DNA from: Planktothrix serta PCC 8927
GTDB taxonomy: Bacteria; Cyanobacteriota; Cyanobacteriia; Cyanobacteriales; Microcoleaceae
Assembly (NCBI RefSeq): GCF_900010725.2
Contig: NZ_LR734877.1
Coordinates: 317,412-381,411 of the forward strand
DNA length: 64,000 bases
Direction of reading: 5' to 3'
The first letter of the stretch is position 1, and the number at the start of each line of letters is the position of its first letter. This document shows, one piece after another, positions 1 through 64,000 of the stretch. The notes under the pieces are model-generated. The model made no database searches. It was not told the DNA's origin and worked only from the letters and a program-made list of their open reading frames with translations. A program made the position numbers and the translations under genes.

Positions 1-1855
1 TGATAATCAACTGATTGCTTCTGCGAGTGATGATAAAACCATTAAATTATGGACTCGTGAGGGTAAAGTTATTAAAACTTTAGAAGGACATCAGGATTCT
101 GTTTGGTTTGTCACCTTTAGTCCGAATAGTCAACTTATCGCCTCTGCAAGTAAGGATAAGAAAATAAAACTTTGGACAAAAGATGGAACAATTATCAGAA
201 CATTGGAAGGACATAAAGATGAAGTCAAATGGGTTAGTTTTAGTCCTGATGGACAACAAATTGCTTCCGCAAGTAAAGATAAAACGGTTAAAATTTGGAG
301 CTTAGATGGTCGATTAATTCAAACTTTAAACGGACATCAAAAAACAGTTCTTAGTGTTGTTTTTAGTCCCGATGGTCAACAAATTGCTTCATCGAGTGAA
401 GATGGGATTATTAATCTCTGGACTCGTCAAGGGAAGCTGATTAAAACAATTAAGGCTCATTCCCAACCAATTTGGAGTATTAGTTTTAGTCCTGATAGTC
501 AAATAATTGCATCAGCTAGTGATGATAAGACGGTTAAATTATGGAATCGTGAAGGTGAATTAATTAGAACTTTAGAGGGACATCAACAGGCTGTTAATAC
601 TGTTGATTTTAGCCGAGATGGTCATTTAATTGCAACGGGAAGTACAGATACAACCATTAAAATCTGGACAAAAGAAGGTTCATTAATTTCTACACTGCAA
701 GGACATAAAGATATTATTAATCAAGTTAGTTTTTCTAAGCAGGAAGAAAGGTTAGTTTCTGCCAGTAAAGACGGGATTGTGAGAATCTGGAGTTTACAAG
801 CATTACCTAAAATGATTGAACTGAAAGACTATAAAATCTACAGTAGTAGTTTTTCTCGTCAAGATAATAATTGGGTTGCTTCTCCGGGACGAGATTTACG
901 CATCAAAGATGATAAAAAAGATGATGTCGTTGTATTATGGACTTTAAATGGAACAGTCCAAAAAACTTTCCAAGGTCATCGTGATACTGTTAATAACGTC
1001 GGTTTTAGTCCTGATGGAAAAATGATTGCATCAGCGAGTGATGACCGAACAGTCAAAATCTGGAATTTAGAAGGTAAAGAAATTAAATCTATTGTTCATC
1101 CATCTGCTGTTTGGAGTGTGGTTTATAGTCCGAATGGTCAGTTAATTGCAACAGCAAGTAATGACAATAAAATTAGAATTTGGAATATTAATGGAACTTT
1201 AAAGCGAACATTTGATGAGCATAAAGACCAAATTAATGATTTGAGTTTTAGTCCCGATGGTAACATTTTAGTTTCAGCAAGTAATGATAAAACTGTGAAA
1301 TTATGGGATGTGAATCAGGGGAGTCAAATTTCACAGTTAAGAGGTGCTCAAATTCGGTTTGGTTCAATGAATTTTAGTCCCGATGGTCAATTGATTGCAG
1401 CCACTAAAGATGGAGAATCTATTTCCATTTGGAAAAAGGAGGGTTTAAAGTGGAAACCTATTGAAACTTCAGTCGTTTTAGGAAAACATGGGAAAGGAAT
1501 TTATGAAGTTAATTTTAGCCCTAATAGTAAAATTTTGGCTTCTGCTAGTGCAGATGGTACAATTAAGCTTTGGGATGTTAATGGAAGTTTAATTACGACT
1601 TTAAAGCCAAGTTTAGAACCTATTTTATCCGTTAATTTTAGCCCGGATGGGAAAAGCTTAGTCGGAATTCAAAAAACAGATCCGAATCAAGTTAGTCGAA
1701 TTAGTATTTGGAATATTGATACAAATCAGGTGAATCAAAACCCTAATATCTTACTAGAAAAAGCTTGTAATCAGCTTCATGATTATTTAGAAACTGGCTC
1801 TAATTCTAGTGATAGAAATCCAGAAATTTGTGAGGCGTTTAATACTTCTCGCTAA
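1..1855 (+). CDS. WD40 repeat protein, 5' end outside window
   Basis: The reading frame is open from base 2, so the gene starts upstream and only its C-terminal part (about 617 residues) is seen. It is a chain of WD40 blades of about 41 residues, each ending near K-x-W and carrying the H-x-D/FSPDGQ-IASAS-DKTVKLW pattern; about 14 blades can be counted, with one more divergent blade around 830-960. The last 40 residues (LLEKACNQLHDYLETG) match the tail common to cyanobacterial WD40 proteins that carry an N-terminal NB-ARC or similar signalling domain. A scaffold or sensor role is inferred; the missing N-terminus would decide it. Confidence 0.93.
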   Translation, partial: DNQLIASASDDKTIKLWTREGKVIKTLEGHQDSVWFVTFSPNSQLIASASKDKKIKLWTKDGTIIRTLEGHKDEVKWVSFSPDGQQIASASKDKTVKIWSLDGRLIQTLNGHQKTVLSVVFSPDGQQIASSSEDGIINLWTRQGKLIKTIKAHSQPIWSISFSPDSQIIASASDDKTVKLWNREGELIRTLEGHQQAVNTVDFSRDGHLIATGSTDTTIKIWTKEGSLISTLQGHKDIINQVSFSKQEERLVSASKDGIVRIWSLQALPKMIELKDYKIYSSSFSRQDNNWVASPGRDLRIKDDKKDDVVVLWTLNGTVQKTFQGHRDTVNNVGFSPDGKMIASASDDRTVKIWNLEGKEIKSIVHPSAVWSVVYSPNGQLIATASNDNKIRIWNINGTLKRTFDEHKDQINDLSFSPDGNILVSASNDKTVKLWDVNQGSQISQLRGAQIRFGSMNFSPDGQLIAATKDGESISIWKKEGLKWKPIETSVVLGKHGKGIYEVNFSPNSKILASASADGTIKLWDVNGSLITTLKPSLEPILSVNFSPDGKSLVGIQKTDPNQVSRISIWNIDTNQVNQNPNILLEKACNQLHDYLETGSNSSDRNPEICEAFNTSR

Positions 1856-1863
1856 AATAGCAA

Positions 1864-1891
1864 GTAGAGACGTTGTATACAACGTCTCTAC
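1864..1891. repeat. 28-nt perfect palindrome, GTAGAGACG family
   Basis: The sequence reads GTAGAGACGTTG, TATA, CAACGTCTCTAC and equals its own reverse complement. It lies 8 bases after the WD40 stop codon. Related copies occur at 16216-16243, 41202-41229 and 46727-46752. It may act as a terminator hairpin, but the recurrence shows it is a dispersed element. Confidence 0.8.
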
Positions 1892-1926
1892 AAAAGGGTT
1901 TATTTAATCTGGATTGAATATAAAAA

Positions 1927-1955
1927 GGTGCGTGCGCGATGCTTACGCACCCTAC
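1927..1955. repeat. Dispersed 29-nt GGTGCGTGCGCG repeat
   Basis: Imperfect inverted repeat (GGTGCGTGCGCG ... TTACGCACC) whose reverse complement recurs nearly unchanged at 34120-34148 and 60139-60167. All three copies are intergenic. Confidence 0.75.
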
Positions 1956-1970
1956 AATTAGTGATTAATA

Positions 1971-2192
1971 TTAATCTCGTGGAGGTCTACCCGTATCTAG
2001 GTCTTGACTTTCCTCTCTAGCTTGAGAACAAATAGAGGGTAAATGCTGTTGTTTTAGGGTCGTATTATTGTGAACGTTACAGGGAGAATTCACAGAAGAA
2101 CTGGAAATAGTGAACGGTGAAGCTTGAGCTTGGGTTGCTGTGATCACCGATAACATAATAAAGGTTAAAGGGATCAGACTTTTGTGTAACAT
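1971..2192 (-). CDS. Small secreted protein, unknown function
   Basis: A 73-residue protein with a clear signal peptide: a short charged start (MLHKS), a hydrophobic core, and a likely cleavage site after TQAQA near residue 24. The mature part is short, polar and carries two cysteines (SPCNVHN and SICSQ), which could form one disulfide in the periplasm. A strong ribosome binding site (AAGGAG, 8 bases upstream of the ATG) supports the call. I do not recognise the family. Confidence 0.6.
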   Translation of the reverse strand: MLHKSLIPLTFIMLSVITATQAQASPFTISSSSVNSPCNVHNNTTLKQQHLPSICSQAREESQDLDTGRPPRD

Positions 2193-2755
2193 AATTAGAC
2201 TCCTTCGGGTATAATTAAAGCGTAAATCCGTTTATTGAACCCATGAATTAATGCACTAAAATAAGGGTTTAAGCTTGCTTTAAATTTGTGGTTTAGAGGG
2301 GTGATAAACGGATTTTATTTCTCTAAGATGTGCGGGATGTTATTGACTACAAGAAAAACCAGTAAATTCATGAATTATTTGGTTTTCTAGTCTTAACAAT
2401 CTACTTTACTATTGAGATTTTGTTGATCAGGAATAGTGTCAATTGATGAGTAGTTTCTTATCATTGATTCATTTTATTTACACCTAAAGAGAAGGATAGA
2501 GGCTTAATTTTTTTCTCTCTATCTCCTAGGATAGTGAACTGGTCTGTATAGTTCGGGTGAGTTATTCCACTTTCTCTAGCGTCATGTTTATTTTTTATAC
2601 TACTTTTATACTACAAAAATTTGGTAAAAACACGCTCCCAGAAACCCGGTTTTGGGAGGTTGTCTCTGGACTGAAAACCAGATTTTTTGTGAAGAAACCT
2701 GGTTTTTGCTTAAATCTTGTGTTTCAGTTACAATATTGGCACATTTACAGGACTA
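2193..2755. other. Non-coding stretch between small secreted protein and dnaG
   Basis: No convincing gene. It holds a 12-bp inverted repeat (AAATCCGTTTAT at 2224-2235 and its complement at 2304-2315) in the promoter region of the small secreted gene. Near 2640-2710 there are three degenerate copies of the cyanobacterial GAAACCNGGTTT motif in mixed orientations. Confidence 0.6.
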
Positions 2756-4699
2756 TTAATTAAAATTCATTCCCCCTAAAGGAACAGATATTAAATCATG
2801 AAATTGGGTATCCCGAATTCGTTTTAATTCCCATATCCATTTTGTTTCTGCATCAATTTGTTGATAATATTTTTGAGCCAAGTTCTGCTCTTTTGAAACA
2901 TCTGTTTCTTGCCATAATTTTAACGCCATATCTCGTCTTTTTTGACAAATTACAGTTTCAATAGACGCAACAGAACTGCGAATAATTAAGCGGGCGCGAC
3001 AAATATCAATTTCTGTATGTTCATCCAGATAAAATAAATGATAAAATTGTTTTGTTTGTTGATTTTCCTGTAAGCAAACTTGTTGCAATTCTAAAATTAA
3101 ATCAACGGAATCTAAACTTTTTTGATATTTTTCTTCAATTTTAGTAATTTCTCGCCATAAAAACCGATGATGCGCTAAACTAAATTGTAAATCTCTGGCT
3201 TCTAAAGCATCAAAAATGGTGAGACGATATTCGGGACAATGTAAATAAATTCTCAGGAGTTTAACTTCGGCTTCTTCTAATAAACTGCGTTCAGAATTAA
3301 CTGTAACTAAAGCATTAGAAGATAGTTTATCTTTTCCCGTTTCTACCTGGGGTTTATTAACTTGGGTTTGTAAATTTTTAGCTAAAAGCGGAATTAACCG
3401 AGATTGTCCTTGACTCAGAAGTTCAGCACAATATTCAATATAATGAGTGCGTTGCATTCCATTGTCAATTTTTCTTAATAACTCTACCATCTGATGAGAG
3501 ACTTGTTGAGATTGGGCAACGGTTTCTAGGTTTTTTCCCATTAATAATCGTTGAATTTGCCACTCAATCCAAAGGGGAGAATTTAACAATAATTTTTGAT
3601 AATCTTCGGCAGAATTATGGATTAAAAATTCATCAGGATCTTTCCCAGAGGGAATATTTAAAATCCGTAAGTTAATATAACCTTGATAAGCGAGATCTTC
3701 AATTTCCCCGATGGCGCGTTCGGCGGCTTTATTTCCAGCAACATCGGCATCAAAATTCAGAATAATTTGCTTAGATTCAGTATAACGAACTAACTGCCGA
3801 ACTTGATTTAAACTTAAGGCAGTTCCTAAAGAAGCCACAACGTTTTGAATTCCCGCCGTATGTAAAGCAATGACATCAAAATAGCCTTCAACAACAATCG
3901 CTTGATCTTGCTTACTAATTGCATTTTTAGCTTTGTCTAAAGCAAATAACGTTTTACCTTTATCAAATAATTCGGTTTCGGGAGAATTGAGATATTTCGG
4001 AAGTTCATCTCCTAAACTTCTGCCCCCAAATCCAATAATTTTTCCCTGACTATCATGAATTGGAATCATTAACCGATCTCTAAACCGATCATAATACCCA
4101 TTTCCTGTTTTTCGAGGCACAATTAACCCTGCTTGTTCGACTAATTCCGCCGGAAAATGTTTTTGTTCAACTAGATAATCATAGAGAGTTTCCCATCCTT
4201 GGGGCGCATATCCTAATTGAAACTGTTGAATTGTATCTTCTTTAAGATGGCGTTTTAATTTTAAATAATCTAAAGCGGGTAATCCTTCCGATTGTCTTAA
4301 AACGTGTTGATAAAAGCTGGTAGCGATCGCTAAAATCTCATATAATTGTTCTCGTAAAGAAATCTGTCTCTGTAATTCCTCTCGTTTTTCGGGTTCTACA
4401 GTTTTCACCGGAATTTGATAGCGTTTAGCTAACTCTAAAACCACTTCACTAAAGGAACGTTTCTCTAAATCCATGATAAATTTCATGGCATTTCCCGCCG
4501 CCCCACATCCAAAACAATAAAACATTTGTTTAGTCGGACTAACGGTAAAACTAGGGGTTTTTTCATCATGAAAGGGACACAACCCCACAAAATCTTTTCC
4601 CCGTCGTTTCAAGACCACTTTCTCGGATACGACATCATAAATATCAGCGCGTTCCTTAACATCTTCGATTGTTTCTGGATGAATTCGGGGAGTCAACAT
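2756..4699 (-). CDS. dnaG: DNA primase DnaG
   Basis: Synthesises RNA primers on the lagging strand during replication. The 647-residue length is usual for the family. The N-terminal zinc-binding domain has the CHC2 pattern (C41, H44, C62, C65). The catalytic core follows, with the TOPRIM signature VVEGYFDVIAL and the metal-binding NFDAD motif at roughly residues 270-330, then a helicase-interacting C-terminal region. The start MLTPRIHPETI is the conserved one. The promoter region and 5' coding bases are partly duplicated at 5721-5896, beyond a toxin-antitoxin pair. Confidence 0.97.
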   Translation of the reverse strand: MLTPRIHPETIEDVKERADIYDVVSEKVVLKRRGKDFVGLCPFHDEKTPSFTVSPTKQMFYCFGCGAAGNAMKFIMDLEKRSFSEVVLELAKRYQIPVKTVEPEKREELQRQISLREQLYEILAIATSFYQHVLRQSEGLPALDYLKLKRHLKEDTIQQFQLGYAPQGWETLYDYLVEQKHFPAELVEQAGLIVPRKTGNGYYDRFRDRLMIPIHDSQGKIIGFGGRSLGDELPKYLNSPETELFDKGKTLFALDKAKNAISKQDQAIVVEGYFDVIALHTAGIQNVVASLGTALSLNQVRQLVRYTESKQIILNFDADVAGNKAAERAIGEIEDLAYQGYINLRILNIPSGKDPDEFLIHNSAEDYQKLLLNSPLWIEWQIQRLLMGKNLETVAQSQQVSHQMVELLRKIDNGMQRTHYIEYCAELLSQGQSRLIPLLAKNLQTQVNKPQVETGKDKLSSNALVTVNSERSLLEEAEVKLLRIYLHCPEYRLTIFDALEARDLQFSLAHHRFLWREITKIEEKYQKSLDSVDLILELQQVCLQENQQTKQFYHLFYLDEHTEIDICRARLIIRSSVASIETVICQKRRDMALKLWQETDVSKEQNLAQKYYQQIDAETKWIWELKRIRDTQFHDLISVPLGGMNFN

Positions 4700-4850
4700 T
4701 GGGGATGAGATTAAAATGATAAGTCTTTATTTTGCCATAAAATACCCTTGATGATCCCTCTAATTTTTTTAGTATCTGATTTTTTGAAAGGTATCATTAT
4801 TTACAAGGGGCATAAATTCAAGAAATTGAACTTGCTATTGATCGCACCCT

Positions 4851-5285
4851 TTAAACACCCATATTTTCAATACTCCAATCTTCAAACCTCAACCCAGGAA
4901 CTCGTTCAAAATCTTGTCGATTGCGTGTTACTAAAATTCCATTATTTGCCATCACAAGAGCGGCAATGCGTAAATCTTGCGTACCAATGCGAATTTTTTG
5001 ACGCAATAACTCAAAATAACAATGATAAGATTCCTGGTCAAAATTTATCACATTAATAGTTTGATAATACTTTAAAGTTTCTTCTAATCTTGCGTAAGCA
5101 AATAAAAGCTCATCAGCAGATTTTGCTTTTTTAATTTGGTTTAAACGTCCATAAAACTGTTCTTCTACTGTAACAATAGTAACTGCAACTTCTTCAGGAC
5201 TAACTGTAATCACTCGTTGTGTTACAACAGGATGTTGTCGTTGAAATAAGGAAATATGATCAGTATCTAATATCCAAAAACTCAC
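4851..5285 (-). CDS. PIN-domain toxin, VapC-like ribonuclease
   Basis: A 144-residue PIN protein. The N-terminal ILDTDHISL carries the first conserved Asp. A mid-protein Glu (TVEEQFYG) and the C-terminal block IGTQDLRIAALVMANNGILVTRN complete the usual acidic metal site. Such toxins cleave RNA to halt growth until neutralised by the partner antitoxin. It lies 5 bases downstream of the putative antitoxin at 5291-5656 in the same direction, so the two are likely cotranscribed. Confidence 0.88.
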   Translation of the reverse strand: MSFWILDTDHISLFQRQHPVVTQRVITVSPEEVAVTIVTVEEQFYGRLNQIKKAKSADELLFAYARLEETLKYYQTINVINFDQESYHCYFELLRQKIRIGTQDLRIAALVMANNGILVTRNRQDFERVPGLRFEDWSIENMGV

Positions 5286-5290
5286 TTTTT

Positions 5291-5656
5291 CTACTCCTCT
5301 CCATCAATTTGACGATAATATTCTTCTGTTTCAGCATCTCTTTCACGACGATAATCTTCAATATCTTTGAGCATCTCGTCAAAATAGGGATCGTCTTTAA
5401 ACATTCCTGCAAATTTCATCCAAGGATGTTTCGGTTTGGGTAGAGGAATTTCTAATTGCACAATTTCACCTTGTTTCAAAATAGCATTAACTTGTTCTAA
5501 TAATTGTTCTAGTGCTGCTTCTCGACTTGAACCTTTAGCTTTACAATCTAAACCTAATACTGTTACTATATATTCTTCATTTTGTTGTTGAATTAACACA
5601 GGATAAGTCAATTTGGCAATAGATGCAGATGACGATTGAATTAAGTTGGCAGTCAT
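5291..5656 (-). CDS. Putative antitoxin, HicB-like N-terminus
   Basis: A 121-residue protein. Residues 15-60 (LTYPVLIQQQNEEYIVTVLGLDCKAKG, then SREAALEQLLEQVNAIL) resemble a HicB-type fold that reads as strand-strand-helix. The acidic, charged C-terminus (residues 80-121) probably wraps the toxin. It lies directly upstream of the PIN toxin. Its role as antitoxin rests on this arrangement; its family is less certain than that of the toxin. Confidence 0.75.
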   Translation of the reverse strand: MTANLIQSSSASIAKLTYPVLIQQQNEEYIVTVLGLDCKAKGSSREAALEQLLEQVNAILKQGEIVQLEIPLPKPKHPWMKFAGMFKDDPYFDEMLKDIEDYRRERDAETEEYYRQIDGEE

Positions 5657-5720
5657 AGAATTATCCTTTTATAATCTAATTCAGTCTTATTATACACTAA
5701 AGGTTTGAAGTCCCCCTGGC

Positions 5721-5896
5721 TGTCTTAAAGCCTGTTGATAAAAACTCGTTGTGATCGCTAAGATCTCATATAATTGTTCTCGTAAAGAAATCTATCTTTG
5801 TAATTCTATTTCTGGATGAATTCGGGGAGTCAACATTGGGGATAGAACTAAAATTGCTAGTCTTTATTTTGACATAGAATCCCCTAATCTGATCCT
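5721..5896 (-). pseudogene. Decayed partial copy of the dnaG 5' region
   Basis: Bases 5721-5806 match 4293-4377 inside dnaG. Bases 5809-5896 match 4672-4757, which is the dnaG start codon region and its upstream sequence (GGATGAATTCGGGGAGTCAA is shared exactly). About 290 bases between the two blocks are deleted. Mismatches are scattered and the reading frame is dead. The copy sits just upstream of the PIN toxin-antitoxin pair, so the pair lies between two copies of the dnaG start region. Confidence 0.88.
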
Positions 5897-5948
5897 TTTC
5901 TCCTTCTTTGTGTCTTTGTACCTTTGTGGTTTTTTAATCCCTTAACCC

Positions 5949-7532
5949 TCATGGAATGATGGGTATAGCTGTTGATAAAGAATAGTTTTCCCAACTTCTA
6001 AAGGGTTGAATTTCTGTTTCTTCGTTGAGAATTGTCACCACTCGATCATAAATTTCTTGGGCGTGTTGAGGAGAATTGCCAATACAAGTTAATCCCAATT
6101 TTCCATAGCGAGATAAACATCCCATTAAGTGAAAAACTGTTCCCGTTTCCGTACTATTATCAAAGTGTAACTGATGATTAACAATAATATCCATTAAATC
6201 ATTCGGTAATAATCCCTGATACTGTTCGTTTTGTAAATTATCAGAAGCCATATAAAACTTAGGATGAGATTTTTGACTATAAAATAGCCCTGTTTTTAAA
6301 TCATAAGACCCATTTGTTAATAACTTTAAGGTCATAAACGGATGGGTCGTTCCTCCTCGACGTAAATTGATTTCTATCGCCTGTAAATCCCAATCTGAAC
6401 GGTCGGGTTGATGCACCGCAATAAAATCTACACTAAACCGTTCTAATGCCCCTTTATGGGCTAAATTTTGACCAATTTTTTCTCCCATTTCCTGCAATTT
6501 TAATCGATAGACTTCTTGGGCGGGAAATCGACATCCTTGAAAGACTTGACCATCGGGGCCACCTAAAATTTGATCATGGGTAGAGAGAACTTCAACCTTT
6601 CCCGTCGGAAAAATTTCACATTGAACACTGGGAGATTCTTTCAACTCTCCTTCAATAAAGGCTTCTACAATTGCTCCTAATTCGGAAAGGCGATCGCTAA
6701 AGGTTTCCCAAGTTTCATTCGGGGCTTGAAAGCTTAAATTATACCAGTAGGTTTTGAGAATTTTTTCTCGTTCATGAAGGGTTAAATCTTGCAAAGGTCT
6801 TAAGTCTAATAGGGCATTTCCTTCTCCAGAAAATCCCTGATTGAGTTTAATTACCATCCGTTTTAAATCAGGTTGACGATCCCATAATTTTAGGGCAACT
6901 TCTGTTAAGTCTTCGGAATTCCAAACTAACGGACTACCATCGGGATGAGGAATTCCAGTTTCAGCAAATATTTGCCGACTTCCGCTTTTAGTTCCCCAAT
7001 AATTTAAGTCAGGATCAACTCCAAATAAAGGGATATTTAATTGTACTGATAATTCCCGTTCTAAAAGAGTGGAATTAAAACAAACCATGTAAGATTTATT
7101 CGGTCTTAAAACTTGATGAATGCGAGAGATTAAACGGGGACGTTCTAAAATTTTTTGGGTTAAGGGTTTGGGAGAGGTATCATAGGTTGAAAATAAGAGT
7201 AAACGCTCCCGAACATGACTCAGGGGAATTCCGGGCATTAAGTTTAAATAATAATCAATTACGGTGGGATGAATGGGTTGGGAAGATACATAAATTAACC
7301 GCATTCTAGGATTTCGTAACCGAATTAAAGAAAACAGTAATCGTTCTTCATATTGATGGGCGCCCTGAACTTTTTCTAACTGATGACTATCCAAACTCAA
7401 GGAGGGAATAAGAACGACATCCTGATCCTGTAGTTCCTGATGGCTTGAGGTTTGAAAGCGTTGGCGAAGTTGAATTTGCAATTCTCGAAACCGTTGCACC
7501 GTGTTTTCATCTGAGTGATAAAATTCAGCCAT
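5949..7532 (-). CDS. ATP-grasp ligase, PGM1-like peptide ligase family
   Basis: A 527-residue protein. The N-terminal 150 residues resemble the pre-ATP-grasp domain of cyanobacterial proteins related to the peptide ligase PGM1. The core from about residue 170 holds ATP-grasp features: the nucleotide-binding segment MVIKLNQGFSGEGNALL and the metal-binding segment DLQAIEINLRRGGTTHPFM. Members ligate a carboxylate to an amine using ATP; the substrate cannot be read from sequence. It runs with the GT39-like gene upstream (86-base gap) and could share a transcript with it. Confidence 0.82.
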   Translation of the reverse strand: MAEFYHSDENTVQRFRELQIQLRQRFQTSSHQELQDQDVVLIPSLSLDSHQLEKVQGAHQYEERLLFSLIRLRNPRMRLIYVSSQPIHPTVIDYYLNLMPGIPLSHVRERLLLFSTYDTSPKPLTQKILERPRLISRIHQVLRPNKSYMVCFNSTLLERELSVQLNIPLFGVDPDLNYWGTKSGSRQIFAETGIPHPDGSPLVWNSEDLTEVALKLWDRQPDLKRMVIKLNQGFSGEGNALLDLRPLQDLTLHEREKILKTYWYNLSFQAPNETWETFSDRLSELGAIVEAFIEGELKESPSVQCEIFPTGKVEVLSTHDQILGGPDGQVFQGCRFPAQEVYRLKLQEMGEKIGQNLAHKGALERFSVDFIAVHQPDRSDWDLQAIEINLRRGGTTHPFMTLKLLTNGSYDLKTGLFYSQKSHPKFYMASDNLQNEQYQGLLPNDLMDIIVNHQLHFDNSTETGTVFHLMGCLSRYGKLGLTCIGNSPQHAQEIYDRVVTILNEETEIQPFRSWENYSLSTAIPIIP

Positions 7533-7617
7533 AAGCCTAACCTGTTGAACCCGATATCACCATCTTAGTTCAGAGGATCAATCCCATAGAGGTTTCCAGA
7601 AAAATCGCAAAATTTTG

Positions 7618-9231
7618 TTACTTCAGTTCCCAGAGTTGGGTTTGTTGATTAACGGGTTCTAGCTGATAGTGATCAGTTTTAATCCTTTGGCGTAATTCTT
7701 GAGAGGGGTTGAGGGCAAAAATTTTAGGCCCGATGGGAAGTAATAATAAATTGGGTTCAGAATTGACCATAAATAGTTTGATCTTAGGGTTTAATTCATA
7801 ACTCAGTGAAATAATATTTCCCAAATTTGTATAATCACTTCCTTGATCAACGATTAGGGTAGAGGATGGATTTTGATTGAAATAACGAGCCATTTGGGGA
7901 ATTTCATGACTCGGAACTTGATGCCACCAGGTTAAGGAATTGGCACTGATACTAATGGAAATAATACTCAAGGTAAAGACTGTTGCTAACAGTCCTCGCC
8001 AGAATATTTCTCCATCCATTAAAGAAATTTTATTGCTCTGAATATGAGTCGAAAACAGATAAGCAAGGGCTAATTGCAGGGCTGGAAAAGCAGGAATTAG
8101 AAAGCGCGTTACCCCTGAACGTCCTCCTCCTAAAAGCACATCAGGTAAAGCTAAGATTAATAAGGGAACTAAAATCGATGTCCAAATAAATAGGCGAGTT
8201 GGTCGATTTGTTTGTTGGCTAATTTGAAATAATGCAGCCAGAATTAACAGAAGAAATGGCAGTCTGAGTAAATACATCTGAATACTGTTGAAGTCAAAGT
8301 TGATATCAACAAATAGAGAGGTAAAACTCAAAATCCAAAACTTGAGTAAATTGAGTAAGCTAATTGAATAACTTGACCAGTTAGTAACATCTACAGCCCG
8401 TTGTAAATTATTGATTAAAATTATTAACCAAGGACTATAAGCTAGGATAGCGATCGCAACGGCAGCTAAAAATTCTAACAATAAAACAGAAAAAGGAAAC
8501 CGTTTTCGTTTTTTAAAAGATCGGGAAGGTTGAAGACTTAGTAACAGAATATAAGCCCCATGACCCATAATTGTTAACCCGAATAAAACATGGGTATAGA
8601 GTCCTAAAATACAAGCTAAACTATAACCGACCCACAATAAAGGATGTCGCCAACGAACTGCTTTGAGTAAAAAATAACTACTAACAATCACCGTTAAGGT
8701 GAGTAAACTATATTGTCGGGCAGTTTGAGCAAATAGAATATCAAAGGGAGATAAAGCTAAAAAAGCCGTAGCTAGTAAAGCGGTTTGGGAAGATTGAAAA
8801 AGTTCCCAAGCCAATAAATACATTAAAGGTAGAGAGATTAAACTAATAAAAGCGGGTAAAATCCGAGAAGCCAGAATAGAATTACCGCCTATAAACATCC
8901 ATCCTCGTGCTAACAAATAGTAAAAGGGAGAATGTTGAGGATCTTCTGTGGCTAAAGAATTGAGAGTATCTTGGGGGGTACTCCCCGGTTTAAGTTGTTG
9001 ATATTTCAGCAGATCAACGGGGGAAACCATGCGATTTTGGTAGAATTCTTGGGCGAATTCTTGACTGGTGTATCCCGCAGCCCGCAGGGTTGTATAAACC
9101 TCATCATGCCAATAGATTTTTCCATCTAAAGTTACAAACCGAAAGGCAATACCAACAACAATGGCAACAATTAAAAATAAGGTCAGAACATGAGGGCGAA
9201 TTTTTTTGAAAAATTTCCAGGGATGAAGCAT
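7618..9231 (-). CDS. GT39-like membrane glycosyltransferase
   Basis: A 537-residue multi-pass membrane protein with about ten hydrophobic segments. The first extracytoplasmic loop carries DGKIYWHDEVYTTLRAAGY, the acidic pair typical of the ArnT/PMT (GT39) fold. Such enzymes move a sugar from a polyprenyl phosphate carrier to a lipid or protein outside the membrane. The soluble C-terminal tail is short. Substrate unknown; surface polysaccharide or glycolipid modification is inferred. Confidence 0.85.
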   Translation of the reverse strand: MLHPWKFFKKIRPHVLTLFLIVAIVVGIAFRFVTLDGKIYWHDEVYTTLRAAGYTSQEFAQEFYQNRMVSPVDLLKYQQLKPGSTPQDTLNSLATEDPQHSPFYYLLARGWMFIGGNSILASRILPAFISLISLPLMYLLAWELFQSSQTALLATAFLALSPFDILFAQTARQYSLLTLTVIVSSYFLLKAVRWRHPLLWVGYSLACILGLYTHVLFGLTIMGHGAYILLLSLQPSRSFKKRKRFPFSVLLLEFLAAVAIAILAYSPWLIILINNLQRAVDVTNWSSYSISLLNLLKFWILSFTSLFVDINFDFNSIQMYLLRLPFLLLILAALFQISQQTNRPTRLFIWTSILVPLLILALPDVLLGGGRSGVTRFLIPAFPALQLALAYLFSTHIQSNKISLMDGEIFWRGLLATVFTLSIISISISANSLTWWHQVPSHEIPQMARYFNQNPSSTLIVDQGSDYTNLGNIISLSYELNPKIKLFMVNSEPNLLLLPIGPKIFALNPSQELRQRIKTDHYQLEPVNQQTQLWELK

Positions 9232-9357
9232 AACATCCGTTTGAGTTAATAGAACAGGGAACAGGGAACAGGGAACAGAGGGGAAAAGAAAATAGGGAAT
9301 AGGGGATAGGAAAAAGTGATTAGGTATTCGATCAATTATATTGAAGGATGGAATATA

Positions 9358-9450
9358 ATATGAAATCTAATTATCAACGCTACAGATGATCCCCCCCAAC
9401 CCCCCTTAATAAGGGGGGAGATCTGTAGCAGACATTTTTGGATTTCATAT
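9358..9450. mobile_element. 93-bp MITE-like element, ATATGAAATC ends
   Basis: Bounded by perfect 10-bp terminal inverted repeats, ATATGAAATC (9358-9367) and GATTTCATAT (9441-9450). The middle holds a CCCCCC/GGGGGG hairpin around TTAATAA. It has no coding capacity. A relative sits at 41191-41278, where it cuts two genes. It is probably mobilised by a transposase elsewhere (inference). Confidence 0.75.
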
Positions 9451-9476
9451 AACGTTTAATTTTAGTGCTTTTGAAC

Positions 9477-9500
9477 AAAAAAGCAGGGTAATTCCCTGCC
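9477..9500 (-). terminator. Intrinsic terminator of the rbc operon
   Basis: Read on the minus strand, a GCAGGG stem with loop AATTA pairs with CCCTGC and is followed by a run of T (9482 down to 9477). It lies about 95 bases after the rbcS stop, the expected place to end the rbcL-rbcX-rbcS transcript. Confidence 0.85.
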
Positions 9501-9593
9501 TAAATTTGGCTCAAATTCTCAACAATTTTAAGCAATAGATGAGTTAGACGATCCTGAATTAGGTACTAACTCATCGCGTTTCAAGACTTGACC

Positions 9594-9929
9594 TTAGTAC
9601 AGAGAAGTCGTCGGTTTGTGAACAATGAAGCTTAACACTTGGCACTGTTTCACGTTGTCAAAACCCATCACCCGAATAAAGGATTTGGAATTTTCTTGGC
9701 GACAAGCTTGAACTTCAGCCAAGACTTCTTGGGAGGTAGAAGCATTGAATAAAGGCAGTTTCCACAGTGTCCAATAACGCTGGGTGGGCTCAGAAGAGTC
9801 GCTAAATTCCACACCGGGGATATATCCTTGATCCAGAATATATTGGACTTGCTTGACGATTTGAGCATCGGTCAAGGGGGGCAGATAGGATAAAGTTTCA
9901 AAACGACGTTCTTTTGGTAATGTCCGCAT
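9594..9929 (-). CDS. rbcS: RuBisCO small subunit RbcS
   Basis: A 111-residue Form I small subunit with the conserved N-terminus [14 protein letters not shown], the [10 protein letters not shown] core, and the C-terminal [19 protein letters not shown] block. It caps the octameric large-subunit core in the carboxysome. It is the last gene of the rbcL-rbcX-rbcS operon and is followed by a terminator. Confidence 0.98.
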
Positions 9930-9983
9930 TGTTGTTTCTGAAGTTCAGTCCACTAAAGGTTTACAGGCAAGGACAATCAAGCC

Positions 9984-10394
9984 TTAACTCACCGAAGCAT
10001 CGGGGTTTGGTTCTGAGTCGGTTTGCAATTGAGTCTCTGGGTTAGGTTCAACGCTACTCAGTTGCGTGATTCGTTCTAAATACTGACGCCGAAAATCCAT
10101 ATTGGCTTTTTGAATATTGTCACGAACCATTTCCGGTAAATAATCAGCGACTTCCTGCACCAGATGGTCTCGCACCGTCATAATGCGAAAGGCTATCTCC
10201 CGATTTTCTTGGAGCATTTCTCCCAGATAGACTTCTCCGTCCTGAATTTTGCCCGTTGAGGAAAATTCACTCAGCCAGATCGCTTGTCCAGGGTTCGTTT
10301 CCCGTAGTTGATTCGTAATAATCCTTACAGCCTGATAGGTCAGGTAACTTGCCAGCACCTTTGATGTTTCTTTCGCAACTTGTTTGATGTCCAT
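9984..10394 (-). CDS. rbcX: RuBisCO assembly chaperone RbcX
   Basis: A 136-residue helical protein starting MDIKQVAKETSKVLASYLTYQAVR, the usual RbcX N-terminus whose dimer groove binds the C-terminal peptide of RbcL. The Q-L-R-E-T-N-P-G-Q stretch and the R-I-M-T-V-R-D helix are also typical. It sits between rbcL and rbcS, the usual order in Form IB cyanobacteria. The acidic, Asn/Pro-rich tail after residue 115 is variable in the family. Confidence 0.96.
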   Translation of the reverse strand: MDIKQVAKETSKVLASYLTYQAVRIITNQLRETNPGQAIWLSEFSSTGKIQDGEVYLGEMLQENREIAFRIMTVRDHLVQEVADYLPEMVRDNIQKANMDFRRQYLERITQLSSVEPNPETQLQTDSEPNPDASVS

Positions 10395-10533
10395 AGGCTG
10401 AACCCAACCCTCACAACTTAAGATTTGTTTATTTTAGATTTTGGATTGAGTTTTAGCCATAACTGATCTAATTTGTCAAGCTACAGATGAATCGCACAAA
10501 TCCAAAATCCAAAATTCAAAATCTCAAATCAAT

Positions 10534-11964
10534 TTAGACGGTATCCATGGACTCGAACTCAAACTTGATTTCTTTCCAGAGTTCGCAAGCAACGGCCAGT
10601 TCAGGAGACCATTTGCAAGCTTCGCGGATGACGTCGCCGCCTTCACGGAACAGGTTACGGCCTTCGTTACGAGCTTGGATACAAGCTTCCAGAGCCACAC
10701 GGTTTGCAGTTGCACCAGGAGCATTACCCCAGGGGTGTCCGAGGGTGCCACCACCGAACTGTAAGCAAGAGTCATCGCCGAAGATTTCCACCAGGGCGGG
10801 CATATGCCAAACGTGAATCCCACCGGACGCAACGGGCATAACACCGGGCATAGAAGCCCAATCTTGGGTGAAGTAGATCCCACGAGCGCGATCGAGTTCA
10901 ACGTGGTCTTCGCGCATCAAGTCAACGAAGCCCATGGTGATGCCTTTTTCGCCTTCGAGTTTACCGACGACGGTACCGGAGTGCAGGTGATCACCACCAG
11001 ACATCCGTAAGCATTTGGCTAACACGCGGAAGTGAATCCCGTGATTTTTCTGACGGTCGATCACAGCGTGCATAGCACGGTGGATGTGAAGTAACACGCC
11101 ATTGCGACGACACCATTTCGATAAGGTGGTGTTGGCTGTGAAACCACCTGTCAGGTAGTCGTGCATGATGATCGGGGTTTTGATTTCTTTGGCGAATTCG
11201 GCCCGTTCCATCATTTCTTCGCAGGTGGGGGCGGTCACGTTTAAGTAGTGGCCTTTGATTTCCCCGGTTTCAGCTTGAGCTTTTTCGATGGCTTCTTGAA
11301 CGAACAGGAAGCGATCGCGCCAGCGCATGAAGGGCTGAGAGTTGATGTTTTCGTCGTCTTTGGTGAAGTCTAAACCACCGCGTAAGCACTCATAAACGGC
11401 GCGGCCATAGTTTTTGGCAGACAGACCGAGTTTAGGCTTAATGGTGCAACCCAGCAGAGGACGACCGTATTTGTTTAATTTATCGCGCTCAACGGTAATC
11501 CCGTGAGGAGGGCCTTGGAAGGTTTTCAGGTAAGCGATGGGGATGCGTAAATCTTCTAAACGCAGTGCCCGCAGAGCTTTGAAACCAAAAACGTTACCGA
11601 CTAAAGAGGTCAGTAAGTTGGTGACAGAACCTTCTTCAAACAGATCCAGAGGATAGGCGATGTAGCAAATATATTGGTTGTCTTCACCCGGAACGGGTTC
11701 GACTTCATAGCAACGACCTTTGTAACGATCTAGGTCAGTCAGCAAGTCTGTCCACACCGTTGTCCAGGTTCCGGTGGAAGATTCGGCGGCTACCGCAGCC
11801 CCAGCTTCTTCGGGGGGAACTCCAGGTTGTGGCGTCACCCGAAAGGCAGCCAGAACATCTGTATCTTTTGGTGTATAGTCGGGCGTGTAATAGGTCAGTT
11901 TATAGTCCTGTACACCAGCTTTATAGCCAGATTTGGACTTGCTTTGTGTTTGAGAGTAAGACAT
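10534..11964 (-). CDS. rbcL: RuBisCO large subunit RbcL, Form IB
   Basis: Fixes CO2 onto ribulose-1,5-bisphosphate in the carboxysome. The 476-residue length is usual. Active-site motifs are intact: [10 protein letters not shown], the carbamylated Lys in [10 protein letters not shown] (K202 here), [20 protein letters not shown], and the C-terminal phosphate loop [10 protein letters not shown]. It has the short N-terminus of cyanobacterial Form IB enzymes. It is the first gene of rbcL-rbcX-rbcS. Base composition is richer in G+C than the neighbours, as expected for a highly expressed gene. Confidence 0.99.
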
Positions 11965-12461
11965 ATCTCCCTAAAATCTCCCTTCGTGAGGAATCGCTTA
12001 TTTTATGCGCTGATTGGCAATTGATTAAAATAGTATCAAGAAATGAGTCATTGCAACGTTGAATCTTTTTAATATTTTCATAACATTTGTTTATATTTCT
12101 TCTAAATTAGCGACATTTTCCTCAGATTCTTGTCAGTTTTTAGACCGCTTTACCATTAAATTGACCTTTTTATATTAAGTCTTATTAAATAATTTCTGTC
12201 AAATATAATAAGTAATTTTACTTGATTTTCTACAGAATGAGATTGCACAGTTACAGCCTACTGTCAAGTAAAACGTTATGATTCCCTTGTTCAATTCAGA
12301 TCCTCGCCTAAATCCTTGCTTCGCTTTTGTTGAGTCTGAATCAGTGATCTTGATGGAGGATTAAATAGTATTAAATCTATAGTAAATCAATTATTAATTG
12401 ATTTTACTCTATTAATTTAAAACTGGGTTTTGCGTAGGACTGTTCGTTAAGATTGTTGTTA
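11965..12461. other. rbcL leader and upstream region
   Basis: About 500 AT-rich bases upstream of rbcL without a credible gene; this should hold the rbc promoter and leader. I could not find a clear NtcA-type GTA-N8-TAC site or an unambiguous -35/-10 pair. Confidence 0.55.
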
Positions 12462-12575
12462 TATAGCAGGGAACAGGGAACAGGGAACAGGGAACAGGGA
12501 ACAGGCAGGAAAAGAGTTCTCTGTGCGCGGTTTTACCATCAGTCTATGTCCTAACTGCCAGGGGCGACTGCTATA
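12462..12575 (-). mobile_element. 114-bp MITE-like element with GTTCCCT array
   Basis: Bounded by 8-bp inverted repeats TATAGCAG (12462-12469) and CTGCTATA (12568-12575). Inside is a tandem array of about five GGAACAG heptamers, then a unique part including the CTGCCAGGGGCGACTG end. Read on the minus strand it matches the element at 21974-22079. It is non-coding; the open frame across it merely translates the repeat. Confidence 0.75.
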
Positions 12576-12579
12576 GCTG

Positions 12580-12627
12580 TTGACTGTTGACTGATAACTG
12601 ATTACTGATAACTGATTACTGATAACT
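12580..12627. repeat. CTGATAA/CTGATTA heptamer array at a gene start
   Basis: Six to seven copies of a seven-base unit (TGACTGT, TGATAAC and TGATTAC variants) run up to the GTG start codon of the kinase gene at 12628, so no normal ribosome binding site precedes that start. Confidence 0.75.
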
Positions 12628-14379
12628 GTGAATTCACCCACCATCCACTGTATCAATCCCCAATGTTCCCATCCCTCCCATCAACCTTGGGGGAACAAAT
12701 TTTGTCAGAGTTGTGGAGCCCCCCTACAACTCAACCAACGCTATATCCCCTTGCACAGTTTAGGAAGTGGGGGGTTTTCCCGGTTGTATACCGTTTGGGA
12801 TCTCAAAACCCAAACCGAAAAAGTCCTAAAAGTTCTGGTTGAACCTTCTCCCAAAGCCTTAGAACTGTTTGAACAGGAGGCTGCGGTTTTATCCCAGTTA
12901 CGCCATCGGGGAGTTCCCAGAGTTGAAGCAGAGGGTTATTTTTATTTAAAAAAACGCAACGCTACCGATGGCCATCTTCCCTGTTTGGTGATGGAAAAAA
13001 TTCATGGCCCAACGTTACAAGAAATATTGAACCAATATCCCCAAGGCTGTCCCGAAGACTGGGTGATCAGTTGGCTATCCCAAGCGTTGGATATTTTACG
13101 CGAGTTACATGGTTATCAAATTATTCATCGAGACATCAAACCCTCAAATTTAATGTTACGCATGACTCCCCATCTCCCCCTAAACACAACTCAAGTTTGG
13201 GATACCCAACTGGTGATGATTGATTTTGGGGGGGCGAAACAAATTGGCTCCATTGCTCATGGCGATCGCGAAAGTACCCCCCGCAGTACCACCCGCCTTG
13301 TTTCCGCCGGATATAGTCCCCCTGAACAGGTGATCGGGTCGATGGTGGCGCCTGCAACGGATTTTTATGCCTTGGGACGCACTTGTATTCATTTATTAAC
13401 GGGTCAATTTCCAGGGGAGTTAGATGATAGGTTAACAATGGAATTGCGTTGGCGAGACAAAGCTCAGGTTAGTCCTGGGTTTGCCCATTTATTAGATCGG
13501 ATGGTGCAACTCGATCCCCGTCAACGACCTCAAACTGCTACGGAAATTCAAACGGATATCTTTAGAATTATTCGACAGAAAAAACATCCGCGACGGATGA
13601 TATCTTCTCATCAACGGTTACTCGACAACCTGAAAAAAACTTTAATTCAATGGGATCGAGGGTTAATTCAACTGGTTTTGGGACTGGGAAAATTGACGGT
13701 GCATTGTGTTCGGGGGGTTGTGGAAACGAGTTGGGAAATGACATTAGGAGTCATTGGCTCTATTATTGGCACGGTGATCGGTTCAATGTTAGTTTATTTC
13801 TCTGGTTTAGGAGAAATTATTACACTTTTCTTAGCGCAAGAATTACCCCGACTTTTGCCAAATGTTCCCCTAACTTTAGGCGCGGAAGTGTTAGTTTGGG
13901 GATTAGCGGGATTAGGAACTGGAATTGGCTTAACGGATGCGGGAGGGTTTAATCAACGCCGTCGTTATGCCTTAGCAGGAATTATGGGAATATTGGGTTA
14001 CAGTGTGGGGGGAGCAAGCGAACAATTGATCCATCAGTTCGGAAATTTAGGGCTTCAAGGAAGGGAATTAGACCTTTTAAATCAACTCCCTTTCGGAATA
14101 GCTGCTGCATTAGTAACGTTGGGTTTAGGGTTACGCAGTGAGCAACTTGTTCAGGGACTATTTGTTTTATTAACTGTTACTACCCTATTTTTCGGTTTCA
14201 CTCAATTTGATCTTCTCCCTCCAGAAATGTTAAAGTTCCCTACGGGAATACAACAGCCTAATTTAGCTCAATTTTGGCAAAGTTTGGGTTTTATGGCATT
14301 ACTGAGTGGGACAACGGCTTTCTGTTTAGGAATGACTCACTATTTGATTCTTCCTGTATTTCGCTGGTTTAGTCGGTAG
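12628..14379 (+). CDS. Ser/Thr protein kinase with zinc ribbon and membrane tail
   Basis: A 583-residue Hanks-type kinase. Residues 8-35 form a zinc ribbon (CINPQC ... FCQSCG). The kinase domain spans about 40-315, with the glycine loop LGSGGFSRLY, Lys in KVLKVLVE, catalytic HRDIKPSNLML, and DFGGAKQI. A C-terminal region from about 350 holds four to six hydrophobic segments, anchoring it in the membrane. Such kinases phosphorylate proteins in signalling; the target is unknown. The GTG start fits the short lead before the first zinc cysteine and directly abuts a heptamer repeat array. Confidence 0.92.
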   Translation: MNSPTIHCINPQCSHPSHQPWGNKFCQSCGAPLQLNQRYIPLHSLGSGGFSRLYTVWDLKTQTEKVLKVLVEPSPKALELFEQEAAVLSQLRHRGVPRVEAEGYFYLKKRNATDGHLPCLVMEKIHGPTLQEILNQYPQGCPEDWVISWLSQALDILRELHGYQIIHRDIKPSNLMLRMTPHLPLNTTQVWDTQLVMIDFGGAKQIGSIAHGDRESTPRSTTRLVSAGYSPPEQVIGSMVAPATDFYALGRTCIHLLTGQFPGELDDRLTMELRWRDKAQVSPGFAHLLDRMVQLDPRQRPQTATEIQTDIFRIIRQKKHPRRMISSHQRLLDNLKKTLIQWDRGLIQLVLGLGKLTVHCVRGVVETSWEMTLGVIGSIIGTVIGSMLVYFSGLGEIITLFLAQELPRLLPNVPLTLGAEVLVWGLAGLGTGIGLTDAGGFNQRRRYALAGIMGILGYSVGGASEQLIHQFGNLGLQGRELDLLNQLPFGIAAALVTLGLGLRSEQLVQGLFVLLTVTTLFFGFTQFDLLPPEMLKFPTGIQQPNLAQFWQSLGFMALLSGTTAFCLGMTHYLILPVFRWFSR

Positions 14380-14442
14380 TTTCCCTTTTCCGTTGTTGTG
14401 TTTGGGCTCTATTAATAGGAATAATTTTGATCAGGAGAAAAA

Positions 14443-15291
14443 ATGACAATAATAGAAGACAATTTCAAAGTTCGCCAAATGACCCTAGATGATCTAAAAT
14501 TAGCCTTAAGTTGGGGTGCATCTGAAGGTTGGAACCCCGGTATTGATGATGTTGATAGTTTTTATCGTGCTGATGCGGGTGGATTTTTAATTGGGGAATT
14601 AAACGGTAAACCCATTAGTTGTATTTCTGTGGTTAGATATAACAGTAATTTTAACTTTATTGGCCTTTATATTGTTAAACCAGAATATCGTCAACAAGGA
14701 TATGGTTTAAAAACTTGGCAGGAAGCGTTTAAGTTAATTTCGGGTCAAAATGCAGCGTTAGATGCGGTTTTAGCACAAGTTAATACTTATCAAAAATTCG
14801 GTTTTAAACCCACTCATTCCCATCTCCGGTATCAAGGGATAATTTCAGGAAAAATATCTCCTGATGTAGTGGATTTAAAAACCATTAATTTTGCTAAACT
14901 TTGTGATTATGATCGTCAATATTTTCCGGGTGATCGTCCTAATTTTCTTTCTAAATGGATTAATCAACCCCAGGGACAAGGATATGCTATTCTAAATCAA
15001 GATAATTTAGTCGGTTATGGAGTGATTAGAAAAGCAACGGATGGATTTAGAATTGGGCCTGTATTTGCGGAAAATGTAGAAGTTACAGAAAAGTTATTTT
15101 TGGCTTTAGCTGGTTATGCAGAAGGAAATCCTATTTACCTCGATGTTCCGAATATTAATAATTCGGGAATTTCCTTAGTTGAACGTTATCAAATGCAATC
15201 GATGTTTGAATGTGTTAGAATGTATACTGGTGATCCACCAAATATCAATTGGCAAAATATTTTTGCAGTGACGAGTTTAGAATTAGGGTAA
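14443..15291 (+). CDS. GNAT acetyltransferase, two-domain
   Basis: A 282-residue protein. The N-terminal GNAT domain (residues 1-135) has the acetyl-CoA loop VKPEYRQQGYGLKTW (Q/R-x-x-G-x-G/A pattern). The C-terminal half (140-282) resembles the second GNAT-like domain found in YitH-type acetyltransferases, ending VERYQMQSMFECVRMYTG. It probably acetylates a small molecule or protein amine; substrate unknown. A good AGGAG site precedes the ATG. Confidence 0.88.
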   Translation: MTIIEDNFKVRQMTLDDLKLALSWGASEGWNPGIDDVDSFYRADAGGFLIGELNGKPISCISVVRYNSNFNFIGLYIVKPEYRQQGYGLKTWQEAFKLISGQNAALDAVLAQVNTYQKFGFKPTHSHLRYQGIISGKISPDVVDLKTINFAKLCDYDRQYFPGDRPNFLSKWINQPQGQGYAILNQDNLVGYGVIRKATDGFRIGPVFAENVEVTEKLFLALAGYAEGNPIYLDVPNINNSGISLVERYQMQSMFECVRMYTGDPPNINWQNIFAVTSLELG

Positions 15292-15379
15292 AATTTAAAC
15301 AAATAAAAGTTAACATCTAAAGAAATAGAAAAGGTCTGATGTCTGATGCGACTGTATTTATGTCATGATTGATAGAATT

Positions 15380-15420
15380 ACTGATAACTGATAACTGATA
15401 ACTGATAACTGATAACTGAT
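15380..15420. repeat. CTGATAA heptamer array upstream of panB
   Basis: Six tandem ACTGATA units end one base before the panB start codon. They replace the region where a ribosome binding site would sit. Confidence 0.85.
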
Positions 15421-15421
15421 T

Positions 15422-16213
15422 ATGGCAGTTACAACTCAACAATTAATTCAATGGAAACAGCAAGGGCGACGGATCACGGTGTTAACGGCCTATGAATATG
15501 CGATCGCTCAATTGCTCGATCAAGCCGGAATTGATATTATATTAGTAGGAGATTCTCTGGCAATGGTTGGGTTAGGATACGACACAACTTTACCCCTAAC
15601 CTTAGAGGAAATGATTCATCATGCTAAAGCGGTACGACGGGGAGTAAAACAGGCGTTATTAATTGTTGATTTACCCTTTTTAACCTATCAAGAAAGTCCT
15701 CAACAAGCGATTCATTCAGCCGGACGAATTCTCAAAGAAACAGGTGCTCAAGGCGTTAAACTAGAGGGGGGATATCCAGCAATGGCAGAAACGGTCAGTC
15801 ATTTAGTACAAGTTGGAATTCCGGTGATGGGTCACGTTGGGTTAACGCCCCAGTCTGTTCATCAATTTGGCGGTTATCGCAAACAAGGCAAAACATCCGC
15901 TCAAGCAGAACGGATTCTCTCAGAAGCGATCGCTTTGGAGCAAGCCGGAGCGTTTACAATTGTGTTAGAACACATTCCCTCGGACTTAGCTCAACAAATT
16001 ACCCAACAATTAACGATCCCAACAATTGGGATTGGAGCAGGGGTTGATTGTGATGGTCAAGTATTAGTCACCTCCGATATTTTGGGATTATCGGCATGGC
16101 AACCCCCCTTTGCCAAAACCTACACCAATTTACAACAAACAATTACCCAAGCCGTTCAACAGTTCTGTACCGAAGTTCAGCAGAGAAAATTTCCCTCTGA
16201 AAATAAACCTTAA
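15422..16213 (+). CDS. panB: Ketopantoate hydroxymethyltransferase PanB
   Basis: Transfers a one-carbon unit from methylene-tetrahydrofolate to alpha-ketoisovalerate, the first step to pantothenate and coenzyme A. The 263-residue length is usual. Seen motifs: [29 protein letters not shown] with the metal-binding Asp, [29 protein letters not shown], and [15 protein letters not shown]. The C-terminal [11 protein letters not shown] tail is typical. The tandem repeat touching the start codon leaves no visible Shine-Dalgarno sequence. Confidence 0.97.
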
Positions 16214-16215
16214 CT

Positions 16216-16243
16216 GTAGAGACGTTCTCTCGAACATCTCTAC
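16216..16243. repeat. 28-nt imperfect palindrome, GTAGAGACG family
   Basis: GTAGAGACGTTC, TCTC, GAACATCTCTAC with one mismatch between arms. It lies between the convergent panB and lipoprotein genes and may also terminate both transcripts. Confidence 0.75.
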
Positions 16244-16255
16244 AAAGCAAAGGCT

Positions 16256-16525
16256 TTAGCCTTCGCCACCTTCGCCACCTTCTGGAGAGGCTTCTGGGCT
16301 TGGGCTAGAAGTTGCTTCTGGGCTTGGGCTAGAAGTTGCTTCTGGGCTTGGTGAGGTGGCAGGGCTAGAAGTTGCCGCTGGGGTAGGTGAAGTGGCAGGG
16401 CTAGAGGTCGCTTCTGGAGCAGGTGAGGTAGCTGGAGTACCGCCTTCTTGAGCGGCTGGGGCACAAGCTCCTAAAGTAGCAGCTAAACCGACGCTGAGAA
16501 ATAACTGAATGGTTCTCGATTGCAT
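16256..16525 (-). CDS. Small Pro/Ser/Thr/Ala-rich lipoprotein
   Basis: An 89-residue protein with a lipoprotein signal: MQSRTIQLFLSVGLAATLGAC, lipobox LGAC with the lipidated Cys at 21. The mature part is low-complexity, built from repeats of ATSSPATSP and EATSSPSP with a GGEGGEG end, so it is likely a disordered tether or spacer at the membrane. An AAGGAG site precedes the ATG. The DNA repeat makes copy-number variation likely. Function unknown. Confidence 0.75.
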   Translation of the reverse strand: MQSRTIQLFLSVGLAATLGACAPAAQEGGTPATSPAPEATSSPATSPTPAATSSPATSPSPEATSSPSPEATSSPSPEASPEGGEGGEG

Positions 16526-16693
16526 TTTGACACTCCTTGACTACACCAACAAAATTTAAGGTAAGATTAAGCCGTCTTTAAATATACCGTCAACCTGACA
16601 AATTTGCACAGTGTTAAGCTTGTTTTGCTGAAATTCGCAGGAAGACAGAGGTACAAAGGCTAGACGTTATCTAATGTTGCGATTCTATCTCCT

Positions 16694-17362
16694 ATGCTGT
16701 TCTCGATTGATGATATTTTGACATCAGAGGAATTAAAATTTTTTATTGACAGTCTCAGTCAAGCCAGCTTTATTGATGGCAAGACAACGGCAGGTTGGCA
16801 CGCCAAAGTCGTTAAGAATAATCAGCAGCTTGACAAGAAAACCCCGGAAGCTGAAGCTTTGCGAGAACAAGTTCAGTGTATTCTGAAAAAAAATGCCCTA
16901 TTTCAAAGTGCGGTTTTACCAAAAATTATTCATTCGGTTTTAGCCAGTCGCTACGAAGATGGAATGTCCTATGGAACTCATACGGATAATGCCTTGATGG
17001 GAGATCAAGAATTTTGGCGGGTTGATGTTTCGTTTACGTTATTTTTAAGTAATCCTGAAACGTACACAGGCGGAGAATTAGTGATTGAAAATAGTGATGA
17101 AGAACGCAGCTATAAATTAAAAGCGGGTTCAATGATTGTTTATCCGTCTACAACCTTACACCGAGTTGCACCTGTAACGCAAGGGGTAAGATTAGCGATT
17201 GTGGGATGGGTTCAAAGTTTAGTTCGTGACCCTGCAAATCGAGAAATTTTATTTGATTTAGATACGACTCGCCGTTCTATCTTTGCCAAGGACGGGAAAA
17301 CCATTGAGTTTGATTTGGTTTCTAAAACCTATACCAATTTATTGAGAAGATGGGCAGAATGA
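16694..17362 (+). CDS. PKHD-type Fe(II)/2-oxoglutarate hydroxylase, PiuC-like
   Basis: A 222-residue 2-oxoglutarate and iron dependent dioxygenase. The iron ligands are visible as H-x-D in YGTHTDNALMG and the distal His in YPSTTLHRVAPVT; the Arg in GVRLAIVGWVQS binds 2-oxoglutarate. Length and the C-terminal RSIFAKDGK..FDL..TYTNLLRRWAE block fit the PiuC/YbiX family, often linked to iron metabolism. Actual substrate unknown. Confidence 0.93.
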   Translation: MLFSIDDILTSEELKFFIDSLSQASFIDGKTTAGWHAKVVKNNQQLDKKTPEAEALREQVQCILKKNALFQSAVLPKIIHSVLASRYEDGMSYGTHTDNALMGDQEFWRVDVSFTLFLSNPETYTGGELVIENSDEERSYKLKAGSMIVYPSTTLHRVAPVTQGVRLAIVGWVQSLVRDPANREILFDLDTTRRSIFAKDGKTIEFDLVSKTYTNLLRRWAE

Positions 17363-17401
17363 TTCGCTTTCACCGGAAGCCCTGAAGGGCTTACTACGAG
17401 G

Positions 17402-19219
17402 TTAAGTTTCCGAATCTCCTAATTCTAAATCTAAGGATAACTGTTCAATAGCAGGATCTAAATGGGTTTTTTCCCGCTTGGAGACATAATCAACTAGCTT
17501 AACCCAGTCAATTTGATTATCTTTCATAAAATCCCGCATAAATTCTTGTGTCATTTGATTAATTTTACTGGAATAGATAGTTTTAAAAATTTCATCTTTT
17601 TTCTGAGCTTCTATATCAATCGGGACAATCATTTGTTGATACAGGCTATCATCTTCTGAAATAAAATTCCAAAAATCTTGACCTGCATATTTATAGTAGG
17701 TTTTATCTGGATCTTGATCTGTCTTTAAAGGATTTTTGTCTTTTCCATAGATACAACCATTAACCGCAATAATATCACAAGTTTTCCCTTGGTCTCTCAG
17801 CCTAGCTTTAGCTTTCTTAAAGTTATCCTTCATCCGATTAATTTGATCAGAATTACCCCAGTTTATTCCTGATTTAATCCCCACAATATAATAATTCCCT
17901 TCTCGCTCAAATTCTAAATCAACACTATTTAATGTTGACTTAAAGCCACTATAAAGAGTTTCGGAGATATAAATGGCAAAGCCTTCTAATAAATGACCAA
18001 AGATTGTTTCTTCTTGAGAAGACAGAAAAGCATCAACTATACTTTTCACAAAATCACCAGCTAGTTCAATATTCTTGGCTTTGAATAAATAAGGATTTTT
18101 ACGCTTGAGAATATCTTTAAGTTTAAGATTATTCAATTTTTCAAATCTTTTATTATAAAAAGGAGTCAAAACCTGATTAATTAGATAATCATTATAAATT
18201 TGATAATTTTTTTGACTCATGGTTAAATTTGTTATATTAGCATCAATAGAAAGAAGAGAATCGGTTGAGACAGTTTCGATAACTGAGTCTTGATTTTGAA
18301 GATTAAATTCTGTTTTGTCAAGATTAGATAAGGCTAGATTAAAATAGTCTTCTTGAATCTCAATGCCTAAATAACTTCTCCCTAACTCTTTAGCTGCGAT
18401 ACAGGTTGTTCCTGAACCGACAAATGGGTCTAATACCAGATCATTCGGTTCAGTAAATAATTTAATAAACCATGATGGCAAAGACTTAGGGAAAGCAGCA
18501 CTATGATTTTTATTACCACATTCTGTGGCTAAATGCAACACATTTGCCGGATAAACCCTTGTTTTTCCTAACCAATTTGAGACATTTTTTCCAAAGCCAC
18601 TCTCGACTTTAGAATTATCTCGAATTTGATCCGTTTCACTCAAATTTTGGAGGCGAGTTTTTGCCCAATCTCCCATAGGAACCATAACTTGTTCTTGATA
18701 CATTTTAAACTTTTTTTGCTGATTAAATTGTAAACATCGTTCCCACGCATCCCGAAATCGATTTGGCCATTTACCCGGATAACTATTTTTCTTATGCCAA
18801 ATATATTCTTCAGTCCATAACCAACCTTGTTTTTGCAGTTCTAAAATAAGTTTAATCACATAATTATGTCGTTCACCATTCACAACCTTTTCTTTGATAT
18901 TTAAAATAAATGTGCCATTTAATTTTAAGACTCTCTTGATTTCAGCCGAAATTGGCAAAAACCAGTTGACATATTCATCGGGATGAATTCCGCCGTAGGT
19001 TTTTGAACGACTATCCGCATAAGGTGGGGATGTAACTACTAAATCAACCTGATTATCAGGTATCTGCTTTAATACATTTAAGCAATTACCCAAAATAATT
19101 TGATTATTCCAGTTAACGGGGATTTCCTGACTCTTCAATTCTAATTTAGAATACCCAGAATCTCCCGCTATAACATTGAAGGTTTGTAAATGATATTCAG
19201 GTTGCACCGAGTCTTGCAT
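17402..19219 (-). CDS. DNA methyltransferase-restriction nuclease fusion
   Basis: A 605-residue protein. Residues 30-300 form a beta-class DNA methyltransferase: catalytic TSPPYADSRSKTYGG first, then the AdoMet motif LDPFVGSGTTCIA. From about 340 a second domain has NPYLFKAKNI, SSQEETIFGHLLEGFAIYI, and VDLEFEREG...YIVGIKSGINWGN, a PD-(D/E)XK-like core resembling EcoO109I/PmeII-type type II endonucleases (from memory). Modification and cutting would thus be in one chain. No separate specificity subunit is seen. Recognition site unknown. Confidence 0.88.
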   Translation of the reverse strand: MQDSVQPEYHLQTFNVIAGDSGYSKLELKSQEIPVNWNNQIILGNCLNVLKQIPDNQVDLVVTSPPYADSRSKTYGGIHPDEYVNWFLPISAEIKRVLKLNGTFILNIKEKVVNGERHNYVIKLILELQKQGWLWTEEYIWHKKNSYPGKWPNRFRDAWERCLQFNQQKKFKMYQEQVMVPMGDWAKTRLQNLSETDQIRDNSKVESGFGKNVSNWLGKTRVYPANVLHLATECGNKNHSAAFPKSLPSWFIKLFTEPNDLVLDPFVGSGTTCIAAKELGRSYLGIEIQEDYFNLALSNLDKTEFNLQNQDSVIETVSTDSLLSIDANITNLTMSQKNYQIYNDYLINQVLTPFYNKRFEKLNNLKLKDILKRKNPYLFKAKNIELAGDFVKSIVDAFLSSQEETIFGHLLEGFAIYISETLYSGFKSTLNSVDLEFEREGNYYIVGIKSGINWGNSDQINRMKDNFKKAKARLRDQGKTCDIIAVNGCIYGKDKNPLKTDQDPDKTYYKYAGQDFWNFISEDDSLYQQMIVPIDIEAQKKDEIFKTIYSSKINQMTQEFMRDFMKDNQIDWVKLVDYVSKREKTHLDPAIEQLSLDLELGDSET

Positions 19220-19895
19220 ATTGATTTTAATTATGCGGATGATTGATTTTATACACTGGAATCAAAGCTAAATTTAATGAATCCACTTTTTTAATTTACC
19301 AGAATTGATTCCGTTTGAACACTAAACCCAAAGATTCCTGCTAAATTAAATTCTTTTACATTCTGACTCAAAAATTTTTCTCGGAGTTGGTTCTCTAAAA
19401 ATAGGCGATTTGCCATATTAAAATATAATCGAGTTACTCAGGAATTACAATAGAATACTTAATCTCAAAAATCTATCTCTGGCAATATGCACATTATTTT
19501 ATTTTTGTCAATAGCGATTACAAATCTTTATACTCTGTAATAATCTGAAATGTTCTTTGAGGAGGAATCAGTAAGGGGATTTGGGCAGATATTATCCCTA
19601 AATTCACGGTAGAATTAGCTAAATTAACAGCAAATTGAGACTTGTAGCCCTTTTCTCCAATTTTTTACAAAAAACAGCCATTCTGAGATCTTGACAAAAA
19701 TTTTACATCTTCGGTCTCAACCTGTCAACCCCCTGATTTTTCGTAAAAAATTTGAGAATAATTTGCAATAATGGGGTGCTTTACAGTTGGTTACAATCTC
19801 TGAATGTTTTAAATTTAAAAATACTCCACCCTTAAACATTGATTTTACTTATCTATAACCCTGGAAGCAGGGGAGATTATACTGTTTAAAAATAA
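19220..19895. other. Long AT-rich gap with gene remnants
   Basis: No intact gene in about 680 bases upstream of the methyltransferase-nuclease gene. Two short minus-strand frames look like remnants: 19291-19416 (42 codons, starting MANRLFLENQLREKF) and 19518-19664 (listed separately). The rest is AT-rich without a clear motif. Confidence 0.5.
19518..19664 (-). pseudogene. C-terminal remnant of an unidentified protein
   Basis: A 48-residue frame bounded upstream by a stop and lacking a start codon, with protein-like composition (SQFAVNLANSTVNLGIIS, then QIPLLIPPQRTFQIIT). It reads like the tail of a larger protein. I do not recognise the family; a chance open frame is possible. Confidence 0.3.
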
Positions 19896-19993
19896 TATAG
19901 CGCTACGCATTACAGTTAGAACATTTCTAAATCCTGAAACCCTTTCACTTCTTACTGTTCCCTGTTCCCTGTTCCCTGTTCCCTTGCGCTATA
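19896..19993 (+). mobile_element. 98-bp MITE-like element with GTTCCCT array
   Basis: Perfect 8-bp terminal inverted repeats TATAGCGC (19896-19903) and GCGCTATA (19986-19993). Inside: a unique part starting TACGCATTACAGTTAGAAC, then four GTTCCCT heptamers. It shares design and array with the elements at 12462 and 21974 but differs in its unique part. Confidence 0.75.
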
Positions 19994-20049
19994 GGTTTTG
20001 AGAATGCCCGTTTCAAGCTAAAGTAAGAGACGTTGCTCTATTGGTTAGC

Positions 20050-21135
20050 ATGATTGAAGTCGAAAAGTTGTGTAAAACCTACGGTTCTACTGTAGCTCTG
20101 CGGGATGTTTCCTTTGCGGTGGAACCGGGGGCAATTTTGGGATTTTTAGGGCCTAATGGGGCGGGAAAAACAACCACCCTGAGAATTTTATCAGCCTATC
20201 TTCCGGCAACGAGTGGAACTGCAAGAATTGCCGGGTTTGATGTGCATGAACAATCAATGGATGTGCGACAACGAATTGGATATTTACCCGAAAATCCGCC
20301 GTTGTATCCTGATATGACTGTTGAAGGATATTTGCATTTTGTGGCACAGATTAAACAAGTTGTCGCAGGCGATCGCCAAACCAATGTTGAAACAGCAATG
20401 GCAAAATGCGGATTATTAGAACGACGAAAATCTTTAATTCGGAAATTATCGAAGGGCTACCGTCAACGGGTCGGAATTGCTCAAGCGATTGTTCATGATC
20501 CCCCTGTCATTGTATTAGATGAACCTACCGTTGGCTTAGACCCCCGACAAATTATTGAAGTGCGGAATTTAATTAAAAGTTTAGCGGGAAGTCATACGGT
20601 AGTGTTGTCAACGCATATTTTACCGGAAGTTAGTATGACTTGTAGCCAAGTGGCGATTATTAATCGCGGTCAAATTGTGGCAACGGGGACACCGGAAACC
20701 CTGATGGAAGAGTTAACAGGGGGGTCGGGATATGAAGTAGAAGTCGAAGGAGAAATCACGGCGGAAACATTGGTCACGTTAAATCAGATATTCGGGGTGA
20801 AAGCCGTAGAACAATTAAAAACTTCGGTTGATTCTAATCGCCATTGGTTGCGGTTGAGTTGTGAACCCGATCAAGAACCGGCTCCTGAAATTTTAGCGCG
20901 GTTAATAGCATCGGATTTAAACGTGTATGAACTGCGGCGCACTCGTGCGAGTTTAGAAGATGTATTTTTAGAGTTAACAACCCAAAACCCGGCTCCGCAA
21001 ACCGACTCGGAGTTGATAATAAATACTGAAATAGAAGAAGAGATAACTTCAGAACCTGAGAATCAGGAATCTGAAAGTATAGAAGTGACTGACTCTCCAG
21101 CCGAAAACTTAAAATCTGACCAGGAGGATCAATAA
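20050..21135 (+). CDS. ABC transporter ATPase, GldA-like
   Basis: A 361-residue ABC ATPase. Walker A is LGPNGAGKTTT, the signature LSKGYRQRVGIAQA, Walker B VIVLDEPTVGLDP, with the switch His in STHILPE. The C-terminal 100 residues after the nucleotide domain match the extension of ABC-2 (multidrug/gliding type) ATPases, then an acidic tail rich in Glu. I prefer the ATG at 20050 (MIEVEKLCKTYGS) over an in-frame TTG nine bases earlier. First gene of a four-gene operon; it ends 2 bases before the permease. Confidence 0.95.
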   Translation: MIEVEKLCKTYGSTVALRDVSFAVEPGAILGFLGPNGAGKTTTLRILSAYLPATSGTARIAGFDVHEQSMDVRQRIGYLPENPPLYPDMTVEGYLHFVAQIKQVVAGDRQTNVETAMAKCGLLERRKSLIRKLSKGYRQRVGIAQAIVHDPPVIVLDEPTVGLDPRQIIEVRNLIKSLAGSHTVVLSTHILPEVSMTCSQVAIINRGQIVATGTPETLMEELTGGSGYEVEVEGEITAETLVTLNQIFGVKAVEQLKTSVDSNRHWLRLSCEPDQEPAPEILARLIASDLNVYELRRTRASLEDVFLELTTQNPAPQTDSELIINTEIEEEITSEPENQESESIEVTDSPAENLKSDQEDQ

Positions 21136-21137
21136 TT

Positions 21138-21938
21138 ATGTTAATGATTCTGAACAATATTCTGGCAATTTATCGTAAGGAGTTACAGGGATATTTTGCC
21201 TCTCCCTTAGCATACTCAATTGCGGGAGTCTTTTGGCTGATTACCGGATACTTTTTTATTGCGCTTTTATTAGGGCCAGAGGGGTTAATTCAGCAAGTTG
21301 CTTACCGAGATCAAATGGGAATGACTGACCCGCCGATTGATTTACCCTACGAATTTTTACAAGTCTATTTGCGTTTGATTGGAACGTTATCTTTATTTAT
21401 ATTACCGATGTTGTCGATGGGGTTATATTCGGAAGAACGCAAACGGGGAACTTTGGAACTGTTAGCGACTTCTCCCCTCACAAATTGGGCGGTCGCAACG
21501 GGGAAATTATTAGGGGTACTAACGTTTTATTTCACGATGATTTTACCATTGATGGGATTACAAGCCTTAGCCTTGAGTGTTTCTAATCCTCCCCTTTCTC
21601 CCGAAGTATTTTTCCTCGCTCATCTAGGATTAATTCTATTTGCGGCGGGGGTTTTATCCTTGGGAATGTTTATTTCTTCCCTAACCGATAGTACAATTTT
21701 ATCGGCGGTGTTTACCTTTGCTCTAATTTTATTTCTGTGGTTAATTGATTTAATTGGGAGTGGTGTGGGGGGAATTTTAGGAGAAGCCTTAAAACAGTTA
21801 TCTCTGATTTCCAGTTATACCAATTTTATTCGAGGAATTTTTGATAGTAGTAGTATGGTTATGTTAGCCACTTATATTGTTTTAGGGATATTTCTAACCG
21901 CCCAATCTATTGATGCCTTACGTTTCCAACGGTCTTAA
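21138..21938 (+). CDS. ABC-2 type permease, GldF-like
   Basis: A 266-residue membrane protein with six hydrophobic segments, starting with the amphipathic IYRKELQGYFASPLAYSIAGVFW that marks this permease class. The cytoplasmic loop MGLYSEERKRGTLELLATSPLTNW is the conserved contact with the ATPase. An AGGAGG site sits before the ATG. With the ATPase it should form an exporter whose substrate is unknown. Confidence 0.94.
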   Translation: MLMILNNILAIYRKELQGYFASPLAYSIAGVFWLITGYFFIALLLGPEGLIQQVAYRDQMGMTDPPIDLPYEFLQVYLRLIGTLSLFILPMLSMGLYSEERKRGTLELLATSPLTNWAVATGKLLGVLTFYFTMILPLMGLQALALSVSNPPLSPEVFFLAHLGLILFAAGVLSLGMFISSLTDSTILSAVFTFALILFLWLIDLIGSGVGGILGEALKQLSLISSYTNFIRGIFDSSSMVMLATYIVLGIFLTAQSIDALRFQRS

Positions 21939-21973
21939 GAGGAACTATTAATCCTGATCACTCCTAATTGATT

Positions 21974-22079
21974 TATAGCAACCGCTCCTGGCAGTTAGGA
22001 CATAGATTGATACTCAAACCTAGACGGTTAACTCTTTTCCTTCCTGTTCCCTGTTCCCTGTTCCCTGTTCCCTGCTATA
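21974..22079 (+). mobile_element. 106-bp MITE-like element ending at a start codon
   Basis: Seven-base ends TATAGCA (21974-21980) and TGCTATA (22073-22079), with a unique part containing CTGGCAGTTAGGACATAGAT and then four GTTCCCT units. It is the same family as 12462-12575. Its last base is the A of the ATG of the next gene, so the element supplies the whole translation-initiation region. Confidence 0.78.
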
Positions 22080-23680
22080 TGACAAAAACCCAATTTAGAA
22101 TCAATCGTCAATTCCTTAAACTCCTATTTTGGCTTGGCCCCTGTTTAATCGTGATGGGGTTATCGGCGGGTATTGTTATGGGAAGTTGGGAACCCATCCC
22201 CTTAATTTTAATCATTACAGGAGTTGTGGTTTTAGGGTTATGGTTTTTATTTCAAGCTTATTTTAAACCCCAGAATTCCTCTCAAACTCCCTATTGGAGC
22301 CGCCGTTCTACCCAAGCGGGAACAAATGCTTTCGCCTCTACGATATCAGTCTTGATTATTTTAGGATTGATTAATTTTATTGCGATTAGAAATAACCTCA
22401 GAATTGATTTAACCGAAAATCAACAATTTACTTTATCTCCCCAAACCCAAACCTTAGTCAAAACCTTCAAACAACCTGTGAAAGTTTGGGTTTTTGACCG
22501 AGGAGAAAATCCTCAAACCCAAGAATTATTAGCGGACTATGAACGCATTGGGGGTCAAAATTTTCAATATGAATTTGTAGACCCCCAAGCTAAACCGGGA
22601 GTCGCTCAACAATTTGGGGTAAAAGAATTTGGAGAAGTTTATTTAGAGTTGGGAGACAAACGACAACGGCTGCGGAAAGAATCGTTAGAACCGTTAACGG
22701 AATTAAAACTAACGAATAATCTGCAACAGTTAGTCAGTAACCGCGCCCCCAAAGTGTATTTTCTGCAAGGTCATGGAGAACGGCCTTTAAACGAAGGACA
22801 AGGAGGATTATCAGAAGCGTTAAAGAGTTTAAAAGAAAAGAACTTTATCGCAGAACCGTTGAATTTAGCAGAACAAACGGCTGTTCCAACGGATGCAGAT
22901 GTAATTATTGTTGCTAGTCCTCAACGTAAATTGTTTGAGGGGGAAGTTAAAGCTATAGAAACCTATTTAGAGCAAGGAGGTGGGGTTCTATTCCTATTAG
23001 ACCCGCAAACAAATCATGGTTTAGATAATTTATTAGAAAAATGGGGAATAAAAGTTGATACTCGTCTGGCTATTGATGGGTCAGGAAGTGGCCGTTTAGT
23101 GGGGTTAGGGCCGACAGTTCCGATTGTGCGAGAATATGGTCAACATCCAATTACTCAAGATTTTGGTAATGGAATTTCAATTTATCCCTATTCCAGTCCC
23201 GTTGAAAGTCGCACCCTGGATGGGATAACCGAAAGTCCGTTAATTTGGACAAATGATCAAACCTGGGCGGAAAGTGACCTCAAAAGTCCTGAACTTCAGC
23301 TTAACCCCGGCGTAGACCGACAGGGCCCCCTCTCCTTGGGGGTAGCGTTAGCTCGCACGGGGAAAACAGCCGAGAATTCAGATAATAAACCCTCACCGAC
23401 CCCAGAGAAACCGGAAGCCCGGTTAGTGGTATTTGGAAATTCACAATTTGCCACTAATGGATGGTTTGGTCAACAATTGAATGGAGATGTGTTTCTCAAT
23501 TCTGTCAGTTGGTTGAGTCATTCTGACCAAGAAACTTTATCTATTCGTCCTAAATTACCCACCAGTCGCCGCCTAGCAATTACTCCAACTTTAGGACAAA
23601 CTCTCAGTTGGTTAGGGTTAGTGGTTTTACCTCTATTTGGGTTTGGAATGGCTGTGTTTTTATGGTGGAAAAGGAGGTAA
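22079..23680 (+). CDS. GldG-family ABC auxiliary protein
   Basis: A 533-residue protein. Two N-terminal membrane segments (about residues 15-65) and a third near 85 precede a large extracytoplasmic domain of the GldG/DUF7088 type (TLVKTFKQPVKVWVFDRG; VYFLQGHGERPL; GGGVLFLLDPQTNHGLDNLL), and a final membrane helix (LSWLGLVVLPLFGFGMAVF) ends in WWKRR. It is usually encoded with an ABC-2 ATPase and permease. Thirty-seven upstream in-frame codons only translate the inserted repeat element, so the ATG at 22079 is taken as the start. Confidence 0.92.
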   Translation: MTKTQFRINRQFLKLLFWLGPCLIVMGLSAGIVMGSWEPIPLILIITGVVVLGLWFLFQAYFKPQNSSQTPYWSRRSTQAGTNAFASTISVLIILGLINFIAIRNNLRIDLTENQQFTLSPQTQTLVKTFKQPVKVWVFDRGENPQTQELLADYERIGGQNFQYEFVDPQAKPGVAQQFGVKEFGEVYLELGDKRQRLRKESLEPLTELKLTNNLQQLVSNRAPKVYFLQGHGERPLNEGQGGLSEALKSLKEKNFIAEPLNLAEQTAVPTDADVIIVASPQRKLFEGEVKAIETYLEQGGGVLFLLDPQTNHGLDNLLEKWGIKVDTRLAIDGSGSGRLVGLGPTVPIVREYGQHPITQDFGNGISIYPYSSPVESRTLDGITESPLIWTNDQTWAESDLKSPELQLNPGVDRQGPLSLGVALARTGKTAENSDNKPSPTPEKPEARLVVFGNSQFATNGWFGQQLNGDVFLNSVSWLSHSDQETLSIRPKLPTSRRLAITPTLGQTLSWLGLVVLPLFGFGMAVFLWWKRR

Positions 23681-23681
23681 T

Positions 23682-23788
23682 TGTTGACGGTTGACGGTTG
23701 ACAGTTGACAGTTGACAGTTGACAGTTGACGGGCGGGTTTATTAAGAAGAATTACGAATTTATAATTCGTAATTCGTAATTCGTAATT
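23682..23788. repeat. GTTGACA heptamer array and AATTCGT array
   Basis: Six to seven tandem GTTGACG/GTTGACA units (23682-23731) are followed by about four AATTCGT units (23758-23788) inside an inverted arrangement (ATTACGAATTTATAATTCGTAAT). Both lie between the GldG-like and DUF4340 genes of one operon. Confidence 0.8.
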
Positions 23789-23800
23789 TAACTACAGTTT

Positions 23801-24451
23801 ATGAAATTTCAACGTTCAACCTTAATTTTAATGAGTTTAGCCTTGGGTTTGGCGGGGTTTGTTTATGTGTTTGAAATTCAGGGAAAAACACAACAGCAAG
23901 AAATTCAAGCCAAACAACAGCAAATTTTCTCCTTTGGTAAGGATGAGATTCAATCTTTTACGGTGACAACTCCTCAACAAACGATTACAGTGGAACGAGT
24001 AACTAATGCGGATGAGTTAAAACAATCTCCTTGGAAAATTATAGCACCAACGCCATTTTTAGCAAATCCGGCTTCGGTGGATTATCTGTTGATGGAATTA
24101 TTGAAAAATCAAAGTATTCCCTCTGATCCTAATTCGGGAATTCAGAAGTTAACCGTTTCACTGGATAAACTTAAGGATTATGGGTTAGATACGGTAACGG
24201 ATAAAATAGAAGTCAAACTCAAAAATAATACAACTTATCAATTACGCTTCGGGAAAAAAGATTTTCGCGGAGAGTCTTTATATGCTCAAATTAACTCCCC
24301 CCAACCCTCAGCAAAAGAGGTGACGGTTTTAGTCATTTCTGGTGATATTTTATCCGCGATGAACCGTCCTCTGGAGGAGTGGAAACTTCCCCCAGAACCT
24401 CCCGAACAGCCTAAACAAACTCCAACTCCAACTCCATCAGCAACACCCTAA
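23801..24451 (+). CDS. DUF4340 protein of the Gld-like operon
   Basis: A 216-residue protein with an N-terminal membrane anchor (STLILMSLALGLAGFVYVFE) and an extracytoplasmic domain matching DUF4340 (IFSFGKDEIQSFTVTTPQQ; PWKIIAPTPFLANPASVDYLL; LKDYGLD; YQLRFGKKDFRGESLYAQI). It ends in a Pro/Thr-rich tail. DUF4340 proteins usually follow GldG-like genes, as here, and probably belong to the exporter complex. Role otherwise unknown. Confidence 0.88.
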   Translation: MKFQRSTLILMSLALGLAGFVYVFEIQGKTQQQEIQAKQQQIFSFGKDEIQSFTVTTPQQTITVERVTNADELKQSPWKIIAPTPFLANPASVDYLLMELLKNQSIPSDPNSGIQKLTVSLDKLKDYGLDTVTDKIEVKLKNNTTYQLRFGKKDFRGESLYAQINSPQPSAKEVTVLVISGDILSAMNRPLEEWKLPPEPPEQPKQTPTPTPSATP

Positions 24452-24609
24452 TAATTAGCTGAAAGCTATAGCTCTACGCACTCTTAGAATAATGAATTGG
24501 CTCACAACCCTAATTAGCTAGAGTTATTAGATAGCGATCGCTTGCTGATTTCAAGTATAGCCTATGTTAAAATAGAACTTAATTATAAAAAAAATCAACT
24601 TTAAACACC

Positions 24610-25653
24610 GTGAATTTAGAACCTGAAACCTTTTCAGTGGAAGTCGCCAGTCGATTTGCTCAGTTTGGCTTACAATGTGTTTTTCAAGAATATCCTCATG
24701 TTCATTGCTACTGGTTAGAAAGTGATGCCGATTTAATTCCCCATCGACAACTAAATCCTGCCTTTTATGGCTGTTTAGATTGGCATTCTGCGGTTCATAA
24801 TCATTGGATGTTAACTCGGTTAATTCGCTACTTTCCAGAAGCCGATTTTGTCTCCTCTGCTAGGGAAATTTTTAATCAAAATCTCACCCCTAAAAATATT
24901 AAGGCTGAAACGAAATTCTTACAATCTCAACCTCGATTTGAATGTCCCTATGGGTTAGCTTGGTTCTTACAATTGATGGCAGAACTCACGGAATGGGAAG
25001 ATGAACAAGCTCAAGACTTATTAGAAGATTTACACCCCTTACAAACCATTGTTATCAATAATCTCCACAACTGGTTATTAACACTATCCTATCCTAATCG
25101 TACAGGATTACACAATCAAACCGCTTTTGCTTTAGGATTAATTTGGGATTGGGCAAAAATTACTCATTATCAACAGTTATTAGATGAAATTGAATATAAA
25201 GCTCGAAAATTTTATCATCAGGATTACAATTATTCTCTCCATTGTGAACCCTTGGGTTATGATTTTCTCTCCCCTTGTTTAGCAGAAGCTGATTTAATGC
25301 GACGGGTGCTTCCGGCGTCTGAATTTGCAGAATGGTTAACTATTTTTTTACCCAAACTTCCTCAAGAATTTAAAATTGATGGGTTTCATCCAATTACAGT
25401 TAATAATCCTGAAGATTACGGACAATCGCATTTTGATGGGTTAAACTTGAGTCGGGCGTGGATGTTAGACGGGATTATCTCAGGTTTATCTCCAGGGGAT
25501 AACCGAATTCCCGCCTTAGAAGTGGTGGCAAATCTTCATCGCCAAGTGGGTTTAAATCCTGTGTCGGGCAATTTTTATGGAGGAAGTCATTGGTTAGGAA
25601 GTTTTGCTGTTTATTTAGGAACAAAACGAGGACTAACTCTCAAAAATTATTGA
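24610..25653 (+). CDS. DUF2891 family protein
   Basis: A 347-residue soluble protein with a GTG start. The N-terminal HRQLNPAFYGCLDWHSAVHNHWMLTRLIR, the central TGLHNQTAFALGLIWDWA and the C-terminal FYGGSHWLGSFAVYL blocks mark DUF2891. The repeated W/H-rich helices suggest an alpha/alpha barrel like those of glycan-processing enzymes (inference). It precedes galT by 39 bases and may be cotranscribed, hinting at sugar metabolism. Confidence 0.88.
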   Translation: MNLEPETFSVEVASRFAQFGLQCVFQEYPHVHCYWLESDADLIPHRQLNPAFYGCLDWHSAVHNHWMLTRLIRYFPEADFVSSAREIFNQNLTPKNIKAETKFLQSQPRFECPYGLAWFLQLMAELTEWEDEQAQDLLEDLHPLQTIVINNLHNWLLTLSYPNRTGLHNQTAFALGLIWDWAKITHYQQLLDEIEYKARKFYHQDYNYSLHCEPLGYDFLSPCLAEADLMRRVLPASEFAEWLTIFLPKLPQEFKIDGFHPITVNNPEDYGQSHFDGLNLSRAWMLDGIISGLSPGDNRIPALEVVANLHRQVGLNPVSGNFYGGSHWLGSFAVYLGTKRGLTLKNY

Positions 25654-25692
25654 CAATTCTGATTTTACTAGACTCATTAAATCTTATGTGCC

Positions 25693-26718
25693 ATGACTGA
25701 ACTTAGACAGAATCTAATTACAAGAGATTGGGTGATTATTGCGACTGAACGAGCTAAACGACCTGATGAATTTTCTAAGATTGAAACATCGCTTATTCCT
25801 ATTCCTCATTATCGTTCTAATTGCCCTTTTTGTCCAGGAAATGAACTGTTAACCGGAGGTCGAGAACTGTTACGGTTATCGGATGATTTAGAATGGCGAG
25901 TCCGTGTTGTTTCTAATAAATATCCCGCCTTATCTCCTGAAGGTGAACGAGTCCGAGAAACCGAAGGTATTTTTAGAGCTTTATCAGGGTTTGGATTTCA
26001 TGAAGTTGTCATTGAACACCCTCGCCATGATTTAACAATGGCATTAATGAACGTCCAAGATTTAGCAAATATTATTCGTGTGTATCGCAAACGTTATATT
26101 GATATTCGCCAAGATTCTCGCGTGGAAACTGTTATTATCTTTAAAAATCATGGTCGAGGTGCAGGAACTTCTTTAGAACATCCTCACTCACAAATTGCCG
26201 CCATTCCCATTGTTCCCTATCAATGGCGTGACCGCGCACGGGAAGCGATTCGCTATTATGATGATACCGGAGAATGTATTTTTTGTCGAACTTTAGCAGA
26301 GGAATTGCAAGCAAAAGAACGCATTATTTTTACCAGTGAACATTTTGTTGCTTTTATTCCTTATGCGGCTCTTTCCCCCTTCCATACTTGGATTTTTCCC
26401 CGTCGTCATACTTCCTCCTTTGATGAAATTACCGAAGTAGAAATTTTAGATTTAGCTAAAACCTTAAAAACTGTCCTCGCCAAACTTTACTATGGGTTAA
26501 ATAATCCCGATTATAACTATACAATTCGTTCCATTCCCACCGCAGAACAACGCACTGATTATTCCCATTGGTATATTGCTTTAATTCCCAGAGTCTCTTT
26601 ATCCGCCGGGTTTGAACTGGGAAGTGGAATGTATATTAATACGGCTTTACCGGAAGAAAGTGCTGAATTTTTACGTTCAATTGAAATTCCTCCTGATTCT
26701 AGTTTAGACAAACATTAA
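25693..26718 (+). CDS. galT: Galactose-1-phosphate uridylyltransferase
   Basis: A 341-residue HIT-superfamily nucleotidylyltransferase. The N-terminal RRN-like start (ELRQNLITRDWVIIATERAKRPDEF), metal site CPFCPGNE, and active-site HPHSQIAAIP are intact, and ECIFC plus SPFHTWIFPRRH follow. In the Leloir pathway it exchanges UMP between UDP-glucose and galactose-1-phosphate. Some cyanobacterial homologues may act on other sugar phosphates, so substrate is inferred. Confidence 0.92.
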   Translation: MTELRQNLITRDWVIIATERAKRPDEFSKIETSLIPIPHYRSNCPFCPGNELLTGGRELLRLSDDLEWRVRVVSNKYPALSPEGERVRETEGIFRALSGFGFHEVVIEHPRHDLTMALMNVQDLANIIRVYRKRYIDIRQDSRVETVIIFKNHGRGAGTSLEHPHSQIAAIPIVPYQWRDRAREAIRYYDDTGECIFCRTLAEELQAKERIIFTSEHFVAFIPYAALSPFHTWIFPRRHTSSFDEITEVEILDLAKTLKTVLAKLYYGLNNPDYNYTIRSIPTAEQRTDYSHWYIALIPRVSLSAGFELGSGMYINTALPEESAEFLRSIEIPPDSSLDKH

Positions 26719-26951
26719 AGTTTATTTTCCACAAACGCTTAATTTTCCAGCCTTCCAAATTTAAAATTAACTCTATAATAAGATAGAAAAAATCCCAGGT
26801 TATAGGTCTATAGATAGAAGCTTAATTTCCCTCTTTTCATAGAGGCTTTTTCAAAAAATAGGTGCTAAATTATAAAAATAAAGTTTTAAAAAAGGCTGTA
26901 TTCCCTTAACCCGGAATACTCTTTAACTATCCCACAGACAGGGAGGTCAGC

Positions 26952-27257
26952 ATGACTCATAAAGTGAATTGTCCCTATAAAGATAACGAAAGTCTTCAGA
27001 AACTTCCTTGCGACTTTCTTCCCCATCCCTACAACAAAAATGTGATGTTTTGTCAAACCTGTGGGGGGAATGAATATGATATTCGAGACATTGGAGAAAA
27101 ACCAGTTACTCTTAAACAGAAATCTTCAGAAGATTCATTCTGGCCATTGATGGGCGTTATTCTTGTGTTATTAATTGGATTAATTCGGGTGGCGAGTCAA
27201 CCCCAAGCCATTGAGACAAATCTCAATCCCCCACCTATCGAACAAAGTCGTTTATAG
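26952..27257 (+). CDS. Small membrane protein with zinc-ribbon-like cysteines
   Basis: A 101-residue protein. The N-terminal half has CPYKDN, PCDFLPHP and FCQTCGG, a likely zinc-binding set; residues 64-83 (FWPLMGVILVLLIGLIRVAS) are a single membrane helix; the tail is short and Pro-rich. A GGAGG site lies 6 bases before the ATG. No known family recognised. Confidence 0.7.
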   Translation: MTHKVNCPYKDNESLQKLPCDFLPHPYNKNVMFCQTCGGNEYDIRDIGEKPVTLKQKSSEDSFWPLMGVILVLLIGLIRVASQPQAIETNLNPPPIEQSRL

Positions 27258-27271
27258 CTTAATTTCTAGCA

Positions 27272-27304
27272 GTAGAGGTGATTAAAATCATCTCTACCTT
27301 TTGT
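27272..27304. terminator. Bidirectional terminator hairpin
   Basis: GTAGAGGTGAT and ATCATCTCTAC pair around TAAA with one G:T pair, followed by CTTTT. It lies between the convergent small membrane protein and ABC-F genes. The arms resemble the GTAGAGACG repeat family. Confidence 0.65.
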
Positions 27305-29244
27305 TAATTAGAAGAGGCAATTTCCGCTAATTCTAACCACCGTTCTGTAGCATTATCAATCTCTTGGGTAATCATTTCTACCTGGTGATGTAAGTCTTGA
27401 ACTTTAGACACCGCCCCCGGAGGTGCGTAATATAATTGTTGTTCTAAGTCGATTTTCTTCGCTTCTAACTCAGCAATTTTTGTCTCTAACTTTTCATATT
27501 CTCGCCGTTCTTTAGACGATAATTTCCGTTGTCCGCTTTTATCCCAAGAATACCGTTGAGACTTATCCGAATCTATACCCAAAGCAGTGGTTTTTTCTTC
27601 GGCTTTCACCGTTTGACGACTTAACTCTAACTCCTCCGCTTTTTTATAATCTAAATAAACCGAATAATTCCCCGGATATTGTCGTAAAACTCCCCCAGCT
27701 TCAAAGGAAAAAATCGTTTCTACTGTCCGGTCTAAAAAATAGCGGTCATGGGAAACTACAATTACACAACCATTAAAATCCTCTAAATAATCTTCTAAAA
27801 CCGATAGGGTTTGTACATCTAAATCATTGGTCGGTTCATCTAAAATCAATACATTGGGCGCACTCATTAATACTCGTAATAAAAATAACCGTCGTTTTTC
27901 GCCTCCTGAAAGTTTATTTAAGGGCGCATATTGTTGATTAGGAGGAAACAAAAACCGTTCTAACATTTGAGAGGCGGTAATCTGGGTTCCATCTGCTGTT
28001 TTAACATATTCTGCCACTTCTTTTAAATAATCAATCACACGCTGATTTTCATTCATCGCCGCTAACAAATCTTCTGAATGTTGGTCAAAATAACCGATAT
28101 GAATGGTTGACCCAATTTCTAATAATCCTGAATCCGGTTGAATTCGACCTGTAATCATATCCAATAAAGTTGATTTACCGACCCCATTTCCCCCAATAAT
28201 TCCTAAACGGTCATCGGGATTAAAACTGTAGGTGAAATCTTGAATTAAAACCCGATTATCATAAGATTTAGACACCTGATTTAATTCAATAACTTTCTTC
28301 CCAATACGACGACCTGGAGTTGAAATTTCAACTTTTCCCTGGAGTTGTTTAAACTCTAGGTCTTGCATCCCTTCAACCCTTTGAATTCGGGCTTTTTGTT
28401 TTGTACTTCTCGCCTTTGGCCCTCGTCTTAACCATTCTAATTCTCGACGCAAAACCCCGCGATGTTTGCGCTGTTGACTAACAGCAATATCCTCCGCTTC
28501 CGCTTTCTTTTCTAAATAATAAGAATAATTTCCAGAATATGTAAATAAATCCCCTCGGTCTAATTCTACAATCCGATTTGTTACTTGGTCTAAAAAATAG
28601 CGGTCATGGGTAATTAATAATAAAGCTCCGCGATAATTTTTTAAATAATCTTGTAACCATTCAACGGACATTGCATCTAAATGGTTCGTGGGTTCATCCA
28701 TTAATAAAACATCGGGTTCAACTAATAACGCCGTTGCTAAAGCAATTCGTTTGCGATATCCCCCAGATAACTGTCGAATCGGAGTATCAAAATCTTCAAT
28801 TCCTAATTTTGTTAAAATAATTTTAGCCCGGTTTTCCAATTCCCAAGCATTGGTCGCATCCATTCTTTGAGTCACCTGGGAAAATCGGGTTAACAGTTGG
28901 GAATCTTCAGGATGTTTTGCTAATTTGTGGGAAAGGTCTTCATACTCTTGAATTAAGTGCATTTGTTCGCCACTATCAGCAAAAATTTGTTCTAAAACAG
29001 TACGATTTTCATCTAAATTAGGTTGTTGGGGTAAATAGATCACTTTTGCTCTGGGATTAACCCACAGTTGTCCAGCATCAATAGATTCCTGTCCCGCAAT
29101 CATTTTTAATAAGGTCGATTTTCCCGACCCATTAATGCCAATTAAACCTACTTTATCCGCCGCATCTAAACTAAAAGAGGCTTCTCGCAAAATTTCTTTA
29201 GTTCCAAATTCTTTTTGAACGGATTGTAATGTAAAAATAGACAT
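27304..29244 (-). CDS. ABC-F family ATPase
   Basis: A 646-residue soluble protein with two ABC domains and no membrane segments. Walker A motifs are GINGSGKSTL and GGNGVGKSTL; signatures are LSGGYRKRIALA and LSGGEKRRLFLL; Walker B motifs lead into DEPTNHLD and DEPTNDLD. A basic linker (LRRGPKARSTKQKAR) lies between them and a coiled-coil tail follows, as in Uup-type members. ABC-F proteins act on the ribosome to relieve stalling. I use the ATG at 29244 (MSIFTLQSVQKEFG); an ATG 14 codons earlier is possible. Confidence 0.93.
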   Translation of the reverse strand: MSIFTLQSVQKEFGTKEILREASFSLDAADKVGLIGINGSGKSTLLKMIAGQESIDAGQLWVNPRAKVIYLPQQPNLDENRTVLEQIFADSGEQMHLIQEYEDLSHKLAKHPEDSQLLTRFSQVTQRMDATNAWELENRAKIILTKLGIEDFDTPIRQLSGGYRKRIALATALLVEPDVLLMDEPTNHLDAMSVEWLQDYLKNYRGALLLITHDRYFLDQVTNRIVELDRGDLFTYSGNYSYYLEKKAEAEDIAVSQQRKHRGVLRRELEWLRRGPKARSTKQKARIQRVEGMQDLEFKQLQGKVEISTPGRRIGKKVIELNQVSKSYDNRVLIQDFTYSFNPDDRLGIIGGNGVGKSTLLDMITGRIQPDSGLLEIGSTIHIGYFDQHSEDLLAAMNENQRVIDYLKEVAEYVKTADGTQITASQMLERFLFPPNQQYAPLNKLSGGEKRRLFLLRVLMSAPNVLILDEPTNDLDVQTLSVLEDYLEDFNGCVIVVSHDRYFLDRTVETIFSFEAGGVLRQYPGNYSVYLDYKKAEELELSRQTVKAEEKTTALGIDSDKSQRYSWDKSGQRKLSSKERREYEKLETKIAELEAKKIDLEQQLYYAPPGAVSKVQDLHHQVEMITQEIDNATERWLELAEIASSN

Positions 29245-29302
29245 GATTTTTAAGAGTTTTAAAATAGATGAATTCAGCAGACTCAATTAATTAACAGAAA
29301 TC

Positions 29303-29318
29303 TAGTATAATTATACTA
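29303..29318. promoter_or_regulatory. 16-nt palindrome, likely operator of DUF433/DUF5615 pair
   Basis: TAGTATAATTATACTA is a perfect palindrome 40 bases upstream of the DUF433 start. It contains a TATAAT that could be the -10 box. Autoregulation by the antitoxin is inferred from position. Confidence 0.5.
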
Positions 29319-29357
29319 TGAAATAGTCGAACTGAAACGGATCACAATAGGTGAAGT

Positions 29358-29603
29358 ATGACACCCACAAGTTTACTGTCTCGAATTTCCATTGATCCTA
29401 ACATTTGTTTTGGAAAACCCTGCATTCGGGGTCATCGAATTTGGGTTTCTCTCATCTTAGATTTTTTAGCCAGTGGAGTTACCCTTGAATCCCTCTTAGA
29501 GGAGTACCCTGGAATAGAACGTGAAGATATTCTAGCTTGTATTGCTTATGGCGCTGAAATGTCGCGTGATTGTTATGTGGAAATTCCGGTTAGAACTCGC
29601 TAA
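29358..29603 (+). CDS. DUF433 antitoxin
   Basis: An 81-residue protein of the DUF433/VapB-like class: ISIDPNICFGKPCIRGHRIWV at the N-terminus and a helix-turn-helix-like stretch LASGVTLESLLEEYPGIEREDILACIAYG. It binds the partner toxin and probably its own promoter. It lies 11 bases upstream of a DUF5615 gene, the usual pairing. Confidence 0.9.
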   Translation: MTPTSLLSRISIDPNICFGKPCIRGHRIWVSLILDFLASGVTLESLLEEYPGIEREDILACIAYGAEMSRDCYVEIPVRTR

Positions 29604-29614
29604 TTAGTCGTAAA

Positions 29615-29995
29615 ATGAAAACAAAACTTGATGAAAACTTAGGTAATATTCGTGTTGTAGCACGCTTACGTTTAGGAGGTCATGATGTTGAAACCGTCAG
29701 AAGTCAAAATCTGAGTTCAACGGATGATTTAAGCTTAATTGAAATTTGCCATCTTGAAGAAAGATGTTTAATTACTTTGGATAGAGGGTTTAGCAATTCT
29801 TTCCGCTATAATCCCTCTAATTATTCAGGAATTGTGGTTATCCGTTTACCTTCTCAACCTACCCCACAAGATTTGGATAAGGCAATTGATACCCTAATTA
29901 GCGGGTTAGAGGAAGCAGAATTAGAAGGTAAATTATGGATAATCCAAAAAAACAAAATTTGGGAATATCAACCCTCACAAGAGTCTGAACCCTAA
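29615..29995 (+). CDS. DUF5615 PIN-like toxin
   Basis: A 126-residue PIN-like (Mut7-C type) protein. MKTKLDENLGNIRVVARLRLGGHDVETV carries the first Asp, CLITLDRGFSN the second acidic site, and NYSGIVVIRL the closing strand. DUF5615 proteins are paired with DUF433 antitoxins, as here, and are predicted RNases. Confidence 0.9.
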   Translation: MKTKLDENLGNIRVVARLRLGGHDVETVRSQNLSSTDDLSLIEICHLEERCLITLDRGFSNSFRYNPSNYSGIVVIRLPSQPTPQDLDKAIDTLISGLEEAELEGKLWIIQKNKIWEYQPSQESEP

Positions 29996-29998
29996 CGG

Positions 29999-30856
29999 TT
30001 ATTCATAACTCATTTCTGCCAGATTTCCTAAATTGAATAAAAACGGAACCATGCTTTTATTATCTCCATTCATAATTAACACTTTTGGCATTTGAGAACC
30101 TCCCTGTTTCCAGGCTTCAATCGCTTCTTTTTGTAAGACTAATTGCCCTCCCGTTGCTTTCAAAGTTTCTGCTAATAAACGTTGTGCTTCCGCCGCTCCT
30201 TTTGCCCGATTAATATCAGCTTGAGCTTGTTGTTCTGCTTCCTGGGCAATATAAACCGCCCGTTTTGATCTTTGTTCAGCAATTTGTTTTTCTTCAACTG
30301 CCTTAGCAAATTCAGGAGAAAATGACAAATCAACTACACTGGTATCTAATACAATAATTCCATATTTATCTAATCGTTCATTTAGGGCTTGATCAAAATC
30401 TGATTTCAATAATTCCCGTTGAGTAATTGCTTCTTCAATCGTTCGTTTTGCTGCGGCAATTTTAAAAGATTCTTGGGTTTGGGGAGCAACTACTTTAGAA
30501 ACAACATTTTGTAACGTTCCCTGTTCTCGTCTAATTCTAACTACTTGTATCGGGTCAAGCCTAAAGTTAATGGCAAAACTGGCTGATAATTGTTGTAAAT
30601 CTTTAGTAGAACTTTGGGCGGGAACTTCAAATTTCTGCACCGTTAAATCATAAATGTCAACATTAGAAACTAAAGGGGGCTTAAAATGAATTCCTTCTAA
30701 TAATACCCCATCCTTAGCTTTTCCTAAAATACTCAATACTCCCGCTTGGCCAGGGTTAACAATCACAAAGGAATTGACTGAAATCAATGCCACTATTGCT
30801 AAGGCAATTCCTAAAATAATACCTGTTAAACCTGCTTGAGGTTCTGCTCTTTTCAT
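29999..30856 (-). CDS. Prohibitin-like SPFH/Band 7 protein
   Basis: A 285-residue membrane-anchored protein. An N-terminal helix (GIILGIALAIVALISVNSFVIV) precedes the SPFH domain (NPGQAGVLSILGKAKDGVLLEGIHFKPP in part, then DIYDLTVQKFEVPAQSS). A long Ala/Glu-rich coiled coil (residues 195-250) drives ring assembly. Such proteins organise membranes and hold proteases. The ATG at 30856 has a GGAG site 8 bases upstream; longer in-frame starts to 30922 lack one. Confidence 0.92.
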   Translation of the reverse strand: MKRAEPQAGLTGIILGIALAIVALISVNSFVIVNPGQAGVLSILGKAKDGVLLEGIHFKPPLVSNVDIYDLTVQKFEVPAQSSTKDLQQLSASFAINFRLDPIQVVRIRREQGTLQNVVSKVVAPQTQESFKIAAAKRTIEEAITQRELLKSDFDQALNERLDKYGIIVLDTSVVDLSFSPEFAKAVEEKQIAEQRSKRAVYIAQEAEQQAQADINRAKGAAEAQRLLAETLKATGGQLVLQKEAIEAWKQGGSQMPKVLIMNGDNKSMVPFLFNLGNLAEMSYE

Positions 30857-30944
30857 AAGGTTCACTCCAATTGATAAACTCATTATAGCGGGATTTACCC
30901 AATATGAACTATAACAAGTCATTTTTTAGAGTTAATCATCTTGA

Positions 30945-32462
30945 TCAGGATCGTTTACAAAATTTTCGTTGTCGGGTTTCTTCTAAATCCTGCCAATCAT
31001 AACCATAATGACTAAACGCATTAATTTGAGGAATTGTTGCAGAAATATTAACCATTTGTTGTTCTAAAGAAGGGCGATTTTTGATCGATTTTCCCCAGTC
31101 TCCTGCTAAGGCTGGGATAACTTGAGTTCCTGGGAGAGCTTGCTGAATCACTTGCTGCACTTGCGCCGTAATACAGTTAACTTGACCACAAACCGCATAG
31201 GACATTGGATGCCATTCAATTGATGAGGAAAATTGATCCCAAGGCTGCATTCTGGAGTCAAAACCCATCCCTCCTATTTTACGATTTGCTTCAGGAAAAA
31301 ACACTGCTCCCGCAGGAATTCCTTGGCGTTGAATAGGTTGGGTTGCTAGGGCTAAAAAATCTAAAACCCCCTGTCTGGCATGGGCAACACTGAGCCGCCA
31401 TAATTGTAATTGTAGGGTTTCTCCCATTTTGGGAATAGAGGCTAAGGTTTTCCATTGTTTCTCATCTGGCCAATAGGGTTTATCCTTTTCATCGGGATGC
31501 TTTTCATTCACAGCTTTAACATCATTTTCAGTAATAAATCCTTGCTGTATAAAACGCTGCATTAAGTCTTTCCCTTTTTGACTACTAGCCCGATTTAAAA
31601 AGGCTTGTTGAGAGGCTTCTCCATAAATCCATAAATCTTTAACTTTGGTAGCAACGGACTCTCCTCCTAACCCTTTAGGATAGCGAACATAATCAAATAA
31701 AACGCCATCTGGACGACGTTGTAAGATAGTATTTAATAAGGTTAAATAATCTTGTCTAGCAGTGGGGTGATAGGGATCAACAAATCCTTGATTGACGAAA
31801 CTTTCCCCATATTCGTCTATTTTCGTTTGGTCAATAACTGCGGTTGTGGTGGTTTCTCCCTTACCATTGCGCGCCAAAACTGAATTTTTATCAGGTTTTA
31901 AGGTATAGGTATAACCATAATTTAACATAAACATCCAAGCATAAACTTTTAAGCCCCGTTGTCTACCTTTTTGGATGGTTTCTGCTAATAAATCTTGGTT
32001 TTCCATTCCAGGCGATCGCATTGCCGATGGCCAAGCAGTAGGATTTTTCCCAGAAGGTAATAAGACTTGACCATCATAAAATACTTCTAAATAAACCTTG
32101 TTATATCCTCGATTAATAATATTATCTAAAATCCGATCAATTTCTCCGGGTCGAGTATCACAGGGATATAATCTTAACCAAATGGCTTGATTTTTAGGGT
32201 TAATTCGTTGACGACATTGATTGATTTGTTGGGCGTGTTGAGTTAAAATAGTATTATAGTTTTTTATCCCTTCAGGATTTCCGGTTAAGGCAGTTTGTCG
32301 TAAACTTTCTTTTTGTGCGATCGCTTGCGGAGATAATTTACAATAGGCTAAGGTTTGAGAACGGGCTAAGGAAACTAATAGCAAGGGATTCAAGGAAAAA
32401 CCTATCAAACAACTGAATAAGAAGCTAGAAAAACGGCGTTGATGAATCATTAAACCAAACAT
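30945..32462 (-). CDS. Secreted GHL10-like glycosidase-fold protein
   Basis: A 505-residue protein with an N-terminal signal peptide (FSSFLFSCLIGFSLNPLLLVSLARS). The body is a TIM-barrel of the hypothetical glycosyl hydrolase GHL10 type: IDRILDNIINRGYNKVYLEVFYDG, RGLKVYAWMFMLNYG, GVLFDYVRYP and SYAVCG. An N-terminal 75 residues of unknown fold precede it. It may act on cell wall or sheath polysaccharide; activity is not established for the family. Only 88 bases separate it from the prohibitin-like gene. Confidence 0.85.
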   Translation of the reverse strand: MFGLMIHQRRFSSFLFSCLIGFSLNPLLLVSLARSQTLAYCKLSPQAIAQKESLRQTALTGNPEGIKNYNTILTQHAQQINQCRQRINPKNQAIWLRLYPCDTRPGEIDRILDNIINRGYNKVYLEVFYDGQVLLPSGKNPTAWPSAMRSPGMENQDLLAETIQKGRQRGLKVYAWMFMLNYGYTYTLKPDKNSVLARNGKGETTTTAVIDQTKIDEYGESFVNQGFVDPYHPTARQDYLTLLNTILQRRPDGVLFDYVRYPKGLGGESVATKVKDLWIYGEASQQAFLNRASSQKGKDLMQRFIQQGFITENDVKAVNEKHPDEKDKPYWPDEKQWKTLASIPKMGETLQLQLWRLSVAHARQGVLDFLALATQPIQRQGIPAGAVFFPEANRKIGGMGFDSRMQPWDQFSSSIEWHPMSYAVCGQVNCITAQVQQVIQQALPGTQVIPALAGDWGKSIKNRPSLEQQMVNISATIPQINAFSHYGYDWQDLEETRQRKFCKRS

Positions 32463-32545
32463 AAATTCTTACAGGATTTCATTATATTAAATGATTCACA
32501 ACATCCTCAAAGACATCCGTAGGAAAAAAGGGTGTTGAGGGTTGA

Positions 32546-32598
32546 CTTTTGACTAATAACTGATAACTGATAACTGATAACTGATAACTGATAACTGA
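32546..32598. repeat. CTGATAA heptamer array at the end of psb27
   Basis: Seven tandem ACTGATA units lie immediately downstream of the psb27 stop codon (minus strand). The array abuts the gene end exactly. Confidence 0.85.
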
Positions 32599-33000
32599 TT
32601 ACGCTCCTCGGTTAACAGCCATTTCCACTTGTTTAAATTCCTGCGCCAAACGTTGTTTTAACTTATCAGGGATAGGACGGTTGGGGTAGGAGCTATAATG
32701 ACCTGCTAAGGCATCGAGGGCCGTTCGCATCGTGGTAAAGGAACTCAGGGAGGTCACCGAACTATCCCGACGGTAACGGGCAATAAATTCGTTAATCACC
32801 TCACGCGCTTGGCCTTGGGCTTCTGCTTTGTCCGGCGCATCTTCAGGTAACATAATCGCGGTTCTTAAGCTATCGACAACGGCTAAAGTATCTTGAGGAT
32901 AATTACCTGTCAACATTCCAGTGGTAGTCCCACTGCATCCGACTAAAGTAATGGCAGCTACAAGAACAAGAGCTAACAGGCGAGAAATGTATTTTTTCAT
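32599..33000 (-). CDS. psb27: Photosystem II assembly lipoprotein Psb27
   Basis: A 133-residue lipoprotein: signal MKKYISRLLALVLVAAITLVGC with lipobox LVGC. The mature four-helix domain has the conserved YPQDTLAVVDSLRTAI and YRRDSSVTSLSSFTTMRTALDALAGHY blocks (seen in parts). It binds CP43 on the lumenal side during assembly and repair of photosystem II. The ATG at 33000 gives the usual signal peptide; an ATG seven codons upstream is less likely. Confidence 0.95.
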   Translation of the reverse strand: MKKYISRLLALVLVAAITLVGCSGTTTGMLTGNYPQDTLAVVDSLRTAIMLPEDAPDKAEAQGQAREVINEFIARYRRDSSVTSLSSFTTMRTALDALAGHYSSYPNRPIPDKLKQRLAQEFKQVEMAVNRGA

Positions 33001-33114
33001 GATCTTGATGAGAACTGGCATTAAAAATTATAGTCAAAATCAGGATCTATCCCCAGACCAAAATAGATTTTTATTCATTTCTGCCTATTTCCCGTTAACA
33101 ATGGGGGATGATTA

Positions 33115-34086
33115 TTACAAATAGGGCTTTAAAAAAGTTTCAACTTCTGTTAAGGTGGGTTGGGCAGCAATAGCACCGGGTTTTGTTGTCGTTAAGGCCC
33201 CGACTGCACTGGCAAATCTCACAATTTCTTCAGCTATTTTAGCATAATTAATCGATTCTAATCCTAATGTACAGAATTGATCAAGAATTCCGGCGGTAAA
33301 TCCATCTCCGGCTCCGGTTGTATCTGCTACATTCACAGAAAATGCGGGTATTCTTCCTGAATTTCCTGCCAAATAATAGGCACAACCTTGTTCTCCGGCG
33401 GTGATAAATACCCCTTGAATTTGTAACTGTTGAGCGATCGCTTCTGGTTCTATCGTATTAAATAATAATTCTGCTTCTTCATTGGTTAATTTCAGAAAAT
33501 CAGCATTTTGAACAATATTTAAAATCAGTTCAATTGCCTGATCAGGATTTTCCCAAAACACGGGTCGCCAGTTAATATCAATAAAAATTTTAACCTGATA
33601 ATTTTTTGCCAACTGAATAGCTTTTAAAATCGCTTGTTGACTTTCTGGATACGCTAATTCTAAGGTTCCTAAAACTAAATATTCTGCGGTTTTAAATAAA
33701 TTCTCTGGAAGTTGTTCAGCTTGTAAATAGGTATCGGCAAATTCCCTTGTATCTCTATCTCCAAATCCAGCAAAACTGCGATCGCCCCCTTCATCTCTAA
33801 CCACATAAACAATTCGAGTCGGTGCGCTAGAATGACGTTGAACTCCTGTAATATTAACCCCAGTTTTCGTTAATAATTCCACTAATTGATCTCCGGGTGT
33901 ATCTTCCCCAATACATCCCATAAACGCCGTCGGAATTCCTAATTTAACTAATCCACAAGCGGTATTAGCGGGGGCACCTCCGGGGTAATCTGTCCACAAT
34001 TTAACCTGTTCTAACGGTTGTCCTAATTCATTCGATAACCGATCAAACAACATTTCACCCATACAAATCACTTGAGGATTATTCAT
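33115..34086 (-). CDS. PfkB-family sugar kinase, fructokinase-like
   Basis: A 323-residue ribokinase-family enzyme. Seen: N-terminal VICMGEMLFDRL, the sugar-binding DYPGGAPANTACGLVKLG, and the catalytic anion-hole motif DTTGAGDGFTAGIL near residue 265. It phosphorylates a sugar, most likely fructose, using ATP. The ATG at 34086 opens the conserved domain; 19 upstream in-frame codons overlap a dispersed repeat and are rejected. Confidence 0.93.
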   Translation of the reverse strand: MNNPQVICMGEMLFDRLSNELGQPLEQVKLWTDYPGGAPANTACGLVKLGIPTAFMGCIGEDTPGDQLVELLTKTGVNITGVQRHSSAPTRIVYVVRDEGGDRSFAGFGDRDTREFADTYLQAEQLPENLFKTAEYLVLGTLELAYPESQQAILKAIQLAKNYQVKIFIDINWRPVFWENPDQAIELILNIVQNADFLKLTNEEAELLFNTIEPEAIAQQLQIQGVFITAGEQGCAYYLAGNSGRIPAFSVNVADTTGAGDGFTAGILDQFCTLGLESINYAKIAEEIVRFASAVGALTTTKPGAIAAQPTLTEVETFLKPYL

Positions 34087-34468
34087 AATTTTCCACAATA
34101 ATAAACATTCTAAACTATCGTAGGGTGCGTAAGCAACGCGCACGCACCATAAACCCCATCTGGCATTTTCCGATTAAGATCAGAAACCAGGTTTCTAGAC
34201 CAATATTTTTCTATTGTCATACTAAGTGTAACAAAGTGAAGCGAAGTATCTTAGAGATATTGGTTTCTTGCAGATTAGTATTTGATAGATTCTTCATTTC
34301 GCTAACGCTGCATTCAGAATGACAGGAACAAGTTTTAGAATCTTTTCTATTGTCATACTGAGCTAACGCTCCATTCAGAATTACAGAAACAAGTTTACCT
34401 AGCAATACTTTACATTGATTTAGGCCCACCTGCTCCACACCAATTAAAATCAGGATTGAAGTTGTCAC
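34087..34468. other. Repeat-rich gap upstream of the HicA-like locus
   Basis: No gene. It holds the dispersed GTGCGTAAGC repeat (34120-34148) and two copies of an element with ATTGTCATACT at one end and ATTCAGAATGACAG or ATTCAGAATTACAG at the other (about 34212-34325 and 34349-34386), a mirror-ended repeat. Confidence 0.6.
34120..34148. repeat. Dispersed 29-nt GTGCGTAAGC repeat
   Basis: Reverse complement of the repeat at 1927-1955 with one or two changes. It sits upstream of the fructokinase-like gene. Confidence 0.75.
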
Positions 34469-34501
34469 TTGACAATTTGAGTACAATAAACTATAGTTTA
34501 T
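34469..34501 (+). promoter_or_regulatory. Promoter with palindromic operator for HicA-like pair
   Basis: TTGACA (34469-34474), 17-base spacer, TATAGT (34492-34497): near-consensus sigma-70 type promoter. A perfect 16-nt palindrome, ATAAACTATAGTTTAT (34486-34501), covers the -10 box, 16 bases before the ATG. A bound repressor would block the promoter. Confidence 0.65.
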
Positions 34502-34517
34502 ACAAACTCAAAGTTTT

Positions 34518-34783
34518 ATGTCTAAAAAAAACATCCTAACCCAGATATTGAAAAAGCCTTGAAGTATGCTAAACAAAATGGATGGCGTATTGAAGTGGGT
34601 GGATCTCATGCTTGGGGAAAAATTTACTGTCCTTATAATAACAACGATTGTCGCTGTGGAGAATTTTGTATTGTCAGTGTTTGGAGTACCCCTAGCAATG
34701 CAGGCAATCATGCTAAACAAATCCGTCGTGTGATTGATAACTGCACCGTTCATCATCAAGCACAAGAGGAAGAGGAAAATTAA
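34518..34783 (+). CDS. HicA-like small toxin candidate with N-terminal frameshift
   Basis: The family resemblance starts MSKK, then HPNPDIEKALKYAKQNGWRIE and GGSHAWGKIYCP, with NNDCRCGEFCIVSVWSTPSNAGNH and a closing helix, about 85 residues. The ATG at 34518 and the HPNPDIE frame are out of register: a run of eight A (34524-34531) lies between them, while six or nine would join them. Without a shift, translation could only begin at TTG 34559. The GSHAWGK and NAGNH histidines recall HicA mRNA interferases. Three bases separate it from its HTH partner. Confidence 0.6.
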
Positions 34784-34786
34784 AAA

Positions 34787-35332
34787 ATGCTAGAATATGA
34801 TTTTATTTTAAACTTTAATCTTCCCGATACTCAGGTCAATGTCTGTAATTATTTAGAGACTTTAGCAACAGAAGGTTGTGATGATGCCTTAATTGGAATT
34901 GGGAAAAAAGGAAGAATTGCTCTCAATTTTATACGAAAATCACCATCAGCAACAGAAGCGGTTTATAGCGCAATTCGAGATGTAAAACGGGCTATTCCCC
35001 AGGCAGTTTTAACTGAAGTTAGCCCGGATTTTGTTAGTTTAACCGATGTTGCTAAATTGCTCGGATGTACCCGGCAAAATATTCGTAATTTGATGAGCAA
35101 GGATGAACTAAAATCTCCAAAACCTATCTATGGGGGAACTCCTTCGATCTGGCACTTATCAGATATATTGAACTGGTTATATGAGGAGAAAAATTATCGA
35201 AATAGAATTGAGCCGAATTTATTAGAATTATCTAAGGTTAATAAAGATTTTAATATTGCTAGGGAGTGGGAAACAGTTGATTCTGAACAAAAGCAAAAAA
35301 TGATTGATTTTTTTAGCCAAATTTCTGCTTAA
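34787..35332 (+). CDS. HTH DNA-binding partner, putative antitoxin
   Basis: A 181-residue protein. Residues 1-80 (FNLPDTQVNVCNYLETLATEGCDDALIGIG) form a strand-rich domain, perhaps toxin-binding. Residues 85-130 hold a MerR/AlpA-like helix-turn-helix: VSLTDVAKLLGCTRQNIRNLMSK ... WHLSDILNWLY. It follows the HicA-like gene by 3 bases, and the palindrome upstream fits a repressor of this type. The pair is likely a toxin-antitoxin or conflict module; I know of no named system. Confidence 0.75.
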   Translation: MLEYDFILNFNLPDTQVNVCNYLETLATEGCDDALIGIGKKGRIALNFIRKSPSATEAVYSAIRDVKRAIPQAVLTEVSPDFVSLTDVAKLLGCTRQNIRNLMSKDELKSPKPIYGGTPSIWHLSDILNWLYEEKNYRNRIEPNLLELSKVNKDFNIAREWETVDSEQKQKMIDFFSQISA

Positions 35333-35350
35333 TTGCTCATTTCTTTTTTC

Positions 35351-35457
35351 TTGTTGCTAAGTTCTACCTAGCAATACTCTAATCAGGCTCCGCCTGCTGT
35401 TTATCGGAGGCAGAGCCTCCTGAACAAGGTTCCCAGGTTCTACCTGGGAACTAGGGA
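35351..35457. repeat. Direct repeat copy 1 flanking the SHOCT gene
   Basis: About 105 bases from TTGTTGCTAAG to GGGAACTAGGGA, with two internal hairpins (AGGCTCCGCCTG...GGAGGCAGAGCC; GTTCCCAGGT...ACCTGGGAAC). It recurs in the same orientation at 36496-36600. Confidence 0.75.
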
Positions 35458-35527
35458 GAAACGTCTCTACAGTCATTAAAATTGCTAAGTTATACCGAGA
35501 GAAATGTCTTTACAGAATTCGTTATGT

Positions 35528-36391
35528 CTACGAAAGTAATGCTGCTTTCTTTTGCTCAAATTCTTCTGACGTGATAATGCCTGCATTTTTGGCATTTTCT
35601 AGTTGCTTTAGTTTTTCAGCAAAGGTAATCTCTTTCTGAATTTGGGCAGCTTTACGATCAAACTCCTCTTGACTCAAAATTCCCGACGCCAAAGCTGCTC
35701 GAAGTTGAGACAGTTTACTATCCAGTTCGGCATGGGATGACTGAGCCATTAATTCAGCTTTTTTGTTTTCATACTCATCCTGACTTAAAATACCAGTTTC
35801 CAAAGCCTTTCTGAGCTTTAGCAATTTCTCATTTAGATCACTATTCTTTTGGGTATCCTGAGCTTTATTTTCGATTTCTATTTTTTTTGCTTGATAGGCT
35901 ACTTCATCAATAAAACCCTGGTCGAAAGCATCTTTTAGCTGCTTCAGCTTTTCTTGTATAGATTCTTTCTCTTTTAAAATTGTAACTTCTCGTTCAGATT
36001 TTATCTGTGCTTTAAAGATGATCTGTTCTTCTATAAATTTCCAGATATCTCCTTCTATCTTTTTAGCCCATCCCGTTGCTAATCCGCTCCCAATAATACT
36101 AACACCTCCAGTCAGCACGGCGGCAACTCCACCAGCCACTAAGTTGCTAGCCCATTCTCCCGTTCCGACTTCAACAGAAAAGTCATTTGGCTGTCCCAAA
36201 ATCAAAATCGTAAAAGCTCTAGATGCTCCGACTGCTTTTCTCCAGCCTTCTGTTTTCTGAGCCTGTAAGCACCAAGAGCCTTCAGCTTTATTTGATTGGA
36301 CTTCATATCCTTGATCTAAAAACCAGGATTCGATCTGTTTATTTAAGACATCTAGATCGCAGTTTTTATCTCGATAGGTTTTCTTTGTCAT
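35528..36391 (-). CDS. Protein with four tandem SHOCT domains
   Basis: A 287-residue protein. Residues 1-130 form an unknown N-terminal domain (LNKQIESWFLDQGYEVQSNK; WRKAVGASRAFTILILGQP) with a glycine-rich hydrophobic stretch (LVAGGVAAVLTGGVSIIGSGLA) that may enter the membrane. From about 150 to 287 four SHOCT modules follow, each of the form KLxxLxxAxxxGIxSxEEFExKKAxL. SHOCT domains are short helical hairpins found at protein ends, thought to mediate oligomerisation or lipid contact. The gene is flanked by direct repeats. Confidence 0.82.
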   Translation of the reverse strand: MTKKTYRDKNCDLDVLNKQIESWFLDQGYEVQSNKAEGSWCLQAQKTEGWRKAVGASRAFTILILGQPNDFSVEVGTGEWASNLVAGGVAAVLTGGVSIIGSGLATGWAKKIEGDIWKFIEEQIIFKAQIKSEREVTILKEKESIQEKLKQLKDAFDQGFIDEVAYQAKKIEIENKAQDTQKNSDLNEKLLKLRKALETGILSQDEYENKKAELMAQSSHAELDSKLSQLRAALASGILSQEEFDRKAAQIQKEITFAEKLKQLENAKNAGIITSEEFEQKKAALLS

Positions 36392-36495
36392 AATTTAACA
36401 TCCTCTCGATCTACTGGGGTTAATTCCTCATATCTTCAACAATGATACCCTAAATGATATTACAGTGCTACACATTTCCTAACTTTAATGCTTTA

Positions 36496-36600
36496 TTGTT
36501 GCCAGATTCTACCTAGCCATGCCTTTTAGCAGACTCTACCTGCTGTTAACGGGAGGCAGAGCCTCCCTGAGTGGGTTCCCAGGTAGAACCAGGGAACCAG
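36496..36600. repeat. Direct repeat copy 2 flanking the SHOCT gene
   Basis: Matches 35351-35457 in the same orientation, sharing TTCTACCTAGC, CCTGCTGTT, GGAGGCAGAGCCTCC and GGTTCCCAGGT. It ends just before the stop of the beta-helix/SLH gene. Confidence 0.75.
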
Positions 36601-36606
36601 AGGAAA

Positions 36607-39000
36607 TTAAACAATATAAGGAGAATCAATCGCTTGCGCCCGATTAACAGCCACTAACGTTTGATAGAAAATCGCCGCAATTTCCGCACGGGTGACATCT
36701 CTTAACGGATTAAATACCTCTTTTTTCGGGTAATTAACAACCATATTTAATTCCGTTGCTGTAATCATGGCATTAACAGCAAAAGCCGGAATTTGAGCAC
36801 GGTCAGTATAAACACTTAAACTATTCGAGGTTCCCCCGGTTAATTTCAACCCATTCACTAAAGAAACAATCCCTTGAGACCGAGTTAAATTTTGATTGGG
36901 TCGGAAGGTTTTATCAGGATAACCTGATAGAAAACCCCCCCGATTTGCCTTATCAATGGCTTCTTTCCCCCAAAAATCCGCCGGAACATCGGTAAAGGCG
37001 ATGGCTTCTCGAATAGGGGTGAGTGTAAACGCTTTCATTAACATCGCGGCGTGTTGGGCGCGAGTTAAGGTCGCATCGGGTTTAAATGAGCCATCGGGGA
37101 ACCCGCTAATAATTCCCATCTCTGCTAACCGTTCAATAAATGCTCTCGCCCAATGAGAACCAATATCGCTGAATTTTGCCCCCCCAGGAACCGGAGTCGG
37201 TGTGGGACTGGAGCCAGGAGTTGGGGTTGGGGTGGGGGAGGGAGTCGGACTTTCATTGGCGCTAAATTCAATACTTCCTAATGTCCGAGTCGGGTTAATT
37301 TGATTTCCCACTGAAACTAAGGTGAATTTACTGGCATTTTGCACATCATATTTGCCATTATCAACAAACACATTCCCGCCATTATCTTGAGGGTTGCCCA
37401 TATCCGGGGTAGAATCAGCAATTACGGTTAATCCATCTTGGAGATTCTTCTTAACTTGATTTTTCCGTAATACAGGTTTAGATTGTCCTGATAACACCAG
37501 ACCAGAACGGTTTTCTAAAATTTCGTTTTCAATAATTAATGGGGCGGCAGAGGCTTGCACGGCGATCGCATATCCGGTATTTTGGAATTTATTCCCCCGA
37601 ATTTCTCCTTTCGCATTTCCCGCTAAAGCGATACCATTGCCAACATTTTCAATAAAATCACTATTCAGCACCGCAGGAATAGCTGTTCCCGTTGCAAATA
37701 ACCCTTCTCGTTTAGATTTTGATAAAGTACAACTGGCAACGGTACAATAAACGGATTCAGCCCAGATTCCTGTTCCTCGCGTTTGCTGATTGGTGATACT
37801 CAAACCCTTGACCGTCGAGTTATTTTGCATCAAAATCGTAATATTCTGAGACGCTGCACTGGGACTGGTAAACGTACCACTCCCCACAATCATTACATCT
37901 TTGCCTTTTGTGGCTTCGTTCCCGACGATTGTAACTCCCGATGGCACAATGAAGGGAAATACTTCCCCACTGGCTGCGTTATAGCTTCCTGGGGCGACTT
38001 GAATCAGGGTTCCTGATTGGGCACGACTAATCGCTTTAGCAATGGTTTTCAAGGGGTCAGATTGACCACCTGTGGCGGAATCATTGCCTGTGGCAGAATT
38101 AACAAATAAGGTAGCAGATGCAGCCATCGGTACAGTTTGAGTCACGACTTGTAGAGTTCCTTTAACGCGAGTAGGACTAATAATATTTCCAAAAGAAGTT
38201 AAGCTGGCAGTTCCGGCATTTTGAATATCAAAACCGCCATTATTGCGAATTGTATTTCCCCCTGGAGTTTGTACTGTTCCTAAGTCGGGTGTGGCTTGAT
38301 TCATAATCACAACCCCATCGCCGCTATTGCGTTCAATGAGGTTTTGACGCAGAATGGGTTTAGCGTGATCGGCAATTAATAATCCAGAACGATTTTCTAC
38401 AATAGCATTATCTCGAATTAAGGGAGCCGCTTGATCTTTAATGGAAAGACCATATCCGGTATTTTGAAAGGTATTGCCTTGAATTTCTCCTTTGATTTCC
38501 CCTTCAATAGAAACCCCATACCCTTCATTTTGAATAAAAATACTATTGAGAATTTGAGGATTTCCTGCACCGACGGCATAAACCCCTTCTCGTTTGCATC
38601 GGGTTAACGTACAGTTAGCAATAATCGGAGATTGAGATTCAATCCAAATGCCTGTTCCTCTGGTTTGAATATTGGTGACGGTGACGCCTCGCAATTGGGC
38701 GTTATTTTGCATCAAAATAGTAATATTTTGACTGGCCGCACTGGGACTGGTATAAAGTCCATTGCCTTCGATTAAAATCCCACTGCCTTTCCCTGATTCA
38801 TTGCCAATAACAATTACCCCAGAAGGCACATTCAGAGGGAACGCTTCACCACTGAAACTGTTATAAGTGCCCGCTTCGAGGTAAATCGTTGTTCCCGACT
38901 GGGCTTGAGACAGGGCTTTTTTTAAGGTTTTAAAGGGGGAATTTGACTCCCCGGAACTGAAATCGTTTCCAGTGGCGGGGTTAACGTAAAGAGTTACCAT
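36607..39000 (-). CDS. DUF1565 beta-helix surface protein with SLH domains
   Basis: A 797-residue protein. Residues 1-290 and 296-580 are duplicated modules: each opens with a DUF1565 stretch (LYVNPATGNDFSSG / LFVNSATGNDSATGG), shares TSPSAASQNITILMQNN, then forms a right-handed parallel beta-helix. A PTPSPTPTPTPG linker leads to three SLH domains (about 605-797; FSDIGSHWARAFIERLAEMG; FTDVPADFWGKEAIDKA; third weaker). SLH domains bind peptidoglycan-linked polymer or act in outer-membrane attachment. No signal peptide is visible at the start MVTLYVNPATG. Confidence 0.92.
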   Translation of the reverse strand: MVTLYVNPATGNDFSSGESNSPFKTLKKALSQAQSGTTIYLEAGTYNSFSGEAFPLNVPSGVIVIGNESGKGSGILIEGNGLYTSPSAASQNITILMQNNAQLRGVTVTNIQTRGTGIWIESQSPIIANCTLTRCKREGVYAVGAGNPQILNSIFIQNEGYGVSIEGEIKGEIQGNTFQNTGYGLSIKDQAAPLIRDNAIVENRSGLLIADHAKPILRQNLIERNSGDGVVIMNQATPDLGTVQTPGGNTIRNNGGFDIQNAGTASLTSFGNIISPTRVKGTLQVVTQTVPMAASATLFVNSATGNDSATGGQSDPLKTIAKAISRAQSGTLIQVAPGSYNAASGEVFPFIVPSGVTIVGNEATKGKDVMIVGSGTFTSPSAASQNITILMQNNSTVKGLSITNQQTRGTGIWAESVYCTVASCTLSKSKREGLFATGTAIPAVLNSDFIENVGNGIALAGNAKGEIRGNKFQNTGYAIAVQASAAPLIIENEILENRSGLVLSGQSKPVLRKNQVKKNLQDGLTVIADSTPDMGNPQDNGGNVFVDNGKYDVQNASKFTLVSVGNQINPTRTLGSIEFSANESPTPSPTPTPTPGSSPTPTPVPGGAKFSDIGSHWARAFIERLAEMGIISGFPDGSFKPDATLTRAQHAAMLMKAFTLTPIREAIAFTDVPADFWGKEAIDKANRGGFLSGYPDKTFRPNQNLTRSQGIVSLVNGLKLTGGTSNSLSVYTDRAQIPAFAVNAMITATELNMVVNYPKKEVFNPLRDVTRAEIAAIFYQTLVAVNRAQAIDSPYIV

Positions 39001-39189
39001 AGTTGTGTTAATGATTAAACCATTTGCACTTGATTCTAAACTTCAGTTACAGTTACCGGGTTAGGGATTCGGTCAAAAAACCGGAAAAACTTAATTTATT
39101 TTAATATTGTTCTGTTGGTTACAGTCTTAGAGGGTTTTAACCTTTACGGGTTTGAGGCTGAAGATGGGCATAGCCCATCCTACTTTGGG

Positions 39190-40251
39190 TTAACTGTTAT
39201 AGCTACGATTTCGCCATTTAGACAGTTGAGATTCTCCAAAGGAAGCTAACCCTTGCAATTCTACAACCCGTTTTTGCAAAACGTTAATTAAATTATCTTG
39301 TTCTTGCAAATAGTTTTTGAGGGCATCATAATTAACCGTTGGATTCGTGGTTTCTTGCTGTTGTATTTTAGTCGAAACTAAATCCGCTAATTTTTGTTCC
39401 AGTGTCGCCAGTTGAGTTCTTTGGTTTGTACAAAGATATTCTAACTGCTTATAAGTTTCCGCCGGAATACTGTGAGCTAATTTTGCTTCTAATTCGGTAA
39501 TCTTCTCCTGTTTCATTTGGAGTTGAGCTAGAGAACTATTGCTTTCATGGATTTCTTTTTCCAGAGCTTCAATCTGCTGATTTAATTGCCCTTTGGTGTT
39601 TCGTTCCTGTTCTAACTCCTGTTGCAAGGCTTGGTGAGTTTCTGCTGGAATAGCGGCGGCTAATTGTTGCTCTAATTCTGAAATTCGAGTTAATTGAGTT
39701 TCTAATTGAGTGATCGTTGATTGTTGTTTTTCAGAGGCTTTTTGTAAAGCCTTATACGTTTTTGAGTCAACCGTTTGTGTTACTTTTTGTTTGAGTTGAG
39801 CTTGTAAATCAGCAACAGTTTGTTTTAGCTGTTCTGCTTCTTGTTTTAAGGCTTCGTAGGTTGCAGAAGTAACGGTTTGTGCCAGTTGAGCTTCTAACTC
39901 CGATACCCTAGCGAGTTGTTGCTGTAAATTTTGAATGGTATTCGCCTGTTCTTCAATCTGCTGTTTTAGCTCGGCTTCCTTAGTCGAGGGTGCAGCAGAT
40001 TCTACATTAACGGTTTCTGTTGTTTCCGAGGAAGTAGAAGGGGTTGTTTCTTTTTGTTCTGTCCCATGGTTTAACTTCTCTTTAGCAAGATGTTCAAATA
40101 ACTCGGATTTTGATAATCCTAATTCTTTAGCCATAGCTTCTACTTGTTGAGCAGAATCAGCCGTTAAAGAAACCGTAACTTTTACTTTGTCACTAATGGC
40201 AGAAGTAGGACGGGAAGTAGAAGGAGTGCGTTTTTTTCTATTAGTGGACAT
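39190..40251 (-). CDS. Ribbon-helix-helix coiled-coil protein
   Basis: A 353-residue protein. Residues 20-65 (VKVTVSLTADSAQQVEAMAK, then ELGLSKSELFEHLAKEKL) look like a ribbon-helix-helix DNA-binding domain. The rest is a long coiled coil (residues 85-345) with a recurring unit: ISELEQQLAAAIPAETHQAL, with variants at about 120, 165, 200 and 260. This suggests a DNA-bound filament or spacer protein, comparable in plan with KfrA-type or SMC-like proteins, although no such family is recognised. Confidence 0.75.
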   Translation of the reverse strand: MSTNRKKRTPSTSRPTSAISDKVKVTVSLTADSAQQVEAMAKELGLSKSELFEHLAKEKLNHGTEQKETTPSTSSETTETVNVESAAPSTKEAELKQQIEEQANTIQNLQQQLARVSELEAQLAQTVTSATYEALKQEAEQLKQTVADLQAQLKQKVTQTVDSKTYKALQKASEKQQSTITQLETQLTRISELEQQLAAAIPAETHQALQQELEQERNTKGQLNQQIEALEKEIHESNSSLAQLQMKQEKITELEAKLAHSIPAETYKQLEYLCTNQRTQLATLEQKLADLVSTKIQQQETTNPTVNYDALKNYLQEQDNLINVLQKRVVELQGLASFGESQLSKWRNRSYNS

Positions 40252-40869
40252 GAGACTATATTCCTTAAAAATTTCACTTAAGAGCCCAGAATTTTAGATT
40301 TTAAAGGTTTGAGAGAGAACTCAACCCCAAATCTAAAAGCATTTATCCCAAATTTATGGATTGGATGGCGGTAGACTTTCGGTGGAGGATAGATGTTTGT
40401 AGGGGTTTCAGCTTTAATATGCTGTTAAACCTAACCCCCCAAAGTTGCTAACTCAATAAACTAAGTCAACAGGAGGGTTAGGTTAGATTGGGTTGTGGCG
40501 GGATGTTACCTTATCCGTTTGCCTGCTGGTTCAAAACACTGAAGTCTTGAATTCCTGTTCAACATTATCCTGCAATAGCCTACATTTAGAAGTATAGGGC
40601 GGTGCAGAGACAAAAAAGTGTAAATTTTGTGAAGAACAAGAGGGCGGGTCTGTGGAGTAGGCGTCCCGCCTGCTAACGGTCTATGGAAAAAAGCAGGGTC
40701 GCTGATCTGGGAGAGCAGCAGGAGGGCGGGAATACAGCCATCATCGCTCTCAGCAGCCCAAAGCCAAAAAATGATGCTAAAAAATTTTAATGCTATATAG
40801 TATAAGTATTAGTTTATGTTTCTTGTGGGTGTTCACCAGAATTAGCCTATTATTAATTATTAAAAAATC
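40252..40869. other. Gap between coiled-coil gene and VapB-like gene
   Basis: No intact gene in about 620 bases. Two related blocks, GAGGGCGGGTCTGTGG with GTCCCGCCTGC (about 40640-40673) and GCAGGAGGGCGGG (about 40719-40731), form inverted copies of a GC-rich repeat unlike the AT-rich surroundings. Confidence 0.5.
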
Positions 40870-41130
40870 ATGCCAAAAACTTTCAACGCTATTTTAAAAA
40901 ACAATTCTATTCAATGGCTGGATCAAACTCCCGACATCAATTTAGAGAGTTCAGTTAAAGTTAAAATCACTTTTTTAGAAGAAGTATCTACATCGGAAAG
41001 CAAGTCTAATGGTAAAAAAATGACTGAAGCTTTAAATAAATTATCAAAAAACAATGTCTATTCTAAAATTAATCCTCAAAAATGGCAACAAGAAATTCGT
41101 CAAGATCGTTTGCTTCCTAATCGAGATTAA
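40870..41130 (+). CDS. VapB-like antitoxin with broken toxin partner
   Basis: An 86-residue protein. The N-terminal strand region MPKTFNAILKNNSIQWLDQ resembles small AbrB/DUF104-like antitoxins; the C-terminus ends WQQEIRQDRLLPNRD, a tail I associate with VapB antitoxins paired with PIN toxins. Four bases after it a PIN toxin starts but breaks off after 18 codons (41134-41190). Confidence 0.78.
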   Translation: MPKTFNAILKNNSIQWLDQTPDINLESSVKVKITFLEEVSTSESKSNGKKMTEALNKLSKNNVYSKINPQKWQQEIRQDRLLPNRD

Positions 41131-41133
41131 AGT

Positions 41134-41190
41134 ATGTTACTTGATAGTAATATTATCATCTATGCAGCCCAATCTGTAAATGTTTTCTAA
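41134..41190 (+). pseudogene. Truncated PIN toxin, first 18 codons only
   Basis: MLLDSNIIIYAAQ is the canonical PIN N-terminus with the first catalytic Asp; it then runs into SVNVF and a stop at the edge of a repeat element. The rest of the toxin is absent. The antitoxin at 40870 is intact. Confidence 0.82.
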
Positions 41191-41278
41191 ACATTCCCCC
41201 TGTAGAGACGTTGCATGCAACGTCTCTACAGGGGGTTAGGGGGGATCATCGTGGTTCGTTTATAATTAGATTTCATAT
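41191..41278. mobile_element. MITE-like element truncating two genes
   Basis: The right part (GGGGGATCATC ... ATAATTAGATTTCATAT) matches the complement of the 9358-9450 element including its GATTTCATAT end at 41269-41278. The left part is replaced by a 28-nt palindrome GTAGAGACGTTGCATGCAAC... (41202-41229) set between CCCCCT and AGGGGG. It meets the dead end of a PIN toxin on one side and supplies the stop codon of the NB-ARC gene on the other. Confidence 0.72.
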
Positions 41279-42616
41279 TACATATTTCCCAAAAATAGAA
41301 GACAATTTAAACATAATTTTATCCTGTTTTATTTTAGTAACTAAATACCGTTGTTGTAAAGATTGTAACCCATTAATTAAATCCGTTGATGATAACTCTA
41401 CACTTTCTCTCAATGTTTCTCTGGATAAGGGTTGCTCAAATTGACTTAATTTTAAAACGATTTGTTGTTCAATAGGTGAGAGTCGGTTAAAGAGTTGGTT
41501 AAAATGCGATCGCATTTCTTGAGTAATTACTAATTCATTCTCAGCTAAAAACTCAGCAACATCACCATCAAAGATATTTTTAATTGAAATAGCAATACTT
41601 TTTAAATAAACGGGATTTCCTTCATATAAATTAATTAATGTTAACCAACACTCGTCATTTTCTAATCTTTTATTATTCAGAATTTCGAGATCATATAAAC
41701 CGGATAAATCTAAACAATTAATCGGATATAAGTCGTTATCTAAACATTCCATTTCTGCACATTTTTCTTGACTGATTAAAATTAAACTGCTCTGATGTTC
41801 GGTTTCTGTTATCAGGGTAAAAAAGTTTTGATAACTGTGATATTCCGGTTGATATTGTCCCGCAAATTCACCCGGAGTAAAGATATTTTGAACATCATCA
41901 AGGATAATTAAACATTTTTTATTTGTGAGAAAATCTAATAATTCTTTGAATTGCTCATCTATAGTCTGTTTTTCTTCGGGTTTAATAATATTCAATAAAT
42001 CCTTAACAAGTAAATCTAAGGGTTTAGGATATTTTAAACTTCTCCAAATAATTACCTCAAATTGTTCTAAGTTTAAATCAATAAATCTTTTAACTAAAGC
42101 TGTTTTACCCATTCCCGATAATCCTAATACTGAGATTAAACGACTATTTTGTTTAAATATCCAATTAGAAAGGGTTTTAAGTTCAGTTTCTCGGTTATAA
42201 AAATTTATTATTTGAGGAGCTAGGGTTAAATAATGTTTAGCTTTTTTATTGTTTTCAATAATACTATTATCTGGATTTTTTGATTGATTTGGCGAGGGAT
42301 AATTAGGACAATAATTTATTTGGTTGTTTTCAAAATTAATAATTTTAACTTTATGAGAATTTATCACTCTTTCTATAGTCCAACAAAAATTAGATTTATT
42401 AATATTTTCTCCTAACTGTTCAGATAAAATTTTAAATAAATTCCTACATTCATCACCAATATAACCCTCATCATAATCATAAATGTCTGCTATTTGCTTA
42501 TAAGTTTTACCTTTAAATACTTCTTCAATAATCTTTTTTTGCAGATCATCTAAATGCTTCTCTGTCTCAGAAAATACTAAGCTATCTACAAATTGTAAAA
42601 TTTCTGTAACAGTCAT
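41273..42616 (-). CDS. STAND NTPase with NB-ARC, C-terminus cut by repeat
   Basis: A 447-residue protein. Residues 1-85 form the helical N-terminal domain found on vWA-MoxR-associated cyanobacterial signalling proteins (FVDSLVFSETEKHLDDLQKK; KTYKQIADIYDYDEGYIGDE). The NB-ARC ATPase follows, with Walker A GLSGMGKTALV and Walker B KCLIILDDV, then a winged-helix region ending FKLSSIFGKYVI. Family members usually continue into WD40 or TPR sensor repeats; here the stop TGA lies within a repeat element end. I use ATG 42616. Confidence 0.88.
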   Translation of the reverse strand: MTVTEILQFVDSLVFSETEKHLDDLQKKIIEEVFKGKTYKQIADIYDYDEGYIGDECRNLFKILSEQLGENINKSNFCWTIERVINSHKVKIINFENNQINYCPNYPSPNQSKNPDNSIIENNKKAKHYLTLAPQIINFYNRETELKTLSNWIFKQNSRLISVLGLSGMGKTALVKRFIDLNLEQFEVIIWRSLKYPKPLDLLVKDLLNIIKPEEKQTIDEQFKELLDFLTNKKCLIILDDVQNIFTPGEFAGQYQPEYHSYQNFFTLITETEHQSSLILISQEKCAEMECLDNDLYPINCLDLSGLYDLEILNNKRLENDECWLTLINLYEGNPVYLKSIAISIKNIFDGDVAEFLAENELVITQEMRSHFNQLFNRLSPIEQQIVLKLSQFEQPLSRETLRESVELSSTDLINGLQSLQQRYLVTKIKQDKIMFKLSSIFGKYVI

Positions 42617-42813
42617 AAAAGTTAAATGGTGTAACACTTTTAGTCATTATAACTCAATTTCCTTCCAGATTATCAGGTTTTTTCAGATATTTTATTAATA
42701 CTTCTTAATAAAACATCAGGTAATATCAGATATTTTCTGGTATCACAAAAAATCAATTTAGTATAAAAATGATTAATCCGGTTTTACTCAAGCAAAGTAA
42801 TTTGCTAAAAATA

Positions 42814-44307
42814 ATGGTTAATCAACTTTATTATGGCGATAATTTAGAAGTTTTAAGACGTTATATTAAAGATGAATCAGTTGATTTATGTTATATTGAT
42901 CCCCCTTTTAATTCTAAACGCAATTATAATCAAATCTATAATAATATTGGTTCCGAGGATAAAGCTCAAGCACAGGCATTTATTGATACCTGGGAATGGG
43001 ATGATCACGCTATTCATGGAATAGAGGAAATTATCACTAATTATCATGGTTTATTTACCCAGCAATGTATTGATTTAATTATAGGTTTAAGGAATGTTTT
43101 AGGAAAAGGAAGTTTACTTGCTTATTTAGTGAGTATGACTTTAAGGATAACAGAAATTCATCGAGTTTTAAAACCTACAGGTAGTTTTTATCTACATTGT
43201 GATCCCAATGCAAGTCATTATTTAAAATTAGTATTAGATGCTGTTTTTTGTGCAAAAGTGGGTAGTTTTAGAAATGAAATTGTTTGGATTTATTCTCGTA
43301 TGGCTGCTAAAAATCAAAAGCAATTAAGTAAATGTCATGATATAATTTTTTGGTATTCTAAATCTGAAAAATGGGTTTTTAATGTAGATGAAATTAGACT
43401 ACCTTATGCAGAAACAAGTAAAGCCCGTGCTGGGTATAAGAAAACTAATTTAGGTGGTGGTAAACCTAAAAGCGAAATTTGTGAGTTAAATGAAGGGGGA
43501 AAATTTCCTGAAGATTGGATTAATATTCCTTTTATTCGTGGTAAGGAATATTTAGGATATCCAACACAGAAACCAGAAGGATTATTAGAAAGAATAATTA
43601 AAGCAAGTTCTAACGAAAATGATATAGTATTAGATGCTTATTGTGGTTGTGGTACAACCGTTGCAGTTTCCCAAAAATTAGACCGAAAATGGATAGGAAT
43701 TGATATTACTTATCAAAGTATTAGTTTAATCTTAAGAAGATTAGAAGATAGCTTTGGTAAAGGGGTTTTAGATACGATTAAACTGCATGGTATTCCTAAA
43801 GATATAGAAAGTGCAACAGCATTAGCAAATAAAGCAGACGATCGCACTCGAAAAGAATTTGAAAAATGGGCAATCCTAACTTATACTAATAATAGAGCAA
43901 TAATTAACACAAAAAAAGGTTCTGATCAAGGTGTAGACGGAATTGCTTACTTTCAAGGTAATCAAAATGAACCTGAAAAGATAATTTTTCAAGTCAAATC
44001 AGGAAAAGTAAAACCAGGAGATATCCGAGATTTAATAGGAACAATGACACTAGAAAATGCTAGTATAGCCATATTTATAACTTTAGAAAATCCCACTAAA
44101 GATATGATAAAAACGGCAAAATCTGCTGGTTTTTATCAAAGTCAATACATGAGTCAAAGTTGTGATAAGATTCAAATTGTCACAGTCCAAGATATTATTG
44201 AAAATCAAAAAAGATTAAATATTCGTTTGAGTTTAGAAGTTGTTAAAAGTGCTGAAAAACAAAAAGAAGTGAAAGTTAATCAGATGGAGTTAGACTTAGA
44301 TATTTGA
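42814..44307 (+). CDS. DNA methyltransferase with Mrr-like nuclease tail
   Basis: A 497-residue protein. Residues 1-330 are a beta-class methyltransferase: NQLYYGDNLEVL, catalytic IDPPFNSKRNYN, GYPTQKPEGLLERII and AdoMet motif LDAYCGCGTTVAVS. Residues 345-455 hold a restriction-like domain: EFEKWAI, GSDQGVDGIAYF and IIFQVKSGKVKPGDIRDLIG, i.e. the D...QxK pattern of Mrr-type nucleases. It is divergent from the STAND gene (about 200 bases apart). The ATG at 42814 is preferred because homologues begin near NQLYYGDN; an ATG at 42769 adds 15 residues. Confidence 0.88.
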   Translation: MVNQLYYGDNLEVLRRYIKDESVDLCYIDPPFNSKRNYNQIYNNIGSEDKAQAQAFIDTWEWDDHAIHGIEEIITNYHGLFTQQCIDLIIGLRNVLGKGSLLAYLVSMTLRITEIHRVLKPTGSFYLHCDPNASHYLKLVLDAVFCAKVGSFRNEIVWIYSRMAAKNQKQLSKCHDIIFWYSKSEKWVFNVDEIRLPYAETSKARAGYKKTNLGGGKPKSEICELNEGGKFPEDWINIPFIRGKEYLGYPTQKPEGLLERIIKASSNENDIVLDAYCGCGTTVAVSQKLDRKWIGIDITYQSISLILRRLEDSFGKGVLDTIKLHGIPKDIESATALANKADDRTRKEFEKWAILTYTNNRAIINTKKGSDQGVDGIAYFQGNQNEPEKIIFQVKSGKVKPGDIRDLIGTMTLENASIAIFITLENPTKDMIKTAKSAGFYQSQYMSQSCDKIQIVTVQDIIENQKRLNIRLSLEVVKSAEKQKEVKVNQMELDLDI

Positions 44308-44330
44308 TAATCTCAACCACTATGGGGATT

Positions 44331-44363
44331 AAAAACCCGGTTTCTTTAAGAAACCGGGTTTTT
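44331..44363 (+). terminator. Terminator hairpin after methyltransferase gene
   Basis: Perfect 15-bp stem AAAAACCCGGTTTCT / AGAAACCGGGTTTTT with loop TTA, 23 bases after the stop codon and ending in a T run. It also belongs to the GAAACCGGGTTTC repeat common in cyanobacteria. Confidence 0.75.
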
Positions 44364-44434
44364 AGGATGTGTGGGAGTTAGGAGTGCGATCGCTGCTATA
44401 ATATAAACAGGTAACTTTAGGTTAGGAAAACATA

Positions 44435-44689
44435 ATGAACTTAGTCACCTTAAATCAATCAGGATTTATTGAAATTCCCGAAATTATTAGACAACAATTA
44501 GGTTTAGATAACGACTCAAAACTATCTTTAGAAATTCAAGATGGAAAAATAATCTTAAACCCGATTAAAGAAGAAGCATTACTTTACTATGAAGGTCATG
44601 TATTAGTTTCTGATGCAGAACTATTAACCGATGCTAATACAGTAATTGAAGAACTTAGAAATGAAAGAAGAAATCAATTAATATCATAG
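44435..44689 (+). CDS. AbrB/MazE-type antitoxin, toxin partner broken
   Basis: An 84-residue SpoVT/AbrB swapped-hairpin protein: VTLNQSGFIEIPEIIRQQLGLDNDSKLSLEIQDGKIIL, then a C-terminal toxin-binding tail (VIEELRNERRNQL). Five bases after it lies the C-terminal fragment of a PIN toxin (44695-44850). A 126-base segment covering its promoter and first 22 codons is duplicated at 46202-46327. Confidence 0.85.
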   Translation: MNLVTLNQSGFIEIPEIIRQQLGLDNDSKLSLEIQDGKIILNPIKEEALLYYEGHVLVSDAELLTDANTVIEELRNERRNQLIS

Positions 44690-44694
44690 AAAAT

Positions 44695-44850
44695 ATGGTG
44701 AATTTAGGGTTGACTGGTGGAGCAATTTATGATAATTTAATCGCTCATGCAGCCATGAAAAAGGAAATTGATAAAATATTAACCCTTAATCCTAAACATT
44801 TTATTCGTCTGGGCGATCGCATTGCTGAATTAGTAGAAGTTCCTTCATAG
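44695..44850 (+). pseudogene. C-terminal remnant of a PIN toxin
   Basis: A 51-codon frame reading LGLTGGAIYDNLIAHAAMKK, then ILTLNPKHFIRLGDRI and a stop, which is the ending of PIN toxins paired with AbrB antitoxins. The N-terminal catalytic part is missing, so it is inactive. It directly follows the intact antitoxin. Confidence 0.82.
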
Positions 44851-44917
44851 TGCGATCGCTTTTGCTATTTTGTGCTAACATTAAATTTAATGCAAATTTA
44901 GTGCAAAGTCCCCAACC

Positions 44918-45208
44918 ATGATTAATCTAAATCGAGATATTCAATCCCTCTCAACCTTTAAACGGAATACAAATGAAATGATTACCCAGATGAAAGAAAC
45001 AGGTAATCCTATCGTTTTAACTGTTAATGGGAAAGCCGAATTAGTAGTACAAGATGCTGGATCTTATCAAAAATTACTAGATTTTATAGAGAAATTAGAA
45101 ACTATTATTGGGATTAAAAAAGGATTAGAAGATATAGCAACAGGTGACACACAACCCCTAAATCAATTCATCGAAGAAATGCAGCATAAACATGGAATTT
45201 CAAGTTAA
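44918..45208 (+). CDS. Phd/YefM antitoxin, toxin partner truncated
   Basis: A 96-residue antitoxin: DIQSLSTFKRNTNEMITQMKETGNPIVLTVNGKAELVVQDAGSYQKL (in parts) is the Phd/YefM DNA-binding domain, with a C-terminal tail IEEMQHKHGISS. The ParE/RelE-type toxin overlapping its end by 17 bases stops after 27 codons. Confidence 0.9.
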   Translation: MINLNRDIQSLSTFKRNTNEMITQMKETGNPIVLTVNGKAELVVQDAGSYQKLLDFIEKLETIIGIKKGLEDIATGDTQPLNQFIEEMQHKHGISS

Positions 45209-45275
45209 ATTAACCCAGAATGCTAAACTAGAAATAGAATCTACAATTACTTTTAATCCCCTTGATTTGGAATAA
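45192..45275 (+). pseudogene. Truncated ParE/RelE-type toxin
   Basis: MEFQVKLTQNAKLEIESTI matches the first strand and helix of ParE/RelE toxins, then diverges into FNPLDLE and a stop. The catalytic C-terminus is gone. It overlaps the antitoxin end as an intact operon would. Confidence 0.78.
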
Positions 45276-45359
45276 AGTTTTTAATGCGATCGCTTTTTAG
45301 GGTGTAAGGGAGTTAGGAGTGCGATCGCTAATATAACACCTTCAACAAAACTTAACTTA

Positions 45360-45761
45360 TCACTCTACCCAATTCTCTAAACTTAAACCATCAACTCTCA
45401 ATAAATCACTATCATTAGAAACCAGAATTAAACCTTTAACAATAGCAGTAGCAGCAATTAAAATATCTTCAGTTTGTATCGGTAATCCTCTTAACCTTAA
45501 ATTAGCATGAATTTCGGCTGCTTTCTCTAAAATTGCTAAATCATCTAATAAAATAATTTGATAATCTTGGCAAAATTCATTAAATCTCTCTAGTTGTTTA
45601 GTTGCTTTTACTGCAAATAATCCTCTTTTAATTTCAAAATAAGTAATGCAACTGATACAGAGTAATTCTTTTTGAGATTCTAATTGTTTGAGCTTTTCCT
45701 TAACTTTAAGATTATTTTTCAGGGATAAGGAAACAATATTAGTATCTAATAAATAACTCAT
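45360..45761 (-). CDS. PIN toxin, VapC type, intact
   Basis: A 133-residue VapC-like RNase: YLLDTNIVSLSL with the first Asp, CISCITYFEIKRGL with the Glu, LPIQTEDILIAATAIVKGLILVSND with the two C-terminal Asp, and the closing LSLENW. All acidic residues are present. It is 6 bases downstream of its presumed antitoxin and is the only complete toxin in the 40.8-46.6 kb block. Confidence 0.92.
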   Translation of the reverse strand: MSYLLDTNIVSLSLKNNLKVKEKLKQLESQKELLCISCITYFEIKRGLFAVKATKQLERFNEFCQDYQIILLDDLAILEKAAEIHANLRLRGLPIQTEDILIAATAIVKGLILVSNDSDLLRVDGLSLENWVE

Positions 45762-45767
45762 ACTGAT

Positions 45768-46064
45768 TTATTTTCGTTTAATTACTTCATCAAAAATAGC
45801 CATTTGTTCAGGTGTTAATTCATTCAAAGTTCCCGCCACTGCTTCTGTCACCATAATCAGACTACAATGTTTCTTTAATTCCTGATCTGACATCGTGTTA
45901 AATTTTTCAAAAGGTAAGTTTTCTTGAAAGAGTTTAAATAACTCTTCAATCATTTCTGACTGATTCAGTTCTTCTTTAAATAAAGGGCGTTCTTCCATTA
46001 AAATCGAAACAACTTGCTCAATTCTTTTCATCATGGACTCTTGTCTAATATCAGTTGATAACAT
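45768..46064 (-). CDS. Putative antitoxin partner of VapC
   Basis: A 98-residue, largely helical acidic protein (MKRIEQVVSILMEERPLFKEEL; LTPEQMAIFDEVIKRK). A GGAGG site lies 8 bases upstream of the ATG. I do not recognise a DNA-binding fold, so the antitoxin role rests on its position right before the PIN gene. Confidence 0.72.
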   Translation of the reverse strand: MLSTDIRQESMMKRIEQVVSILMEERPLFKEELNQSEMIEELFKLFQENLPFEKFNTMSDQELKKHCSLIMVTEAVAGTLNELTPEQMAIFDEVIKRK

Positions 46065-46201
46065 ATTGATTGCCTCCGTTCAAATACAATTATATAACCA
46101 TTCTAATCTTAGCATATTACAGAAATCTTGCCCGATGATGTCCAAAGATATCCTTTTGTTGGCGTAAGGGGTTTAGGAGAATTTGGGATATAGGGTGTAA
46201 A

Positions 46202-46327
46202 GGAGTTAGGAGTGCGATCGCTGCTATAATATACACAGGTAACTTTAGGTTAGGAAAAAATTATGAACTTAGTCACCTTAAATCAATCAGGATTTATTGA
46301 AATTCCTGAAATTATTAGACAACAATT
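46202..46327 (+). repeat. Duplicated promoter and 5' end of the AbrB antitoxin gene
   Basis: Nearly identical to 44374-44499 (GGAGTTAGGAGTGCGATCGC through ACAACAATT), with about three changes. Part of the same upstream unit (GGGAGTTAGGAGTGCGATCG) also appears near 45308. Confidence 0.85.
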
Positions 46328-46385
46328 TAAAAATCAAGAAGCCCAACAAGTGTGGTCAGGAAAGTTACCCGCTTTCCAATGTTGA
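46263..46385 (+). pseudogene. Truncated AbrB antitoxin copy
   Basis: The first 21 codons equal those of the 44435 gene (VTLNQSGFIEIPEIIRQQ), then the frame crosses into the 3' end of the opposite-strand gene 46334-46573 and stops. Probably non-functional. Confidence 0.8.
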
Positions 46386-46573
46386 CGTAACTTAACCTCT
46401 GCTCTAACTAAAAGATGTTGATAATTTTCACTATTAATAGGTTCAATTTCTTGAATTGTTCCCTGATGTTTATCAAGATGAATCTTTCCTAAATGTTCAG
46501 AGTCACTTCCAAAATTATAAGTAACACCTTGCTCATCTTCGTTGACTTTAATTAACATTACATAAAAAGCCAT
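46334..46573 (-). CDS. Small conserved-looking protein, unknown
   Basis: A 79-residue protein, MAFYVMLIKVNEDEQGVTYNF at the start and VRAEVKLRQHWKAGNFPDHTCWAS at the end. The mix of strands and one helix resembles small immunity or regulatory proteins but I recognise no family. An AGGAAGG site precedes the ATG. Its 3' end is the breakpoint of the duplicated AbrB segment. Confidence 0.65.
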   Translation of the reverse strand: MAFYVMLIKVNEDEQGVTYNFGSDSEHLGKIHLDKHQGTIQEIEPINSENYQHLLVRAEVKLRQHWKAGNFPDHTCWAS

Positions 46574-46726
46574 AAAACCTTCCTCTAAATAAAGTTTAAA
46601 TTGATACTATACTCATCAAGGAGTCCATGTTCTCCCTGACTTAATAGTAATTTGACCTTGACTTGACAATTTAGTAATTTCCATTGAAATAATATTTACA
46701 TACTTTTTCTTATCTTAAGTTTAACA

Positions 46727-46752
46727 TAGAGACGCGCCGGGGCACGTCTCTA
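46727..46752. repeat. GTAGAGACG-family inverted repeat
   Basis: TAGAGACG, a GC-rich centre, then CGTCTCTA. It lies downstream of the peptidoglycan-binding gene, possibly as its terminator. Confidence 0.65.
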
Positions 46753-46772
46753 CAATAATGTTTGATTTTGGT

Positions 46773-47573
46773 TTAATTTGTGAACCCATCTAAATTGAAA
46801 ACTTCTTCGTCAGAATTACTCCCTAAATCCCGATTTTCCTGTTCAGATAAATTAGAATTTTCTTCGGGAGAAATCGCCTTTTCTTCCGTCAAATTAGCAG
46901 GGGTTTCTTGAAGCAATGAACTTCCATTTAAAGCTGTCCAAGTCGCTTCATTAACTCGGTTACTCGTTTCTAACCCTTGCGCGGTTTGGAATTCATGCAA
47001 CGCTGAGAGGGTGCGAGAACCCAAAATCCCATCAATGGGGCCAGGATTATACCCTTTCGCCTCTAAACGTGCTTGTAGGACGCGGACATCGCTTCCCCGT
47101 GAACCTTTCGCTAAAATGCTATCCTGTTTAACGGGATTCGCAATTTGAGGATCGGCCGATAACGCCTGCCAAGTGTTGCGGTCTACAGCCCCCGTCACTT
47201 CTAATCCTTTAGCCTCCTGAAAAGCCCGAACCGAAGAGGTTGTCCGAGGGCCAAAAACACTGTCAATTTTCCCCGGACTAAAGCCATGCGCTTTTAAGCG
47301 TTGTTGTAACCCCGTTACTTGGGAGCCTTCGGTTCCCTGGGATAACACCCGTTCCCGTCGGCGAGACGGTTGAGGCTGAACTTGATAGAATGGCTCAGAA
47401 AAGAGTTCCCGTGTGGCATTTTCTGTGCCAGTAAAGCTGGAGGTTAACCCAGAATTGCTGCCTTCGGCCAATGATTCTGTTAGTCCTGAACCCGACGTCG
47501 CTAATGCTACGGGAGCAAAGACAGGAAGAACCAAAGAAAACAAGCCAGCAATAATAGCAGTTCTGATACCCAT
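46773..47573 (-). CDS. Secreted protein with two peptidoglycan-binding domains
   Basis: A 266-residue protein. Signal peptide MGIRTAIIAGLFSLVLPVFA up to ALA. Two PG_binding_1 domains follow: about 90-150 (GSQVTGLQQRLKAHGFSPGK; FGPRTTSSVRAFQEAKGLEV) and 160-225 (GSDVRVLQARLEAKGYNPGP; LGSRTLSALHEFQTAQGLET). The tail is acidic and disordered. No catalytic domain, so it may tether or sense the wall. I use ATG 47573; the longer frame would need a TTG. Confidence 0.9.
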   Translation of the reverse strand: MGIRTAIIAGLFSLVLPVFAPVALATSGSGLTESLAEGSNSGLTSSFTGTENATRELFSEPFYQVQPQPSRRRERVLSQGTEGSQVTGLQQRLKAHGFSPGKIDSVFGPRTTSSVRAFQEAKGLEVTGAVDRNTWQALSADPQIANPVKQDSILAKGSRGSDVRVLQARLEAKGYNPGPIDGILGSRTLSALHEFQTAQGLETSNRVNEATWTALNGSSLLQETPANLTEEKAISPEENSNLSEQENRDLGSNSDEEVFNLDGFTN

Positions 47574-47718
47574 GACCTTTACCCTATTTTTGTAAAGTTT
47601 GACTGTATTCAATTTAAGTTTCTTGATTGAATCTTAGCATCAGGAGGCAGATAGAAAAAGAGGAAGCACCTGAGAGGGAGAGATAAAAAAGTAATTAACA
47701 CCCCGAAACCCGAAACCC

Positions 47719-47757
47719 TAAAAAATTAACCCTCCTGATCATTCAAAAGGGTTAATT
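47719..47757 (-). terminator. Intrinsic terminator of rpe
   Basis: On the minus strand AATTAACCCT pairs with AGGGTTAATT across a 14-base loop, followed by a T run, 27 bases after the rpe stop. Confidence 0.8.
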
Positions 47758-47784
47758 ATGTAAAAACATTCAATCTCATCAAGA

Positions 47785-48486
47785 TTAGACAGTTGCTAAC
47801 TCAGGGCTAGGGCGTTTGCTATTACGAATTCCTTCAATTGCGGTCGCATAATCTGGCGCATTGAAGACCGCAGAACCTGCAACAATCGCGTTAGCACCCG
47901 CTTCTAACACTTGCCAAGTATTATCTCCTTTCAAACCGCCATCGACTTCAATCCAGGGATTTAAACCCCGTTCATCGCACATTTGGCGTAAGGAACGAAT
48001 TTTGGGCAGAATTCCCGGAATAAACTTCTGACCGCCAAAACCGGGGTTAACACTCATGATTAACACCAAGTCACAAAGCTCTAACACATATTCAATTAAT
48101 TCTAAGGGAGTAGAAGGATTCAAAACCACACCCGCTTGTTTACCCAACTCCCGAATTTGGCCAAGAGTTCGATGTAAGTGGGGAGAAGCGTTGTGTTCAG
48201 CATGAACTGAAATAATATCAGCACCAGCTTTGGCAAAACCCTCGACATATTTTTCCGGTTCCACAATCATTAAGTGGACATCCAGAGGTTTTTGCGTCAC
48301 CGGACGAATGGCTTCCACAATTAATGGCCCAATCGTAATATTGGGAACGAAGCGACCATCCATTACATCAACATGAATCCAATCAGCACCCGCTTCATCC
48401 ACGGCTCGAATTTCTTCACCCAGACGACTAAAATCGGCTGATAATATAGAAGGAGCAATAACAATCGGTTTTTGGGTTGTGGTCAT
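47785..48486 (-). CDS. rpe: Ribulose-phosphate 3-epimerase
   Basis: Interconverts ribulose-5-phosphate and xylulose-5-phosphate in the Calvin and pentose phosphate cycles. The 233-residue TIM barrel shows [64 protein letters not shown] and IEVDGGLK, all catalytic and metal residues present. ATG 48486 ([15 protein letters not shown]) is preferred to an upstream start. A clear terminator follows. Confidence 0.97.
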
Positions 48487-48625
48487 TGGGGAATCTGTTC
48501 TCCTGCATCTCAAGTTGTAACCAGTGTATCAGAATCGGGGTGTCGGGTGTTGGGTATTGGGTTTCGGGTATTGAGTCTTTCGGAAATATTTTATTTTTTT
48601 CTGCTTACCTTCTTTATTTTTCACT

Positions 48626-49000
48626 ATGAAAACGCATGACCTCTACGAGAATCCTGAACAAGAACGTTTACAGTTGTTTGTGTATTTAATTCCCATCTTG
48701 GGTTTTTTCCCCGCATTGTGGACATTATATCGACACGAAGGCACACGACAACAACAAGCAGTGAGTCGATTAGTAATTGTATTAGCGTTCAGTTGGTTAA
48801 CAGGACTGCTATTGTTAGAAATTGGCTATCAAAGTGCGGAATCGTTCACCTTACTGATGTTATTAACCAGTAGTCTCTTGACAACCAGCTATTTTATTGT
48901 CAGTTTAGGGTTAATGATTCGAGTGTGGAAACGTCAACCGATTTGGCTGCCGGGACTCAGCCGAATTGCTGAACAAGGATTAGGCAAACATCTGCCATAA
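48626..49000 (+). CDS. Three-helix membrane protein, unknown
   Basis: A 124-residue protein with membrane segments near 18-34 (FVYLIPILGFFPALWTL), 48-66 (RLVIVLAFSWLTGLLLLEI) and 75-98 (TLLMLLTSSLLTTSYFIVSLG in part), and a basic tail. It lies 73 bases ahead of the LCP gene in the same direction. No function is known to me; an association with cell-wall glycopolymer work is a guess from position. Confidence 0.75.
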   Translation: MKTHDLYENPEQERLQLFVYLIPILGFFPALWTLYRHEGTRQQQAVSRLVIVLAFSWLTGLLLLEIGYQSAESFTLLMLLTSSLLTTSYFIVSLGLMIRVWKRQPIWLPGLSRIAEQGLGKHLP

Positions 49001-49073
49001 TAAGTTGGTTCTAAAAGAATTCTTTCTTTTGGTGGAAGTCGGTTATTTCTAATTTAGATTATTTATTGAGTGT

Positions 49074-50528
49074 GTGAGGAAGTCCGTGTCAGTACCAAGA
49101 TATCAGAGTCAAAAGCCATTGCCAAAACTGTCAAAACCTAGCCTGAGAAAATTAGCTCAATCTAGTCCGGGTCGATGGCTGGGATTAGGTTTGGGTCTCG
49201 CTGGAGTCGCCATGATTTCAGCCACCGCCGGAGCTTTATTAGCGGTGTCTCTATCCACAACCCCCCTATTACAGCAAAAGTTAACCCCAGAAGAAGCGGC
49301 GGTTTTTTCTAAAAGTCAAATGGCAACTACTAATATGAAGTTGCCAGAACTAACCCGTCCGGTGAATATTCTGGTGATGGGGGTGAAGGTTTTAACCTCA
49401 GATTTGGAAGATGAAACTCACCCGCAATTGGGATACCATGCGTTGGTCGATTCCTTTAAAGGGTTATCGGATACAATGCTATTAATTCGCTTTGATCCGG
49501 CTAACAACAAGTTAAAAGTTTTATCAATTCCTCGTGATACTCGCACCTATGTAGAAAATCGGGGAATGACTAAAATTAATGATGCTAACTATTATGGCGG
49601 CCCTGCCTTAAGTGCAAAAGCCACCAGTGAATTATTAGGAGGTGTGGGAATAGACCGTTATGTACGAGTCAATGTTCAAGGGGTAGAAAAATTAATTGAT
49701 GCTATGGGAGGCGTTAGTATTTACGTTCCCAAGGATATGAAGTATCAAGATGATAGTCAGCATCTCTATATTAATTTAAAACAAGGGGAACAACACTTAA
49801 CTGGAGCGCAAGCGTTACAATTTTTACGATTTCGTTATGATGCCCTAGGAGATATTGGACGGGTACAACGTCAACAAATGTTAATTCGAGCCTTTATGGA
49901 ACAGGCGTTAGATGTGAGTACCATTTCTAAATTGCCTCAAGTTGTATCGATTATTCAATCTCATATTGATACGAATTTAAGCTTGGAAGAATTAGTCGCG
50001 TTAGTAAATTTTGCGGCGGGTATTCAGCGCGAAAATGTCGAAATGCTCATGGTTCCGGGCGAATTTAGTGACCCGAAAGAATATCGAGCCAGCTATTGGT
50101 TGCCGGATGCAACCCGCTTAGAAAATCTAGTTTCTCAACATTTTGATTTTGGTCAGGATGTTTGGAAATTTGATAATATTGACCCCAAAGATTTAAGAAT
50201 TGCGCTTCAAGATAGTAATGATAATTCGGACGCAATTGATCGATTAGTCGGGAATTTGAATGATGGAGGATTCTGGAATGTAAAAATTTCTAAACCTTGG
50301 ACAGAACCCTTGAAAGAAACTAAAATTGTGGCTCAGGATGGGGATATTAAAAGTGCAGAAGCATTACAAAGATCATTGGGTTTTGGTAAAGTTGTTGTGG
50401 AAAGTACGGGTTATTTAGAATCTGATATTACAATTCAAGTTGGGAAAGATTGGTTAGAAAAATACAATCAACCGACTCCTTCTAACGTCCCCGTTACTGA
50501 ATCAACGCCTAATTCCAACAAACAATAA
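49074..50528 (+). CDS. LytR-CpsA-Psr (LCP) family cell-wall ligase
   Basis: A 484-residue protein with a GTG start. One membrane helix (about 37-62) precedes an extracytoplasmic LCP domain (about 85-270): GLSDTMLLIRFDPANNKLKVLSIPRDTRTYV (in parts), KINDANYYGG, ALQFLRFRYDALGDIGRVQRQQ. Its Arg/Asp residues bind the polyprenyl pyrophosphate. A LytR_C domain (about 385-470) ends it. LCP enzymes attach glycopolymers to peptidoglycan or outer structures. Confidence 0.94.
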   Translation: MRKSVSVPRYQSQKPLPKLSKPSLRKLAQSSPGRWLGLGLGLAGVAMISATAGALLAVSLSTTPLLQQKLTPEEAAVFSKSQMATTNMKLPELTRPVNILVMGVKVLTSDLEDETHPQLGYHALVDSFKGLSDTMLLIRFDPANNKLKVLSIPRDTRTYVENRGMTKINDANYYGGPALSAKATSELLGGVGIDRYVRVNVQGVEKLIDAMGGVSIYVPKDMKYQDDSQHLYINLKQGEQHLTGAQALQFLRFRYDALGDIGRVQRQQMLIRAFMEQALDVSTISKLPQVVSIIQSHIDTNLSLEELVALVNFAAGIQRENVEMLMVPGEFSDPKEYRASYWLPDATRLENLVSQHFDFGQDVWKFDNIDPKDLRIALQDSNDNSDAIDRLVGNLNDGGFWNVKISKPWTEPLKETKIVAQDGDIKSAEALQRSLGFGKVVVESTGYLESDITIQVGKDWLEKYNQPTPSNVPVTESTPNSNKQ

Positions 50529-50594
50529 ATTCCCCCAGTAGGGGCGGGTTTGATACAATCTATAGCAATCACTCCCATTTACCTAAACCTGCCC

Positions 50595-50620
50595 CTATCT
50601 CTATCTCTATCTCTATCTCT
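50595..50620. repeat. CTATCT hexamer array
   Basis: Four tandem CTATCT units between the LCP and GHL10 genes. No other feature is seen between 50529 and 50737. Confidence 0.7.
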
Positions 50621-50737
50621 GACTCTGACACGATTATAATTTTTCCAAAATTGGGTAAGCCCTTGACAAACTTCTCGGCGAGAGAGATAATATTTATAGG
50701 GGGTCATTCGTCTATACTCTTGACTATTTAATCAATT

Positions 50738-52003
50738 CTACCCTCCAGTATCAATAAGTCTCTCTATAATGGGGCGAATAACAGAAGTAGGAAATAAAAT
50801 TTGTAATTTCCGTTGACGTTCTTGTTCCGATTCTTCTGACCATTTCCATAAACTTTCATAAAAAAAGAAAGACACCCCTGCAAAGTTTCGCTGGCGGATT
50901 TCTGCGATTTGTTGTTCTATAATTTCTAGGGAAGTTGGACGATTTTTTAACCCGCTTAAAATTCCAATGGCTACAGGAATATGATCTTTAGCTAAAGTCA
51001 CTTCCGAACGTTCTAACTCCGTGATAAATCGATTCAAATCAGGACGATAAATTTGTAAAACCAGTTCTTCTATCCATCCTTTTCGTTCCCAAGTAAACCA
51101 ATCCTGTAAATAAGCAGGTAAGGAAAAATGTAAAGGATTTGGGGATAAAGAGACAATACAATTAGGGTTAATTGATTTAATCGTTTCAAAGGTTCTTTTC
51201 ATCAATTGATTAATTTTATCCGCCCTCCATCGCACCCAATAAGTCTCATAGAAATCTGAAGAAGGAGATTGTCCGTTATGTTCCTGTTGATATAATTTTA
51301 CGGTATAATCATCATAGCCAAATTCCGCAGGTAAGCCAAAATGATCATCAAATTGAATGCCATCAATATCATAATTTTTAACAATTTCGGCAATTAAATC
51401 TAAAATAAATTGTTGGACTTCAGGATGAAAAGGATTTAACCAAACCCGTTCTTCAACCCCTTCTTTTTTAATCAAGCTACCGTCTTGTTTCTGAGTTCTC
51501 CAATCAGGATGTTGTTGTGCTAATTTAGAATGAGCAGGTGCCATCAACCCAAATTCAAACCAAGGAATAACAGTGAAACCCTGTTGATGTCCTTGAGTCA
51601 CAACTTCTTGCAAAACATCTCTGTTTTTTAATCCGGGGTTAGGATCAATAGAGACTCCAAAAACCTGTTGAGCAACAGAACTCGGATAGAGAGTATAACC
51701 TCCTTGCCAAATAGTCGGATACAGGGTATTAAAATTCAGAGATTTTAAACGTTTTAATCCAGAGGTTAACTGCTGGGAAGAATATAAAACATCGCTATCA
51801 ATATTAGTCAACCAAACTCCACGAATTTCTGAGGAATTTGGTAAACTCTGACTCCACAATTGCTGAAAATTAATTAATAAAAAAATAGCAATGACTACAC
51901 CACAGAAAGCAAAATTTTTAATCCGTTTCAGATTGATAAAAGATTGAATATAACCTTTTAATCTTTTAAAAAATAGGTAAAAATAGAAATTTTCACGACT
52001 CAT
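50738..52003 (-). CDS. GHL10 (DUF187) glycosyl hydrolase-like protein
   Basis: A 421-residue protein with an N-terminal membrane anchor or signal (FAFCGVVIAIFLLINFQQLW). The body is the GHL10 TIM barrel: EIRGVWLTNIDSDVLYSS, LNFNTLYPTIWQGGYTLYPS, GFTVIPWFEFGLM, VWLNPFHPEVQQFILDLI, YDIDGIQFDDHFGLP with the presumed catalytic acidic residues. It probably cleaves wall or sheath polymer, though activity in this family is poorly defined. It differs from the other GHL10-like gene at 30945. Confidence 0.92.
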   Translation of the reverse strand: MSRENFYFYLFFKRLKGYIQSFINLKRIKNFAFCGVVIAIFLLINFQQLWSQSLPNSSEIRGVWLTNIDSDVLYSSQQLTSGLKRLKSLNFNTLYPTIWQGGYTLYPSSVAQQVFGVSIDPNPGLKNRDVLQEVVTQGHQQGFTVIPWFEFGLMAPAHSKLAQQHPDWRTQKQDGSLIKKEGVEERVWLNPFHPEVQQFILDLIAEIVKNYDIDGIQFDDHFGLPAEFGYDDYTVKLYQQEHNGQSPSSDFYETYWVRWRADKINQLMKRTFETIKSINPNCIVSLSPNPLHFSLPAYLQDWFTWERKGWIEELVLQIYRPDLNRFITELERSEVTLAKDHIPVAIGILSGLKNRPTSLEIIEQQIAEIRQRNFAGVSFFFYESLWKWSEESEQERQRKLQILFPTSVIRPIIERLIDTGG

Positions 52004-52206
52004 TGAGTTTAGCTAAAAAATAAAGGATTTTATCTCAATGCTATTTTGGAGCAATTGGGTTAAGATTGTTAGACAGAATTTGGTCAAAAGTCAGAGGTTC
52101 TGGCAGTAAGCACAATAGAAACTTTAGCAAAAAAATTTACAAGCCGTTAAAGTTATGAGATATATAAGGATCAAGTTAATCTTAAACAACAACTGAGGTC
52201 AATTCT

Positions 52207-53706
52207 ATGAACGAATTCCAAGCCCACCGTATTCGAGAAAATAATAGCACAAATATTGTATTTAACCTGTTTAACTCTAACCCTTCCTCTAATCACCAAC
52301 CCGAAATTGCCATCACCTTCAACCCGGACAAAGACATCCTCTCTCCTATTCCCCAAGGTAGGGAGGGAGAAACGAATTCTACCAATACATCTCTATTGTC
52401 CACTCGACTAATTCCCAGACCTTTAGACGGGGTTGTTGAACCTCCTACCCCAGTTATTCCTCAACCTCAACCCCCTGTAACTCCCCCCATTCCCACCCTC
52501 CCCCCGTCTCCTTCGCCCACCCCAACAACTCCCACTCCCACAACTCCTACTCCCACCCCCACAACTCCAACGCCAACAACTCCAACTCCCACAACCCCAA
52601 CTCCCACAACCCCAACTCCCACAACTCCAACTCCCACAACTCCAACTCCCACAACTCCGACAACTCCCACAACCCCGACAACTCCCACAACTCCCACACC
52701 TACCCCAGTAACAGCGTCCCTAGTTCAGGGAAGCGAGGGGAATGATATTCTATCAGGAACCGAGAGACAAGATTTAGTCGCAGGTTTAGGCGGGGATGAC
52801 AGTATTTTAGGATTTCAAGGGGATGACTCCCTGAATGGAAATAGCGGGAATGACATTATTTATGGGGGTCAAAATAACGACACCCTGGTTGGGGAAGGCG
52901 GAAACGACTTTCTACAAGGGAATAAAGGCGATGATTTTATTAATGGTGGCGTGGATAACGATACCCTCTATGGTGGGGTTAATAATGACACTTTATTGGG
53001 TGAGGATGGTCGAGATCTGATTTTTGGTGATACCGGGGATGACAGTGTTGATGGCGGACTCCGCAGCGATACCCTATATGGCGGACAAGATAATGACACC
53101 CTATCGGGGGGAGAGGATGATGATTTTGGCTATGGGGGCCAAGGTCAAGATTCCGTTGAGGGGGGTCAGGGGAATGATTTTCTGCTAGGAGATCAGCAAA
53201 ATGATATTGTCGCTGGTTCCAAAGGTAATGATAGCCTTTATGGAGGTCAAGGAGATGATACCCTAACAGGGGGAACAGAAAATGACTTCCTCAGTGGTGA
53301 TAAAGAGAATGATATTCTGATTGGCGTTGACCCTAATTCTGTACCTGCTGGATTTGTTGAAATTGATACTTTGAGTGGAGGTATTGGCAATGATACCTTT
53401 GTTTTGGGGGATAGCACTCAAACCTATTATGTTAATGGCGCCGGAAGTGAAATTGGATTTGTTGATTATGCTTTGATTCTCAATTTTAATCCTAGCGAAG
53501 ATGTGCTACTTTTAGGCCCTGGTAATTATTTAGCCGCCGGAGGGCCAGATGGTTTACCAGAAGGAACTGCGATCTATTTGTTAACTGGAGAACAAACCGA
53601 ATTAATTGCAATTCTTGATGGGATTGTTGATTTTCAATTTGATACGAATATTGGTCTACCGGGTAGTCCGATTCAATTTGCTGGGGGGAGCACAGAAGGA
53701 ACATAA
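52207..53706 (+). CDS. RTX-type calcium-binding repeat protein with PT linker
   Basis: A 499-residue protein. Residues 1-95 are an unknown lead without signal peptide. Residues 96-165 are a Pro/Thr array of PTTPT units. Residues 172-375 hold about ten RTX nonapeptides (GGxGxDxLx type, e.g. GLGGDDSILGFQGDDSLNG), which bind calcium. The C-terminus (390-499) resembles the tail of cyanobacterial calcium-binding surface proteins (FVLGDSTQTYY). Export by a type I secretion system is likely. folK follows 4 bases after the stop. Confidence 0.92.
   Translation: MNEFQAHRIRENNSTNIVFNLFNSNPSSNHQPEIAITFNPDKDILSPIPQGREGETNSTNTSLLSTRLIPRPLDGVVEPPTPVIPQPQPPVTPPIPTLPPSPSPTPTTPTPTTPTPTPTTPTPTTPTPTTPTPTTPTPTTPTPTTPTPTTPTTPTTPTTPTTPTPTPVTASLVQGSEGNDILSGTERQDLVAGLGGDDSILGFQGDDSLNGNSGNDIIYGGQNNDTLVGEGGNDFLQGNKGDDFINGGVDNDTLYGGVNNDTLLGEDGRDLIFGDTGDDSVDGGLRSDTLYGGQDNDTLSGGEDDDFGYGGQGQDSVEGGQGNDFLLGDQQNDIVAGSKGNDSLYGGQGDDTLTGGTENDFLSGDKENDILIGVDPNSVPAGFVEIDTLSGGIGNDTFVLGDSTQTYYVNGAGSEIGFVDYALILNFNPSEDVLLLGPGNYLAAGGPDGLPEGTAIYLLTGEQTELIAILDGIVDFQFDTNIGLPGSPIQFAGGSTEGT
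52515..52705. repeat. ACTCCCACA minisatellite coding a Pro/Thr linker
   Basis: About 190 bases built from ACTCC(C/A)AC(A) units of nine to twelve bases, coding PTTPT repeats. Such arrays change length readily; the antisense frame (VGVVGV) is an artefact of the repeat. Confidence 0.85.
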
Positions 53707-53710
53707 AAAG

Positions 53711-54193
53711 ATGAAATTCACGCCCGTTGCGATCGGATTAGGGAGTAATTTAGGAGACTCTAAAACGCTAGTTGAAACCGCATTAGATCTTCTGAATCAT
53801 ACTCCCTATATTCAAGTAAAAACCTGTTCCAGTTGGTATCAAACCGCCCCGATCGGCCCCCCGCAACCCGATTATATTAATGGTTGTGCTATTCTGGATG
53901 TTCAACTCAAACCGGATACTCTATTAGAGACCCTGTTAGCCGTTGAAACCCAATTAGGACGAGTTCGACGAGAACGTTGGGGGCCAAGAACCCTTGACCT
54001 AGATCTACTTTTGTTCGATGATTTAATCTGGGAAACATCAACCCTAGAAATTCCCCATCCTCGGATGAGAGAACGAGCATTTGTATTAGTTCCCCTAGCA
54101 GAAATTGCCCCGAATTGGGTTGATCCTGTCACCGGAAAAACCATCAATCAACTGTTGAAAACTATCGATTATTCAGGCATTCAAAAACTTTGA
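53711..54193 (+). CDS. folK: Pterin pyrophosphokinase FolK
   Basis: Transfers pyrophosphate from ATP to hydroxymethyl-dihydropterin in folate synthesis. The 160-residue length is usual. Seen: IGLGSNLGDS, the WYQTAPIGPPQPDYINGCA loop, and the signature RERWGPRTLDLDLLLFDD with metal-binding Asp, then IPHPRMRERAFVLVPLAEIAP. ATG 53711 matches the conserved start; the longer frame lies inside the RTX gene. Confidence 0.97.
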   Translation: MKFTPVAIGLGSNLGDSKTLVETALDLLNHTPYIQVKTCSSWYQTAPIGPPQPDYINGCAILDVQLKPDTLLETLLAVETQLGRVRRERWGPRTLDLDLLLFDDLIWETSTLEIPHPRMRERAFVLVPLAEIAPNWVDPVTGKTINQLLKTIDYSGIQKL

Positions 54194-54209
54194 TTTTTTA
54201 TTAAATATT

Positions 54210-54764
54210 ATGACAAAACCCGGGTCTGAACCGCCAATTATGTTACAAAATCGTCTGTTTTATCGAGGACGAAAATTCAATTTTGATGTCAATACTTTAC
54301 GTCTTCCCAATGGAGTAGAAGGAGACTGGGAATGTATTCGTCATCCGGGTGGAGCCTTAGTTGTTCCCGTAACTTCAGAGGGAAAATTAGTCTTAGTTAA
54401 ACAATATCGGTTTGCGGTGGAAGGACGTACCTTAGAATTTCCGGCTGGAACTGTTGAACCCCATGAAGATCCCGCCGAAACTATTAAGCGAGAAATCGAA
54501 GAAGAAACCGGATATCGTGCCCATCGGTGGCAAAAACTAGGGCAATTTATATTAGCACCAGGTTATTCCGATGAAATCATTTATGCGTTTTTAGCCCAAG
54601 ATTTAGAGAAATTAGAAACACCCCCCGAACAGGATGATGATGAAGATATTGATACCATTTTAATGACTCCTCAAGAACTAGAACAAGCCATTTTAGACGG
54701 TGAACCAGTGGATGCTAAAACAATTTCTAGTTTTCTATTAGCTAAACCTCATTTGCAATTTTAA
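54210..54764 (+). CDS. Nudix hydrolase, ADP-ribose pyrophosphatase-like
   Basis: A 184-residue protein with a full Nudix box: G-T-V-E-P-H-E-D-P then AETIKREIEEETGY. Upstream residues (FDVNTLRLPNGVEGDWECIRHPGGALVV) match ADP-ribose pyrophosphatases of the NudF type. It cleaves nucleoside-diphosphate sugars. It follows folK by 16 bases and probably shares its transcript. Confidence 0.94.
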   Translation: MTKPGSEPPIMLQNRLFYRGRKFNFDVNTLRLPNGVEGDWECIRHPGGALVVPVTSEGKLVLVKQYRFAVEGRTLEFPAGTVEPHEDPAETIKREIEEETGYRAHRWQKLGQFILAPGYSDEIIYAFLAQDLEKLETPPEQDDDEDIDTILMTPQELEQAILDGEPVDAKTISSFLLAKPHLQF

Positions 54765-54823
54765 AACTTCTTTGTGTCTTTGTGTCTTTGTGGTTAAATT
54801 AGCCTTTACCGTTATCTAATCTT

Positions 54824-56257
54824 ATGTCTGAAGATTTAATTTTATTTTGGCATCGACGGGATTTAAGAATCAATGATAATTTAGGACTGACAAACGCTTC
54901 TCAATCTAGTTCTAAAGTTGTCGGTCTATTCTGTTTAGATCCCAATATTTTAAACCGAGATGATATTGCCCCTGTAAGGGTAACATACATGATCGGCTGT
55001 TTGCAATATCTTCAAGAACAATATCAAAAACTAGGGAGTCAATTATTAATATTACAAGGAAACCCTCAAGAAATTATTCCTAAATTAGCCAGAGAATTAA
55101 ATGCTAAAGCTGTTTACTTTAATTTAGATATTGAACCCTTTGCTAGAGAACGCGATCGCACTGTGTCAGAAGCGTTAAATTCTATAGGAATAATTACAAA
55201 AACCACTTGGGATCAGTTACTTCATGCTCCTGATCAAATTTCAACCCAATCTCAACAACCCTATAAAGTTTATACTCCGTTTTGGCGAAATTGGAGTATT
55301 AAACCCAAAGCCAAACCTAAATCTACTGTCTCTCAAACTTTAATCAATTTAACAGAAACAGAACAAGAATTAGCCCAAACAATGGGTGTAATTTCTTTAC
55401 CTTCTGCTCAAGAATTAGGCTTTATTTGGGAAAATCCCTTAATCTTAGAACCGGGAGAAATAGCCGCCCAAGAACGCCTAGAGGAATTTTGCGATCGCGC
55501 CTTATATGAATATGATGAACAGCGAAATTTTCCGGCTATTGATGGCACTTCTCAACTCAGTGCCCCCTTAAAATTTGGAGTAATTAGTATTAGAAACGTT
55601 TGGGAAAAAACCGTTGAAGCGATGGAAAATTCTCGCAGCGATGAAGGTAGAAAGCAAATTCAATCTTGGCAACAGGAACTCGCATGGCGAGAATTTTATC
55701 AACACGCTTTATATCATTTTCCAGAATTAGAATTAGGGCCGTATCGAGAACCCTTTAAAAGCTTTCCTTGGAACAATAATGAACAACATTTTCAAGCCTG
55801 GTGTGAAGGCAAAACAGGTTATCCGATTGTTGATGCAGCAATGCGACAATTAAACGAAAGCGGATGGATGCACAACCGTTGTCGAATGATTGTTGCTAAT
55901 TTTTTGACTAAGGATTTAATTATTAATTGGCAGTGGGGAGAAAAATACTTTATGCAAACCTTAATAGATGGAGATTTAGCCTCTAATAATGGGGGATGGC
56001 AATGGAGTGCTTCCAGTGGGATGGATACGAAACCTTTAAGGATTTTTAACCCCGCCAGTCAAGCCCAAAAATTCGATCCAGAAGCCGAATATATTCGCCA
56101 ATGGTTGCCAGAATTAAGAAGTTTAGAAATCGAACAATTAGTCACTGGAAAAATATCATCCCGCGATCGCCAATCCTGCGATTATCCTGAACCTATTGTT
56201 GATCATAATCAACAGCAACGCCTGTTTAAACAACTCTATCAAGCCCAAAAACTTTAA
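54824..56257 (+). CDS. phr: Deoxyribodipyrimidine photolyase (CPD photolyase)
   Basis: A 477-residue photolyase. The N-terminal antenna domain ([18 protein letters not shown]) and the C-terminal FAD domain are complete: [51 protein letters not shown] (in parts), [25 protein letters not shown]. It repairs UV-induced pyrimidine dimers using light. The sequence resembles class I enzymes with an 8-HDF-type antenna, as in Synechococcus; the cofactor is inferred. Confidence 0.95.
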
Positions 56258-56303
56258 CCCTATATAGCAGGGAACAGTTAACTCTAAATACAGGACACCC
56301 AGA

Positions 56304-57059
56304 TTAAGTGTTTGATTTCAACTTATTATTGGGTGTCAGTTCGGAATTAGTAACTAATGCGCCATCTTCCATGTGAATAATCCGATCAGCAACATCTAAA
56401 ATTCGATTATCATGGGTAACAATTAAGATAGTACAACCCTGTTCTTTGGCTAAGGTTTGCATTAAATTAACCACATCTCTCCCTGAATGACTATCAAGAG
56501 CAGCCGTAGGTTCATCTGCTAATACAATGGGGGGATGACTGACTAATGCACGGGCGATCGCAACTCGTTGTTTTTGTCCTCCAGAAAGATTATCAGGATA
56601 ATAATTTAAGCGATCTCCTAACCCAACTTTTTCTAACATTGCAGTGGCTTTTTGCTGCATTTCTGAACGAGAAAATTTCCCCTGAACTTCTAACCCCATC
56701 TGCACATTTTGTAAGGTCGTTAAGCTCCGATGTAAATTATGAGCTTGGAAAATATAACCCGTATTTCGTCTGGCTTTAACTAACTCTCCTGCACTAGCAC
56801 CTAAAAGTTCTCGTCCTAATATATTTAAACTTCCAGACTGTACAGAACGTAAGGCTCCAATTAAGGTTAATAACGTGGTTTTTCCTGAACCAGAGGGGCC
56901 AGTCATAATCACAATTTCACCAATGCTAATTTCTAAGTTAATATCATATAACACTTGTTTCTGCAATTGCCCTTTACCAAAATAATGATCTAAATTTTGA
57001 ATGGCGATCGCAGCATTGCATTTTGTGGAATCTTTGATATCTTGGATTTGAGTTTGCAT
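56304..57059 (-). CDS. devA: DevA-family ABC transporter ATPase
   Basis: A 251-residue ABC ATPase: Walker A TGPSGSGKTTLL, signature LSGGQKQRVAIARAL, Walker B IVLADEPTAALDS, switch HDNRILDVADRI. It has the DevA/LolD-like short form that pairs with DevC permease and DevB membrane fusion protein. The devC gene lies 1.9 kb away in the same orientation with other genes between, and the start of devA is only 15 bases from the divergent acetyltransferase gene. Confidence 0.92.
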   Translation of the reverse strand: MQTQIQDIKDSTKCNAAIAIQNLDHYFGKGQLQKQVLYDINLEISIGEIVIMTGPSGSGKTTLLTLIGALRSVQSGSLNILGRELLGASAGELVKARRNTGYIFQAHNLHRSLTTLQNVQMGLEVQGKFSRSEMQQKATAMLEKVGLGDRLNYYPDNLSGGQKQRVAIARALVSHPPIVLADEPTAALDSHSGRDVVNLMQTLAKEQGCTILIVTHDNRILDVADRIIHMEDGALVTNSELTPNNKLKSNT

Positions 57060-57074
57060 GGAGTTAACCTAAAA

Positions 57075-57647
57075 ATGGATATTTTTTTAGAAACAAAACG
57101 GTTAATTTTACGGCAGTTTACTGAACTGGATGCAGATTTTTTATGGAATTTAGATAACGACCCCAGGGTGATGAAATATATTAACGGGGGACATCCCACA
57201 CCCAAAGAAGTAATTCAGACTCAAACATTACCGAGATTTATGGGATATTATAGCAGATATTCATATTTTGGGGTTTGGGCTGTTGTTGAAAAAGCAACGG
57301 GAGAGTTAATCGGTTGGGTACATTTTTTTCCAGCGATTGATCATCCTTTTGCAGTCGCGTTAAATCTAGTACAACCTGATGAAATTGCGTTAGGATATCG
57401 GTTAATTTATAATAGTTGGGGGAAAGGTTACGCAACGGAAGCTTGTCAAATTTTAATCGATAAAGGTTTTTTAGAATGGGGAGTAAAACGAGTTATTGCT
57501 TGGGCATTAGTGGCTAATCAAGGTTCAATTCGAGTGATGGAAAAGCTAGGATTAACTTTAGAAAAACAGTTTAGATTTAGTGAACATCAACTCCCCTATT
57601 TTAACTTTGAAGAACGTCAAGCTGTTAAATATAGTCGGGGTGGGTAA
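57075..57647 (+). CDS. GNAT acetyltransferase, RimJ/RimL-like
   Basis: A 190-residue GNAT protein: MDIFLETKRLILRQFTELDADFLWNL start, EIALGYRLIYNSWGKGYATEACQ with the acetyl-CoA loop (G-K-G-Y-A-T), and VANQGSIRVMEKLGLTLEKQ. It resembles enzymes acetylating protein N-termini or small amines. ATG 57075 is the start; earlier in-frame ATG lies inside devA. It is divergent from devA and sits where the dev operon is broken. Confidence 0.9.
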   Translation: MDIFLETKRLILRQFTELDADFLWNLDNDPRVMKYINGGHPTPKEVIQTQTLPRFMGYYSRYSYFGVWAVVEKATGELIGWVHFFPAIDHPFAVALNLVQPDEIALGYRLIYNSWGKGYATEACQILIDKGFLEWGVKRVIAWALVANQGSIRVMEKLGLTLEKQFRFSEHQLPYFNFEERQAVKYSRGG

Positions 57648-57855
57648 ATACCGAAATATCCCTAGAAACAGGGTTTCTGCGATAAATTTTGCATCCTAAC
57701 AAGGATTTTTTTAAGAAGCTGAGTTTTTTACACAAAAATGGACAGCAAGGAATAAAATAGTATGTAATATTAAGATAGTATCCATTTTACCTAGAAAAAC
57801 AACTCGAAAAGTTACTGACTGAACTAAAAAATCTCAATGAGGAGGATAAGAACTT

Positions 57856-58074
57856 ATGAATCAATACAGTATGATCATTCAATGGTCTGATGAAGATCAA
57901 CTTTTTCTGGTAACAATCCCAGAGTTTGCCGACAAAGTTGTTATGCCTTGCACTCATGGTAAAACTCGTGAGGAAGCTATTCATAATGGTGAAGAAGTGA
58001 TTGAAATGTATTTGGAAGCTTGGCAAGTAGAAGGCGAAATTATCCCTCAAGCCATGACGCTTCAAACTGCTTAA
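57856..58074 (+). CDS. HicB-like orphan antitoxin
   Basis: A 72-residue HicB-family protein: YSMIIQWSDEDQLFLVTIPEF, then TREEAIHNGEEVIEMYLEAW. A GAGGAGG site precedes the ATG. No HicA toxin is found beside it. The upstream frame ending at the ATGA junction (YLEKQLEKLLTELKNLNEED) may be the tail of a lost partner. Confidence 0.88.
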   Translation: MNQYSMIIQWSDEDQLFLVTIPEFADKVVMPCTHGKTREEAIHNGEEVIEMYLEAWQVEGEIIPQAMTLQTA

Positions 58075-58232
58075 TAATTATAGCGATAAGTGTCTAACTC
58101 ACCCGCGCTCCAGAAACAGGGTTTCTTTTGCATTCTAACTAAAGATGTGTTCAGAAACCCCGTTCAAAATTACACAATAACGGCTTTTATAATCTATAAT
58201 AGATATGATCAAGTCTAGCTGGAATAAAACTG

Positions 58233-58460
58233 ATGTCAAATCAAAGTCTATACAGTATTAGTCTGGAAAATCAAGATATTATTATTAAATTTAATCGAGA
58301 GATGGTAAATTTGGATTTATTAACTCAATTTTTAGAATATCTTGAGTTAGAATCAATTCGTAATCGTAGTCAACTGACAGCAGAACAAATAATTAACCTG
58401 AGTCAAGAAGTTAATCAAGAAGTTTGGGATAACTTAACGTCTAAGTCTTGGGTTAGTTAA
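58233..58460 (+). CDS. Putative antitoxin for the 58460 PIN toxin
   Basis: A 75-residue protein, acidic and helical in its C-terminal half (TAEQIINLSQEVNQEVWDNL). Its last base overlaps the toxin start (TAATG), so the two are translationally coupled. No DNA-binding motif recognised; the role is by position. Confidence 0.78.
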   Translation: MSNQSLYSISLENQDIIIKFNREMVNLDLLTQFLEYLELESIRNRSQLTAEQIINLSQEVNQEVWDNLTSKSWVS

Positions 58461-58882
58461 TGATGTTAACTCAAAAGCCGATTATTGTTGATACCAATAT
58501 ATTGTTTTCTGCATTACTGAGGGAAAATTCTCGTTTCAATGAATTATTGCTAACTTCAGAGTATGCGTTTTTTGTCTGCGAACTTGTATTTGTAGAACTC
58601 TTTAAGCGCAAGGAAAAAATTATTCAACTTAGTCATTTAACCGAAGAAGAAATTATTCAAATCTATTATATTTTGCTAAAACGTCTTCATCTCTATAAAG
58701 AAGATTTAATTACTTTAGAATATCGTAGAATAGCTTACGAACTATGCCAAGGTGTTGATGTGAGTGATACCCCTCATGTAGCATTAACGCTGCAATTGGA
58801 TGGATTATTATGGACTGGAGATAAAAAATTAAAACTAGGCTTAAAAAATAAAGGATTTGAACAATTTTTTGAACTCAAATAA
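58460..58882 (+). CDS. PIN-domain toxin
   Basis: A 140-residue PIN protein: IIVDTNILFSALL with first Asp, FFVCELVFVELFKRKEKI with the Glu, GVDVSDTPHVALTLQLDGLLWTGDKKL with two further Asp. All acidic residues are present. It probably cleaves RNA and is held by the coupled upstream gene. Confidence 0.92.
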   Translation: MMLTQKPIIVDTNILFSALLRENSRFNELLLTSEYAFFVCELVFVELFKRKEKIIQLSHLTEEEIIQIYYILLKRLHLYKEDLITLEYRRIAYELCQGVDVSDTPHVALTLQLDGLLWTGDKKLKLGLKNKGFEQFFELK

Positions 58883-58937
58883 ATATCAACCCCGTTCTTT
58901 TACCCCTCATTCACAACCAGACACTTAAAAGTAAGAA

Positions 58938-60113
58938 TCAAAAGATATCGGCGGGATCGGCGGCTTGTAATTTACGAGTAGCGATCGCACCGGATAACAT
59001 ACACATAATAATCGTTAAAACTAACACTTGAATTGCTCGAAATAAGGTCATATATAACGGTAAATTTGTAGCTTGTCGGGTTAACCGATATAAGCCTAAA
59101 GAAATCGTAGCACCGGGGATAAATCCCATAATTGCTAAAATAATTGCTTCTTCAAAAACAATCCCTAATAAATAGGCATTTCTAAATCCCATTGCTTTAA
59201 AAGTAGCATATTCTGGGGTATGATCAGCGACATCCGTAGCCAGAACTTGATAAACAATAATCACCCCGACAACAAACCCCATTGCTGTCCCTAAACTAAA
59301 CACAAATCCAATAGCCGTATTCTTTGACCAATAATCCTTTTCAAAGGCTAAAAATTGTTCATTGGTTAAGACTTTTACATCTTTGGGTAAATAATTTTGT
59401 AGGTCTGTTGCAACTTTTTCAACATCATAACCGGGTTCAATTTTAACCAGTCCAGCACTAATTCCGCCCGGTTTTCTTCGGGGAAATAATCGTAAAAAAT
59501 TGCGATCGCTCGTGATTAATGTACCATCCGCCGCAAAAGAAGCCCCCACTTTAAATAATCCCGCAATTTTAAGCGTGCGTTTTTCTAATTCCGTACTAAC
59601 AATTCCACCTTGATCAACTTTAGCAATAACTTCTTGATAATCTCCTCTCGAAGCTCGATCAAATAACACCTGATCCGCTAATTTAATCACGTCTAAATTT
59701 TGTTGAACTTCCGGTAAATTAAAAGCCGACTGACGCGGATCAAATCCGATGACTAAAATCGCTGTTTTTTTACCCGTTTTCGGGTTTTTCCAATCCGAAA
59801 AATTAACATATAAAGGTTCTGCGGATTTCACCCCTGGAACATCCATTGCTTGATATAAACGCCGTCGGGGTAAGGTTGATAAATTCACTAAATTTCTCGC
59901 TTGGGGACTAATAATAAAAATATCCGCATCCAAATGTTTATGCAAGCGAGTATTACTATCATATAATGCCGTTTGAAATCCCAATTGCATAAAGATTAAA
60001 ACATCCGCAAAAGCAATTCCTGATAAAGCCACTAACATTCGGGCTTTATCATGACTTAATTGCAACCATCCTAACGGTGTTCTGTTCGTTAATCGTTGTA
60101 TAAATCCAATCAT
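58938..60113 (-). CDS. devC: DevC-family ABC permease
   Basis: A 391-residue permease with an N-terminal membrane helix, a large periplasmic domain (residues 45-270), and three C-terminal helices (FVFSLGTAMGFVVGVIIVYQVL; LLGIVFEEAIILAIMGFIPGA; VLTIIMCMLSGAIA). The start RTPLGWLQLSHDKARMLVALSGIAFAD is the DevC hallmark. With DevB and DevA it forms an exporter of the kind that moves glycolipids in heterocyst formers; in non-heterocystous species the substrate is unknown. Confidence 0.95.
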   Translation of the reverse strand: MIGFIQRLTNRTPLGWLQLSHDKARMLVALSGIAFADVLIFMQLGFQTALYDSNTRLHKHLDADIFIISPQARNLVNLSTLPRRRLYQAMDVPGVKSAEPLYVNFSDWKNPKTGKKTAILVIGFDPRQSAFNLPEVQQNLDVIKLADQVLFDRASRGDYQEVIAKVDQGGIVSTELEKRTLKIAGLFKVGASFAADGTLITSDRNFLRLFPRRKPGGISAGLVKIEPGYDVEKVATDLQNYLPKDVKVLTNEQFLAFEKDYWSKNTAIGFVFSLGTAMGFVVGVIIVYQVLATDVADHTPEYATFKAMGFRNAYLLGIVFEEAIILAIMGFIPGATISLGLYRLTRQATNLPLYMTLFRAIQVLVLTIIMCMLSGAIATRKLQAADPADIF

Positions 60114-60138
60114 AATTTCAGTTATCAGTTATCAGTGT

Positions 60139-60167
60139 GTAGGGTGCGTAAGCGCAGCGCACGCACC
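60139..60167. repeat. Dispersed 29-nt GTGCGTAAGC repeat
   Basis: Third copy of the repeat at 1927-1955 and 34120-34148, lying between devB and devC with two CAGTTAT heptamers beside it. Confidence 0.75.
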
Positions 60168-60254
60168 AACAGATCATCTGCCAAAAATCAAAAATCAACC
60201 TTCCCCTAAACCCCCCGTACACTGTTAGCAAGGAGGGTGTCAACAGTTAACCAA

Positions 60255-61556
60255 TCAATTTTGAATGGTAACTTTAACTTGTAAATTAGTTAAACTAGCC
60301 GCTTTTTTGCTAGAAGTTTCATCTAATTTAACGCGAACTTCGATGACTCTGGCATCAATATTTGTCGTCGGATCAATATCTAAAGCACTTTGTTTTTTGA
60401 CTCTTAACCCAACTTCTTCAACAGTCCCTTTTAACGCTTGGGGTAACGCATCGGCGGCAATAGTTGCGGTTTGTCCCGAATGTATTTTAGGAATATCGCT
60501 ATCATAAATTTCAGCAACGGCATACATTTGTTCGGTTTGTCCCAATTCCAGAATACCTTCATTAGAAATGAGTTCTCCGGCGTGGGTATTGACGTCGATC
60601 ACCCGTCCCGCTTGGGGCGATCGCACATAAGCTTGTTCTAAATTGGCTTCCGCTTGTTTAACAGCAGCTTGGGCCTTGGTTAACTCACTTTTGGCTAATT
60701 GCACATCCACCGGACGAACTTCTGCAACGGCCGTTAACGTCGCCGAAGCTTCAGCAATTTGTTGGTCAACGGTGGCAATAGTACGGCTGAGGTTGGCTTG
60801 AGCTTCTCGAATTTGTTCTCGACGGCTAGTAACGGTTTCATTGAGGTTAGCTTGGGCTTCCTGTAAGCGTTTGCGACTGGTTTCAGCTTGCAAACATTGA
60901 CTATCCCGATCTTGGGCAGACACAGCCCCATCTCGATATAAGGTTTCGTAGCGTTGACAGTTAGTTTCGGCGTTGTTGAGTTCCGCTTGAATGCGGTCTA
61001 GGGTGGCTTCTTGGGCGCTACGTTCTCCCCGCAGTTGAGCTTCTAAGGTGGCAATGGAGGCTTTTTGAGTAATAATTTGCCCCTCTAACTCCGCTTGGTT
61101 GCCCTGAAATCGGGCTTTTTGAGCTTGAATATCCCCCTGTTTCGCCCCGGCTTGAACTTGCTCTAAACGGGCTTGGGCGACTTCCACTTCAGTTTTTGCT
61201 TGTTCTAGGGCGGCTTGGAGTCGATCTCGACTATCCAACACAGCGATCGCTTTTCCCGCCTCTACCCAGTCTCCCTCTTTCACCAATAATTGATCCACCC
61301 GACTCCCTTGGTTGGACTGGGGCGCTGACAGTTTAATAATCTCCCCTTGGGGCTCTAACCAACCCAACGCCGTCACCGTTTTGATTTCTGGGGCGATGCT
61401 TTCCGGTATGGCTACGGGTTCGGCGGGAGTGGGCCGATATCGCCAGAAGGTATAAGCCATTAAACCCGTCATGGCTAGGGTAGTTGCAGCAATGAGAATC
61501 CCCGGTTTAGGAAATTTCGGGGCTGAAAGTTTACCAACTGTCGCTTCGCGCACCAT
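60255..61556 (-). CDS. devB: DevB-family membrane fusion protein
   Basis: A 433-residue HlyD-type adaptor: membrane helix near 18-40, a lipoyl half-motif (VDQLLVKEGDWVEAGKAIAVLD), a long coiled-coil hairpin (about 110-300), a second lipoyl half (VRSPQAGRVIDVNTHAGEL), and the DevB C-terminus (EEVGLRVKKQSALDIDPTTNIDARVIEV). It links the DevCA inner-membrane pump to an outer-membrane channel. A TetR-type operator sits 25 bases upstream. Confidence 0.95.
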   Translation of the reverse strand: MVREATVGKLSAPKFPKPGILIAATTLAMTGLMAYTFWRYRPTPAEPVAIPESIAPEIKTVTALGWLEPQGEIIKLSAPQSNQGSRVDQLLVKEGDWVEAGKAIAVLDSRDRLQAALEQAKTEVEVAQARLEQVQAGAKQGDIQAQKARFQGNQAELEGQIITQKASIATLEAQLRGERSAQEATLDRIQAELNNAETNCQRYETLYRDGAVSAQDRDSQCLQAETSRKRLQEAQANLNETVTSRREQIREAQANLSRTIATVDQQIAEASATLTAVAEVRPVDVQLAKSELTKAQAAVKQAEANLEQAYVRSPQAGRVIDVNTHAGELISNEGILELGQTEQMYAVAEIYDSDIPKIHSGQTATIAADALPQALKGTVEEVGLRVKKQSALDIDPTTNIDARVIEVRVKLDETSSKKAASLTNLQVKVTIQN

Positions 61557-61580
61557 AATTGTGCCTCCCGCTTAACCTGA

Positions 61581-61602
61581 TACTAAACTGTTTAGTTTAG
61601 TA
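61581..61602. promoter_or_regulatory. TetR-type operator upstream of devB
   Basis: Perfect 8-bp inverted repeat TACTAAAC, spacer TGTTTA, GTTTAGTA. On the minus strand it overlaps a TATACT that could be the devB -10 box. TetR/AcrR repressors bind such sites. No TetR gene lies in the window. Confidence 0.7.
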
Positions 61603-61669
61603 TACCATAAAAAGGTATGGATGAAGAAACCTCGAATAAATACCTACTTAACCAGTTCTTAGTGAGTGT

Positions 61670-62779
61670 CTATTTTGTCGCTGAAATACAAGTAATAACC
61701 GGATAATCTGGATGATAAGCATCTAATTCTTCAGTTGTCAATTCTTCTGTAACGATGCCATGATAGGCAGCTACTACAGTGATCAGATTACCATAAGTAT
61801 ATATTTTTTGTTGGGAAAAGTTTCTCAGCATCCAAGCAAAAGCATCAGGGAGAGGTCGCCAATAATCTTGAGGAGCATCATGGATTTTTAAAGCACTAGG
61901 AACGCTGGCAAAACATTTACCTCCTGGTTTTAACCACCTGTGAATATTTTCTATCACTATCCAAGGTGCATAACAATGTTCCAAAACATTAAATAGGATG
62001 ATTGTATCAAAAGATTCCGGTTGAATTACGTTAATATCATGAGCATCGCCAACGATATCTACTCCTGACCACCTATCCATGTTCAGAACATGATAGGAAG
62101 ATTCTTCAGTTAATTGATAAGATTCTTTGGCTGTTTCTATAGCGCCGATTTCCAGAATATTACCAACAATTTCTGGCCTAATTTTTTCAATAAACTTGTC
62201 CAGATAATACCGATCAATTGGTTGTCCCCTCAAAAAACCGAAGGCTTGACAAATGGGGTTTGTTCTCTTTAAATCACCCCAGTCTATGGATTTATTAGCA
62301 ATAGATAATAACCCCGCTTTTTCCAGATGAAAGACTATTTTAGTAAAGTCTTCTATGTTGTTAATTTCTTCTAAATCATTCTTGAGGGAGAAGGGAGAAA
62401 ATAAATGGACGAGAACTTGAGGATTAATCTGACTTAAGGCACTCAGATCAACTTGTTGTGTTGCGTCAAAAAAACTACTAAAGTCTTTTTCTAATATTGT
62501 TAAATGTCCTTCTCTTAATAAGACTAAGGCTTGATTGGAGATGATAGAGCTATGGTTTTGGATGGCTTCAGTAATCTTCTCACTGCTAGGGGCTGATTTT
62601 ATGTTTTGAAAAGTTTTGTAAGCTGATTCAATATCATGTTGATAAATAAATATCTCTAGAACTGCTAACCAAGATTGGGCTAGAATTAGTTCGGGTGGAC
62701 AGTGACTCCAGCTAAATACTCCATAAACTTGAGAATTCTCTACTTTTAAAAAGGCATTGGGTATATATTGTTTAGCCAT
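61670..62779 (-). CDS. Class I SAM methyltransferase with unknown N-terminus
   Basis: A 369-residue protein. The C-terminal 190 residues form an AdoMet-dependent methyltransferase: VGNILEIGAIETA (motif I, loosely kept), GDAHDINVIQPESFDTIILFNVLEHC, and IHRWLKPGGKCFASVPSAL. The N-terminal 180 residues (WLAVLEIFIYQHDIESAYKTF; LREGHLTILEKDF) are helical and unidentified. Similar enzymes methylate sugars or nonribosomal products; target unknown. Confidence 0.85.
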   Translation of the reverse strand: MAKQYIPNAFLKVENSQVYGVFSWSHCPPELILAQSWLAVLEIFIYQHDIESAYKTFQNIKSAPSSEKITEAIQNHSSIISNQALVLLREGHLTILEKDFSSFFDATQQVDLSALSQINPQVLVHLFSPFSLKNDLEEINNIEDFTKIVFHLEKAGLLSIANKSIDWGDLKRTNPICQAFGFLRGQPIDRYYLDKFIEKIRPEIVGNILEIGAIETAKESYQLTEESSYHVLNMDRWSGVDIVGDAHDINVIQPESFDTIILFNVLEHCYAPWIVIENIHRWLKPGGKCFASVPSALKIHDAPQDYWRPLPDAFAWMLRNFSQQKIYTYGNLITVVAAYHGIVTEELTTEELDAYHPDYPVITCISATK

Positions 62780-63000
62780 GATTTTACTTAATTATTGTGT
62801 ACAGATAGATTTGTTTTCCTGGGGGTGTTAATTTTCATAATTGATCTCTAATATACCATCTTTTGTATCTAATCCTTAGCGTGCCCTGATCATGCCTCAA
62901 TAATTTGTGGATGATTGCGAGGTTCAAGCAAAATTAGTTGTGATTGATAACATCTGTTAAGATTAGTAGCAGAAACATAACAACTCTTGGGAGATTTATT

Positions 63001-63510
63001 ATGGGTTTGTTTGACAAATTGAAGACACTAGTATCCGACGACAGATCTGACACCAGAGGTATAGAAATTTTTGCACCACTTTCTGGTGAAATCGTTCCTA
63101 TTGAAGATGTCCCGGATGTGGTTTTCGCAGAGAAGATTGTAGGTGATGGTATTGCTATCAAGCCGACTGGTAACAAGATGGTTGCTCCTTGCAATGGCAC
63201 TATTGGCAAGATATTTGAAGCAAACCATGCCTTTTCTATTGAATCAGATACTGGTATCGAGGTATTTGTACACTTTGGTATTGATACCACAGAACTAAGA
63301 GGTGAAGGTTTCACCCGTATCGCTGAAGAAGGTCAAACTGTAAAAGTGGGTGATACTATTCTTGAATTTGATTTAGCTCTTTTAGAAGAAAAAGCAAAAT
63401 CAACTATAACCCCGGTTGTTATCTCTAATTTGGATGAAATTAAAGAGCTGATCAAAATGTCTGGTAGTGTTACCGCTGGTGAAACTCCTGTTTTAAGGTT
63501 GGTAAAATAA
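63001..63510 (+). CDS. crr: PTS glucose-type EIIA protein, Crr-like
   Basis: A 169-residue cytoplasmic EIIA(Glc) with the same length and start ([14 protein letters not shown]) as enterobacterial Crr. Seen: [40 protein letters not shown], both active histidines (NHAFSIESD and VHFGIDT), and [20 protein letters not shown]. It would accept phosphate from HPr and pass it to a sugar permease or control other enzymes. No HPr, EI or EIIBC is near. Codon use (more AAG and GGT) differs from neighbours. A GGGAG site lies 8 bases before the ATG. Horizontal transfer is inferred. Confidence 0.95.
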
Positions 63511-63573
63511 TACAACAGTGAATTTTTTTCTGGTGATGAGGCTTTCTTTTCACCATTCTTCCTAATTTAAAAT

Positions 63574-63623
63574 CCCGTTGTTGCGCTTCAGCGCTCCAAG
63601 AGGGGCTAAAGCCCAACAACGGG
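63574..63623. terminator. Hairpin between crr and the next convergent gene
   Basis: Perfect 10-bp arms CCCGTTGTTG (63574-63583) and CAACAACGGG (63614-63623), with inner GGGCTAAAGCCC. It lies between convergent genes and may end both; no long T run is present. It may also be a dispersed cyanobacterial repeat. Confidence 0.5.
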
Positions 63624-63633
63624 GTGTGAGAGT

Positions 63634-64000
63634 TTAAGAATCTGCTAATTGTTTAGTAATATTGCTGTTAGCAGTTCTAACTTCTAGGGTGACATCTCCT
63701 AATTTTCGTTGCTCCCCGTCATGGAGTTCTTGTTTAAGAATTTTCATCCCCCTTTCCTTCATTTCCTCGTCAAATTCCATAATAATTTTTTCCCCTTCTG
63801 TGTAAATTTTGGCAGTAATTGGAGGATATCCTTGACTTTTTCTCAGGTAAATATGGTTGTTTTCTGAACTACCTAATAAAACAGGTTCTGCTCCTAAATT
63901 GATCTTCGTTTGTTCGCTAGGAGTCCAATACACAATTAACCAAGATTCACGACTAAATTGTTCAATTAAAGCGATCATTAAACCAATAAAAAATCCAATA
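63634..64000 (-). CDS. C-terminal part of a membrane-linked FHA-like protein
   Basis: The frame stays open to the window edge, so the gene starts outside; about 122 residues are seen. It begins within a hydrophobic stretch (IGFFIGLMIALIEQ) followed by a beta-rich domain (INLGAEPVLLGSSENNHIYL; ITAKIYTEGEKIIMEF) that resembles FHA-like modules at the ends of cyanobacterial vWA or kinase proteins. No catalytic motif is in the visible part. Confidence 0.6.
   Translation of the reverse strand, partial: IGFFIGLMIALIEQFSRESWLIVYWTPSEQTKINLGAEPVLLGSSENNHIYLRKSQGYPPITAKIYTEGEKIIMEFDEEMKERGMKILKQELHDGEQRKLGDVTLEVRTANSNITKQLADS

Follow-up and report, generated by a model that had tools for sequence, protein, structure and literature searches.

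A crr gene of apparent gammaproteobacterial origin in a Planktothrix genome that encodes its own glucose phosphotransferase system

Why should a cyanobacterium carry a stand-alone gene for Crr (EIIA-Glc), a component of the phosphotransferase system (PTS)? A 222-genome survey describes the PTS as absent from cyanobacteria (PMC2405797), and on that account the setting of this gene is unusual. A literature search, in which subscription journals are poorly covered, found neither a paper devoted by its title to Planktothrix Crr or to a glucose PTS in this genus, nor one on crr transfer into cyanobacteria. The window that we have analyzed is a stretch of 64,000 nucleotides from Planktothrix serta PCC 8927, and occupies positions 317412-381411 of a contig 641,688 bp long. 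The host genome comprises 6.27 Mb in 155 contigs, and is listed as 99.91% complete with 0 contamination.

The gene lies at 63001..63510 on the plus strand and encodes 169 aa, with the coordinates, start, frame and length of the original prediction all correct. That prediction's identification of the product is also secure. The protein scores 292 bits on NCBIfam PRK09439, the Crr equivalog model, against a cut-off of 212, and Pfam PF00358 (PTS_EIIA_1, 6.1e-48) is the single Pfam family within it. It aligns end to end (residues 1-168 or 1-169) with solved Crr chains, which we take to be the E. coli and Vibrio proteins. The histidines H75 and H90 in the usual numbering (76 and 91 in this protein) are both there, as they are in 53 of 53 gammaproteobacterial representatives. 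Like its gammaproteobacterial counterparts, the protein retains the N-terminal amphipathic stretch, to which we ascribe a role at the membrane. Judged by its sequence it is an ordinary Crr.

There are some departures from the gammaproteobacterial pattern. Position 96 is threonine, where all 53 representatives have valine, and V96 is presumably part of the partner-binding patch. From the closest gammaproteobacterial Crr the protein differs at 22 positions, two of them at the 72 invariant columns. This share of 0.09 is higher in only 3 of the 25 gammaproteobacterial rows with at least 15 differences, and for this reason the window protein seems to be under slightly weaker constraint than its counterparts in the donors. 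The dN/dS ratio of the window gene against two Photobacterium genes is 0.047-0.052, with dS near 2. If the transfer was recent, this low value would mostly be that of the donor, and would be no sign of selection in the Planktothrix host.

At the protein level the highest identity among the loci compared is 87.0%, to two loci that group with Aeromonas (L116 and L117), and among the matches listed at least 80 loci of Aeromonas, Photobacterium, Vibrio, Enterobacteriaceae and a Yersinia lie at 82-86%. At the DNA level the top identity is 78.1%, to a Vibrio (L052), with a maximum of 75.9% among 40 further loci. Donors closer than the matches listed may exist. A match is present in 243 of 295 genomes drawn from the order of A. 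taiwanensis.

A contrast in codon use between crr and its neighbors had been proposed, and it is borne out. AAG is used for 5 of 12 lysines, GGT for 14 of 16 glycines and TTG for 4 of 13 leucines, against host fractions of 0.15, 0.25 and 0.12, respectively. Only 1 of the 37 other open reading frames in the window scores lower under host codon use. The GC3 of crr is unremarkable: its value and the host median are both 0.28. The codon fit is best for Photobacterium (-1.045 and -1.050 per codon), followed by two Vibrio sets (-1.099 and -1.107), E. albertii (-1.166), the host (-1.183), two loci at about -1.53 and A. taiwanensis (-1.759), where the gammaproteobacterial sets are small, drawn from around crr, and have crr itself counted in.

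The sequence immediately upstream points to the origin of the gene. The 49 bases preceding the crr ATG (62952..63000, plus strand) open with ATCTGTTAA, encoding Ile-Cys-stop, which is how ptsI terminates, and continue as a ptsI-crr spacer with its ribosome-binding site that appears to be donor-derived. The best local alignment score is 46, with Photobacterium carnosum (L022, and L114 of the same genome), and the 12 top-scoring of 160 upstream regions compared, a set that includes duplicate loci, are all from Photobacterium. The null maxima are 36 for 300 random first-order Markov sequences and 37 for 300 windows of the host genome. When the last 20 bases are removed the score falls to 30, which lies above the 95% point (25) but just below the maximum (31), and thus the ribosome-binding part supplies some of the signal. 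The distance from the Ile-Cys-stop to the ATG is 49 nt in the window and in L035, L033 and L050, and 52 nt in L022 and L012. No ptsI similarity was seen 5′ of the 49-nt stretch; the remnant comprises only the extreme end of ptsI. There is no ptsHI-crr operon around the window gene, and neither a ptsH nor a ptsI gene alongside it; operon context is usual in the donors, although it is not demanded by the PRK09439 family model.

The protein trees comprised 95 rows (after duplicate removal from 137) and 61 rows (including 53 representatives of 172 gammaproteobacterial rows), and in them the window protein falls among Enterobacterales-type Crr, with the branching at the fork and the root not fixed. 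Constrained groupings of the window protein with four Aeromonas-group rows (p 0.662), with five Photobacterium rows (p 0.236), with the Crr of another cyanobacterium, G411 (p 0.437), with G411 plus G930 (p 0.338) and with three of the cyanobacterial fusion proteins described below (p 0.456) were not rejected, so these tests make no choice between Aeromonas and Photobacterium as donor and do not settle the root. The description of the gene as enterobacterial-looking thus holds as to its gammaproteobacterial source, but is too narrow, because the spacer indicates Photobacterium (Vibrionaceae) and the tree allows Aeromonas, Photobacterium and others. We read the transfer as a recent one, from a low-GC bacterium that is related to Photobacterium or Aeromonas but absent from our sample.

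A phage or plasmid carrier of crr was sought among viral contigs, phage records and plasmid records, and none was seen. The viral contigs gave one partial match (L092, 88% over 86 residues). Among 69 matching phage records two exceed 80% identity, and the one listed is a partial match at the end of its record. Of 747 matching plasmid records 13 lie at 80-90%, several of them chromosome-sized, and at the DNA level all 25 plasmid matches are at 60-80% and in gammaproteobacteria. L092 comes from a viral collection, stops soon after its partial crr match, and is possibly plain bacterial DNA.

The insertion site can be compared with that of relatives within the genus. One of these genomes, G009, is Planktothrix agardhii NIES-204, as shown by a 12,000-base plasmid stretch at 100%, and for another, G001, the top plasmid matches are in P. 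agardhii. The site is flanked on one side by an HlyD-like gene (60255..61556, minus strand) and on the other by the 3′ part of a VWA-domain gene (63634..64000, minus strand) that continues beyond the window. In six relatives (L176-L181) these two genes are adjacent, with no more than about 200 bp between the matches. Relative to L178 the extra DNA in the window spans 61614-63570, and contains a class I methyltransferase gene in addition to crr. The segment that carries crr has approximate limits of 62899..63570 (plus strand). Its left edge is where a 97% match to a close relative, G005, stops, and about 50 bp there have no assigned origin. Its right edge is the beginning of an intergenic repeat common to the relatives; this native inverted repeat (63574..63623, plus strand) is found at the same site in some relatives that lack crr. 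A VWA match is present in eight other genomes of the genus: the six relatives, in which the site was inspected, G005, which was inspected on its own, and G003 (57% identity), inspected in part. G002 gave no VWA match. A solo Crr is found in just one of the ten sampled genomes of the genus, although one of the other nine, G005, is only 73% complete.

The six relatives hinted that crr and the methyltransferase gene might be a single insert, and this was rejected on comparison with G005, which has the methyltransferase at the site and no crr. The methyltransferase gene (61670-62779, minus strand, within a segment 61614..62898) is apparently a separate and earlier insertion. Its product has relatives at 44-98% identity over most of its length in many cyanobacteria of a draw of genomes from the order; in G005 the protein is 98% identical and encoded between the VWA and HlyD-like genes, whereas the six relatives gave no match at the site. 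Among the genomes read, the gene is thus at this site only in the window and in G005. Where the crr stretch would lie, G005 has 317 bp of unrelated, repeat-rich sequence with an NN gap (L225 396-712). It follows that crr probably arrived separately from and later than the methyltransferase, unless G005 has lost it. A search of G005 for the two flanks of crr found neither, although, given the NN gap and 73% completeness, a hidden crr is conceivable there. G005 also has about 1.5 kb more DNA between its methyltransferase and HlyD-like genes (L225 1970-3510).

The insertion of a piece of a gammaproteobacterial pts operon into the Planktothrix lineage is supported by homology, by the spacer and by relatives lacking crr. 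We read the event as a recent transfer in which a fragment from the ptsI-crr junction, running from the final ptsI codons to the end of crr, would have been placed between two cyanobacterial genes. The earlier suggestion of a gammaproteobacterial transfer, probably recent, thus gains from the non-host codon use, the spacer that was brought along and the crr-less site of the relatives.

What could such a protein do in its new host? The original prediction started from the general lack of a PTS in cyanobacteria, which does not extend to this host. We searched the whole genome for EIIA-Glc-type, EIIC and HPr sequences. Matches of EIIA-Glc type occur only at crr and on contig C21 (L105, 4,950 bp), and those of EIIC and HPr on C21 only, in keeping with the earlier observation that crr has no other PTS gene nearby. 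C21 encodes an EIIA-HPr-EI fusion of 847 aa (277-2820), within which the EI was seen, and a glucose-type EIICB of 612 aa (2966-4804). On the glucose-specific model TIGR02002, whose cut-off is 591.8, the EIICB scores 655.3, and it falls narrowly short of the PtsG model NF008301 (644.7 against 647). The histidine motifs of EIIA, HPr and EI and one cysteine motif of EIIB are found, and we take these to be the active-site motifs of the four components; a second EIIB domain in the EIICB lacks the cysteine. In 8 of the 10 genomes of the genus including the host, and thus in 7 of the other 9, EIIA matches lie in fusion-sized frames of 850-878 aa. The order draw, with 388 genomes, has 13 in which such matches lie in frames of 850-884 aa. 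A comparable EIICB frame follows the fusion, by eye, in six loci (L110, L111, L112, L203, L204 and L205).

The fusion and the window protein have in common a glucose-type EIIA with both histidines. They differ in size, the EIIA domain of the fusion is just 44.6% identical to the window Crr, and the fusions of C21 and its relatives form a separate branch (100/100) with the root not fixed.

On this basis we propose that the transferred Crr works as an extra EIIA in the resident glucose PTS. The HPr domain of the host fusion would phosphorylate Crr at H90, and Crr would in turn phosphorylate the EIIB domain of the host EIICB. As a freely diffusing protein it might boost or couple the resident system. 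We assign this reading a probability of about 45%, the phosphotransfer steps being inferred. In its favor we count the family score, the identity of up to 87%, the spacer, the codon fit, the crr-less site in relatives, the resident PTS, the dN/dS and the change of only 2 invariant columns in 22 differences. Against it we count the EIIA domain already present in the resident fusion, the V96T substitution, the looser share of invariant columns, the lack of a promoter-like site upstream and the relaxed constraint on captured Crr in other cyanobacteria. The promoter scan, confined to the sigma-70 type, gave no site upstream of crr, and one inside the gene where 2.7 were expected.

Solo Crr occurs elsewhere in the phylum, but rarely. 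In three overlapping samples, each of which includes the host genome, sequences above the Crr cut-off were found in 1 of 59 relatives, 2 of 386 genomes of a phylum draw and 5 of 388 of the order draw. The five genomes are the host, G411 and G930 (one genus), and G767 and G791 (one family). All have a stand-alone gamma-type Crr above the family cut-off, and the other four are 72-74% identical to the window protein over aligned columns and lie at other loci. Both histidines are kept in the window protein and in G411, whereas they are lost in G767 (H75E, H90Q) and H90 is lost in G930 (H90Y), so that phospho-histidines are gone in two of the five copies. A single shared capture of all five is disfavored at p 0.0315, a marginal value that involves long branches, and probably at least two captures lie behind them. 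The crr pairs G411-G930 and G767-G791 have dN/dS ratios of 0.57 and 0.21, respectively, where four gammaproteobacterial crr pairs have 0.02-0.03 and two neighboring genes of G411 and G930 give 0.10 and 0.22. For these captured copies relaxation fits at least as well as recruitment. A search for HPr in 13 chosen genomes found it in nine, with no match in G767, G791, G001 and G005. The G767 gene (L199 9916-10425, plus strand), lacking both histidines, and that of G791 (L200 9706-10215, minus strand), in which both are present, therefore lie in genomes with no HPr match.

The relaxation seen in these copies bears on the function of the window gene, which could be a recently captured passenger with no function in the cyanobacterium, heading for decay or loss. 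This is quite possible, and nearly as likely as a role as extra EIIA. It would account for the presence of crr in so few genomes of the genus, the other sequence at the same place in the close relative G005, the elevated dN/dS and lost phospho-histidines of captured genes elsewhere, and the failure to find a promoter-like site upstream. Yet the frame is intact, with a donor ribosome-binding site and both histidines, and a resident PTS is available for Crr to join. The presence of that PTS also bears on the suggestion that Crr has been recruited solely as a regulator, binding a host transporter, cyclase or kinase and taking no part in sugar phosphorylation. Crr of E. coli has regulatory binding roles of this type, and solo Crr in two cyanobacteria with no HPr match could be read in the same way. 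Such a role is possible but not needed, because the host has the EIIA-HPr-EI fusion and the EIICB; participation in the PTS is simpler, and inspection by eye revealed no neighbor that solo Crr loci from different groups have in common. We consider a purely regulatory role unlikely.

Two further explanations would deny the transfer itself. Contamination or an assembly error, the latter raised in the original prediction, might be entertained since this crr was seen in one assembly only. It is very improbable given that crr lies between cyanobacterial genes on a contig of 641,688 bp, that contamination is listed as 0, and that DNA identity to the loci compared reaches 78.1% at most. Alternatively, the gene might be an old cyanobacterial one, a deep sister of gammaproteobacterial Crr, given that the test did not reject its grouping with the fusions of cyanobacteria and that these attach by a very long branch that barely fixes the root. 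This reading, already disfavored, is the least probable of all. It is hard to reconcile with 87.0% identity to the Aeromonas-group loci against 44.6% to the host fusion EIIA, with the ptsI stop and Photobacterium-type spacer 5′ of crr, or with the failure to find crr in the nine other sampled members of the genus, which include the 73% complete G005.

Here we have a cyanobacterial genus with a complete-looking glucose PTS, one member of which appears to have acquired a further EIIA of gammaproteobacterial origin. Whether a captured component can join a resident system may thus be put to the test. The captures elsewhere are at several stages, with histidines kept or lost, so recruitment and decay could be distinguished. 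A broader scheme, which we consider decidedly unlikely, is that cyanobacteria repeatedly capture gammaproteobacterial Crr (once together with HPr), keep its binding surfaces and drop the histidines to give phosphorylation-blind regulators or decoys, the window gene being a fresh capture before such change. In G930 (L201 9153-9939, minus strand) crr is followed directly by an HPr gene whose product shares 89% identity with an Enterobacter HPr across 82 residues and carries H15Y, and both phosphorylated histidines of this pair are therefore tyrosine.

Follow-up and report, generated by a model that had tools for sequence, protein, structure and literature searches.

EIIA-Glc, the product of crr, is a central carbon-status switch of enteric bacteria. 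In these organisms, phosphate moves from HPr to H90 of EIIA-Glc and from there to EIIB-Glc, and unphosphorylated EIIA-Glc binds permeases and kinases. The gene order ptsH-ptsI-crr is typical of such systems, although it is not required. For cyanobacteria, the parts of the open-access literature available to us describe neither a stand-alone Crr nor a glucose-specific phosphotransferase system (PTS), which is weak evidence of absence, and the available portion of one further paper (PMC8100219) contains nothing on a cyanobacterial PTS. The accessible text of a proteome study of a cyanobacterial symbiont reports a transporter similar to the IIC component of a fructose-specific PTS (PMC10095879), so that components of such systems are already on record for cyanobacteria.

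The gene described here lies in a window of 64,000 nucleotides, the whole stretch of DNA that was analysed, which corresponds to positions 317412-381411 of C57, a 641,688-bp contig of Planktothrix serta PCC 8927. The assembly comprises 6.27 Mb in 155 contigs and is listed as 99.91% complete with a contamination of 0. On the plus strand, an intact crr reading frame of 169 residues extends from an ATG at 63001 to a stop codon ending at 63510; the ORF listing shows the frame open back to a TTG at 62944, with homology beginning at the ATG. The protein belongs to Pfam family PTS_EIIA_1 and scores 292 bits against the NCBIfam equivalog model PRK09439 (PTS glucose IIA; cut-off 212), and phmmer aligns its residues 1-168 with residues 4-171 of the 172-residue EIIA-Glc chain 4jbw_M, a solved structure. 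The two active-site histidines, H75 and H90 (numbered as in E. coli, without the Met), are kept in an alignment of 217 rows. The identity, length, start and phospho-histidines given in the initial annotation are thereby confirmed, and the protein is an ordinary, intact EIIA-Glc, which belongs to a known family but was not expected in this host. Its description as enterobacterial-looking was right as to the gammaproteobacterial type and too narrow as to the group: among the best 80 of 330 confirmed loci, the closest named ones are Aeromonas and Photobacterium (84-86% identity), with Enterobacteriaceae next (83-85%), so “gammaproteobacterial” is the better label.

In 103 highly conserved columns the protein carries five changes, compared with a median of 0, a 95th percentile of 4 and a maximum of 7 in 210 other gammaproteobacterial-type rows. 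The contrast in codon use that had been remarked on (AAG, GGT, TTG) is real but moderate. Glycine is encoded by GGT at 14 of 16 positions (25% in the ORFs of the window), lysine by AAG at 5 of 12 (15%) and leucine by TTG at 4 of 13 (12%), and 7 of 196 segments of 169 codons, taken from 35 window ORFs, score as low as crr or lower in mean codon likelihood. The G+C content of the gene, 39.1%, is the same as that of the host. Searches at crr returned one promoter, against a mean of 2.7 in shuffled sequences, and one terminator, against 0.6, the latter on the minus strand and inside the gene.

The DNA between positions 61400 and 64000 was compared with ten genomes of the genus, the host's own included, and re-aligned to six matching sites. 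Both flanks are native. Upstream, on the minus strand (61670-62779), lies a gene for a 369-residue protein with a Pfam Methyltransf_11 domain, 98% identical to a protein of Planktothrix sp. UBA8407. Downstream, also on the minus strand (63634-64000), is the C-terminal part of a 500-residue protein that continues past the window (ORF 5046-6548 of L006); the DNA of its gene is 83-94% identical in eight of the nine other genus genomes, with no such match listed for the ninth (G050). Homology to contig C241 of G049 stops at 62898, with unrelated sequence beyond it that includes two undetermined bases, and homology to G047 restarts at 63571, which limits the inserted segment (62899-63570, plus strand) to at most 672 bp. 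This segment is absent at the matching site of the relatives. G049, which is 73% complete, has the methyltransferase gene there and lacks crr; G045, G046, G047 and G052 have an HlyD-type gene near the 500-residue gene, with neither the methyltransferase gene nor crr in between; and the G053 alignment covers the side of the 500-residue gene. In all, crr is absent from the nine other genus genomes.

A palindromic repeat (63571-63624) adjoins the right edge of the insert. It is dispersed, with many copies, seen as short matches, in sister Planktothrix genomes, and in G047 it comes immediately after the sequence matching window position 61613. In G049, a transposase-like ORF (L115:2174-3469, TnpB-type by inspection) is located between the HlyD-type gene and the methyltransferase gene, which suggests an insertion hot spot at this site. 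Carriage of crr by a phage or plasmid was considered and set aside. Of 25 stretches in viral_contigs that matched the search pattern, one encodes a relative, matching over 86 residues at 88%. Among 69 phage records with a match, 67 fell below 60% identity and two reached 80-90%, one of these being a record of just 1.9 kb; and of 747 plasmid records 13 reached 80-90% and none more. For positions 62500-64000 of the window, the plasmid records, from which records near the host may be omitted, gave no close DNA match.

The insert begins with what appears to be a remnant of the donor operon. A TAA codon at 62958-62960, probably the stop of a ptsI remnant, is followed by a 40-nt spacer, and this leader (62958-63000, plus strand) includes a GGGAG motif, the likely ribosome site for crr. 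A stretch of 46 nt around the stop matches the ptsI-crr junction of Photobacterium. The local alignment of the leader with the junction of Photobacterium carnosum, which spans the ptsI stop region up to the ribosome site, scores 25.5, against a maximum of 15.5 in 1000 dinucleotide-preserving shuffles. When the upstream sequences of the best 80 of 330 loci were ranked in this way, the eleven Photobacterium loci took places 1-11 with scores of 19 to 25.5, ahead of Aeromonas, which reached no more than 15.5; the ptsI stop lies 40 nt 5' of crr in many of these 80 loci and 43 nt in the top scorer. Further upstream, 62899-62957 on the plus strand may represent a degenerate ptsI 3' end, as the frame ending at 62960 reads ...NIC before its stop, weakly similar to PtsI tails such as ...KTIC. 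A donor remnant 3' of crr was considered and tentatively set aside; the 62 bp there gave raw scores of 6 to 11.5 against 80 gammaproteobacterial flanks.

Together with the native flanks and the crr-free sites of the relatives, this leader supports a probable transfer from a gammaproteobacterium to the Planktothrix lineage, as first proposed, and an insert this short that still carries a donor-like leader makes a clear case of single-gene transfer between phyla. The two donor signals differ, with the protein tree pointing to the Aeromonas side and the leader to Photobacterium. At this limited resolution, the donor lineage may lie outside the sampled set or lack a fine placement among the gammaproteobacteria.

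The initial annotation saw no other PTS gene within reach of crr, which holds for contig C57 in the searches made, and reasoned from the premise that cyanobacteria generally lack a PTS. This premise does not stand. On C21, another contig of this assembly (4950 bp), lie genes for an intact EIIA-HPr-EI fusion of 847 residues and an EIICB protein of 612 residues (L005:277-4804); a cyanobacterial PTS with the same two components is also seen at L119:7713-12312. The EI part of the fusion scores 577 bits with TIGR01417 (cut-off 341.7), and its HPr part matches Pfam PTS-HPr. With 655 bits, the EIICB is above the cut-off of 591.8 for the glucose-specific model TIGR02002, and it falls just below that of PRK11089 (644.7 against 647); its EIIB domain shares 35 of 61 residues with PtsG of E. 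coli and keeps the motif LDACITRLR, including the cysteine. The EIICB also has a second EIIB-like C-terminal part, which reads DAVALTRLR and lacks the cysteine. All HPr, EI-N and EIIC matches that these searches gave in the genome, and the single EIIA match besides crr, lie on C21. This contig has no physical link to C57; however, the same pair of genes is found on a 4.78-Mb contig of G045, which makes C21 a contig of the type expected in the genus. The host has a predicted glucose-type PTS, with all phosphotransfer domains in one assembly.

An EIIA match in a frame of fusion length (850-878 residues) is present in eight of the ten genus genomes, with HPr confirmed in two of the eight (the host and G045), and in none of 51 other genomes of the family; crr itself is found in one of the ten. 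G046, a Planktothrix genome listed as 100% complete, has no EIIA, HPr or EI-N match, and the PTS appears to be absent from it or lost. On a wider scale, 49 of 388 genomes in the class scan, the host included, have an EIIA match, and 41 of the 48 others have it in frames of at least 815 residues, as expected for the fusion, the remaining seven in shorter frames; in 386 phylum genomes, a Pfam EIIA search gave 11 hits at E 0.001 or better and five above the cut-off, the host included. The phylum, order and class samples overlap partly and were drawn differently, so these fractions are not to be pooled. The PTS of this host and the fusion-length EIIA frames of many other cyanobacteria count against the view that the phylum generally lacks a PTS.

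The explanation that we consider to have about an even chance of being correct is that Crr serves the host's glucose-type PTS as a second EIIA, in soluble form. The Planktothrix lineage would have taken up a short piece of gammaproteobacterial DNA, comprising the probable ptsI end, the leader, crr and about 60 bp downstream, which then became fixed with a native gene on either side. Crr would be phosphorylated at H90 by the EIIA-HPr-EI fusion, through its EI and HPr domains, and would hand the phosphate to the EIIB cysteine of the host's EIICB-Glc, report the phosphorylation state of the PTS to other proteins, or do both. Crr and the EIIA domain of the fusion would probably share their phosphate donor and their EIIB acceptor. 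The sequence shows the insertion, the donor-like leader, the intact gene with its catalytic residues and intact EI, HPr, EIIA, EIIB and EIIC domains in one assembly; that crr is expressed, that its product accepts and donates phosphate and that it has a regulatory target are inferred. This role is the simplest explanation because every phosphotransfer domain is present in the same assembly. Several points weigh on the other side. The resident PTS has its own EIIA domain in cis, so that Crr is dispensable on paper; the host HPr domain is only 30% identical to an enteric-type HPr found in another cyanobacterium (G639, see below); the five changes at conserved columns exceed the 95th percentile; and other cyanobacteria hold Crr without an EI or HPr match, so carriage alone is no proof of a PTS role.

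The search of cyanobacterial genomes that had been proposed did yield further cases. Matches were found in 17 of 388 genomes of the order, namely the host, seven other Planktothrix, five genomes with frames of 858-884 residues and four with a stand-alone Crr, which brings the latter to 5 of 388 with the host included. These four are Spirulina major (G494), Oscillatoria sp. FACHB-1406 (G518), Nostoc muscorum FACHB-395 (G424) and G639, of the same genus as G424 and with it referred to here as the Nostoc-group pair. In the family of G424 (217 genomes) only this pair has Crr, and in that of G494 (13 genomes) only G494 and G518. All four proteins score above the NCBIfam equivalog cut-off, and their genes sit among cyanobacterial-looking neighbours, none of them conserved beyond a WGR-domain gene near crr in both Nostoc-group genomes. 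G518 and G424 keep both histidines; Spirulina Crr has H75E and H90Q, and G639 Crr has H90Y. By comparison, none of the 210 gammaproteobacterial-type rows lacks H90, and three lack H75. The HPr and EI-N models found no match in G494 and G518, or in the Planktothrix genome G046; in G424 and G639 both models match a frame of 850 residues, the portion of which read in G639 looks DhaM-like by inspection. In G639 (L187:8141-8939, contig C136), crr is followed by ptsH with no ptsI between, and the active histidine is replaced by tyrosine in both products; this HPr has 85 residues, 75 of them identical to E. coli HPr. The Spirulina gene (L186:7916-8425) has a DUF3685 protein as one of its neighbours.

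For the phylogenetic analysis, the protein set was limited to lengths of 162-175 residues (217 rows, proteins outside this range being dropped), from which 85 rows were hand-picked to span the groups for a careful tree; its bootstrap was not fully settled, and 27 of its 82 inner branches are starred, so that resolution is limited. In this tree, the window Crr forms a group with support of 100/99 with two near-identical proteins from other records: P0001 (one difference; listed with 41 contigs) and P0002 (four differences; a 20-kb JGI contig). Both keep H75 and H90, and neither is counted as proof of crr in further Planktothrix strains. The group falls within a 31-row set with Aeromonas, Oceanimonas, Motilimonas and others (96/87) and apart from the other cyanobacterial Crr; a deep cyanobacterial clade, which had been raised as a test of the transfer, was not recovered. 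When P0001 and P0002 are placed in the cyanobacterial group, that group requires four changes on the tree (bootstrap range 4-4). A single cyanobacterial clade costs 32 log units (p-AU 0.0501). G494, G518 and G639 sit on long branches, which makes their placements unsure. A quick tree of 219 rows, many of its branches open, likewise spreads the cyanobacterial rows over four places; there the Nostoc pair groups with another set of Enterobacterales-type rows. Four separate gains of crr in cyanobacteria are favoured by these trees, and one clade is not firmly rejected.

These findings bear on two readings in which Crr acts outside phosphotransfer, both of which we regard as unlikely for the window gene. 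According to the first, the protein is kept as a regulator that acts by binding other proteins, independently of phosphotransfer; a permease, kinase or cyclase could be such a partner, in the manner of unphosphorylated EIIA-Glc in enteric bacteria. The Spirulina and Oscillatoria genomes, with Crr and without an HPr or EI-N match, the loss of the phospho-histidine in two of the four other proteins and the tyrosine at the active site of the HPr adjoining G639 crr all speak for it. In the window, however, Crr keeps both histidines and the host encodes all PTS domains, and in the Nostoc-group pair the dN/dS ratio of 0.64 is compatible with weak constraint. A regulator without sugar transport, as initially suggested, is therefore less likely in this host and would fit Spirulina and Oscillatoria. 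The second reading, tentative and again rather improbable, is that cyanobacteria captured crr repeatedly, as its four placements in the tree suggest, and, where a matching PTS is missing, may have kept it as an orphan signal carrier that no longer depends on phosphorylation; the gene in Planktothrix would then represent an early step of this process, at which the protein can still be phosphorylated. Its basis is H75E/H90Q in Spirulina and the parallel change from histidine to tyrosine in Crr and the adjacent HPr of G639. Repeated capture of crr with loss of the phospho-histidine did not appear in the available parts of the open-access literature.

That Crr is a mere passenger, encoded by a transferred frame that has stayed open yet serves no purpose in the recipient, we consider doubtful. 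The Nostoc-group crr pair has dN 0.098 and dS 0.154, hence the ratio above, against 0.054 and 0.075 in two of three gammaproteobacterial pairs, the third being saturated; a nearby WGR gene in the same two genomes has dN 0.148 and dS 0.663, a higher dS than that of crr. Nostoc-group crr may thus be under weak constraint, and this weakens any strong claim of function there. The small content of the insert besides crr and the rarity of stand-alone Crr in the order point the same way. On the other hand, the window Crr is undamaged, has changed little at conserved sites and retains its two catalytic residues, and near-identical copies (P0001, P0002) exist elsewhere. Between the window gene and Photobacterium, dN is 0.10 and dS about 2, near saturation, and the ratio of about 0.05 speaks for the second-EIIA reading, with the reservation that it includes the donor's own history. 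Lastly, contamination or a chimeric assembly, also raised initially, is very improbable: the gene is foreign and confined to one genus genome, and the G049 site behind the left boundary contains undetermined bases, but native DNA lies on both sides within a contig of this size, the relatives' sites lack crr, the donor leader is kept, the G+C content equals that of the host, near-identical proteins occur in other records, four other cyanobacterial genomes have comparable genes among cyanobacterial-looking neighbours, and the nearest named gammaproteobacterium among the matches listed is 86% identical, so that no listed organism fits as the contaminant.

The second-EIIA role remains our preferred reading, and the cyanobacterial proteins as a whole offer natural experiments on Crr outside its home network, with one host that has a complete glucose-type PTS in contrast to others without an EI or HPr match. 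All five are equivalog-level Crr, and the other four differ from the window Crr in their position in the tree, in carrying 10-15 changes at conserved columns and, in two cases, in lacking the phospho-histidine. The EIIA domain of the resident fusion belongs to the same Pfam family as the window Crr and is 44% identical to it, but is part of a larger chain. Unlike gammaproteobacterial crr, the window gene resides in a cyanobacterium and outside a ptsH-ptsI operon, with native neighbours and just the leader and the possible ptsI tail in place of that gene order; its product departs from gammaproteobacterial Crr by T73A, V96T, K99R, L135I and M143L at otherwise nearly invariant columns. It is nevertheless 82-86% identical to EIIA-Glc in the best 80 of 330 gammaproteobacterial loci, many of which share its leader with the 40-nt spacing, and it has in common with the Crr of Aeromonas, Photobacterium, Vibrio and Enterobacteriaceae its length, its N-terminal sequence and both histidines.
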